DNA from: a virus
Reading direction: 5' to 3' (one strand)
Virus record (IMG/VR): IMGVR_UViG_3300003323_000103
Coordinates: 1 to 30,706 of that record
Length of the DNA: 30,706 bases
The notes below the pieces were generated by a model that saw only the letters and a list, made by a program, of their open reading frames with translations, was not told the origin of the DNA and did not search any database. How positions within the stretch are numbered: position 1 is the stretch's first letter; each line of letters opens with the position of its first letter. The position numbers were made by a program, and so were the translations under genes. Below are positions 1 through 30,706 of this stretch, one piece after another.

Positions 1-808
1 CGCCACCACCGCCGCCGCCACCCCCTGGAGCTGCAGCGCTCAGGTACATAGTGGTCACACCCGCAGGCACAACGAGTGACCCATTGGCCGTAAATCTGGC
101 AATGTTCAGAGAACTGGCCGGAGTAGCGCTGTTGATGTTCGTCCCATCGCACCATACTGGCCGAGTTCCACCGCCTTGAGGCACGACAACTCCTGTGCCC
201 GCCGCCGTCTTGACCGTCAGCGTAAATGCGCCAGTAGTGTTGTTGACCACCAGCCACTGCTGCATCGCCGCATTCGGGAAGATGATCTGAACGTTGCCCG
301 TCAAAGTGCCAGCAAGCGTGATGATGGGCCGGCCGTACTGAAGGGGAGTCAGCGTGACGTTGGAATTGCTCAGACCGGTGACGGGCGTGATCCCCGCCTG
401 CCACTCTGGAATCCATCCCGTTGGCGTTGCTCCTTCCGGATCATTGGTGTTGTTGTCGGCGGTGTTGAACCAATATCCGGTGCCATCAGTGCGGAGCAGC
501 AACGCGCCCTTTGGATAGCCCCCGATGCCCGCAGCAAACGCCGAGTCATACGGAAACGCGCCACCAGCAGACATCCAATTTCCGACCCCAGTAGCCGAGA
601 ACAAAATGCCATTGAAGTCCTGCCCATAAGGGTTGATACCGCCCGACGCCGCAGGTTGCATCGTGATCGCAGGAAAGCCAACGTCATACGAGGCCTGACC
701 AGGTTGCGTGATCCCTGCTTGCGTGAGCGGGATCGTGTTCTTAGCAGTAGGCGGCGCCGATGCTGCAAAGATCGCGGCAATCTTCGCGGGGATAGAACTG
801 AGTTGCAT
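1..808 (-). CDS. Tail fibre protein, C-terminus cut by window edge
   Basis: The frame is open from an ATG at 808 to position 1 without a stop, giving at least 269 residues. The N-terminus (MQLSSIPAKIAAIFA...) is followed by a phage tail-fibre/collar-like stretch with motifs such as GGYPKGALL and GTGYWFNTADNNTNDPE. The last visible part (VPAGVTTMYLSAAAPGGGG...) enters a run of glycines, as in fibres ending in a glycine-rich domain. The expected role is host-receptor recognition at the baseplate. It is the most distal tail gene seen, as expected for a fibre gene, and is preceded by a terminator hairpin at 825-846. The ribosome-binding site is weak. The missing C-terminus prevents any receptor prediction. 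Confidence 0.8.
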   Translation of the reverse strand, partial: MQLSSIPAKIAAIFAASAPPTAKNTIPLTQAGITQPGQASYDVGFPAITMQPAASGGINPYGQDFNGILFSATGVGNWMSAGGAFPYDSAFAAGIGGYPKGALLLRTDGTGYWFNTADNNTNDPEGATPTGWIPEWQAGITPVTGLSNSNVTLTPLQYGRPIITLAGTLTGNVQIIFPNAAMQQWLVVNNTTGAFTLTVKTAAGTGVVVPQGGGTRPVWCDGTNINSATPASSLNIARFTANGSLVVPAGVTTMYLSAAAPGGGGGGGG

Positions 809-824
809 GTGTGTCCCAGAAATG

Positions 825-846
825 AAAAAGCCGCCCGGAGGCGGCT
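825..846 (-). terminator. Rho-independent terminator between DUF2612 gene and tail fibre
   Basis: On the minus strand AGCCGCC, loop TCCG, GGCGGCT is followed by a run of T. The 7-bp GC-rich stem with a UUCG-class loop is a strong intrinsic terminator. The U-tract ends only 17 nt before the fibre ATG, so it would cut fibre mRNA unless read through. Confidence 0.8.
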
Positions 847-868
847 GGTGGCAGAGAACTGATAGATC

Positions 869-1522
869 TCAAGCGGTCGGAAGAAGATTGCTCATGCTGT
901 TGAACACCCCTTGTCCGAAGGGCTGTCCGCTTCCCCCGTTGAAGGCGAAGGTGTTGGATGCATTGACCTGCATGGCGAACCCCTGCACGCCAGCCGGTCG
1001 AGGGAACACGCCCGAGTTGAGGACGATGGCTTGCTCAAAGGGCTGCAGAGCAAACTCGAAGACGTAGCGGATCGTCATGGCTCCGGTGTCAACCACGTAG
1101 CAGCGGCCACGGCCTGCGAACAGGTTCTGCAGCAGTTGATTGAAGCTGCGCGCGCTGCAGTCGGAGATGTTCGCCAATGCCTTGACCAGGATCAGCGTCC
1201 TATAGGCGTCGTCGCTCAGGCTGTAGTTCTGTGTGGATGGGATCCCGCCGTTGAAGGGGGCCTGATTGAACGGCACACCCGGGCCATTTTTGAAGCCGAT
1301 CTGCGGCGGGTTCGCGGGTATCTTGAGGATGCGCCCAACGCCAACAATGCGCCCCCAGATGTCCAACCCGAATCCCTGAGCCGAGTTCACGTTCCAGCAA
1401 TAGTCATAGAACGCCTGAATATCGGCTGATGGGTCGATATAAGCATTCATGTTCTCGATCAGCTGCGTCAGCGTTGGGCTGTTCGCAAACTGCGAGATGA
1501 TGGTTTGCTCGACGTTCTGCAT
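869..1522 (-). CDS. DUF2612-family baseplate/tail protein
   Basis: The 217-residue protein has the hallmarks of the DUF2612 phage family: an N-terminal helix (TIISQFANSPTLTQLIENMN), the GFGLDIWGRIVGVGR segment near residues 51-65, and the YSLSDDAYRTLILVKALAN segment. The family sits next to baseplate J-like genes in contractile-tail phages and probably forms part of the outer baseplate or the fibre attachment. The C-terminus (FAFNGGSGQPFGQGVF) repeats the FNxxPFGxG style seen near residue 85. It starts just after the stop of the J-like gene (TGACATG) and ends before a terminator. The family assignment is by recognition, and the structural role is inferred from gene order. Confidence 0.8.
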   Translation of the reverse strand: MQNVEQTIISQFANSPTLTQLIENMNAYIDPSADIQAFYDYCWNVNSAQGFGLDIWGRIVGVGRILKIPANPPQIGFKNGPGVPFNQAPFNGGIPSTQNYSLSDDAYRTLILVKALANISDCSARSFNQLLQNLFAGRGRCYVVDTGAMTIRYVFEFALQPFEQAIVLNSGVFPRPAGVQGFAMQVNASNTFAFNGGSGQPFGQGVFNSMSNLLPTA

Positions 1523-1523
1523 G

Positions 1524-2738
1524 TCAGACCAGCGTGACGGCGATGTTGGCAGCCGTGACCGTGGGGAACTGGTCGATGCCCATGAGCTGGGAGGTCAGCG
1601 TCGGCGTCGAACTTCCGAGCAGGATGGAGAGCACCGACACGGACGGGTCCACGAGGGACACCGGACCGTAGTAGCGGCTGGCCAGGATCAGAGACCCAAT
1701 TCGGGCTCGTGATCCCCCATCCGCGCCGCTGAAGGCGTTGATGATCGCGTTCTGCACCAAGGCAACAATGTTCGACGGCAGCAACGGGCTGTTGACGATC
1801 TGCACCGCGAACTTGATCGGCAGCGACGGCGGGGTCATGAACTTGACCGCATAGGTGGGATACGGCAGGTTGTAGCCGCTCGTGTCGGTGACGTTAACGG
1901 TCGTGTTGCCGTTGTAGTCACAGCCCACGTCCTTTTTCAACCAGATCGCGTTTGCGATGTCTGCTGCTGCGCCACCCACGGCAGCGATGTAAAGCGAATG
2001 TGGCGCAAGGGGGTAGTTGGTCGCTCCGACGTTCACTGTCGCGCTGGTCACGTTCTCGCGCGCACACACATCGATCACGTTGGCGACGTTGAACACGTTG
2101 GCGTAGATCGAAGGCAACGAGCCCTTAGCGTTGAGCGCCACCGATTGTTGGCGACGGTAGGCGAAATCCGCCCTGCTCTCCACGTCAGCCCCCGGCACTC
2201 CATCGCCCGGGTTGTTGATTCGGTCCCAGCCAGGAATCGACTGGTAAATGGTCGTCAGCGTGCCTGCGGGGCAGACGATAGGCCCATTCACCGTGCAGGC
2301 GAACGGCAGAGAGATCGTTCCGCTGACAGGGATCGTTCCGGACGCTGTCGCAACATAGATGTTGCCTGCCGTGTCTTTCGCCTGGGCGCCGACTGGGATG
2401 ACCACACCGGCAGCGCCCATGCAGTCGCACTGCACGGCTGTCGGTATCGCTGGCTTGCGATCGATGTAGTAGATGCGGGCAATCGCGTCCTGCCAGACTC
2501 CGCTGTTCTGGTCGGGGTCCATCTGGTTACGCAGCAGAGCGATCTGGTCGTTCTTGTCGCTGATGATCGCGGTGGTGCTTGATGCAAGTTGACCTTGCGG
2601 AGTCTCGAGCGCAGGCGCCATGCCGCCACCGAAGGCAAGGTTCTGGTCGGCCTGCACCCCAGCCAAGATGTCGGATGCGGTGGGCAGCACAATCCCTGCC
2701 GGCGTGAACTGCACGCCTGGCACGTTGGTAGTGGGCAT
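1524..2738 (-). CDS. Baseplate J-like protein
   Basis: This 404-residue protein matches the baseplate J-like family (phage P2 J, Mu gp47, T4 gp6-related wedge proteins). The N-terminus (FTPAGIVLPTASDILAGVQADQNLAFGG) is the typical opening that leads into the helical region 'QLASSTTAIISDKNDQIALLRNQMDP'. The centre (GDGVPGADVESRADFAYRRQQ) is the conserved J-like motif. It is expected to be the wedge protein that surrounds the hub and changes conformation during sheath contraction. It sits between the gp25-like gene and the DUF2612 gene, the standard order in simple myovirus baseplates. The start chosen is the ATG ahead of PTTNVPGVQFTPAG, 9 nt after the upstream gene's stop. Confidence 0.9.
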   Translation of the reverse strand: MPTTNVPGVQFTPAGIVLPTASDILAGVQADQNLAFGGGMAPALETPQGQLASSTTAIISDKNDQIALLRNQMDPDQNSGVWQDAIARIYYIDRKPAIPTAVQCDCMGAAGVVIPVGAQAKDTAGNIYVATASGTIPVSGTISLPFACTVNGPIVCPAGTLTTIYQSIPGWDRINNPGDGVPGADVESRADFAYRRQQSVALNAKGSLPSIYANVFNVANVIDVCARENVTSATVNVGATNYPLAPHSLYIAAVGGAAADIANAIWLKKDVGCDYNGNTTVNVTDTSGYNLPYPTYAVKFMTPPSLPIKFAVQIVNSPLLPSNIVALVQNAIINAFSGADGGSRARIGSLILASRYYGPVSLVDPSVSVLSILLGSSTPTLTSQLMGIDQFPTVTAANIAVTLV

Positions 2739-2747
2739 TCGAAATTC

Positions 2748-3098
2748 CTAGAACGTGACGCCTTGGGATGCGCCAGTGGTGTCGATGAACTGCACTTGCC
2801 CGGTGATCGTCCGGCCTTCGAACTTCGTGATCACTACCTGGGCGGATACGACGCCTGGGACCGTCAGCGCGGCCTCAACGAGACGAGATCGGACCAGTGC
2901 AAGCGGGGGCTGATGGCCGAGGACTTCGCTGAAGTACGGGATTCCCTTGGTCGTGTCGAGCCAGAGTTCACCAGCGAACAGCCGGCAAGCGTTGGCCACG
3001 TCCTGGGCGATGGCATAGGGCTCTGTGCAAACGGCAATGTTCCCGGCAGCGTCGAGCACCAAATCCCACGCTGTGCGATCGAGAAGTAGCGATTTCAT
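2748..3098 (-). CDS. gp25/W-like baseplate wedge protein
   Basis: The 116-residue product resembles the gp25-like (P2 W, lysozyme-fold wedge) family. It has an opening beta segment with 'DLVLDAAGNIAV', then the helix 'AIAQDVANACRLFAGELWLDTTKGIPYFSEVLG', then the 'V.SRLVEAALTVPGV' region and a C-terminal beta sandwich strand. In the family this protein links sheath and baseplate. The ATG overlaps the stop of the upstream spike gene (ATGA), indicating translational coupling. The family call rests on recognisable pattern and position between spike and J-like genes. Confidence 0.75.
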   Translation of the reverse strand: MKSLLLDRTAWDLVLDAAGNIAVCTEPYAIAQDVANACRLFAGELWLDTTKGIPYFSEVLGHQPPLALVRSRLVEAALTVPGVVSAQVVITKFEGRTITGQVQFIDTTGASQGVTF

Positions 3099-3907
3099 GG
3101 TGTCGGTCCACCCGTATTGGCGCCGCCCGACGTAACGCCAGTATGAGCGTGCGTGTGCAGAGGCGTGGTTACCGCAATGACCTCAGTGTCGGACTTGATC
3201 TGATCGATCACATGCACCGGGCCTTGCATCGTGACGCCAGCTGTTCCACCGCCAGTGGTTTGGGTCACGTTGCCGTTCAATCCGATGACTGGGGCGTTCG
3301 TTGTTGCAATGGGCGCGTTGTCCGTGATCGATGCCGACGCTGTCGTCTGTACCGTCGTGGCAGTGCTTTTGATCGAGTTGTCGGCAGTGATCTCGATGTC
3401 AGGGGCTGTCAGCTTGATCTTTGTGGGCGAGTGAACGTGGATGCCACCGCCGTTGAACTGCACATACTGCTCAGGGGTGCCATTGAGCACTCCGCCAATG
3501 AACATTCCGTCCGCCATGTCGAAACGACGGCCAGACCCTGGGTTTGCCTGATCCTTGCTGTTGTTCACGCCCGAGATGTCGCGGTCTGCGAACACCACGA
3601 TGCCGATGTCTCCCACTTCTGGATCGATGATCACAGCATTCTTGCCGCCCTGAAGTCGGAAGTACGGCAGGTTATGCAGGATGTTGTGGGGCGTGGCCTT
3701 GCCCTCTCCGTTGAGCTGATTCACCAATGGCTGCACATCGACAAATCCCACAGGCGAGAGGCCGCCGCTGTTCGTGCAGGCGACGACGCGCGCTTCAGTC
3801 GCAGTGAACATCTGCGACATGAGAGCCATCACAATGGCCCGGACCGGATTGAAGTCCCCGAGTGAATCGGAAAGCCTCTGCTGCCCGGCGTAGCCTTGGT
3901 CACTCAT
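3095..3907 (-). CDS. Baseplate central spike, Gp138/gpV-like
   Basis: From the ATG at 3907 the protein is 270 residues. The N-terminal half (about 1-130) looks like the Gp138 N-terminal OB-fold of phi92-type spikes: ...ARVVACTNSGGLSPVGFVDVQPLVNQ... through GDIGIVVFADRDIS. A beta-helical C-terminus follows (IKLTAPDIEITADNSIKSTATT...) and ends with THAHTGV. That resembles the H-x-H metal-binding tip motif of P2 gpV-type spikes. The role is to pierce the outer membrane during contraction. The start at 3907 is preferred over one 28 codons upstream because it overlaps the hub gene's stop (ATGAGTGA) and matches the family's N-terminus. Confidence 0.85.
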   Translation of the reverse strand: MSDQGYAGQQRLSDSLGDFNPVRAIVMALMSQMFTATEARVVACTNSGGLSPVGFVDVQPLVNQLNGEGKATPHNILHNLPYFRLQGGKNAVIIDPEVGDIGIVVFADRDISGVNNSKDQANPGSGRRFDMADGMFIGGVLNGTPEQYVQFNGGGIHVHSPTKIKLTAPDIEITADNSIKSTATTVQTTASASITDNAPIATTNAPVIGLNGNVTQTTGGGTAGVTMQGPVHVIDQIKSDTEVIAVTTPLHTHAHTGVTSGGANTGGPTP

Positions 3908-4769
3908 TGGCAAAGTCCCGGTTGCAATACATGTCGGTGAACCAAGCGCCGTTGGGCACTTCACTCTCGAGCGTGTGGGCCAAGCCAACAACCTTCCAGC
4001 GCCCCTTCGCGGGGGTCAGGTCCGTTTCGACGCTGATTGATGCCCCGAGGACTACATCAGGATTGAAGAGCGTGCGCACCATGATCCCTTGGCTGCTGAA
4101 CGTGGGGTAGCCCACCATTCCCGTGTCCTTGGCGACTCGGATGTCACCGCTGAGCTTTCGCGCTCCGGTCCTCGGCCAGATTGCCAATGTCCCCCGGTCT
4201 AGCGAGTAGTCGATCCGTGCAGCGTTTGCACAGCGCTGAACCTGCGCCAGGGAGCATCCCGGGAAATATGGGTTCTGAAGGATCACGGAAACGCCGTTGT
4301 TCTCAAATGCGACACCCATGTCTCCGGCCAAGTCCTTCATGATGTCGGCCGCGTCAGCCGCCCCCTTGTAGCTCCTGGCATTCACTGGCTTCACGGCCTC
4401 AAAGAGCCCCGTCTGGGAGGTGACATCGAAAGCCACCTCCGGCGCCGAGTTCATCTCCGCAAACGCTGTGAGGATCGTCCCCATGTGGACCACGGACATC
4501 GGGCCGCCCTCGTCGCCTGCTGCGATGAGCACTTGTGCCTTCCGAATCTCCTGCTGAACCGTTCCAATGCAGGTCAGTTGGTTCATCCGGTCCAGGGGCA
4601 TGCCGAAGATCCGCATGTGCGACGCCGGTTGTGATTCACCGCCCATAAGGGCCAGACTTAGCGATACTCTGTGACCAGAAAGCGTTACATCCGGACCTTT
4701 CTGCTCGCCAAATGCACCCTCGCCAAGATTGATCGTCACATCAATCTTTCGCTTCACGAATGGAGTCAT
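3900..4769 (-). CDS. Baseplate hub protein (gp27/gpD-like)
   Basis: This 289-residue protein precedes the spike gene and has the features of the phage hub proteins that cap the tube and hold the spike: a beta-rich N-terminus (KIDVTINLGEGAFG...TLSGHRVSLSLALMGG) and a later segment (YKGAADAADIMKDLAGDMGVAFENNGVSVILQNPYFPG) typical of gpD/gp44-like hubs. The C-terminal part (GIMVRTLFNPDVVLGASISVETDL...) also fits. The assignment is by order (plug, hub, spike, wedge) and general pattern, with no catalytic motif involved. Its 5' end carries a perfect 9-bp inverted repeat (4725-4748) next to the divergent gene at 4772. Confidence 0.7.
   Translation of the reverse strand: MTPFVKRKIDVTINLGEGAFGEQKGPDVTLSGHRVSLSLALMGGESQPASHMRIFGMPLDRMNQLTCIGTVQQEIRKAQVLIAAGDEGGPMSVVHMGTILTAFAEMNSAPEVAFDVTSQTGLFEAVKPVNARSYKGAADAADIMKDLAGDMGVAFENNGVSVILQNPYFPGCSLAQVQRCANAARIDYSLDRGTLAIWPRTGARKLSGDIRVAKDTGMVGYPTFSSQGIMVRTLFNPDVVLGASISVETDLTPAKGRWKVVGLAHTLESEVPNGAWFTDMYCNRDFANE
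4725..4748. promoter_or_regulatory. Inverted repeat upstream of the divergent secreted-protein gene
   Basis: AAGATTGAT, 6-nt spacer CGTCAC, then ATCAATCTT is a perfect 9-bp inverted repeat. It lies inside the first codons of the hub gene and ends 23 nt before the ATG at 4772. It could be a protein-binding site controlling the rightward gene or an mRNA hairpin in either transcript. The function is unproven. Confidence 0.4.
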
Positions 4770-4771
4770 TA

Positions 4772-5221
4772 ATGCATCCAGGAAAAGTTGCTACAGCCCT
4801 CTTGCTCGTGGCACTGAACGCTGCGGCGCAGTCGAACGGGCCCACCGTCGCAGACGTGAGCAACGAGCGAATCAAAGAGCTTCAGCTGGCACTCAACAAC
4901 GGCCAGTCCCCTCAAATGACCGCGGTCGAAAAACGCGCGGTCATGGAAAAGCAGAAGTACTGCCGTGACTTCGCGTTCTTCCTGTCCCAGGCTGTTGGAT
5001 CACGGAACCAGAACACGCCGCCGGAAGTGACCTTCAAGAAAATGAAGCGCCTGTTCCCCAACAACGAGAAGAACTTCCTTACCGACAAGCGGATGAAAGA
5101 GCTGATCAACGGCGTCTACTTTGATCCGAATTTCGCTCTGGAGCCCATCGCCACCAATGAACTTGCTGTTTCATCGCGGTGCATGTTCGACTTCCAGTCG
5201 CAGTTCCAGCCTCTAAAGTAA
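4772..5221 (+). CDS. Small exported protein, opposite-strand moron in baseplate operon
   Basis: The 149-residue product starts with MHPGKVATALLLVALNAAAQS: a positive residue, a hydrophobic core of about 11 residues and an AAAQ-type signal-peptidase site near residues 19-21. The mature part is mostly helical and charged, with two cysteines (YCRDF and SSRCMF) that could form a disulfide in the periplasm. I do not recognise a family. The start at 4772 is chosen over an in-frame ATG 12 nt upstream because GGAG lies 6 nt before it. The gene runs against the baseplate operon, beginning 3 nt from the hub start and overlapping the end of the plug gene by 9 bp. This is the pattern of an added moron; a lysogenic conversion or exclusion role is possible but not shown. 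Confidence 0.75.
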   Translation: MHPGKVATALLLVALNAAAQSNGPTVADVSNERIKELQLALNNGQSPQMTAVEKRAVMEKQKYCRDFAFFLSQAVGSRNQNTPPEVTFKKMKRLFPNNEKNFLTDKRMKELINGVYFDPNFALEPIATNELAVSSRCMFDFQSQFQPLK

Positions 5222-5515
5222 GTCGGCCGGCTCCAGGTACACCAGGACGAAGCGGCTGCCGAGCTGCGTGTAATCCGGGTCATCGCGGCCCAGCATGTCG
5301 GCAAAGGCGAGCTCCCCGCTGAAGCCGTGGTAGACCTGCCGGACCAGCCTGGTGCGGTCCCGGCAGATCACCGAGGTCACGACCGGGCTGTTGTTGATCG
5401 CCAGATCCAAGAACAGGCCCGTGGTCTTCTGGTAGACCGCAATCTGACATTGCTGCTGGTTCAGCAACACGTTCAGCGTCTGCGACGGAACCGCCTGCAA
5501 TGGGATGGTCTTCAT
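5213..5515 (-). CDS. Baseplate plug protein (Pam3 gp18-like)
   Basis: This 100-residue protein fits the phage baseplate plug family described in cyanophage Pam3. It opens MKTIPLQAVPSQTLNVLLNQ, continues with a strand 'CQIAVYQKTTGLFLDLAINN' and the segment SPVVTSVICRDRTRLVRQVYHGFSGELAFAD, and closes with GSRFVLVYLEPADL. The family closes the tube lumen in the resting baseplate. It lies between the 221-residue tail protein and the hub gene, the family's usual place. Its 3' end overlaps the convergent gene at 4772-5221 by 9 bp. Confidence 0.75.
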   Translation of the reverse strand: MKTIPLQAVPSQTLNVLLNQQQCQIAVYQKTTGLFLDLAINNSPVVTSVICRDRTRLVRQVYHGFSGELAFADMLGRDDPDYTQLGSRFVLVYLEPADLL

Positions 5516-5519
5516 TGCT

Positions 5520-6185
5520 TCACCATGATCCTGTCACGCCGCCAGTCTGAAGCGGAGGCAAATCGACCGCGGTAACAGTCGATTGCGTCACTGGAGTGGC
5601 CTGCACCTGGCCGTCGCTCACGGGGTCAGCCGCGGACGGCTCCTGCGGCTCGTCGATCTGAGAGAAATCGGCCGTGGCCGTGATGCGCACCTCGATGAAG
5701 TCGAGTTCCACGGTCAACATGCTGACGCCGTTCTTGTCGGTGCGGCGGTAGTCGTAGCTTTGGAGCGTGGCCCGCGGGTAAGTCACCTCGGGAGTGACGA
5801 CGGAGAACAGGTCCGTGCTGTTCAGCATTCCATCGCAAGTCGCCAAGAAAGCTGTGCGGGCGGTTTCGTCAGACCCCACGGCCATCCGGATGCGGCAGTC
5901 GTAGGGTGTTCCAACCTTGTTGTAGCTGGCAAAGGCGCCCTGCTCCTGGGGATACGTCGAAACGCGCGTGTCCTGATGGAAGTCGATCCCAAGGAATGAA
6001 TCCGGATTCAGCACCTTCGCCCCGTTCTGGTCAAAGATTCCCCAGACAGGCCTCGTCAGCGCCGCGTCAACGACCGCCGAGCCCAACGGACTCAGAACAG
6101 CGTTGACGACAGGCGCGGCTAGGTTACGAATCAATGCCGGAACGCCTGGCACATCAGGCACATCAGGGAACTGGATCAAAGGCAT
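5520..6185 (-). CDS. Tail/baseplate protein following the tape measure
   Basis: The 221-residue protein opens with MPLIQFPDVPDVPGVP and has a beta-rich middle (FLGIDFHQDTRVSTYPQEQGAFASYNKV) followed by SMLTVELDFIEVRI. That middle resembles the Dit/LysM-adaptor-like proteins that link tube and baseplate in Mu- and Pam3-type tails. The C-terminal ~50 residues are rich in P, T, V and Q and probably disordered. Its ATG overlaps the stop of the tape-measure gene (TGATG), and it is followed 4 nt later by the plug gene. The structural role is clear from context, but the exact family is uncertain. Confidence 0.6.
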   Translation of the reverse strand: MPLIQFPDVPDVPGVPALIRNLAAPVVNAVLSPLGSAVVDAALTRPVWGIFDQNGAKVLNPDSFLGIDFHQDTRVSTYPQEQGAFASYNKVGTPYDCRIRMAVGSDETARTAFLATCDGMLNSTDLFSVVTPEVTYPRATLQSYDYRRTDKNGVSMLTVELDFIEVRITATADFSQIDEPQEPSAADPVSDGQVQATPVTQSTVTAVDLPPLQTGGVTGSW

Positions 6186-8113
6186 CAGGCAAGCCCTACG
6201 TTGGCCTGAGCGGCGAAAGTACGCCGCCCCAAAGCCTGCTCCATTCCTCCAGCAACTCCCTCGGCATCCTTGGCCTGGGTCGTCACGGTGATGGGGCCGT
6301 TGAAGTTCGTTTCCACCGTTGTGGTCGAGGAATTGTTCCTCACGCTCGAGCGAGTGCCTGCGGCCTGCGAAACCTGACTTGCATTGGACGCACCCACAGC
6401 GCCACTCATGCCTGCCATCTGGGCGGCGCGCGCCATCTTGGCCACATAGGCGGGGTCCTCGGCATAGCCGCCCTTCTTCAGGGCCTGCGCAAATGCCTCT
6501 GGCGAAGTCGCGCCCACTGCACCAGGATACTTTCGCTTGACCAGCGAGACGTAATCCTCAGCGAAAGCTTCCGCCGACGGGTACGCGCGGTACTTGTCAA
6601 CGCTGCCCGTCATGTTGTCTTTGGCCGAGACGCCACCGCCAGAGAAGTCCTTGATATTGCCCAAGTTGTTGGTGCCCGGGATGATCGACTTACCCCAACC
6701 CGTCTCCAGGCCCCACTGTCCCAGAATTGCTCGAGAGTCCACGCCCAACGCAGCGCCGGCTTTCGCTGCGGCAGCACCGTACTTGGCGGCGAACGCCGCG
6801 GGTCCGGAACCGCTCGCGGACGCCGCTGAAGTGCTAGGCGGCGAGTTGGGCACTCCGGCCGCCAAGGCGGCACGAGCCTGCGAATCGGCAGAAAGCGACA
6901 CCCCCTCGCGCTCGAAGAGGCCGAAGGTGGCGTTACGGAAGATCCGGAGCCCGGCATCGCCAATGGCTTTCTGGATGGACCGCCCGGTGTCAGACTCCCC
7001 CAGTTTGTCGTTCATTTTGGAGCCGAGCCAATAGCCGCCGCCGAGCGCCGCGGCAGATGCCCCCAGCTTACCCAGCACTGCCAAGGCGCTGGTTCCAGCG
7101 GTCCCGCCGATCACTCCCAAGGCATTGCCGACGCTCAGGAGCGATGCGGCCAGCGCGACAAATGGCGCCACTGCCGAGAGGACATTGAGAGCTAGGAGGG
7201 CGATCAGCACGTTCTTCCAGCCGCCGATGGATTCAGCAGCCTTGTCGGCCCACTTTACGAAGCCCTCGATGGCCGTGACAGCCTTGGTCGCCCACGCTTC
7301 GATCTTGTCCTGATTTTGGTCAAGCCACGTTGCAAAGCGCTCAAGGTATGGGAGTAGCCTGGAGACGATCGTGACGCCGACGGCCTGCAGCTTCCCTTGG
7401 ACGAGATCCCACTTTTGCCGGAAGGCCTCGGCTCCGCTTGATGCCTTGGCTTGCGCTTCAGCGAGCTTGGAAACCGAGTCGCGAATCCTGTCAACTTGAC
7501 TGGCGCCTTGCTTCAGCAGGTTGAACGTGTCCTCGCTGATCCCCATCTCTGCGGCCTTCGTGCGGCCAATGCCAACACCCCACTTGGCCGTAATCGTCTG
7601 CACTGCGTTGGCACGCGCGCGCAGGAGCGATTCCGCATTCTTGAAGTCTGAATCCTTGGCCAGACCCGTGGCCCAGAAACCAGCGTTCGCCGAATTCGAG
7701 ATTCCCAGGCGATAGTCGGAGACGGCCTTCTGCGCCTCTTGGAGCTGCGCTGTCATCCCCTCAACCGAGCCGCCAGCGTTCTTGTTCGCCAGCTGCCACT
7801 GAGCAAGGGACTTCGCCGACATGTCCAGGTTCTGCGACATCCGCCCCAAGCTTGCCGTCGAGGAGATAGTGTTCTCCACGAACTGCTTGATGCCCACGCC
7901 CGCGGTGAAGACCGCCAGCAATCCGAGCACTTCATTGCGAAGCTTGGACATCGACGCCGCGGCGTTCTTGCCCCACGCTTCCATGTCTTTGTTGGTCTTG
8001 TTGGCCTTCTCGGAAGTCTTGTCCAGCGCCTCGTTCGTCTCCTTGGCGCCCTTCTTGAATTTGGCTGAATCCAGGCCCAGCGTGACGATCAGAGCATCGA
8101 TGACGGTTGCCAT
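6185..8113 (-). CDS. Tail tape measure protein with C-terminal GH73 glucosaminidase domain
   Basis: The 642-residue protein starts MATVIDALIVTLGLDSAKFKKGAKE, the typical tape-measure opening. A long helical, K/E/A-rich region follows, then hydrophobic segments around residues 300-365 (LIALLALNVLSAVAPFVALAA; LAVLGKLGASAAALGGG). From about 440 to 575 there is a FlgJ-like GH73 domain: AKYGAAAAKAGAALGVDS, then ILGQWGLETGWGKS with the predicted catalytic Glu at 470, then NNLGNIK and YRAYPSAEAFAEDYVSL. The protein sets tail length and, by the lysin domain, would open peptidoglycan during DNA entry. At 642 residues it implies a short to medium tail. It is preceded by the chaperone genes, as usual. 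Confidence 0.9.
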   Translation of the reverse strand: MATVIDALIVTLGLDSAKFKKGAKETNEALDKTSEKANKTNKDMEAWGKNAAASMSKLRNEVLGLLAVFTAGVGIKQFVENTISSTASLGRMSQNLDMSAKSLAQWQLANKNAGGSVEGMTAQLQEAQKAVSDYRLGISNSANAGFWATGLAKDSDFKNAESLLRARANAVQTITAKWGVGIGRTKAAEMGISEDTFNLLKQGASQVDRIRDSVSKLAEAQAKASSGAEAFRQKWDLVQGKLQAVGVTIVSRLLPYLERFATWLDQNQDKIEAWATKAVTAIEGFVKWADKAAESIGGWKNVLIALLALNVLSAVAPFVALAASLLSVGNALGVIGGTAGTSALAVLGKLGASAAALGGGYWLGSKMNDKLGESDTGRSIQKAIGDAGLRIFRNATFGLFEREGVSLSADSQARAALAAGVPNSPPSTSAASASGSGPAAFAAKYGAAAAKAGAALGVDSRAILGQWGLETGWGKSIIPGTNNLGNIKDFSGGGVSAKDNMTGSVDKYRAYPSAEAFAEDYVSLVKRKYPGAVGATSPEAFAQALKKGGYAEDPAYVAKMARAAQMAGMSGAVGASNASQVSQAAGTRSSVRNNSSTTTVETNFNGPITVTTQAKDAEGVAGGMEQALGRRTFAAQANVGLA

Positions 8114-8114
8114 A

Positions 8115-8360
8115 TCAGTCCTTGTCGCTGCGCACGTTGTTGTTGTAGTTATCCACGGCGATCACCTCCAGCAGGTTGTAGAGGTCTTCCGCACCATAGA
8201 CCGTCTGCAGCTCGTGCAGCGTGGCGAACTTGTGCGAGACGACGCGCCCGACTGCGCTGGGGATGTTCTCGTAGCTGATCAGGCGCTGGTCGCTGCCGCC
8301 GAGGCTTGGCCCGAAGTCGATGAGCCGGCGGCGGTAGAAAAATCCACGTGGAGGTTCCAC
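8115..8360 (-). CDS. Tail assembly chaperone, downstream (T-type) frame, probably reached by -1 frameshift
   Basis: This frame encodes ...FYRRRLIDFGPSLGG...LHELQTVYGAEDLYNLLEVIAVDNYNNN, the pattern of the second tail-chaperone domain in phages (the YG-EDLYDLLEI-type motif). A GTG at 8360 is the only upstream start in the open stretch. Its Shine-Dalgarno-like AAGGAGGT lies directly against it, too close for normal initiation. The frame lies -1 relative to the upstream chaperone gene (8279-8713). Expression is therefore more likely by -1 slippage at the T5 run (8338-8342). That would give a fusion of about 199 residues (125 from the first frame plus 74). It sits immediately before the tape measure, which such chaperones wrap. 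Confidence 0.75.
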   Translation of the reverse strand: MEPPRGFFYRRRLIDFGPSLGGSDQRLISYENIPSAVGRVVSHKFATLHELQTVYGAEDLYNLLEVIAVDNYNNNVRSDKD

Positions 8361-8713
8361 ACCTCCTTGCGAAGTCGCAACCGTGTCGAGACTTCTTCGA
8401 TGTCGTCCTCAATCAGGTCGCGCACCACGGTCGGGCTCGGCTTGATCTTCACGCACGTGAACATCTGATCCAACAGGGGCTTTGCCGCATCGAATGGCAC
8501 CTTCGTGAGCGCACTGATGCCGAGAGATGCGACTCCAGCCAAGCCGCCCCCAGCGATGTTTTCCGGGATCTCAACGCCCGCGTTCAGCATCGCGAACAGC
8601 GCTCGGCCAGCCCATTCCTCTGCCTGAGCCGCCGGCATCTCGGTGATCACGAACACCTTGCCCTGATCACGCCCTTCTGTGGTGATGGTCACCATTGCCT
8701 GCTTGCGTGCCAT
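8279..8713 (-). CDS. Tail assembly chaperone, upstream (G-type) frame
   Basis: From the ATG at 8713 (MARKQAMVTITTEGRDQGKVFVITEMPA) the protein is 144 residues. A beta N-terminus is followed by QAEEWAGRALFAMLNAGVEIPEN and an acidic helical C-terminus. The pattern and position between the tube and tape-measure genes match the first tail chaperone of contractile phages. The last ~19 residues after the T5 run (STAAGSSTSGQASAAATSA) are low-complexity, as often seen in the non-shifted product. The start is chosen at MARKQ rather than 33 codons upstream because the longer version would run back into the tube gene. Confidence 0.8.
   Translation of the reverse strand: MARKQAMVTITTEGRDQGKVFVITEMPAAQAEEWAGRALFAMLNAGVEIPENIAGGGLAGVASLGISALTKVPFDAAKPLLDQMFTCVKIKPSPTVVRDLIEDDIEEVSTRLRLRKEVWNLHVDFSTAAGSSTSGQASAAATSA
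8295..8366 (-). promoter_or_regulatory. Candidate programmed -1 frameshift signal
   Basis: Reading the minus strand, frame-0 codons GAT TTT TCT contain a T5 run (8338-8342). A P-site tRNA-Phe can slip back one base on it and re-pair perfectly. Downstream, starting 3 nt after the A-site codon, GCCGCC/GGCGGC plus GGCT/AGCC (8323-8332 with 8295-8306) form a 10-bp stem with a 2-nt bulge. Upstream, GGAGGT and ACCTCC (8350-8366) form a 6-bp hairpin that also holds an AGGAGG Shine-Dalgarno-like element. The A-site codon (TCT to TTC) re-pairs poorly and the spacer is short, so efficiency is uncertain. Confidence 0.55.
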
Positions 8714-8723
8714 AGGCTCCTCA

Positions 8724-9164
8724 TCAGACGTTCGTGGACTCGACGAAGTTCCAAGTGATCTTGTATTCGATCGCCTGCAGAACCTTCTTTGCGTCCGGGG
8801 CGGCCTTGGCACTCGTCAGGACACCTCGAGTCAGGACGTATTTGCGGCCGATGGAAGGCAGCGAAATCTGACCGTTCGCGAAGAACACGTCGCCTGCCGT
8901 GATGTTGGCATTCAGCCAGGTTTCGAACAGCGTGAGACTGGGCGAGTCCGGCATGATCGAAATCGTCTGCGGAGTCATGAAGGGCACGTAGCCGGCCGAC
9001 ATGTTGCCGTCCACGCCCATGACAACCTCGGCAGGGTCCACCGAGTCGAAGGCAAAAGCAGCGTCGGCCGCGAAGCCTTGCAGTTGCTGGGGCGTGTTGA
9101 AGACCCCGGCGACTGACAGCAGGAAGATCGAGTTCGCGGACGTGATGGTTTTCGGAGTTGCCAT
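8724..9164 (-). CDS. Tail tube protein, DUF3277 family
   Basis: The 146-residue protein matches the DUF3277 family of tail tube subunits. Diagnostic parts are FDSVDPAEVVMGVDGNMSAGYVPF, then 'ISIMPDSPSLTLFETW', then KVLQAIEYKITW near the C-terminus. It would polymerise as hexameric rings into the inner tube through which DNA passes. It follows the DUF3383 sheath gene directly, the standard sheath-tube order. The start (MATPKTITSANSIF) has AAGGAATCACC just upstream as ribosome-binding site. Confidence 0.9.
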   Translation of the reverse strand: MATPKTITSANSIFLLSVAGVFNTPQQLQGFAADAAFAFDSVDPAEVVMGVDGNMSAGYVPFMTPQTISIMPDSPSLTLFETWLNANITAGDVFFANGQISLPSIGRKYVLTRGVLTSAKAAPDAKKVLQAIEYKITWNFVESTNV

Positions 9165-9195
9165 GGTGATTCCTTGGGTGGTCGTTCGTACTGGC

Positions 9196-10674
9196 TTACA
9201 TCACGTCGATGCTTGCGAGGTTGATCTTCTGGATCGAGCCGCCGTCCGTGTACCAGAAGGTGCACGGGGGCGACTGGCGCAGGCCGCGCACCTGGGCGGT
9301 GGCGGGAAGAACCTGCAGGTAGTAACCGTAGTTCGTCAGCGCCTGATCGATGGGAACGCCAGCCGCCATGTTCACGCTGGCGGCTTGCTGCGCCGAGAGC
9401 GGGATGCCAGAGCGAATCGAACCGAAGTTCAGCCCCTGGTTGATCGGGTCCTGGCAGGCGGCAGAGACAAGGCCGTAGCCGAGTGTGTTGTAGGGCAGCG
9501 ACTTGATCGACGACAGCAGCGTCATCAGCGCGAGCTGGAACTGGCTGTTCAGGTAGATCTGGTTGATGTAGGCATCGATCCACTTCCACTTGCCAGGCGT
9601 CGAGCCCGGCTGCAGGAACGTGAAGGCTTGGTTCGCGGTCGCGTAGGCGCCGTAGAAGTTGTAGCCGTTGGCGATCAGGTTCTGGGCGATGGTCGGGTCC
9701 GTCACGTCGGCCAGCAGGCCGGACTGCCCCTTGAACGCGAAGGTGATGCGTCCGTTGAGCTGCGTGAAGTCGATGGACGCCGCCGTGCCGCAAATGAACG
9801 CGGCCTTCTGCGCCGATGGATACACCGGGATGATGCCGTCGTAGTTGGCGGCGATCACCTGCGGCCCGAAGGACGTGGTATTGCCGGACTGAGTCGCAGT
9901 GATGTCGCTGTCCCAGCACACATAGGCGTAGCGCTGGTTCTGCGCATTCGCCCAGACCGCGAACAGCAGTTTGTCCGCCAGGACCGGCTCCCAAACCGTC
10001 ATGAAGGTGGCCCAGTTCTGGGTGACCTGGGTGACGGCGTTCATGAACGTGGACTGCACACTGGCGATCGCCCCTTGCGAGGTCACCGCGCCAGTCGCGG
10101 TCGTCAGTAGAAGGCTTGCGGCGAGAGTGCCCCCCGCAACAGTGATGGTCGAAGAGGCGCCCGTGGTGGCCGAGGTCAGCACGAAGGCCTGACGCAGCGT
10201 GTCGTATGTAACGTTCGGGCCGCCCGTGAAGCCGGCGGCGATGATCGTGGCGGCGTTGCTGAAGCTCGTGGCGGCAGACAGGTTGATGGCCGACGAGGTC
10301 TTCAGCGTCCCGTCAACGGTGAGCGAGAGCGTGCCAGAGAATGTCTTCAGGGTCGCCAGCGTAACGGCCGCCATGCTGCCACCACGAAGGTAGGCTGCGA
10401 CGGGCGCAGTGGGGTACTGCGCAAAGTAGATTTGGCCCGGCTTGATGTTGGAGTTGTCGAAGCCCAGGAGGTAGACGTTGGCGATCGCCGCCTCGGGCGA
10501 GCTCGCACCAAACCAGTTGGACACGCTCAGTGCCGTGGGAAACGGCTGAACGGTGCCGATCGGAATCGACGTGTCTTGAGTCAGGACAACGCTGTTCAGC
10601 GACAGCGGCGAGCCGCCCGTGCCGACAACGCCGGGTTGCACTGAAACCAATTGGCTGGCGGGGATGGTTGCCAT
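9196..10674 (-). CDS. Tail sheath protein, DUF3383 family
   Basis: This 492-residue protein has the DUF3383 sheath pattern. It opens [20 protein letters not shown], continues with [29 protein letters not shown] and [17 protein letters not shown], and has a variable beta domain between about residues 100 and 200. A conserved C-terminal half follows, from [17 protein letters not shown] through LPATAQVRG and [20 protein letters not shown]. The sheath contracts to drive the tube into the cell. It is preceded by AAAGGTG 5 nt before the ATG and by a terminator hairpin at 10693-10717. The sheath and tube genes can therefore be expressed at a level different from the neck genes. Confidence 0.92.
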
Positions 10675-10692
10675 GAATTCACCTTTGAAATG

Positions 10693-10717
10693 AAAAAGGC
10701 CGCTCGAAAGCAGCCTT
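10693..10717 (-). terminator. Rho-independent terminator ahead of sheath gene
   Basis: On the minus strand AAGGCTGCT, loop TTCG, AGCGGCCTT is followed by T5. The 9-bp stem has one G-U pair, which is allowed only in the minus-strand RNA. It lies between the neck gene (ending 10735) and the sheath ATG at 10674. Confidence 0.8.
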
Positions 10718-10734
10718 GCTGGGGCTGAAAAAGG

Positions 10735-11271
10735 TCAGGATGTCGCGGGGTAGGTCGCGTCAACCTCAATCAGGCCGACATTGGCCTCATCGAAGAACTG
10801 CATCGGCGTCGAAACCACCGGGTTGATCTGCAAGACGGCATTGACCGTCCAGCGTTGCTCATATTGCTGCTCGCCGTCGATCAGTGGCATCAAGCGCGGG
10901 TCATCGGCATGCAGGGGCTGCACGCTGGGCGCCAGGGAGATGCAGGCGTATTCGTCACGCAGCAGCGTGGAAAGGATGGAAGCCCAATCTTCAGCGTTGG
11001 GGCCGTAGCAGTCCAGCTGCACCGTCACCTGTGTCGATTGCTGGGAATTCTTTGTCCCTGTCGTTGGAGTCGGGTCGTTGTAGGCGTCCACGTTGGTGGC
11101 CAACCGGGTCTGCATGATCTGTGTCATGGCGACGAAGCCATTGAGGGGCATGGGAACTCCATTCCCTAGACCCTGCACCACATGGTCAATATCGAGGCCC
11201 AGCACGTCTATGATGAAGGCCTGAAGCGCCACGAACATCGCGGCCTGAGTCGGCGTGACAGCCGCGGTCAT
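10735..11271 (-). CDS. Neck/tail terminator protein (gp12-like neck family)
   Basis: From the ATG at 11271 the protein has 178 residues. It begins MTAAVTPTQAAMFVALQAFI and contains LPLNGFVAMTQIMQTRLATN-like text (actual: MPLNGFVAMTQIMQTRLATN), then QSTQVTVQLDCYGPNAEDWASILSTLLRDEYAC. This is the pattern of the gp12-like neck-terminator family seen before sheath genes. It is expected to cap the tail and join it to the head. The start at 11271 forms an ATGA overlap with the upstream gene. A start 17 codons further up would overlap that gene by 55 nt and is less likely. A terminator follows. Confidence 0.75.
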   Translation of the reverse strand: MTAAVTPTQAAMFVALQAFIIDVLGLDIDHVVQGLGNGVPMPLNGFVAMTQIMQTRLATNVDAYNDPTPTTGTKNSQQSTQVTVQLDCYGPNAEDWASILSTLLRDEYACISLAPSVQPLHADDPRLMPLIDGEQQYEQRWTVNAVLQINPVVSTPMQFFDEANVGLIEVDATYPATS

Positions 11272-11663
11272 GACGCCACCGTCGTCTGGAGGTTCACGAT
11301 GACGCTGCACCAGTCCGGCCAAGTCTCCTTGATGCTCACCACGCGCCAGTCTTGAATCGCGGCGCCCGGGATCTGCGGGAACTTCATGATGTCGCCGCCT
11401 TTCTGGTCCGCGCGCACGACGCCAGCCCAGTTGCCGCGCAGGTAGACCGTGCGCAAGACCCCCTGAATGTTCAGGAAGTCGATGTGCTCGAGATCTTTGG
11501 CGCTGACACCCTGCACCTGGATCATCCCGGTGAAGGTCTGGAATACGGGCGTTCGAACACCGCCAGGCGCTGTCACGTAGCCGTTGCTGCGCAGCAGCGT
11601 GGCCTGAATGTCCGGGTTGACCGTCTGTATCGAGCGGTTCGCGATGGCGCGCACATTGATCAT
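11268..11663 (-). CDS. Head-tail joining/neck protein
   Basis: The 131-residue protein begins MINVRAIANRSIQTVNPDIQA. It has a beta-rich body with 'GMIQVQGVSAKDLEHIDFLNIQG' and a conserved-looking C-terminus 'DWRVVSIKETWPDWCSVIVNLQT'. I recognise it as a common small gene between the gp10-like and neck-terminator genes of Burkholderiales myophages, but I cannot assign a named fold. It is joined to both neighbours by ATGA overlaps (11660-11663 and 11268-11271). This indicates coupled translation and a structural role at the neck. Confidence 0.65.
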   Translation of the reverse strand: MINVRAIANRSIQTVNPDIQATLLRSNGYVTAPGGVRTPVFQTFTGMIQVQGVSAKDLEHIDFLNIQGVLRTVYLRGNWAGVVRADQKGGDIMKFPQIPGAAIQDWRVVSIKETWPDWCSVIVNLQTTVAS

Positions 11664-12205
11664 TCGGTCTTGCCTACTGCGTTCGTCAAGGTGGCGATGA
11701 GCAGCCCCGTGTCATTCAATGGGTCCGCATTCACGCCAGCAATCAGGCTCGGGTCAGCAGCGACTGCCGCCGCTGCTTCGCCCACCGTCTTACCGGTGAT
11801 GACGCGGCCTTCACGGCGCCACTTGCGAAGCAAGATGGTCGTTGGGCTCAACTGGGGCGAATCAAGATCAGCCAGGGCACGGCGAATGTCACCGGCCGCC
11901 TGGAGTCCGACCCCTTCCAGCACGTCTGCGGCCTTTGCCTGGCCTGCGACGACCGCCTTTACACCCTCGCCCATGAGCTTTACCCACGCGCCCTTGCGCT
12001 TTTCAATGGTCGGCTTGATGGTGGGGCGAGGCGGAATTCCTTGCGCGGGCGCGCCGTTCTCTTGAATCGTTGCGACATACGCAACAGGCGTGCCGTCGGG
12101 GTACTGCGCCGACTCGAACCACCCGACCTGCGCAACGCGGCCCTCAAACCCCTCCGGAATCGACTGGAGCCGCGCCTGGATCTTGGAGAGGTCCAGCTGC
12201 TTCAT
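11660..12205 (-). CDS. HK97 gp10/Mu G-like head-tail connector or tail completion protein
   Basis: From the ATG at 12205 (MKQLDLSKIQARLQSIPEGFEG) the protein is 181 residues. It carries the 'VAYVATIQENGAPAQGIPPRPTIKPTI' motif typical of gp10-like and gpG-like tail completion proteins, followed by a helical segment 'AVVAGQAKAADVLEGVGLQAAGDIRRAL'. The role would be at the head-tail interface. The start is fixed by a TGATG overlap with the upstream DUF4054 gene; an open stretch further upstream in the same frame is only a shadow of that gene. The product ends at an ATGA overlap with the next gene. Confidence 0.75.
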   Translation of the reverse strand: MKQLDLSKIQARLQSIPEGFEGRVAQVGWFESAQYPDGTPVAYVATIQENGAPAQGIPPRPTIKPTIEKRKGAWVKLMGEGVKAVVAGQAKAADVLEGVGLQAAGDIRRALADLDSPQLSPTTILLRKWRREGRVITGKTVGEAAAAVAADPSLIAGVNADPLNDTGLLIATLTNAVGKTE

Positions 12206-12633
12206 CAGAACACCCCGCCGGCCTTGCGGAAAGACGCTCGCTCGAGGCTGCCGCCGATATAGAAGCCGCCGGCCGATCGAACCGAAAGGAGCGCCCACAG
12301 CTGCTGCCCGTAAGGCGTCGTCGAAAGCCAGAACTGCCACCCATTGCGGAAGGGTGGCGGAGCCATGGAAATGCTGACGCTGCCTTCCGATGCGCCCGTA
12401 GATGGGCCGCCCGGGGTATTGCCGGCAGCGATGTCCGTCATCAGCTTGGCGAGGTGTGCCGTCATCAGGTTGAGCGCCAGTTGCAGCGCATCGCCGTAGA
12501 AAAGGCATCCATCAGCCGAGGTGATGTACTGGGTCGCCATCGCCCAATAGCCATTCAACGCAGATGGGTCCGTCGTCGCGAATTCCGGGAACTGCGCCTT
12601 GAACGCCGTCACGTCGAACACATGGGCCGCCAT
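12205..12633 (-). CDS. DUF4054-family head-tail adaptor
   Basis: The 142-residue protein shows the DUF4054 pattern: VFDVTAFKAQFPEFATTDPSALNGYWAMATQYI, then LNLMTAHLAKL, then the 'GSVSISMAPPPFRNGWQFWLSTTPYGQQLWALL' block. It ends with FYIGGSLERASFRKAGG. Members act as head completion/connector proteins below the portal. It is six bases downstream of the 124-residue gene and overlaps the gp10-like gene by TGATG. Confidence 0.88.
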   Translation of the reverse strand: MAAHVFDVTAFKAQFPEFATTDPSALNGYWAMATQYITSADGCLFYGDALQLALNLMTAHLAKLMTDIAAGNTPGGPSTGASEGSVSISMAPPPFRNGWQFWLSTTPYGQQLWALLSVRSAGGFYIGGSLERASFRKAGGVF

Positions 12634-12638
12634 GGCAC

Positions 12639-13013
12639 TCAGTCCTTGGGCTTGGCTTCGAGGTCGCTGCTGCCGTCGCCCGTGTAGTCTGAAGGTGTCT
12701 TCGGCGCCGAGGGATCGGCGCGGTTCATGTCGGCTGCCACCTTTTCCGCATCGGCGGAGCGCTTCTGCACCGTGATGAAGCCACCCTGCACATGCTGCTT
12801 GAATCCCGGGTTAGCTTCCAACACGGCGATGTCGTCCTCGTCGATTTCCGTCATGACGCCCAGAGGCGTGATGAAGCGATCGTTTGCAATGCCAGCGCCA
12901 CCCTTGATCAGGATGGCTCGGCCGGGGATGCTCACATCGCCACCACCCGGCACCCAGTTGATGTACTTCTGGTCATTGGCCAGCGTGGAGAAGACGAATG
13001 CTTTTTTGCCCAT
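12639..13013 (-). CDS. Small conserved virion-cluster protein
   Basis: From the ATG at 13013 (MGKKAFVFSTLANDQKYINWVPGGGD) the protein is 124 residues. A compact beta domain (about 1-85, with 'SIPGRAILIKGGAGIANDRFITPLGVMTEI' and 'VLEANPGFKQHVQGGFITV') is followed by a charged, disordered tail rich in D, P, S and K. AAGG lies 7 nt upstream, which decides the start. The place between capsid and head-tail adaptor suggests a minor head or decoration protein, but I cannot name the family. A terminator separates it from the capsid gene. Confidence 0.6.
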   Translation of the reverse strand: MGKKAFVFSTLANDQKYINWVPGGGDVSIPGRAILIKGGAGIANDRFITPLGVMTEIDEDDIAVLEANPGFKQHVQGGFITVQKRSADAEKVAADMNRADPSAPKTPSDYTGDGSSDLEAKPKD

Positions 13014-13062
13014 TTGGAAGCCTTGAGATTCAACGCCCTGCTCGGAGCAAGGCACACAAATG

Positions 13063-13092
13063 AAAAGGCCCCGCGGGTGAGCGCGAGGCCTT
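13063..13092 (-). terminator. Rho-independent terminator after the major capsid gene
   Basis: On the minus strand AAGGCC and CGCG pair with CGCG and GGCCTT, separated by one mismatched pair and a CTCACC loop, followed by T4. It lies 16 nt after the capsid stop. It would raise capsid mRNA relative to the downstream neck genes. Confidence 0.75.
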
Positions 13093-13108
13093 GAGGGGGA
13101 TGCGGCGA

Positions 13109-14212
13109 TCAGATGCCGCTGAAACGAACGACGCCGTAGGGGCGCTTGAGCATCACGCCGGCGGTGGCGTTGCTGTAGTCCTCGACGTAGGACTTGGAGT
13201 TCTTCTCCACGCCCAGCGCCTGGAACTTGGCCGGCACCACCTGGATCCAGACGCGGCTGTCGTCGCTTGCACCGTCGTCGACGCGCTCGGCGTACATGTA
13301 GCCCACGTTGGCGCCACCATTGGCAGCGTTCAGCTGAGGAGCCGACACGACGCGCATCTTCGGGTAGGTTTCACGAATCCACTGGCGTACCGAGATGCCG
13401 AAGTCCGACACCACCGACAGGTACTGGTAGACCGCCGTGGCGATCGCCAGGGTGATCTCCACGTCCTCGGGGTTGATCGTGTCTTGCGACTGGGTCTGCA
13501 GCGTGGCCGCGGCCGTGCGGATGTCGGCGGTGATCTCGAGGAACTTCTTGCTCGACCACAGGGTGGACGAAGAAGCGCCGACGGGCACCGTGTAGTAGGC
13601 CGGAAGGCTCGGGTCGTTGAGGAAGCCGTAGGTGCGGTTCGCACCGTTGTTGTAGCCGTTGAAGCCAACCAGGTTGCGCTGGATTTCCAGGGCCAGGGAG
13701 GCGCTGGTGCGCTTCTCTGCAGCGGTGTTCATGCGGATGCGAGCTGCGCGCGCCTCTTCCAGCATGCCGACCTTGATGCCCTTTTCGAAGCGCACGACGG
13801 TGCGGCGCTCGAAGTTGACATTCCAGCTCGCCAGCGGAACGTTGGTGTAGTCGCCATAGGGCTGGGCGTTGCCGACGTTTTCCAGCACGCCCTGCACGAC
13901 TTCCTCGTCTTCCCACGAGCCGGAGGTCGTGAGGCCGATGAGCTCGTCGATTTTGCGAGCGGCGGTGTTGATGCGCACGAAGCCCGGCAGCCAGTTTTGG
14001 AGGAACTGGATCGGCGTCGTGATGCTGGGCGTCGTCTGGCCGCCTTGCTGGTCGTCCATCGCAATGGCCTGGGCCATGCGAGCGACGAGTGCGGGCGAGA
14101 AGTTGATGCCCATGCGCGAGAGGGCCGTGTAGTCCTCCACGTCATTGGCGTCCATCGCGACCGGGCCGACTTGGCGCGGACCGATGTGGCTGTGTTCGAT
14201 GCTCTGGTTCAT
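13109..14212 (-). CDS. Major capsid protein, DUF2184 family
   Basis: This 367-residue protein fits the DUF2184 major capsid family (HK97-like fold). Typical parts are LPGFVRINTAARKIDELIGLTTSGSWEDEEVVQ, then YGDYTNVPLASWNVNFERRTVVRFEKG, then IRMNTAAEKRTSASLALEIQRN and 'NRTYGFLNDPSLPAYYTVP'. The C-terminus ends with VMLKRPYGVVRFSGI. It forms the icosahedral shell. It follows the cement and protease/scaffold genes and is followed by a strong terminator, consistent with its need for very high expression. Confidence 0.92.
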   Translation of the reverse strand: MNQSIEHSHIGPRQVGPVAMDANDVEDYTALSRMGINFSPALVARMAQAIAMDDQQGGQTTPSITTPIQFLQNWLPGFVRINTAARKIDELIGLTTSGSWEDEEVVQGVLENVGNAQPYGDYTNVPLASWNVNFERRTVVRFEKGIKVGMLEEARAARIRMNTAAEKRTSASLALEIQRNLVGFNGYNNGANRTYGFLNDPSLPAYYTVPVGASSSTLWSSKKFLEITADIRTAAATLQTQSQDTINPEDVEITLAIATAVYQYLSVVSDFGISVRQWIRETYPKMRVVSAPQLNAANGGANVGYMYAERVDDGASDDSRVWIQVVPAKFQALGVEKNSKSYVEDYSNATAGVMLKRPYGVVRFSGI

Positions 14213-14229
14213 GATGTTTCAGTCCTCGC

Positions 14230-14949
14230 TCAGTTGGTCAGGCGAATGGCGATGAGGCCGGAGGCCGAAGTGGGTAAGCGCCACACCGATGCGTTGGGCA
14301 CCAGGATGTTGCCCGCCGAAGCGGATGCGCCCGGGGCGACGCAGGAGAGCGCGCCGGTGATGGCGTTGTATTGCACCTGGTCGCCGATGTTGGCGGAGCC
14401 AGTGATGGCGACGACCACGTTGCCCATGGTCAGGAACTCGCCTTGAGCGTTGTCCAGCAGCGCGAGCGTCGGAGCAAGCGCGCCGGTCGAGCCGCCCGAG
14501 GTCGCGTAGGCCTTCGGGTTCGCCAGGATGCCGGCGAATACCGCGGCTGCACCCGCGCCGGTAATCGTGGTCGATGCCACGGTCTGCGAGGCGCTAACGT
14601 TGTAGGTGCCGGCGCCGCCAGTACCAGTGCCGAGGCCCACGATGGTCGTGCCAGCGGTAACGCCGGAGCCGGTCAGGGTCTGGCCAACCGCCAGGTTGCC
14701 CGACGTGACCGCGGTGACCGTCATGACCGTGCCCGCGATCGAAGCGGTGACGACGGCTGCACCCTGGTTCACCACGCCGCCGACCTTGGCCACGTTCGTG
14801 GTGTTCGACTTCGTGTAGGCGTAGCCGATGACGTTCGGGCTGGCGCCGTTGGAGTTGACGATCAGCGATTCGGCACGCTGGGGGCCGTCCTCGATCAGTT
14901 CGCCAGGGACGCCGAATGCGAGGTTGACGTTGACAGTTGCTTGGAACAT
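14230..14949 (-). CDS. Structural cement/head decoration protein (Gp24-like) with inserted beta module
   Basis: The ends match the phage structural cement Gp24 family: [28 protein letters not shown]... at the N-terminus, and [29 protein letters not shown] and [22 protein letters not shown] toward the C-terminus. Family members I remember are shorter. The extra length lies at about residues 67-130, a T/G/V-rich beta segment ([13 protein letters not shown]... [17 protein letters not shown]) of the sort found as add-on surface domains in phage and bacterial proteins. The protein probably trimerises on the capsid surface. It lies just before the capsid gene. Confidence 0.82.
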
Positions 14950-14950
14950 T

Positions 14951-15499
14951 TCATTGCCCCTTGTTCAGGTGACGGTTGACGAAGTTGTCGCTCTTGGACG
15001 AATCCATGACGGCAGCTTGGGTGCGGGCGGTCTTGCGCGGGTCCGGTTTACCCTGGAGGAAGCCAGCCAGCACGGCGGCCTCCTGCCCCTTGGGTGCGGT
15101 CAGGCCGAGCTTCTTCACGCCATAGGCGGCGACGTCCTCCGCGGTCATCTCGGAGTGGTCGAAGGTGCCGACGTGCCAGGAAAGCTGCTCGGCGAGCTTG
15201 TCGCGCGCAGCGAACTGGGCAGCGAACGCCTTGAAGGTGGTGGCCGCGTCCATGGCCGCGCCTTCCTTCTTCTCAGGCTCTTCCTTCGCTGGCTCGTCCT
15301 TCTTTTCCGGCTCCGGCTTGTCGTCCGGGTCCTTGTCCACGGCAGCCGCCGCATCAGGGTTGGCTGCAGCTTCGGCAGCAGCCTTGCCAGCAGCCGCGTC
15401 TTGCAGCATCTTGATCGCGGGCATCAGGCCCTCGATCGCCTTGATGGCGTCTTCGAGGGACATGCCCCCGGCTTCGCCGTCCTTCTTTTCTTCAGCCAT
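14951..15499 (-). CDS. Nested scaffold protein, internal in-frame start
   Basis: Inside the protease/scaffold gene, AAGGA (15507-15511) lies 7 nt before an in-frame ATG at 15499. Translation from there gives a 182-residue protein, [20 protein letters not shown]..., that contains exactly the scaffold region without the DUF2213 protease. Lambda Nu3 inside C and the Mu I/Z pair are known examples of the same arrangement. The excellent Shine-Dalgarno at the domain border is seen directly; separate production of the protein is inferred. Confidence 0.55.
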
Positions 15500-16081
15500 T
15501 GCAATATCCTTCGAATCAAGGGTGAACACGAAATGATCGAGTGCGGAGCCGTCCAGAACTGCTACGTCTGGCCCCATTCGCCCGGACTCGACCAGAGCCA
15601 GGTGATTGCCGCGAATGCGCCGCTGAATGACTTCGTAGGCCTGGCCGTTGAAAACGCCCGAGGTCCACTCGTACACACAGCGATAGCCGCACGACAACTC
15701 CCTCTTCCCGGCCTCGATCAGATTCGCCAGGGATTGGGAAAAAACTTTCAGATTTCCGAAGAGCGTGTCGCCTTCGAAATAGACCTCTTCGCCGATGACA
15801 CCTTGCACGCCCTTCTTCTCGGCCGGCATGAGCCCGTCATCCTCGTTGCCCAGCATCACGTGGTTGTCGATCCACGGCAGCAATTTGAAGGACTGGATGC
15901 ACTCGGGGTCAGAGAGCTCTTCCGCGGGCCGGAGCACGTTGTAGGCGCGGTCAGGCTCTGGGGCGCCGGGGATCGAGCGCCCTGAATACGGGAACACACC
16001 CACCTTGCTCAGGGGGTTGGACCGAATCTCGGGCCAGCCGTTGATATCTGGCACTCGCGCGGAGTCCATTGCTTCAGTCAT
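14951..16081 (-). CDS. DUF2213 prohead protease with C-terminal scaffold
   Basis: From the ATG at 16081 ([16 protein letters not shown]) the product is 376 residues. The first ~190 residues match the DUF2213 family, phage prohead proteases: ...[27 protein letters not shown]..., LLPWIDNH, and [14 protein letters not shown]. The rest is a scaffold-like region: an Ala-rich helix, then an acidic/lysine-rich linker ([20 protein letters not shown]), then a helical C-terminus. The fusion would guide capsid assembly and be cleaved away. The start at 16081 (GGGG 6-9 nt upstream) is preferred over an ATG seven codons earlier that overlaps the upstream gene. An internal start for the scaffold lies at 15499. 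Confidence 0.85.
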
Positions 16082-16082
16082 G

Positions 16083-16916
16083 TCACACCCCAAACGAAAC
16101 AATCGGCCGCATCACGCACCGGCAAAACGGCAGGTCCCCAGGCTTTCCGCGAACAACCTGCCCATACATCTCACCGATCACAGGCAGGTCATCCAGGCTG
16201 AAGGTCTTGCCGTCGAGCTCGATGTGGTCCTTCCGCGGGTGCTGCGTGCCGCCCGTGTGTATCCACTCGAACTCCTTCACGCCGATGGCCTGCATGCGCC
16301 CGGCGTTGATGTTGTTGTAGGCCTTGCGCGTCTGGTCCATCGCCACATTGCGCGCGTGGCGGATGTTCTGGTCGTACTTTTCCGTCAGGTATGGCAAGAG
16401 CGTCTGCAGGCCGCCACCAGTGGTGATGGAGCGCATGACTTGTCCTTGGACCGCGCCCAGGTACTTCGACGGAATCAGCTTGATCAGATTCGCAGCCTCT
16501 GCCGTGCTCGCGGTCACGATCTCCTGTAGACGATCGTTCAGAACGTTCGTGTCCAGGGTCACGCGGCCGGACAACTCCTTGAGAGACATGCCCAGCGTGA
16601 CCGCGCTGTTCTTCACGGTCCGCGAGATCATCCGCTTCGTCGATCTCTTGGCGAGACGGTTGAATAGCGGCTCGTACTTGTCCACCAGGCCATTCAGAGC
16701 GACCCGAGCCTGAGAACTCACATTGCCGAAGGCGCCGCCCTTCTCATCGTCCATGGCGCCGTGGTGCGTGCTCTCTGCGAACACACGCTTCATCTCACGC
16801 TTGATGTCGTCGCCAAGACGGCGAACCATCGTCAGGATGGCGCTCACGTACTCTTGCTGGATCGCCACGTTCGGGCGGAGGATGCCGCCCTCGAGCCGCT
16901 TATTCGTCTCCGTCAT
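16083..16916 (-). CDS. Mu F-like head morphogenesis protein
   Basis: From the ATG at 16916 ([23 protein letters not shown]) the protein is 277 residues. The C-terminal half carries the MuF signature: [57 protein letters not shown] in the usual order, ending with [11 protein letters not shown]. The domain is found in proteins packaged in the head next to the portal. The start at 16916 overlaps the portal gene's end by 17 nt; an open stretch upstream is a portal shadow. The role is minor head protein, possibly ejected with DNA. Confidence 0.9.
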
Positions 16917-18378
16917 CTTCTGACTCGGCCGGAAGGTCGTCCAGCCCAAGGTCGTTGTAGCCGCCATCTGGGTCCAAAGCGATCCGGCGCCGCTCGTCCT
17001 CGCTCGAGAGTGCTCCAGATGCGATGAGCGCAGCACCGGTCTGCGCCTTCACCAAGTTGGTGTCGGCCAACTCCTTGGCAGTGGGACTGTCCAGCGGACG
17101 CCAGGCGACCGTGGTTTCGATCATCTCGCCGCCGATCTTGGGCAGCACGTAGGACTTCTGCACCAGCGCATGGTGACGCTCGATGAAGGGCGTCAGGTCG
17201 TGAGACTGGATGCTTTCCAACTCTTCGTGGTAGCTCGCCTCTTCGTACTCGCCTGTGGCATTGAAGCCCTTCGGGGTCGTGCCCAGGAGCTTCGTCGCCG
17301 GCACGTTGGCGCCAGCTGCGACCAACTGGTACTGGGTCATGATGACCGAATCCAAGTCGGCCAGCGACGTGTCGAACTGCTCGAACTCATCGCCCTCCAT
17401 GTCGCCCAGCTTCACGCCATAGTTGTCACGGAAGTACACCCAGCGATTCAGGGCCTCTACGGCTTCGTCGCCTTTGGCCAGGAACTGCCCCATGTCCGTC
17501 TTCCAGACGTTCGTGCGCTTCGTCTGAGCCAGCTGCGGGGCCTCGTTCGCCACGCGCTCGGACGCATAGACACGCTCCATGATCTGCTGCGGAACTGGAA
17601 TCCCTCCGTAGAGGTACGCCGGCTTAAGCAGGTCTGGCGGGTCAGAGTTGCGGAAAACGATCAGGTGCGACCGGTGGTGCCGCTTGCCATTGATGAGCCA
17701 GAACGTCGGCTCGTAGAAATGCACCGTGTCGGGCTGCGCGGCTGCATTCTGGTCCAGCTCGGGGGCGGTCCAGTATGGATCAACCTGCACGATGCCGCGA
17801 TAGCTTCCAGGCGTCACGCCGTCGATGTTGAATGGCTTCTCGTAGTAGTCTGGATCGGTGGAGTCCACCTTGAACAGTGCAATGCGGATGCCGAAGATCC
17901 GGCCCATGCGCACGAACTGCTCCAGGTTCCAATTCAGCCGCATCGCCCGGTCGTAACGGCGCATGATCTTCAGAGCCGCTGGGTCGAGGTCGTCGCCATC
18001 GATGCTCACCACGTCGAAGCCCTGACGGATTGCATCGCGGCCCGGCATCGAGCATGCTTTGTTGATCAGCCAGTGCTGGGACAAGATCGCACACAGCTGA
18101 TGGCCAATGAACGTTTGGCTTGCGTACCAAAGCGCCAGCACCTCAGGGATCGAGGCGGGCTGCGCTGCAATCTTCAGCAGGCTCGCCCCCTCGCTGTCGT
18201 CCTGCGCCCCAATCGAGCGGGCTTTCGGTAGGCCTCGAATCAGCTTCGCCAGCACGTCCCCGAGCTTCACCACTGGCGAGCCCAGACCGTCGAAGTTGTG
18301 CGTGCTGAAGAACCCTCCGCCCACGCGGGGAGCAGGAACTGGCGCGGCAGCAGGTTTGCGGAAGAGCCAGTTGAACAT
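16900..18378 (-). CDS. Portal protein, DUF1073 family
   Basis: The 492-residue protein matches the DUF1073 portal family: DDSEGASLLKIAAQPASIPEVLALWYASQTFIGHQLCAILSQHWLINKACSMPGRDAIRQGF (split here only for reference) near the N-terminus, 'LMRMGRIFGIRIALFKV'-type strand (actual VRMGRIFGIRIALFKVD), and SDPPDLLKPAYLYGGIPVPQQIMERVYAS in the centre. The segment 'VPATKLLGTTPKGFNATGEYEEASYHEELESIQ' is the portal wing/stem hallmark. It forms the dodecameric DNA channel and docks the terminase. It starts 3 nt after the terminase stop. Recent databases attach an Acb1-related name to this family, but this protein is a portal and shows no separate nuclease part. Confidence 0.9.
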   Translation of the reverse strand: MFNWLFRKPAAAPVPAPRVGGGFFSTHNFDGLGSPVVKLGDVLAKLIRGLPKARSIGAQDDSEGASLLKIAAQPASIPEVLALWYASQTFIGHQLCAILSQHWLINKACSMPGRDAIRQGFDVVSIDGDDLDPAALKIMRRYDRAMRLNWNLEQFVRMGRIFGIRIALFKVDSTDPDYYEKPFNIDGVTPGSYRGIVQVDPYWTAPELDQNAAAQPDTVHFYEPTFWLINGKRHHRSHLIVFRNSDPPDLLKPAYLYGGIPVPQQIMERVYASERVANEAPQLAQTKRTNVWKTDMGQFLAKGDEAVEALNRWVYFRDNYGVKLGDMEGDEFEQFDTSLADLDSVIMTQYQLVAAGANVPATKLLGTTPKGFNATGEYEEASYHEELESIQSHDLTPFIERHHALVQKSYVLPKIGGEMIETTVAWRPLDSPTAKELADTNLVKAQTGAALIASGALSSEDERRRIALDPDGGYNDLGLDDLPAESEDDGDE

Positions 18379-18381
18379 GCG

Positions 18382-19758
18382 TTATCCAAAGAACGAGGTG
18401 CGCGGAGCAATCAGCTCGGCGAATGCCCGTGAGAGCGAATCAATCTGGTCGTCATGCGATCCGTTCGGGAACATCCGCATTTCGTTGATCAGCTCGTCAT
18501 TCCATGACGCCTTCAGCATGAGCACGTTGCCCACATTGATCTGCGCCGCCAATGGCTCGGCCCGGGTTATCTTGTCGCCCGTCTCTGGCGATGTGTGAAC
18601 CTTGAAACCCGCAAGTTGGCGCGTCAGATACAGCACCTGTGTCTTGCCGGCCTGCCCCGGGTCTTGCGGGATGCTCTGTTTGGTCGCGCGCCCGTCGCGC
18701 CCAGCGGTATTGATGATGGCGGTGTCACGCTCATCTGGTCCGACCCGCAACCGCGTCATGTCGGCGATCACATAGCGCCCATCCTCCAGGCGCCCGATCT
18801 TCCCGCCGGCCGTGTAGTCGCCGTCGATCGTGGAAGCCAAGTCCCAGCCACGCACCCATGTGATGCGCCCGATCGGCAACGCCTCGATGACCGGCATGGC
18901 ATCTGGCTTGAAGATGCCGCCGTCGGCGGGCGCTGGACGCTGTTGGTACTGCCCGGAAAAGACGTATGGCGCCGCGCGCTCCATGCGGTGCAGCGTGTCG
19001 ATTTCGTGCTTCGCGGGCCAGAGTGCGGAACCATCCTCCTGGATGGCTGGCAGACAGACATGCTCCCAGACCTCGCCATTGCCACCCTTGAGCAGCCAGC
19101 CAGCCAGATCATCCTCATGCAGGCGCTGCATGATCAGAATGATCGGCGTCTGCGGCGAGTTCTTGCGGCTCTCCAGCGTGTTCTGGAACCAGTCCAGCAC
19201 GTTCTGGCGCATCACGTCCGACCGGGCCTCATCGGGCTTGTGCGGGTCGTCGATGATGATCGCGCCACCGAATCCTGGCCGGTGCTTGCCAGCGCCGAAG
19301 CCGGTGATCGTGCCGCCAGCGCCGGCCGAGTACATCACCCCGCCTGCCGTGGTCTTCCAGTGGCTCTTCGCCTCGCTGGCCAGCTCGCAGGCGGGGAAGA
19401 TCTCCTTGAAGGCCTCGTGCTGCACCATGCCCAGCACCGCGGCGCTGTTATTGGTAGCCAGCGTTGAGGAGTAGCTGGCGTGGATGAATTCGGCGTCCGG
19501 CACCTGGCCGAGCGCCCACGCGATGAAGTTCACCACCGCAAGCTCGGTCTTGGAGTACCGGGGCGGGATGTTGATGATCAGCCGGGTGCACTCGCCCCGG
19601 AAAACCCGCATCAGCGCATCGCAGACGATCTTGTGGTGCGGGCTGCGCATCCACTGGAAGCGCCTGCGTTGCAGGAACATCCAGCGGGAGAAGAAGTAGA
19701 GGTCGGCGCGCGCCAACTCGGCGGCGGCGAACCACTCTTCCGGGCTGTACTCGCGCAC
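18382..19758 (-). CDS. Terminase large subunit
   Basis: The 458-residue protein has the full TerL layout. The ATPase domain has a deviant Walker A IPPRYSKTE at 64-72, Walker B IIIDDP at 168-172, and motif 'PIILIMQRLHEDDLAG' at 205-220. The RNase H-like nuclease domain has D306 in RGWDLAST and the acidic pair in HDDQIDSL (436-442). It packages DNA into proheads and cuts it. It lies 1 nt after the small subunit stop and before the portal. All expected catalytic residues are present, so it looks functional. Confidence 0.95.
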   Translation of the reverse strand: MREYSPEEWFAAAELARADLYFFSRWMFLQRRRFQWMRSPHHKIVCDALMRVFRGECTRLIINIPPRYSKTELAVVNFIAWALGQVPDAEFIHASYSSTLATNNSAAVLGMVQHEAFKEIFPACELASEAKSHWKTTAGGVMYSAGAGGTITGFGAGKHRPGFGGAIIIDDPHKPDEARSDVMRQNVLDWFQNTLESRKNSPQTPIILIMQRLHEDDLAGWLLKGGNGEVWEHVCLPAIQEDGSALWPAKHEIDTLHRMERAAPYVFSGQYQQRPAPADGGIFKPDAMPVIEALPIGRITWVRGWDLASTIDGDYTAGGKIGRLEDGRYVIADMTRLRVGPDERDTAIINTAGRDGRATKQSIPQDPGQAGKTQVLYLTRQLAGFKVHTSPETGDKITRAEPLAAQINVGNVLMLKASWNDELINEMRMFPNGSHDDQIDSLSRAFAELIAPRTSFFG

Positions 19759-19759
19759 C

Positions 19760-20188
19760 TCAGACCTCGGCCGCTACATTCCGCGCCAGCTCCTGAAACT
19801 TCTCGGCTGTCATGGTCACGCTTCGGACCGGGCCACCGTTCGCCCCAGTGATCTCCGTCTTCTCGACATACAGGCCGCTCGCCTTGCCCCTGGCGATCTC
19901 GGCGGCCACGGCAGCGGCGTACTTGCCCTCCCCTTCGGCAGCCTTGCTCAGGTCTGCCAAGCGCTGCAGATGGCCCTCCAAGGTCACGCCAGCGGCTTCC
20001 ACCACGGGTGCCCGAAGCTCTACCAGCCTTGTAGCGATCTTGGAGTTATCCAGTAGTGCTTTGCCAGCGCGGTTGATCGTGGCTTGGTTCGTCGTGGTCG
20101 GGGAGTAAGCGCGGCGGTAGGCCTCGCTGGCGTTCCCGGTCTCCATGTACGCGAGACAGAACGCTTCCTGCTTCTGTGTGAGCGCCAT
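19760..20188 (-). CDS. Terminase small subunit
   Basis: From the ATG at 20188 the protein is 142 residues: MALTQKQEAFCLAYMETGNASEAYRRAY, the classic Terminase_2 opening with a helix-turn-helix, followed by NRAGKALLDNSKIATRLVELR and a C-terminal helix region. It recognises the packaging site and feeds DNA to TerL. AAGGA 6 nt before the ATG fixes the start; the longer frame upstream lacks any family match. The 271 bp upstream, between it and the gene at 20460, is AT-richer and may hold the packaging site or a promoter, but I see no convincing -35/-10 pair. Confidence 0.93.
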   Translation of the reverse strand: MALTQKQEAFCLAYMETGNASEAYRRAYSPTTTNQATINRAGKALLDNSKIATRLVELRAPVVEAAGVTLEGHLQRLADLSKAAEGEGKYAAAVAAEIARGKASGLYVEKTEITGANGGPVRSVTMTAEKFQELARNVAAEV

Positions 20189-20459
20189 GGTGAATCCTTG
20201 AATGGGGGCACAGCACAGCCGAGGGCTGGGAGGGAGGAAGACGCCCAGGTGGTCTCCCCCGGCTGGCTGGCAGGCGGCGTCTTGCCCGACGGCTGCACGG
20301 GCCGGCTTGGCCTTCACGGACGGAAGAGGAATTCCGCCATGTCAGTTGGTTGCCGGGTTTGAAAACGAGGGAAAACTTCCTTGATTTGGGAAAATAAAAG
20401 TAAGAACTTTCTACTCCCCAAACACTACAAACCAGTTCCCTTAACCACAGGAGGCAGCA

Positions 20460-20747
20460 ATGGCAAATCTCTTCATCGCCTATGACCTAATGGCGCCTGG
20501 CCAAAACTATGACGCGGTACGGGACGCAATCCGGTCATTGGGCCAGTGGCATCAGTTCCAGTACTCGCTGTTCTATGTGAGCACCGCACTAGAGGCCGCA
20601 GACGCTTACAACCGCGTGATCATCCACATGGACAAGAATGACAAGCTCGCAGTAATAGATGCGTCTGGCGGTGTTGTCACTGGGTGGGATAGACCCCCCA
20701 TCGAAGCGATCAACGCCATCTGGAACTACCAGCCACGTCTGCTCTAA
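20460..20747 (+). CDS. Cas2/VapD-like small ferredoxin-fold protein (SinR-type)
   Basis: The 95-residue protein opens MANLFIAYDLMAPGQNYDAVRDAIRSLG and continues YSLFYVSTALEAADAYNRVIIHMDKNDKLAVIDASGG. This is the beta-alpha-beta pattern of the Cas2/VapD-like superfamily, including the Asp of the first strand (YDL, residue 9) that binds metal in Cas2. Such solitary proteins, often called SinR-family, occur in phages and mobile elements without CRISPR genes; no CRISPR array or other cas gene is present here. AGGAGG lies 5 nt before the ATG. It runs opposite to all neighbours, between the 98-residue regulator and the terminase, and is followed by a bidirectional terminator. Nuclease or toxin activity is possible but unproven. 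Confidence 0.75.
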   Translation: MANLFIAYDLMAPGQNYDAVRDAIRSLGQWHQFQYSLFYVSTALEAADAYNRVIIHMDKNDKLAVIDASGGVVTGWDRPPIEAINAIWNYQPRLL

Positions 20748-20810
20748 GGGGTGCCACGGCGCGGTCACGATCTGCGGCTTGAAAGCTGTGTGCAGCGAGG
20801 ACCGGCCGGG

Positions 20811-20852
20811 CGAAAACGAAAAAGCCGCTGGGTATTGCTACCAAGCGGCTTT
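20811..20852. terminator. Bidirectional terminator between convergent genes
   Basis: AAAGCCGCT and AGCGGCTTT (20821-20829 with 20844-20852) form a 9-bp stem extended by GGT/ACC. On the minus strand it is followed by TTTTTCGTTTT, a strong U-tract for the 20892-21188 gene. On the plus strand the T-run is shorter and would serve the gene ending at 20747. Confidence 0.8.
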
Positions 20853-20891
20853 GCTTTGGGCGCACCAACGCCCCACGGCCGAAACTATGCC

Positions 20892-21188
20892 CTATTCCGA
20901 TTCGGCGTGCAAGCCCTTCATCTCGAAATCTTCAAACGAGATTTTCGCGCCGATCTCGCGCATCTTTTCCACGACCAGGCGCAGTTGTTCAGGAGGCAGC
21001 GCCAGTCTGGCAGCGATGAAAAACATCATGTGCAGATTTATTCCACGCGGCTCGACCCCGCCGGTGTACTTGCGCCACTGCTGGCCGCCCGCAACGCTTG
21101 CCAGCTCCGCCATGTCATTACCGCTGAACCCGAGTTGCTCCTTCAAGCGCTGCAGGTCTGTCGTGCTGGGGGCTTCGTAGGGAATCAT
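20892..21188 (-). CDS. Small XRE/HTH-like protein
   Basis: The 98-residue protein contains DLQRLKEQLGFSGNDMAELASVAGGQQWRKYTGG, which reads as a helix-turn-helix of XRE type with the recognition helix around residues 33-42, followed by MMFFIAARLALPPEQLRLVVEKM. Similar small regulators occur just before the terminase genes in betaproteobacterial phages. It is enclosed by terminators on both sides (21198-21217 upstream, 20811-20852 downstream), so it needs read-through or its own promoter. DNA-binding is likely; the target is unknown. Confidence 0.65.
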   Translation of the reverse strand: MIPYEAPSTTDLQRLKEQLGFSGNDMAELASVAGGQQWRKYTGGVEPRGINLHMMFFIAARLALPPEQLRLVVEKMREIGAKISFEDFEMKGLHAESE

Positions 21189-21197
21189 GGGGATGTG

Positions 21198-21217
21198 AAA
21201 ACGGCCCTTTCGGGCCG
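21198..21217 (-). terminator. Rho-independent terminator after the 58-residue membrane gene
   Basis: On the minus strand CGGCCC, loop GAAA, GGGCCG is followed by TTTT. The GNRA loop on a 6-bp GC stem is very stable. It lies 8 nt after the stop of the 58-residue gene and 9 nt before the next ATG at 21188. It could be the tR'-like stop of a late promoter. Confidence 0.8.
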
Positions 21218-21225
21218 CTTGGTAT

Positions 21226-21402
21226 TTAGAGGAAGACTTTGGTGATCGCTACTGCTGCTGCGGCCACTGAGGCAATCACTACAGCCGGATACCACATGCG
21301 CTCCCGGATCATCTTGGCGGCTTCCGCGTTGAGCTTGACGGTTTCAGCCATCAGCTTGCCGATCTCTGCTTCAACTTTGAGCTGGTCCAAGGTCTTTTCC
21401 AT
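21226..21402 (-). CDS. 58-residue single-pass membrane protein
   Basis: The frame encodes a charged amphipathic N-terminal helix (MEKTLDQLKVEAEIGKLMAE, then TVKLNAEAAKMIRER) and one C-terminal membrane segment of about 19 residues (YPAVVIASVAAAAVAITKVFL without its last residues). Proteins of this build are common in phages; they are often left without a function and some act in lysis or exclusion. AAGGA lies about 9 nt before the ATG. It is the first gene after the promoter at 21458-21485 and is followed closely by a terminator. Confidence 0.75.
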   Translation of the reverse strand: MEKTLDQLKVEAEIGKLMAETVKLNAEAAKMIRERMWYPAVVIASVAAAAVAITKVFL

Positions 21403-21457
21403 TTCCGTTCATCCTTTTGGGGTTCGGGCTGCGCGGGCTGCGCTACCACTGAGGAGA

Positions 21458-21485
21458 AGTATAGCACCATCGGTGCTAGATGCAA
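21458..21485 (-). promoter_or_regulatory. Leftward promoter with palindromic operator in its spacer
   Basis: On the minus strand TTGCAT (-35-like, 21480-21485) and TATACT (-10, 5 of 6 consensus, 21458-21463) are 16 nt apart. The spacer is nearly filled by the perfect palindrome TAGCACC-GAT-GGTGCTA (21462-21478). Transcription would start near 21451 and read the 58-residue gene, then meet the terminator at 21198-21217. The place, just after a possible late-regulator gene, suggests a late promoter comparable to lambda PR'. Confidence 0.6.
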
Positions 21486-21512
21486 GAGGAGAGTTGTAAC
21501 CCACCAAGAATC

Positions 21513-22049
21513 TCACACCTCTCCTCGCTTTACCCGCTCCCATTCGGACTTCAGGATTGCGCGCGTCTGATCAATTACCTTACGCTTTACGTCCTTCCTA
21601 GCCTGCTTTTCTTGATCTGAGGAGTTGCCATCAATTTTTTGGCTCATCCTCTCCAGCTCCTCCATCGAGTCTTCCAGCTCAATATGTGCATCCTCCTTCG
21701 GGTTTAGGCGCAACACGATTCGCTGAGTAACCTCTTCCGACTCGCGTAGAGCCTCCAAGTAAGCTTCAAGCTCTTTGGACTTCTCGCTTTCGGACTTTTC
21801 ATCGTTCTCATGCTGCTGAATCTCAGTCAGCATGGCGTCCAGCATCAGAAGCCTAGCGATGTCAGCCCGCAAGTCATTGATCCACGCTTGCCTTCTCGCT
21901 GCGATGCTATCAGCGACCTGCCTTTTGGCTAAACGCTCCTGCAAATCTGCCTGTCGCTTTGCTATGCGCCACTGCAGAAGTGGGCCAACAATCATCGAGA
22001 TGATTGCGACTATGGCAAGCGCATACTTGTTGAAAATGTCCGCTTCCAT
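21513..22049 (-). CDS. Membrane-anchored coiled-coil protein
   Basis: From the ATG at 22049 the protein has 178 residues: one N-terminal membrane segment (YALAIVAIISMIVGPLL, about residues 8-25) and then about 150 residues of charged, mostly coiled-coil helix (QADLQERLAKRQVADSIAARR...; later EELERMSQKIDGNSSDQEKQARKD). I do not recognise a family by name. The ATG overlaps the upstream stop (TGATG). Base composition is AT-richer than the structural genes, which suggests later acquisition. A spanin, exclusion or holin-partner role cannot be told from sequence. Confidence 0.65.
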   Translation of the reverse strand: MEADIFNKYALAIVAIISMIVGPLLQWRIAKRQADLQERLAKRQVADSIAARRQAWINDLRADIARLLMLDAMLTEIQQHENDEKSESEKSKELEAYLEALRESEEVTQRIVLRLNPKEDAHIELEDSMEELERMSQKIDGNSSDQEKQARKDVKRKVIDQTRAILKSEWERVKRGEV

Positions 22050-22450
22050 CAAATTACCCCAGCCCTCAAAAGTTGTTGAGTCAACATGTTACGGGCTTCC
22101 ATGATGACAATGCCACATTCGATGGGATCACGAGGTAGCCGAGGACTCATCCATACCTTCCGCCCCGTGTAGCAGTTCCGAGCGAGGCAGTAGATGGCCG
22201 CGCGGTAGGGCTCAGGCATCCCGCCCTGCCCTCGTGCATCCCCGCTAACGTGGAAGTCGATGGCCTGCATCTTCACGGCTTCCAAGTGGCCGTCGAGCAA
22301 GTCATCAGCCGAATCCCAGCCGCTGCGGCTCTGTGCATCGCGAAAGGCGGGGTCATCCAGGCGATCTACCCCATTGAGGGGCTTTTCTCGCATCCAGTGA
22401 TGCCACCGGCTCAGGAGGTCGTCTAGGATGAACTCACAGTCGCTGTGCAT
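22049..22450 (-). CDS. Conserved phage protein, possible late-gene regulator
   Basis: The protein of about 133 residues begins HSDCEFILDDLLSRWHHWM and later has a conserved-looking block 'YRAAIYCLARNCYTGRKVWMSPRLPRDP', ending MLTQQLLRAGVI. Similar proteins sit after NinG in betaproteobacterial phages, where lambda has Q, but I see no named domain and no clear zinc finger. Two ATG codons stand side by side; the second (22450) has AGGA 6 nt upstream and is used here. Its position just upstream of the promoter at 21458-21485 makes a late regulator a fair but unproven guess. Confidence 0.6.
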   Translation of the reverse strand: MHSDCEFILDDLLSRWHHWMREKPLNGVDRLDDPAFRDAQSRSGWDSADDLLDGHLEAVKMQAIDFHVSGDARGQGGMPEPYRAAIYCLARNCYTGRKVWMSPRLPRDPIECGIVIMEARNMLTQQLLRAGVI

Positions 22451-22622
22451 CATCAGTCCTCTCTACACCAGGCTCCAAGACCTCGGTTGGAACTTCCTGC
22501 CAGAAACAAGTAAGACCGTCCGGGCGGTTTACGAGTTGATGCAACACCTTGACGCGAACTCCGTTTTGAACGTGCTCGAAGAATCGGAGGTGAGCAGTTG
22601 GGGTGTTTTCTGTAGTCTTCAT
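22434..22622 (-). CDS. Small phage protein between ninG and late regulator
   Basis: The 62-residue product (MKTTENTPTAHLRFFEHVQNG..., LTCFWQEVPTEVLEPG) resembles small phage proteins with an LRF...LQ...W.DVP pattern. Its ATG directly follows the ninG stop (TAAATG) and its 3' end overlaps the next gene, so it is embedded in the operon. No function is known to me. Confidence 0.55.
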   Translation of the reverse strand: MKTTENTPTAHLRFFEHVQNGVRVKVLHQLVNRPDGLTCFWQEVPTEVLEPGVERTDDAQRL

Positions 22623-23192
22623 TTATGCCTTCTCCTTGCTAATGTTCTTTAGCTCCTTGAGCTTGGCGACATACGAAACCTTGATGCCGATCAATTCCTC
22701 TCGGGTCCACTTCTTTGGCGTGTTTTCCGCCTCCAGTGCTTCGACGCGCTCCAGCCCGATGCGTCGGACTAGGTTGATGCGGTAGTCCACGGCATTCCCC
22801 GACAGCCATTGGTTGTCGTGCTTGCTCTGGGCGTGGCAGTTGTCCTCGTTGAACCGTAGGTGCGATGCGGCTCCCACTGAGCGGTAATGGCCGGCGTCGA
22901 CGGCATTTCCCGTCCAGTCGAGCGGGCGGCCGCTGGAGATGCAGGCATGCCCAGCAAGGCGATCACGCTCCCGGATGAAGGCGTTGAAGGCTCGCTGAGC
23001 CTCCGCAGTCAGTTCTGGGATTCGCTTCAGCGCAGCCTTTCGCGTGACGATCTTGGCGCGCTCCTCTGCCTTGTCGCTCTTGACCTTGCGGGCTGCACAG
23101 ACTGGCGAGCAGACAGCCTGCATCGAGCGCACAGGGGTGAACAGCGACTTGCAGAAAGCGCAGGGCTTGGGCTTGAGGGTGGAGCTCAGCAC
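22623..23192 (-). CDS. ninG: NinG/Rap-like recombination endonuclease
   Basis: The 189-residue protein matches lambda NinG (Rap), a Holliday-junction/D-loop endonuclease that helps RecA- or Red-dependent recombination. It has an N-terminal four-cysteine zinc site (CAFCKSLFTPVRSMQAVC...C), a basic linker, the FNAFIRERDRLAGHACISSG segment with DAGHYRSVGAASHLRF and NCHAQSKHDNQWLSGN (HNH-like core), and a charged C-terminal helix. It overlaps the upstream gene by 7 bp and is followed immediately by the 62-residue gene. Confidence 0.93.
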   Translation of the reverse strand: MLSSTLKPKPCAFCKSLFTPVRSMQAVCSPVCAARKVKSDKAEERAKIVTRKAALKRIPELTAEAQRAFNAFIRERDRLAGHACISSGRPLDWTGNAVDAGHYRSVGAASHLRFNEDNCHAQSKHDNQWLSGNAVDYRINLVRRIGLERVEALEAENTPKKWTREELIGIKVSYVAKLKELKNISKEKA

Positions 23193-23398
23193 TGCACCGC
23201 CTCCAGGTCAAACCCACTGCGCCTCGGTTTGCCGTCGATGTGAATGCGCTTCACAGCAATGGAGAACGTGCGGCCACCGAGATCCTTGGCGCGCACGCTC
23301 ATCAATCCGCGCTCCGTCACGAGCCCGTTGCCCACGATGGTGAGCACCCGCGGCTTCATGCGCGGATCGTTGTCGTGGAGTCGATCACCGGGCTTCAT
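23186..23398 (-). CDS. Small beta-rich phage protein between ninB and ninG
   Basis: From the ATG at 23398 the product is 70 residues: MKPGDRLHDNDPRMKPRVLTI, then ERGLMSVRAKDLGGRTFSIAVKRIHIDGKPRRSGFDL. The DNDPRMK and RIHxDGKPRRSGF motifs are familiar from small SH3/KOW-like phage proteins in nin regions. The start is fixed by an ATGA overlap with ninB; the long open stretch upstream in this frame is the ninB shadow. A nucleic-acid-binding role is plausible but unproven. Confidence 0.75.
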   Translation of the reverse strand: MKPGDRLHDNDPRMKPRVLTIVGNGLVTERGLMSVRAKDLGGRTFSIAVKRIHIDGKPRRSGFDLEAVQC

Positions 23399-23865
23399 GG
23401 ACGATCTCCCCACGATTTCGGCGCGTGCAGCGTGATCCCACGCTCGGCCGCATAGGCGTTCAGCCATTCGATGAAAGCGGCAGCCAGGCGCACGGTGAAT
23501 GTGCGCGACTGCTCGCCTACTGCCACGAAGCCCGCATGGTTCAGCGCGGGCAGCAGCTGCAGCTCGCCGAACTTGTCCCATTCGGGCGAGAGCGCCGGGT
23601 CGTCGCGCGTCTCGTGTTTGAAGGCGTCGATCAGCAGGCGCTTCCAGGACTCCGCATCAAGCTTCTTCCCGTGCAGCTGGTCCTGCTTTGCGATGTCAGC
23701 AATGATCGCGTGGAAGTGGGCGTTCTGCCCTTCCCTGCGCGTCTCCTCCTTGAGCACCAGCCGGTAGCGGTGCCCGGCCATCGTGCCGGGCTTGATGGTG
23801 TCCCAGAACATGGCTGTCATGGCGCTGTGGGCCTGCTGGGGGTTGATGAGGGCTACCGCTGTCAT
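23395..23865 (-). CDS. ninB: NinB (Orf-like) recombination mediator
   Basis: The 156-residue protein fits NinB/Orf of lambda, a single-strand-DNA-binding recombination mediator that can replace RecFOR. Typical parts are FWDTIKPGTMAGHRYRLVLKEETRREGQNAHFHAIIADIAKQ, KLDAESWKRLLIDAFKHET, and SRTFTVRLAAAFIEWLNAYAAERGI near the C-terminus. The ATG at 23865, with GGAG 6 nt upstream and an ATGA overlap with the preceding mini-frame, is preferred over a GTG four codons earlier. Confidence 0.92.
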   Translation of the reverse strand: MTAVALINPQQAHSAMTAMFWDTIKPGTMAGHRYRLVLKEETRREGQNAHFHAIIADIAKQDQLHGKKLDAESWKRLLIDAFKHETRDDPALSPEWDKFGELQLLPALNHAGFVAVGEQSRTFTVRLAAAFIEWLNAYAAERGITLHAPKSWGDRP

Positions 23866-23927
23866 GCCATGCTCCACTGAGATTCGAGATCCGCGACTGC
23901 AAGGGCCTTCGTGTACCCAATGCCCAT
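23862..23927 (-). CDS. Possible 21-residue mini-gene coupling two genes
   Basis: An ATG at 23927 overlaps the stop of the upstream gene (TGATG), and its own stop overlaps the ninB start (ATGA). The frame reads MGIGYTKALAVADLESQWSMA. No strong Shine-Dalgarno is seen, so translation would depend on coupling. It may be a true microprotein, a relay cistron, or the leftover of a longer C-terminus of the upstream gene after a frameshift. Confidence 0.3.
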   Translation of the reverse strand: MGIGYTKALAVADLESQWSMA

Positions 23928-24142
23928 CACGAGCCGACCGTTGAGGATTTGCCGGCGCGCGTGCCAGACGCCGCCGAAGCGGAAGATTTCAACTTCGCCG
24001 CCAGCAGCGCCGGCAGCTTCTCGAACTCCTCCTGCCGCTTCTGCGCCAGCCAGTTGGCCTTGGCCATGCAGTACTCCGCGCAGTTCGGGTGCCATCTCGA
24101 GTTCCGCGCCAAGTGCTCCAGTTCGCGTTCCAAGCTCGTCAT
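23927..24142 (-). CDS. Small phage protein, 71 residues
   Basis: The product (MTSLERELEHLARNSRWHPNC, then AEYCMAKANWLAQKRQEEFEKLPALLAAKLKS) has a helix rich in charged residues with a WHPNC...YC...KANWLA pattern that looks conserved, and a short disordered tail. I recognise the type from betaproteobacterial phage nin regions but not a function. The start is fixed by an ATGA overlap with the upstream gene. Confidence 0.65.
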   Translation of the reverse strand: MTSLERELEHLARNSRWHPNCAEYCMAKANWLAQKRQEEFEKLPALLAAKLKSSASAASGTRAGKSSTVGS

Positions 24143-24618
24143 GCATGCACACCTCCCCATGCCATCTCAAGCGGCGAGCGCGAGCTGCGCGCCTGCGCCA
24201 AGGTTTCATCAGCGAGCTCGGCAATACGAATCCTCTCTGCATGTTCCGCCTCCGCCGCGCGGATTCGGGCTCGTTCCTGCTGGCGCTTCAGCCTCCGATC
24301 AGCCACCAACTTCTTGCGCCGGGCCATCTCGCGCTGAACCCGGACTTCCTCCGGCAGTGGCGGCCGACCGATGCGCCCCGGAGACTTGACGGCGGCCGGG
24401 CGCCCCATAGCCTTCGCCTCACGCGCCCCGAGCCACGCCAGACCGTCGCTGGTGATCTGGTATGGAAGATCGAGCGACCGCATGCTCTTGTTCTTTCGTA
24501 GCACCGCCATGGCGCACATCACCTGAGGCATGGTCAGGCCGGACAAGTCGGCCATCTGGGGAACGGTCATTGGCTGGCCGCTGGCCAGCAGCCGCAGGAG
24601 GATCAGGCTGTGGCTCAT
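24139..24618 (-). CDS. Winged-helix protein with basic coiled tail
   Basis: The 159-residue protein has an N-terminal winged helix (ILLRLLASGQPMTVPQMADLSGLTMPQVMCAMAVLRKNKSMRSL...YQITSDGLAWL in order, residues 5-65). It is followed by an AT-hook-like GRPAAVKSPGRIGRPPLPEEV segment and a long R/E/A-rich helix. It is therefore probably a DNA-binding regulator or replication accessory. It is tied to both neighbours by ATGA overlaps. The RGRP-type motif at about 72-90 supports minor-groove contact. Confidence 0.7.
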   Translation of the reverse strand: MSHSLILLRLLASGQPMTVPQMADLSGLTMPQVMCAMAVLRKNKSMRSLDLPYQITSDGLAWLGAREAKAMGRPAAVKSPGRIGRPPLPEEVRVQREMARRKKLVADRRLKRQQERARIRAAEAEHAERIRIAELADETLAQARSSRSPLEMAWGGVHA

Positions 24619-25064
24619 GCTCCCTCTCCCAGCGCTTCACGGGCCATCGCCAGTTGCGTGCGCGTGATCCGGTCGCCGCCGGCATGGCGCGCCACGATGC
24701 GCCGCGCCCAGTCGAGGAAGTCCCCCGCCGGCCTAGTGCGCTCCAAGATCGGGCCGAGCTTCGCCAGCTCCGACGCGATGCGCTCCTTGCCCGCTGCGGA
24801 GTGCTCGATGCGCGGCTGCTCCTCTTCCGGCGCACGGCGGGCGATGTTCCGAAATTCCAGCACCGTCGGGGGCTTCTCTGGCGGCAGGTTCTGCAGCGCC
24901 CACGCGATGGACTTCGGGAAGCGTTCAAAGCCGGAGAGCTCGTGCGCCCAGTCCGACTTCACGGCGTTCAGATCGATGTCCTGCCAGCGGCGAAGGAACG
25001 ACTGCCCGTAGGTCAGCGTCAGCTTGTCAAAGATGCGGTCAACCCAAAGCGCGGGGAGCGACAT
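24615..25064 (-). CDS. Phage replication protein P-like helicase loader
   Basis: From the ATG at 25064 (MSLPALWVDRIFDKLTLTYGQSFLRRW) the product is 149 residues. The block 'DIDLNAVKSDWAHELSGFERFPKSIAWALQNLPPEKPPTVLEFRNIARRAP' is typical of the P-like proteins that follow DUF1376 initiators in betaproteobacterial phages. They are thought to recruit the host DnaB helicase to the phage origin. It overlaps the initiator gene by 26 bp. The role is known for lambda P; for this family it is inferred. Confidence 0.7.
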   Translation of the reverse strand: MSLPALWVDRIFDKLTLTYGQSFLRRWQDIDLNAVKSDWAHELSGFERFPKSIAWALQNLPPEKPPTVLEFRNIARRAPEEEQPRIEHSAAGKERIASELAKLGPILERTRPAGDFLDWARRIVARHAGGDRITRTQLAMAREALGEGA

Positions 25065-25854
25065 CGCGGGCCTCCATTTCGATGAAAAATTGAGATGCAG
25101 GAGCTGCGGCAGCAACCCCTGGCGCGGCCTGCTGCGTGCGTGACCGCTGCTCTGCGCGCCATGACGGCTCAGCGCCGGTCGGCGCGAGTTCGTGAGCCTT
25201 CAACCAGTCGGCCTGCAGCCCCTGAGAGCCACGGCCGACCCAGATTTCCAGGAATCGCTGCAGATCCAGCCGGGCCTTGTCAGCCTCGCGCCGAGCCTCG
25301 GCCAGCACGGTTTCGCTGACCGGCGCCCGCTTGGCCTTCCGGAGAGCCAGCCAGTCCCCCCAGACCTGCTCCGAGACTTCCTCAGGTCGAGGGATCGCGC
25401 GCTTTCGCGCGGACTCTTCTGAACGAAGTGAAGAAGAATCTGAGCTCTGAGGAGCTTTTGAGTTGGGTTCGGTCTGGGTTTCAGCTGGGTTACCTGGCGA
25501 AAACCCACTGGGTTTCTGCTGGGTTTCCTTTCGAGGCCTTCCGCCCTTCTTTCCGTTGGCGCGTGCGGCTTCAATGGCCGGCGCAGCATCCTGGATTTCT
25601 TCAGCTGCGCGGCTGTTGTGCCGCAGGCCGTCTTCTGCGATGGGAAAGAAGCGATCAGCCACGACGCGCACTGCTTCCTGCTCAAGCTTCGTCATGGCCC
25701 GGCAGATCCGGTAGAGCTCTTCCATTTCGGCAGGCAAACCCGACTCCGAGGTGTAGACCTCATCGAGCAAAAGCGTGTATGCGCCATGCTGCGCCAGCGT
25801 GAGCCGGGCAGTCTTGCGGCCGTAGTCGGCCGGATAGCGCTTGTAGAAATTCAG
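25039..25854 (-). CDS. DUF1376 replication initiator (O-like)
   Basis: The N-terminal ~100 residues match DUF1376 (YdaU-like): NFYKRYPADYGRKTARLTLAQHGAYTLLLDEVY, a winged-helix domain found in phage replication initiators. A K/R-rich NGKKGGRPRKE segment and a Q/P/S-rich linker follow, then a helical C-terminal domain (EVSEQVWGDWLALRKAKRA...). The linker-coding DNA (25461-25527) holds an iteron cluster, as lambda O does. No ATG exists near the expected start; CTG at 25854 (GGGAGG 4 nt upstream, CTGA overlap with the upstream stop) or TTG at 25866 must be used. CTG gives the family-like N-terminus (M)NFYKR. Confidence 0.8.
   Translation of the reverse strand: MNFYKRYPADYGRKTARLTLAQHGAYTLLLDEVYTSESGLPAEMEELYRICRAMTKLEQEAVRVVADRFFPIAEDGLRHNSRAAEEIQDAAPAIEAARANGKKGGRPRKETQQKPSGFSPGNPAETQTEPNSKAPQSSDSSSLRSEESARKRAIPRPEEVSEQVWGDWLALRKAKRAPVSETVLAEARREADKARLDLQRFLEIWVGRGSQGLQADWLKAHELAPTGAEPSWRAEQRSRTQQAAPGVAAAAPASQFFIEMEARDVAPRALG
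25461..25527. repeat. Iteron cluster, candidate phage replication origin
   Basis: TGGGTT occurs at 25464, 25475, 25486, 25509 and 25520, with steps of 11, 11, 23 and 11 bp, mostly as CTGGGTTTC. An inverted AAACCCA lies in the gap at 25501-25507. The 11-bp step puts the sites on one helix face and is not a multiple of three, so protein repeats do not explain it. The neighbouring 25415-25462 is AT-richer than the flanks. Confidence 0.6.
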
Positions 25855-26162
25855 ACCGCCTCCCAAACACTGCGCTTATCCCGACGCAATCCAGAATCAC
25901 GAACATGACCGGCAATGCGAAGAGGCTTGATCCGTGGCGAGACTGTGACGACCGTCAACCCTGTCCGTTCGGCGATCTCGTGAGTGGTTTGAGGGCCGCA
26001 CTCCTTCAGGCAGTTCAGCACGATGAGCGCCAAATGAGCCGTCGCGCCCTTAACCCCTGACGCGGCCTCATGCGAACTCGAAGGATCGGTGCTGCGGGCG
26101 TGAGGAAGAGCCGCCATGTCGTCCATGCCGTCGACCATGTCTTGATTGAGCGCTGGGGTCAC
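25851..26162 (-). CDS. Winged-helix (MarR-like) small DNA-binding protein
   Basis: From the GTG at 26162 the product is 103 residues. The C-terminal part reads AHLALIVLNCLKECGPQTTHEIAERTGLTVVTVSPRIKPLRIAGHVRDSGLRR in sequence, a winged helix-turn-helix common in phage genes just before replication initiators. The N-terminal TDPSSSHEAA motif is also typical. The start is set by GTGA overlap with the methyltransferase stop and GGAGG 4 nt upstream; an ATG 19 codons earlier would overlap the methyltransferase by 61 bp. Confidence 0.75.
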   Translation of the reverse strand: MTPALNQDMVDGMDDMAALPHARSTDPSSSHEAASGVKGATAHLALIVLNCLKECGPQTTHEIAERTGLTVVTVSPRIKPLRIAGHVRDSGLRRDKRSVWEAV

Positions 26163-26920
26163 GCAACCTCCAGCATCAGGTCTTGTTGTTGAGTCCGGCT
26201 TTCCTGTATCGCTCGGCATGCTGGATTGAGTTCAGCCCCAGCCCATCGCATGCCGAGCATCTCGGCCGCGATACCTGTCGAGCCGCTACCCAGGAACGGA
26301 TCGATCACGATGCCACCCGGCGGGCATGAATAGCGCAACAGCGGCGAGAGGATCGCCAGCGGCTTCTGGGTGGGGTGGACGGCGCGGCCGTGCTCATTCG
26401 GCACGTAGAGCACGCTGGTTTGCAGGCGCGGGCCGCCGTCGTGGCTCACATAGCTGCTCGCGTCGCCGCAGGCAATGGCACGGGTATGGGTGGGCTTGGT
26501 GTTTCGCCGCACAGTCTTCGCAACGGCATCCATCGTGAACTGCGGCGCCTTGAAGACTTCGCCCCATTGCCCGCGATAGAACTGGATCGCATGCTCGTGC
26601 ACGCGGCGGAAGCGGTCGTTGTGGAAGCCGGTGCCGTTCTGCTTCTCCCATACGACGTCTTGGGCGTAACGGAAGCCGTGGGCCTCCATCTCCTCGAACA
26701 CCGTGGCCAGGTAGCGCATGCTGCCGAAGACCCAGATCGATGCTGCAGGCTTCAGCACGCGGGCGACCTGCGTCATCCAGCCCTCGCAGCGACGGTCCCA
26801 TTCCAGCGATGTATCGCCGTAGGGCGGATCGGTGACGCAGACATCGGCGATGCCGGAGGGCCAGTCGGCCATGACCTCGCGGCAGTCGCCGAAGTGGCAG
26901 CGGTTGAGCCAGTCGGTCAT
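26159..26920 (-). CDS. Orphan beta-class N4/N6 DNA methyltransferase
   Basis: The 253-residue protein has the catalytic DPPY motif at 31-34 and the SAM-binding DPFLGSGST at 207-215. This order (motif IV before I) marks the beta class. The HPTQKP segment before the SAM motif is also typical. It would methylate adenine-N6 or cytosine-N4 in a short DNA target; no restriction enzyme gene is nearby. Its role may be to protect phage DNA or regulate phage promoters. It overlaps the CII-like gene by ATGA. Confidence 0.93.
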   Translation of the reverse strand: MTDWLNRCHFGDCREVMADWPSGIADVCVTDPPYGDTSLEWDRRCEGWMTQVARVLKPAASIWVFGSMRYLATVFEEMEAHGFRYAQDVVWEKQNGTGFHNDRFRRVHEHAIQFYRGQWGEVFKAPQFTMDAVAKTVRRNTKPTHTRAIACGDASSYVSHDGGPRLQTSVLYVPNEHGRAVHPTQKPLAILSPLLRYSCPPGGIVIDPFLGSGSTGIAAEMLGMRWAGAELNPACRAIQESRTQQQDLMLEVA

Positions 26921-27309
26921 TGCGCCCCACCCAGCGCCTCAAGCTTGCGCATCGCCTGCGCCAGCTGGTTGCGGATCTCCTGCACCTCGTGAGCGTTCTT
27001 CGGGCGCGCGTCGGGCGCCAGGAACTTCTCGATCAGGTACATGATGGGCGTGTTGTCGCCCGTCTTCTCGATGTAGCGCTCCAGACTGTCGACGCTGAAC
27101 TTGCGCGATGGGTCGTCGCTGATCTGCACCGACAGGTTGCCGGGCGCGACGTCCAGATCGATCGCCACGCGGCCGAGACCGCGCTGGTAGACGCCAGCGC
27201 CCACGCACTCGCGCAGGGAACGGAACCGCTCAAGCAGGCCGGGCACGAAGTCGAGCGTGAGCTGTTCCTTCGCGCCGTCTTGAGAACTGGTGATAACGGG
27301 TGAGACCAT
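26917..27309 (-). CDS. CII/CP76-like phage regulatory protein
   Basis: The 130-residue protein contains LLERFRSLRECVGAGVYQRGLGRVAIDLDVAPGNLSVQIS and FSVDSLERYIEKTGDNTPIMYLIEKFL, which match the phage regulatory CII (CP76) family known from many betaproteobacterial phages. It stands where lambda has cII, downstream of cro and before replication genes. It probably takes part in the lysis-lysogeny decision or early gene control. The ATG has only a weak GAGAAG upstream. Confidence 0.75.
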   Translation of the reverse strand: MVSPVITSSQDGAKEQLTLDFVPGLLERFRSLRECVGAGVYQRGLGRVAIDLDVAPGNLSVQISDDPSRKFSVDSLERYIEKTGDNTPIMYLIEKFLAPDARPKNAHEVQEIRNQLAQAMRKLEALGGAQ

Positions 27310-27383
27310 GTTGTTTCAGTGCTTCTCAGCTCTTATCAATGGGGGGCAAAAAAATAGGCGGCATGAACCACCCGAACAGCGCC

Positions 27384-27476
27384 CTACTCCTCCCCACCGC
27401 AGTCCTGGAACGCCCCGCTCACATACATGAGCAGGACGACGAGGACGAACCAGGCGGTGAGGAGGTGGGCGGCCAT
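27384..27476 (-). CDS. Possible 30-residue membrane microprotein
   Basis: The frame (MAAHLLTAWFVLVVLLMYVS, then GAFQDCGGEE) is a single membrane segment with an acidic tail. It begins 3 nt after the stop of the 47-residue membrane gene and has AGGG about 9 nt upstream. Length alone gives little support; the clean hydrophobic segment and tight spacing are the evidence. Confidence 0.4.
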   Translation of the reverse strand: MAAHLLTAWFVLVVLLMYVSGAFQDCGGEE

Positions 27477-27479
27477 GGG

Positions 27480-27623
27480 TCAGGCCCTGTAGAGACCGAA
27501 GAGACCCAAGCCGATCGAGATGAGCCCTGTCACCATGCGGCGGATGTCATCGGTATCCGCCCCGACGGTCGCCAATGCAGCGCCGGCGACGATGAGGAAC
27601 AGGGGAAGGATTACGCGCTTCAT
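27480..27623 (-). CDS. Small 47-residue membrane protein
   Basis: The product has two short hydrophobic segments (MKRVILPLFLIVAGAALATV and VTGLISIGLGLFGLY) joined by a polar turn GADTDDIRRM. AAGGTGG lies about 8 nt before the ATG, which follows the cro-like stop by 3 nt. It is probably expressed from the leftward early transcript. The function is unknown. Confidence 0.55.
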   Translation of the reverse strand: MKRVILPLFLIVAGAALATVGADTDDIRRMVTGLISIGLGLFGLYRA

Positions 27624-27626
27624 GGC

Positions 27627-27830
27627 CTAGGCCACCTTCGCCTCGGGTTCGGGCGACGTGTCCACCAGGTCCGGGAACCGCTTGCGCGCCAGCGCCGCCA
27701 GAACGCGGTCAGCGATCCGCGGGGGAAGAACGTCGGGCCACTTGTCCACTGCTTGGTACGAGATGCCAACGGCATCGGCGGCGGCAGCGGTAGTGCCTCC
27801 GAGCAGTTCAATGGCCTTTGACTTGAGCAT
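27627..27830 (-). CDS. Cro-like repressor
   Basis: The 67-residue protein reads MLKSKAIELLGGTTAAAADA, then VGISYQAVDKWPDVLPPRIADRVLAALARK, a Cro/DicB-type helix-turn-helix with recognition helix around YQAVDKW. The C-terminal tail is short and acidic. It is transcribed divergently from the CI-type gene, and its ATG lies 7 bp from the operator at 27837-27852. It should turn down repressor synthesis and early transcription in lytic growth. No clear Shine-Dalgarno precedes the ATG. Confidence 0.85.
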   Translation of the reverse strand: MLKSKAIELLGGTTAAAADAVGISYQAVDKWPDVLPPRIADRVLAALARKRFPDLVDTSPEPEAKVA

Positions 27831-27836
27831 GAGTCA

Positions 27837-27875
27837 TTGAACCACAGTTCAATTCGTTATGCAACCCCAGTTCAA
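27837..27875. promoter_or_regulatory. Operator pair (OR-like) between cro-like and CI-type genes
   Basis: TTGAACCACAGTTCAA (27837-27852) is a perfect TTGAAC-N4-GTTCAA palindrome. TGCAACCCCAGTTCAA (27860-27875) is a second site with one changed base in one half; the centres are 23 bp apart. They match the perfect site at 27892-27907 and the pair at 29986-30024. The leftward early promoter must overlap them; a consensus -35 TTGACA on the minus strand is at 27884-27889, but no good -10 is correctly spaced. Confidence 0.85.
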
Positions 27876-27891
27876 TTGCAACCTGTCAACA

Positions 27892-27907
27892 TTCAACCAT
27901 GGTTGAA
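27892..27907. promoter_or_regulatory. Third operator, covering the CI-type start codon
   Basis: TTCAACCATGGTTGAA is a perfect palindrome of the TTSAAC-N4-GTTSAA type. Its central four bases contain the ATG (27899-27901) of the repressor gene. Repressor bound here would block its own gene, a simple negative loop. Confidence 0.85.
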
Positions 27908-28591
27908 CTAGGCGAACGGCTCGATGCCGCAATGAAGGCTCGGTCTGTGTCGATCTCTGCGCTATCGACGGCCGTGGGCATGTCCTATCAAGGCATCCGA
28001 AAGATCGTCCGGGGCGAGACGAAGGACATGGAAGCCGCGAACTGCAAGAAGATTGCCGAGTACTTGCACGTCAGTAGTGCTTGGCTTGCCACAGGCGACG
28101 GGCAAATGGAATTGCCTGCATCAAATGACGCAAACGATGGCCTCGTCACACTGCCCGAAGGGGCGATCCCTGTAGACCCTGCGAAGCCGCATCGCATCTG
28201 GGTGGTCGGCAAGGGCGCTGGTGGCCTAGCGTCGCGGATCTGGACTGATGGGGACCATCCAGTGGGTGTTACTGACCAGTACGGCTTGGTCGCGAGCCCT
28301 GATCCTCACGCTTTCCTCGTTGAGGTATCCGAGGAAAGCATGATCCCGAAGTACACGCCTGGAGACTTCGCGCTGGTGGAACCAGGCACTGAGCCCGAGT
28401 TGGAGGATGACGTATTGGTCCGTCTCTCAGGCGGACAGACCATGATCAAGCGCTTGCTGTCCCGGCGAGGGGCCTATCGCTTCGGGAGTTACAACAGCAC
28501 TGCCGTCCTGCACTACCGGTTTGAAGATGTGGATTGGATCTACTACGTTGCTCATCCCGTGCCGCGGCGGAAGATCAAGAGTCATTGGTAG
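27899..28591 (+). CDS. CI-type repressor with S24 peptidase domain
   Basis: The 230-residue protein has an XRE helix-turn-helix (about 5-65: ERLDAAMKARSVSISALSTA... SYQGIRKIVRGE) and an S24/LexA-like C-terminal domain. In that domain Ser147 (SEESMIP) and Lys184 (TMIKRLL) form the expected Ser-Lys pair. A candidate Ala-Gly cleavage bond is at 107-108 (GKGAGGL). The spacing is close to lambda CI, so RecA-stimulated self-cleavage after DNA damage is expected. It keeps the prophage silent by binding the TTSAAC-N4-GTTSAA operators. There is no Shine-Dalgarno; the mRNA may be leaderless, as for lambda cI. Confidence 0.93.
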   Translation: MVELGERLDAAMKARSVSISALSTAVGMSYQGIRKIVRGETKDMEAANCKKIAEYLHVSSAWLATGDGQMELPASNDANDGLVTLPEGAIPVDPAKPHRIWVVGKGAGGLASRIWTDGDHPVGVTDQYGLVASPDPHAFLVEVSEESMIPKYTPGDFALVEPGTEPELEDDVLVRLSGGQTMIKRLLSRRGAYRFGSYNSTAVLHYRFEDVDWIYYVAHPVPRRKIKSHW

Positions 28592-28638
28592 CCAGACTCA
28601 GGCACTAACGAACCCTCTGGAGGGAGGGGGGAGAAGAC

Positions 28639-29148
28639 ATGCGAAAGCGAGCAAAGCGCAGCGAAAAGCCGGCACCTCCGCCCAAACCACCTTGGCGCGG
28701 CCCCTGGTCATTCCGTTGCTATGTTGATGAGAAGGGCAACAACATCATCATTGAGTGGCTCAAAAACTTGAGCCCAAAGGCGAGGCAGAACCTCAAACGT
28801 ACTCTCGAGCATCTGGCTGCAAAGCCTCGGGACGCCTGGAGTCGCCCTCAAGCGTCCCCTCTTCGCGATCACATTTATGTGATACATTTTAAAGACGAAA
28901 ACCGCACTCAATGGCGGATTTACGGCGAACATGATGATGAGCACAAATGCTTCGTTCTTACAAACTACGGCACAGAGCGCGACGGGCAGTATGACCCTCC
29001 CTCCGCCGATTGCTCGGACACAGCAAAGCGCAGGATGGTCGACGTCCGTCAATCTTGGGATGCGAGAACATGTTCCTGCCTTTCAGCCACCAATACCCCC
29101 ACTGGGACAGCCGCCAGCAATTTCCGGACACCCGGACTGGCTCATTGA
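28639..29148 (+). CDS. HigB/Gp49-like toxin
   Basis: The 169-residue protein contains FRCYVDEKGNNIIIEWLKNLS, then ARQNLKRTLEHLAAKPRDAW and IYVIHFKDENRTQWRIYGEHD, then FVLTNYGTERDGQYDPP. This is the RelE-fold phage Gp49/HigB-like toxin pattern (a ribosome-dependent mRNA interferase in characterised members). It has an unusual basic, proline-rich N-terminal extension and a C-terminus ~25 residues longer than typical. Its last 89 bp overlap a possible start of the antitoxin gene in another frame. GGGGGGAG about 5-8 nt upstream is the ribosome site. It is co-oriented with the repressor gene 47 bp upstream, so it is likely made in lysogens. Confidence 0.75.
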   Translation: MRKRAKRSEKPAPPPKPPWRGPWSFRCYVDEKGNNIIIEWLKNLSPKARQNLKRTLEHLAAKPRDAWSRPQASPLRDHIYVIHFKDENRTQWRIYGEHDDEHKCFVLTNYGTERDGQYDPPSADCSDTAKRRMVDVRQSWDARTCSCLSATNTPTGTAASNFRTPGLAH

Positions 29149-29470
29149 TGAAGAGCGGAAGGCCTACATGGAGGCAACTGTTGAGCAAGACATCGCATGG
29201 CAGATTGCATCGAATCGCAGAGCTAGAAATCTAAGTCAGAAGGACTTGGCCGAGTTACTTGGGACACGGCAGTCGGCCATCGCGCGCCTTGAAGACCCGA
29301 CCTATGGCAAGCATTCAATTCAGATGCTTATAAAGGTCGCACATGCCTTTGATTGTGCGCTGCGCGTTGGTCTCATCTCATACTCAAAGCTTGCCGAGGA
29401 AGTTGCAGATACCTCTGATGAGGCACTCTATGCCGTCCCATTCTCTGACGAACGCACCCTAATCCCTTGA
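29060..29470 (+). CDS. XRE-family antitoxin partner
   Basis: The C-terminal 100 residues (MEATVEQDIAWQIASNRRAR, then NLSQKDLAELLGTRQSAIARLEDPTYGKHSIQML) are a clear XRE helix-turn-helix of the type paired with Gp49-like toxins. Start choice is open. The ATG at 29060 gives 136 residues and keeps the family-like GHPDWLIDEERKAY segment but overlaps the toxin frame by 89 bp without a ribosome site. The ATG at 29168 has GGAAGG 5 nt upstream and no overlap. It should neutralise the toxin and may repress the module. Toxin-first order is that of HigBA systems. Confidence 0.75.
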   Translation: MREHVPAFQPPIPPLGQPPAISGHPDWLIDEERKAYMEATVEQDIAWQIASNRRARNLSQKDLAELLGTRQSAIARLEDPTYGKHSIQMLIKVAHAFDCALRVGLISYSKLAEEVADTSDEALYAVPFSDERTLIP

Positions 29471-29484
29471 TTGATTGAAGCACC

Positions 29485-29784
29485 ATGTCAGACACCCCTA
29501 CTCCTGAGATGCAAGCCCAGATGGAGGCTTTTGCATTAAACAACCCTCATCAACTGTTTTTGGTCGATCGTGCGCTCAAGGTAGATATCGGACCGTTCGT
29601 TTCGCATGTAACGCTGGGGAACACGAATCCCAATGGTCAGATCATTGCTGTGGCCACCATAAGTCTCTCGACTGACACACTCCAGTCTCTGGTGTCGACG
29701 TTGTCAAAGGCGATTGCCGACCAGGCGTCGCAAATAAAAGCTGGCCACACTGCCCTACAAAAGCGATTGCCAAAGTCCAGCTAG
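29485..29784 (+). CDS. Unknown 99-residue protein ending the repressor operon
   Basis: The product (MSDTPTPEMQAQMEAFALNN, then FLVDRALKVDIGPFVSHVTLGNTNPNGQIIAVATISLSTDTLQSLVSTLSKAI) has an alpha/beta pattern. A faint likeness to DUF3467-type proteins exists, but I cannot assign it. It starts 15 nt after the antitoxin stop with GAAG 5 nt before the ATG and is followed by a terminator, so it is the last gene of the immunity transcript. A third component of the toxin system or an exclusion protein is conceivable. Confidence 0.6.
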   Translation: MSDTPTPEMQAQMEAFALNNPHQLFLVDRALKVDIGPFVSHVTLGNTNPNGQIIAVATISLSTDTLQSLVSTLSKAIADQASQIKAGHTALQKRLPKSS

Positions 29785-29810
29785 AGAATCTACTTGTCGA
29801 TCACAGCAAC

Positions 29811-29834
29811 AGCCGCCCCTCGAGGCGGCTTTTT
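29811..29834 (+). terminator. Rho-independent terminator of the repressor operon
   Basis: AGCCGCC, loop CCTCGA, GGCGGCT is followed by T4 on the plus strand, 26 nt after the stop of the 99-residue gene. The stem and following TTTTTCAT are the same as in the terminator at 825-846. Between here and 29985 I see nothing else except a degenerate operator-like stretch near 29955-29970. Confidence 0.85.
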
Positions 29835-29985
29835 CATGGGCGTCTTCCTGAGGCTCTAGCCACCAGTTTGAGCGCCACATCAGCTGACCCAGCGACTCCC
29901 GCGCAAGGCTCTATCCCCGCTCGCTGCTCGTCTCAGCGGCTCTGCTGCAGACTGAGCTGTAGTTACAACTCTCCGCCGCCCCTCG

Positions 29986-30024
29986 TTGAACTACAGTTGC
30001 ATTTCTAATTGAACTGTGGTTCAA
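29986..30024 (+). promoter_or_regulatory. OL-like operator pair and probable rightward early promoter
   Basis: TTGAACTACAGTTGCA (29986-30001) and TTGAACTGTGGTTCAA (30009-30024, perfect) have centres 23 bp apart, exactly as in the 27837-27875 pair. The reverse complement of this 39-bp block matches that pair at 33 of 39 positions. A -10-like TCTAAT lies at 30004-30009 between the two sites; no good -35 is seen. By analogy with lambda this is OL/PL, reading rightward into the DUF7666-like gene. Confidence 0.75.
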
Positions 30025-30131
30025 TCTCTCCATCAACACCACAACCCCCCAAGCCTCTAGCGACACGAGAGGCGAAGTCGGACAGGAAGCAGTGACAGGG
30101 GGGTGGCCAGGTTGGCTGAGTGGTGTGAGGT

Positions 30132-30266
30132 GAGAGTGATGTGATGGGCGGCGGCGTGGAAGGACACGCAGGGCATCTGGAGCGCCAACAAAGCCCAGAG
30201 GAGCGCACTAGGAGCGCCGACATTGATAGCAGGAATCAAGCCCTGCCCGCCCATCACATCGCTCTC
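30132..30266 (+). ncRNA. Structured leader RNA (long stem-loop) before the DUF7666-like gene
   Basis: Positions 30132-30151 pair with 30247-30266 over 20 bp with one G-U pair. After a 16-nt bulge on the left arm, GCAGGGC (30168-30174) pairs with GCCCTGC (30240-30246). The terminal loop holds repeats GGAGCGC at 30179, 30200 and 30211. No gene is seen here. The element lies in the presumed PL leader and ends 36 nt before the next ATG. A cis-acting antitermination, translational control or separate small RNA role is possible. Confidence 0.45.
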
Positions 30267-30302
30267 CTATCTGGCTCTACAGAGCCTCTACCTGGAGATG
30301 TG

Positions 30303-30706
30303 ATGGCAGACAAGAAGACTGCAAAAGCCGACAAGGCCGAAGCCACTATCAGCGCATTCAAGGCCTTTGGTCCTGATTGGAAGTGCCGAGACTTCCAATA
30401 CAAGGTTGGCGAGACGTACATCCATGAAGGCCGCGTCTCTGCGTGCGACAGTGGCTTCCACGCCTGCGAGAACCCTCTCGATGTCCTGAACTACTACGAC
30501 CTCTGCGATTCCAAGTTTGCCACTGTCGAGCTGTCGGGCGAAATCTCGCGCCACGACGATGACAGCAAGATCGCAGGCGGCAAGATCACGGTTAAGGCTG
30601 AGCTTGGACTGCCGAACTTCATCGGTGCTGCAGTCGCATATCTGATGTCGCTTGCAAAGAGCGGTGGCGAAAGGGCGCAATCTGCCTCGGGCGACTCCAG
30701 CCAGCT
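30303..30706 (+). CDS. DUF7666-like phage protein, cut by window edge
   Basis: The frame is open from the ATG at 30303 (GGAG 5 nt upstream) to the window end, 134 codons. The protein reads MADKKTAKADKAEATISAFK, then AFGPDWKCRDFQYKVGETYIHEGRVSACDSGFHACENPLDVLNYYD. That is the DUF7666-type pattern with conserved CRDFQY, GFHACENPLDVLxYY and E-x-SGE elements. At the edge it begins SGGERAQSASGDSSQ, the usual entry to a series of short A/S/G/D repeats. The function of this domain is unknown to me. It would be the first gene of the rightward early operon. Confidence 0.7.
   Translation, partial: MADKKTAKADKAEATISAFKAFGPDWKCRDFQYKVGETYIHEGRVSACDSGFHACENPLDVLNYYDLCDSKFATVELSGEISRHDDDSKIAGGKITVKAELGLPNFIGAAVAYLMSLAKSGGERAQSASGDSSQ

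What the first reader, a model, noticed from the sequence alone, without database searches (positions are those of the whole stretch)
25461..25527. Helically phased iterons inside the replication initiator gene
Five TGGGTT sites are spaced 11, 11, 23 and 11 bp with an inverted copy in the gap. The step is not divisible by three, so the repeats fall in different codon frames and cannot come from a protein repeat. They lie in the part coding for the linker between the two initiator domains, exactly the arrangement of ori-lambda within O. The neighbouring 50 bp toward 25415 are AT-richer.
Basis: partly seen in the sequence, partly recalled or inferred. Interest (0 to 1): 0.6.

Follow-up and report, generated by a model that had tools for sequence, protein, structure and literature searches.

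The report
Replication origin inside phage initiator gene
A phage gene for a replication-starting protein very probably carries, in the stretch coding for its flexible middle, a row of 11-base DNA repeats that this same protein binds to start copying, and across many phages the repeat sequence changes together with a short protein motif next to it.

Summary
Five TGGGTT sites (25464, 25475, 25486, 25509, 25520; steps 11, 11, 23, 11) and an inverted copy at 25502-25507 lie in all three codon frames of a DUF1376 initiator gene (25866-25039, minus strand). They are not chance: 0 of 20,000 synonymous-codon shuffles gave five copies, and in a relative (69% protein identity) 0 of 36 repeat bases differ against 31% elsewhere.

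The array encodes the disordered linker between a winged-helix N-domain and a helical C-domain. An unusually AT-rich 50 bp follows it, and the surroundings are lambda-like (CI, Cro-like, CII-like, initiator, P-like, NinB, NinG). Best reading: an initiator-bound origin inside the initiator gene. It works like ori-lambda but is built differently: 11-bp direct repeats, not 18-19-bp palindromic ones.

Most DUF1376 initiators carry 11-bp-phased linker repeats, and the repeat sequence follows a peptide motif just before the linker: GGRPxK with AACCCA (52/60 genes; other motifs 3/64), KAS-type with GTTCAA (22/26), SAxxRW with AATGC/AACGC. The AACCCA and AATGC pairings recur in other initiator families. 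I found no published description. Origin function and motif-repeat recognition remain untested.

The parts
25039..25866 (-). DUF1376 (PF07120) replication initiator, O-like / 'primosomal protein' (TTG start as listed; true start uncertain)
   Evidence: Pfam DUF1376 1.9e-20; PHROG primosomal protein 8e-30, and residues 106-234 match 'replication initiation O-like' phrog_678 at 7e-15
25549..25851 (-). N-terminal winged-helix domain, residues about 6-106, ending in a long helix (85-106)
   Evidence: AlphaFold2 pLDDT mostly above 90; weak structural similarity to winged-helix domains including RepA_N initiators 4pt7/5kbj
25528..25545 (-). codons for GGRPRK (residues 108-113): peptide motif at the end of the last helix that goes with AACCCA-type repeats
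   Evidence: class-iteron association
25520..25525 (+). repeat core TGGGTT (AACCCA on the coding strand), copy nearest the N-domain
25509..25514 (+). repeat core TGGGTT
25502..25507 (-). inverted repeat core; with 25509-25514 it forms AACCCAGTGGGTT on the coding strand
   Evidence: a strict convergent pair occurs in 16 of 60 GRP-class genes
25486..25491 (+). repeat core TGGGTT
25475..25480 (+). repeat core TGGGTT
25464..25469 (+). repeat core TGGGTT, copy nearest the AT-rich stretch
25415..25463 (.). AT-richer stretch (43% GC in a 61% GC contig) on the C-domain side of the array; candidate unwinding element
   Evidence: the 50 bp after the array are poorer in GC than the gene in 42 of 45 GRP relatives, mean -10.7 points
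25396..25411 (-). GC hairpin CGCGCGAAAGCGCGCG just beyond the AT-rich stretch; role unknown
   Evidence: single-strand fold of 25390-25470, z = -4.4
24615..25073 (-). P-like protein (probable helicase loader), next gene downstream
   Evidence: tblastn 9e-11 to a place annotated 'replication protein P' in MW202520, next to that phage's DUF1376 gene; no Pfam, NCBIfam or significant PHROG match

Best explanation
This is the origin of replication of a lambda-like phage, placed inside the gene of its own DUF1376 initiator. Winged-helix domains of the initiator bind the 11-bp repeats, probably one monomer per repeat in tandem and mostly in one orientation. The nucleoprotein array strains and opens the adjacent AT-richer 50 bp, and the C-terminal domain with the downstream P-like protein loads the host DnaB helicase. 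Specificity lies at least partly in the short basic motif at the end of the last N-domain helix (GGRPRK here), so motif and repeats are exchanged together as a cassette. Shown: the array, its constraint at DNA level, its position in the linker, and the motif-repeat association over many initiators. Inferred: binding, melting, helicase loading and origin activity.
For: Array present and improbable given the protein. In relative L002, 0 of 36 repeat bases differ against 239/774 elsewhere; third positions of identical codons 0/11 against 72/175. Linkers show excess self-match at 11, 22/23 and 34 bp over synonymous shuffles (52 GRP genes: lag 11 0.376 against 0.324, t = 11; KAS t = 7.9); z>3 at lag 11 in 31% of 138 DUF1376 genes against 2% of 101 downstream ORFs, and the same method finds the known iterons in lambda O at lags 23 and 44. 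AACCCA starts are spread over all codon phases (62/47/65). Class table: AACCCA (at least 2 copies) in 52/60 GRP, 2/38 SAxxRW, 1/26 KAS; GTTCAA-type in 22/26 KAS, 1/60 GRP; Fisher p = 1.7e-22 and 1.4e-16, without correction for shared ancestry. DNA-first scans: AATGC arrays sit in genes with SAxxRW in 60 of 66 loci with an ORF; AACCCA arrays in genes with GGR in 54 of 77. Natural swaps: L179 has the C-domain of L175-L180 but a GGRPRK motif and AACCC repeats; L004 and L005 share a C-domain but differ in motif and repeats. On a tree of the N-domain without the motif the class label changes at least 34 times, and in supported independent pairs AACCCA follows GRP in 4.3 of 5 on average, never the other way. 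Lambda-like neighbours. Model: two domains with a disordered linker.
Against: No binding, footprint or replication data. Phylogenetic support is limited: 5 supported independent pairs for GRP cannot reach p<0.05 by sign test (median p 0.125), 4 for SAxxRW and 3 for KAS. The motif codons directly adjoin the repeats, so linkage alone could carry both along. AACCCA arrays also occur in a few initiator-like genes without the motif, ending 'NYExY' (L302, L316, L318, L359). The KAS array pattern found nothing in 369 genomes, although those hold few DUF1376 genes. Structural matches are weak (best Z 5.8). P-likeness of the downstream protein rests on tblastn neighbours only.
Confidence: 0.82

Rival explanations
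1. The array is an operator: the initiator binds its own gene to repress its transcription or to limit copy number, and the origin lies elsewhere.
For: Iteron binding commonly also controls copy number in iteron plasmids (established knowledge). The array lies downstream of the start, so a roadblock is conceivable.
Against: Position in the linker after the DNA-binding domain is constant across families, with an AT-rich tract on the C-domain side. TRF at score 40 or more shows no other comparable short-unit cluster in the window. Known in-gene arrays of this type (lambda, SPP1 oriL) are origins (PMC5043065, PMC6316719).
Confidence: 0.1
2. The repeats are a tolerated minisatellite: the disordered linker accepts any sequence, and slippage spreads an 11-bp unit.
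For: The linker is disordered and varies in length between relatives.
Against: 11-bp steps shift frame unless three units are gained. Cores stay unchanged while spacers diverge (0/36 against 9/26 differences). The array here is interrupted and partly inverted rather than tandem, and TRF at score 40 does not report it. Other families keep the same core with the same motif.
Confidence: 0.03
3. The repeats follow from a selected peptide pattern (K/N-P, T-Q) in the linker, not from selection on DNA.
For: After synonymous shuffling part of the signal remains (AACCCA at least twice in 11.7 of 60 shuffled GRP genes).
Against: Observed 52 of 60; excess at lag 11 over shuffles; all three codon phases used. 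The same DNA unit gives different peptides by frame.
Confidence: 0.03
4. Binding site of another protein (host DnaA, a partition or recombination protein, or the helicase loader) rather than of the initiator.
For: Only sequence association is available.
Against: The repeat sequence follows the initiator's own motif, including where the C-domain is shared, which no host protein would predict.
Confidence: 0.02

Closest known systems
Phage lambda O / ori-lambda (and lambdoid relatives such as Stx phages)
   Same: Iterons in the middle of the initiator gene between the DNA-binding and helicase-loading parts, AT-rich tract on the C-terminal side, P gene next, CI-Cro-CII upstream, NinB and NinG downstream (PMC7466680). 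The C-part here matches an 'O-like' PHROG.
   Different: Lambda: four 18-bp iterons about 20-24 bp apart, nearly palindromic, bound by dimers (PMC5043065). Here 11-bp units with a 6-bp core, mostly direct, and an N-domain of the DUF1376 family.
SPP1 gp38 and oriL
   Same: Replisome organiser that binds direct repeats beside an AT-rich unwinding element inside its own gene (PMC6316719).
   Different: Sequence relatedness, unit length and motif coupling were not tested here.
RepA_N initiators (pSK41, pTZ2162, PLE RepA)
   Same: Winged-helix N-domain binding short iterons (8-9 bp inverted sub-repeats in pTZ2162/pSK41, PMC7145576); weak structural match to 4pt7 and 5kbj. From memory, some RepA_N plasmids also keep iterons inside rep.
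   Different: Semi-palindromic iterons around a poly-A tract; no detectable sequence relation.
E. coli Rac prophage YdaU (DUF1376) and oriJ
   Same: DUF1376 gene with phased TTCAAAC-type repeats in the linker, followed by the putative ATP-binding protein gene ydaV. Rac has an active but repressed origin, oriJ (PMC3945230).
   Different: KAS-class motif and repeat, not GRP. That oriJ maps in ydaU was not verified here.
PhoB-type pho boxes (from memory)
   Same: Winged-helix proteins binding 11-bp direct repeats head to tail; a precedent for the proposed geometry.
   Different: Transcription regulator; no relation claimed.

Membership tests
DUF1376 (PF07120) initiators | Pfam DUF1376 domain above the gathering score | tested here: met
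   73.5 bits against a cut-off of 30.1
Lambda-type origin inside the initiator gene | Conserved iteron-like repeats within the initiator's coding region, between its two domains | tested here: met
   Repeats, DNA-level constraint and linker position
Lambda-type origin inside the initiator gene | The initiator binds these repeats | not testable with these tools
   only indirect support from the motif-repeat pairing
Lambda-type origin inside the initiator gene | AT-rich unwinding tract next to the iterons on the C-terminal side | tested here: met
   25415-25463 is 43% GC; the 50 bp 25415-25464 are at the 1st percentile; unwinding itself not tested
Lambda-type origin inside the initiator gene | 18-19-bp near-palindromic iterons about 20-24 bp apart | tested here: not met
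   11-bp direct units with one inverted copy against lambda
Lambda-type origin inside the initiator gene | Initiation of replication at the site | not testable with these tools
   needs plasmid or marker-frequency assay
Lambda O family (protein) | Sequence relation to O-like initiators | tested here: inconclusive
   phrog_678 'O-like' matches residues 106-234 only (7e-15); the N-domain is DUF1376
RepA_N | RepA_N domain | tested here: inconclusive
   no Pfam match; weak structural similarity (Z 4.2-4.4)
Lambda P-like helicase loader (downstream gene) | Match to a P family | tested here: inconclusive
   no Pfam/NCBIfam match and no significant PHROG; tblastn to one 'replication protein P' place

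The most novel reading that the evidence does not exclude
Several families of phage replication initiators use one modular recognition cassette: a short motif at the end of the last winged-helix-domain helix (GGRPxK, SAxxRW, KASxxxR and further variants such as KGAxxRW or ANRIK) reads a matching 11-bp repeat encoded in the DNA just after it. The protein and its binding site share one stretch of gene and can be swapped as a unit, which would make origin specificity readable and predictable from sequence.
Probability: 0.55. Interest if true: 0.78.

Novelty: new variant of a known kind. Interest (0 to 1): 0.62.

Why it matters
DUF1376 is annotated as a domain of unknown function. This gives it a likely job (origin recognition), gives the phages that carry it a predicted origin at base resolution, and offers a table of motif-repeat pairs that can be tested by simple gel shifts. 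Origin specificity of unfamiliar phages and prophages could then be read from sequence, including compatibility between coexisting prophages. It also explains odd peptide strings such as NANAMQTQCEG: they are three-frame translations of an 11-bp DNA repeat.

Tried and rejected
Counting TGGGTT over the window shows no excess; the signal is local. TRF at score 40 misses the array. The 1-kb GC-skew table has no clear switch at the array; cumulative skew is low around 25-27 kb but reaches its minimum at the contig end, so it is uninformative. The first genome-contig scan with the single protein found nothing; the alignment query worked. PDB sequence searches gave no convincing relative. The pattern scan for KAS arrays in 369 genomes gave no match. 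The GC hairpin after the array is only mildly enriched in relatives (10/59 against 4.6% in shuffles, GRP), so it is not part of the main claim. A literature search for DUF1376 found five passing mentions and no function in title or abstract; searches for in-gene phage iterons found lambda, Stx phages and SPP1; none that I read described DUF1376 or a motif-repeat pairing, but subscription journals are mostly missing from that library. One class regex misplaced two KGARW-like genes (L577, L605) in GRP, so 52/60 is slightly conservative.

Full report
OBSERVATION. On the coding (minus) strand the row reads AAACCCAGCAG / AAACCCAGTGG / GTTTTCGCCAG / GTAACCCAGCTG / AAACCCAGACC / GAACCCAACTC: six units of about 11 bp, the third degenerate and partly inverted. 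The gene is a DUF1376 protein. Shuffling synonymous codons while keeping the protein fixed gave five copies in 67 bp in 0 of 20,000 trials. Against the relative L002 (69% protein identity) no repeat base differs (0/36), 9 of 26 spacer bases do, and 239 of 774 elsewhere do; third positions of identical codons differ 0/11 inside and 72/175 outside. The constraint is on DNA.

ANATOMY. The AlphaFold2 model has a confident N-domain with a long last helix to residue 106, a low-confidence linker (about 107-150), and a helical C-domain. The repeats code for about residues 114-134. On the C-domain side follow 49 bp at 43% GC (61% for the contig) and a GC hairpin. The gene order CI - Cro-like - CII-like (weak) - methyltransferase - HTH protein - initiator - P-like - ... 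- NinB - ... - NinG is lambda-like. The C-part of the protein matches an O-like PHROG, the whole protein 'primosomal protein' PHROGs. The record is a 30.7-kb IMG/VR virus contig.

GENERALITY. I collected DUF1376 genes from viral contigs, species genomes and phage records. In 52 non-redundant genes with a GGR motif, the 150 bp after the motif match themselves at lag 11 in 37.6% of positions against 32.4% after synonymous shuffling (t = 11), with further excess at 22, 23 and 34; KAS genes behave alike. Over 138 representatives, 31% have z > 3 at lag 11 somewhere in the gene, centred on residues 98-121, against 2% of 101 downstream ORFs; the same procedure finds the known iterons of lambda O at lags 23 and 44. 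In GRP genes AACCCA sites are 11, 22/23, 33/34, 44/45 and 56/57 bp apart and start in all three codon phases (62/47/65). The unit is therefore about 11.3 bp; 'helically phased' is right only to first order.

MOTIF-REPEAT PAIRING. Genes fall into classes by the peptide that ends the last N-domain helix. In sets gathered by protein similarity alone, AACCCA (two or more copies) is in 52/60 GGR genes, 2/38 SAxxRW genes and 1/26 KAS genes; GTTCAA-type repeats are in 22/26 KAS genes and 1/60 GGR genes; SAxxRW genes are enriched in GCAATG and AACGCA (21 and 19 of 38, against 3.9 and 2.2 after shuffling). Fisher p values ignore shared ancestry. Scans that started from the DNA gave the same pairing: AATGC arrays lie in SAxxRW genes in 60 of 66 loci with an ORF, AACCCA arrays in GGR genes in 54 of 77, with four more of a GGSAR type. 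Close to a third of these motif-bearing genes (17 of 60 and 17 of 54) were not DUF1376 by my profile: one was identified as Lin1244_N (PF14297), another set is an unnamed family with a helix ending in NGxKGGRPK. Natural chimaeras agree: L179 shares its C-domain with KAS-class phages L175-L180 but has GGRPRK and AACCC repeats; L004 (SANARW, AATGC/AACGC) and L005 (GGRPK, AACCC) share a C-domain. On a tree of the N-domain with the motif left out, the class changes at least 34 times; in supported independent pairs the GRP and KAS repeats follow the class and never go the other way (the SAxxRW signature is noisier: 1.3 with, 0.1 against, of 4), but only 3-5 such pairs exist per class, too few for significance. 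Exceptions were read one by one: most carry degenerate or different repeats (AACCAAG, AACGCTCAGCG), two were misassigned, and six DUF1376 proteins without a recognisable motif lack arrays. A few AACCCA arrays sit in genes with neither motif, so the pairing is strong but not exclusive.

MECHANISM. Most likely the initiator binds its own gene at the repeats, one winged-helix domain per 11-bp unit, opens the AT-richer stretch and hands the helicase over through its C-domain and the P-like protein. The order N-domain, iterons, AT-rich tract, C-domain is that of ori-lambda (PMC5043065, PMC7466680). Binding, opening and loading are inferred by analogy; array, constraint, position and pairing are shown.

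COMPARISON AND NOVELTY. An origin inside an initiator gene is known (lambda, Stx phages, SPP1 oriL). What differs is the 11-bp unit and the coupling of repeat sequence to a short peptide motif across families. I found no description of either for DUF1376 in the open-access library, which is not proof of absence. A useful lead is E. coli Rac: ydaU is a DUF1376 gene with phased TTCAAAC repeats, and Rac has a working origin, oriJ; whether oriJ lies in ydaU was not verified. Verdict: new variant of a known kind.

Noticed in passing
Many DUF1376 loci, e.g. L005:3004-3729, L017:1489-2418, L496:1498-2148: A second, class-independent element often follows the 11-bp array: AACC[AT] units spaced 6-7 bp (TAACCAATAACCATAAACC, peptide ITNNHKP), in 25/60 GRP, 22/38 SAxxRW, 11/26 KAS genes. 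It is AT-rich and could be the unwinding or strand-binding element. Not present in the window.
   Followed up: partly
25396-25411 and relatives (e.g. L175-L180, CCCCCGCAAGCGGGGG): GC-rich hairpin between linker and C-domain, mildly enriched over synonymous shuffles in GRP genes (10/59 against 4.6%). Role unknown.
   Followed up: partly
L517:1501-2175 (also L344): Five near-perfect tandem ATGCCAACCCA units in a gene with a SAKKRW motif: a hybrid of the AATGC and AACCCA repeat types.
   Followed up: no
L289, L310, L335, L336, L346, L351: An initiator-like family (one member tested, no Pfam match; HWKTRMLVxLL...HQWDEYNxxLIAxWxNGxKGGRPK) carries AACCCA arrays after the same GGRPK motif.
   Followed up: partly
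L302, L316, L318, L359: Initiator-like genes with AACCCA arrays but no GGR motif; their DNA-binding part ends in NYExY(Q/H) instead. A possible further motif class.
   Followed up: no
L012:11120-11977 (E. coli K-12 ydaU, Rac prophage): Phased TTCAAAC-type repeats in the linker of ydaU; Rac's origin oriJ may lie here.
   Followed up: partly
L566 and other Burkholderiales-type loci; window 25410-25440: The strand coding SSLRSE (TTCTTCACTTCGTTCAGAAG) recurs after the linker in several otherwise different proteins; may be a DNA-level element.
   Followed up: no
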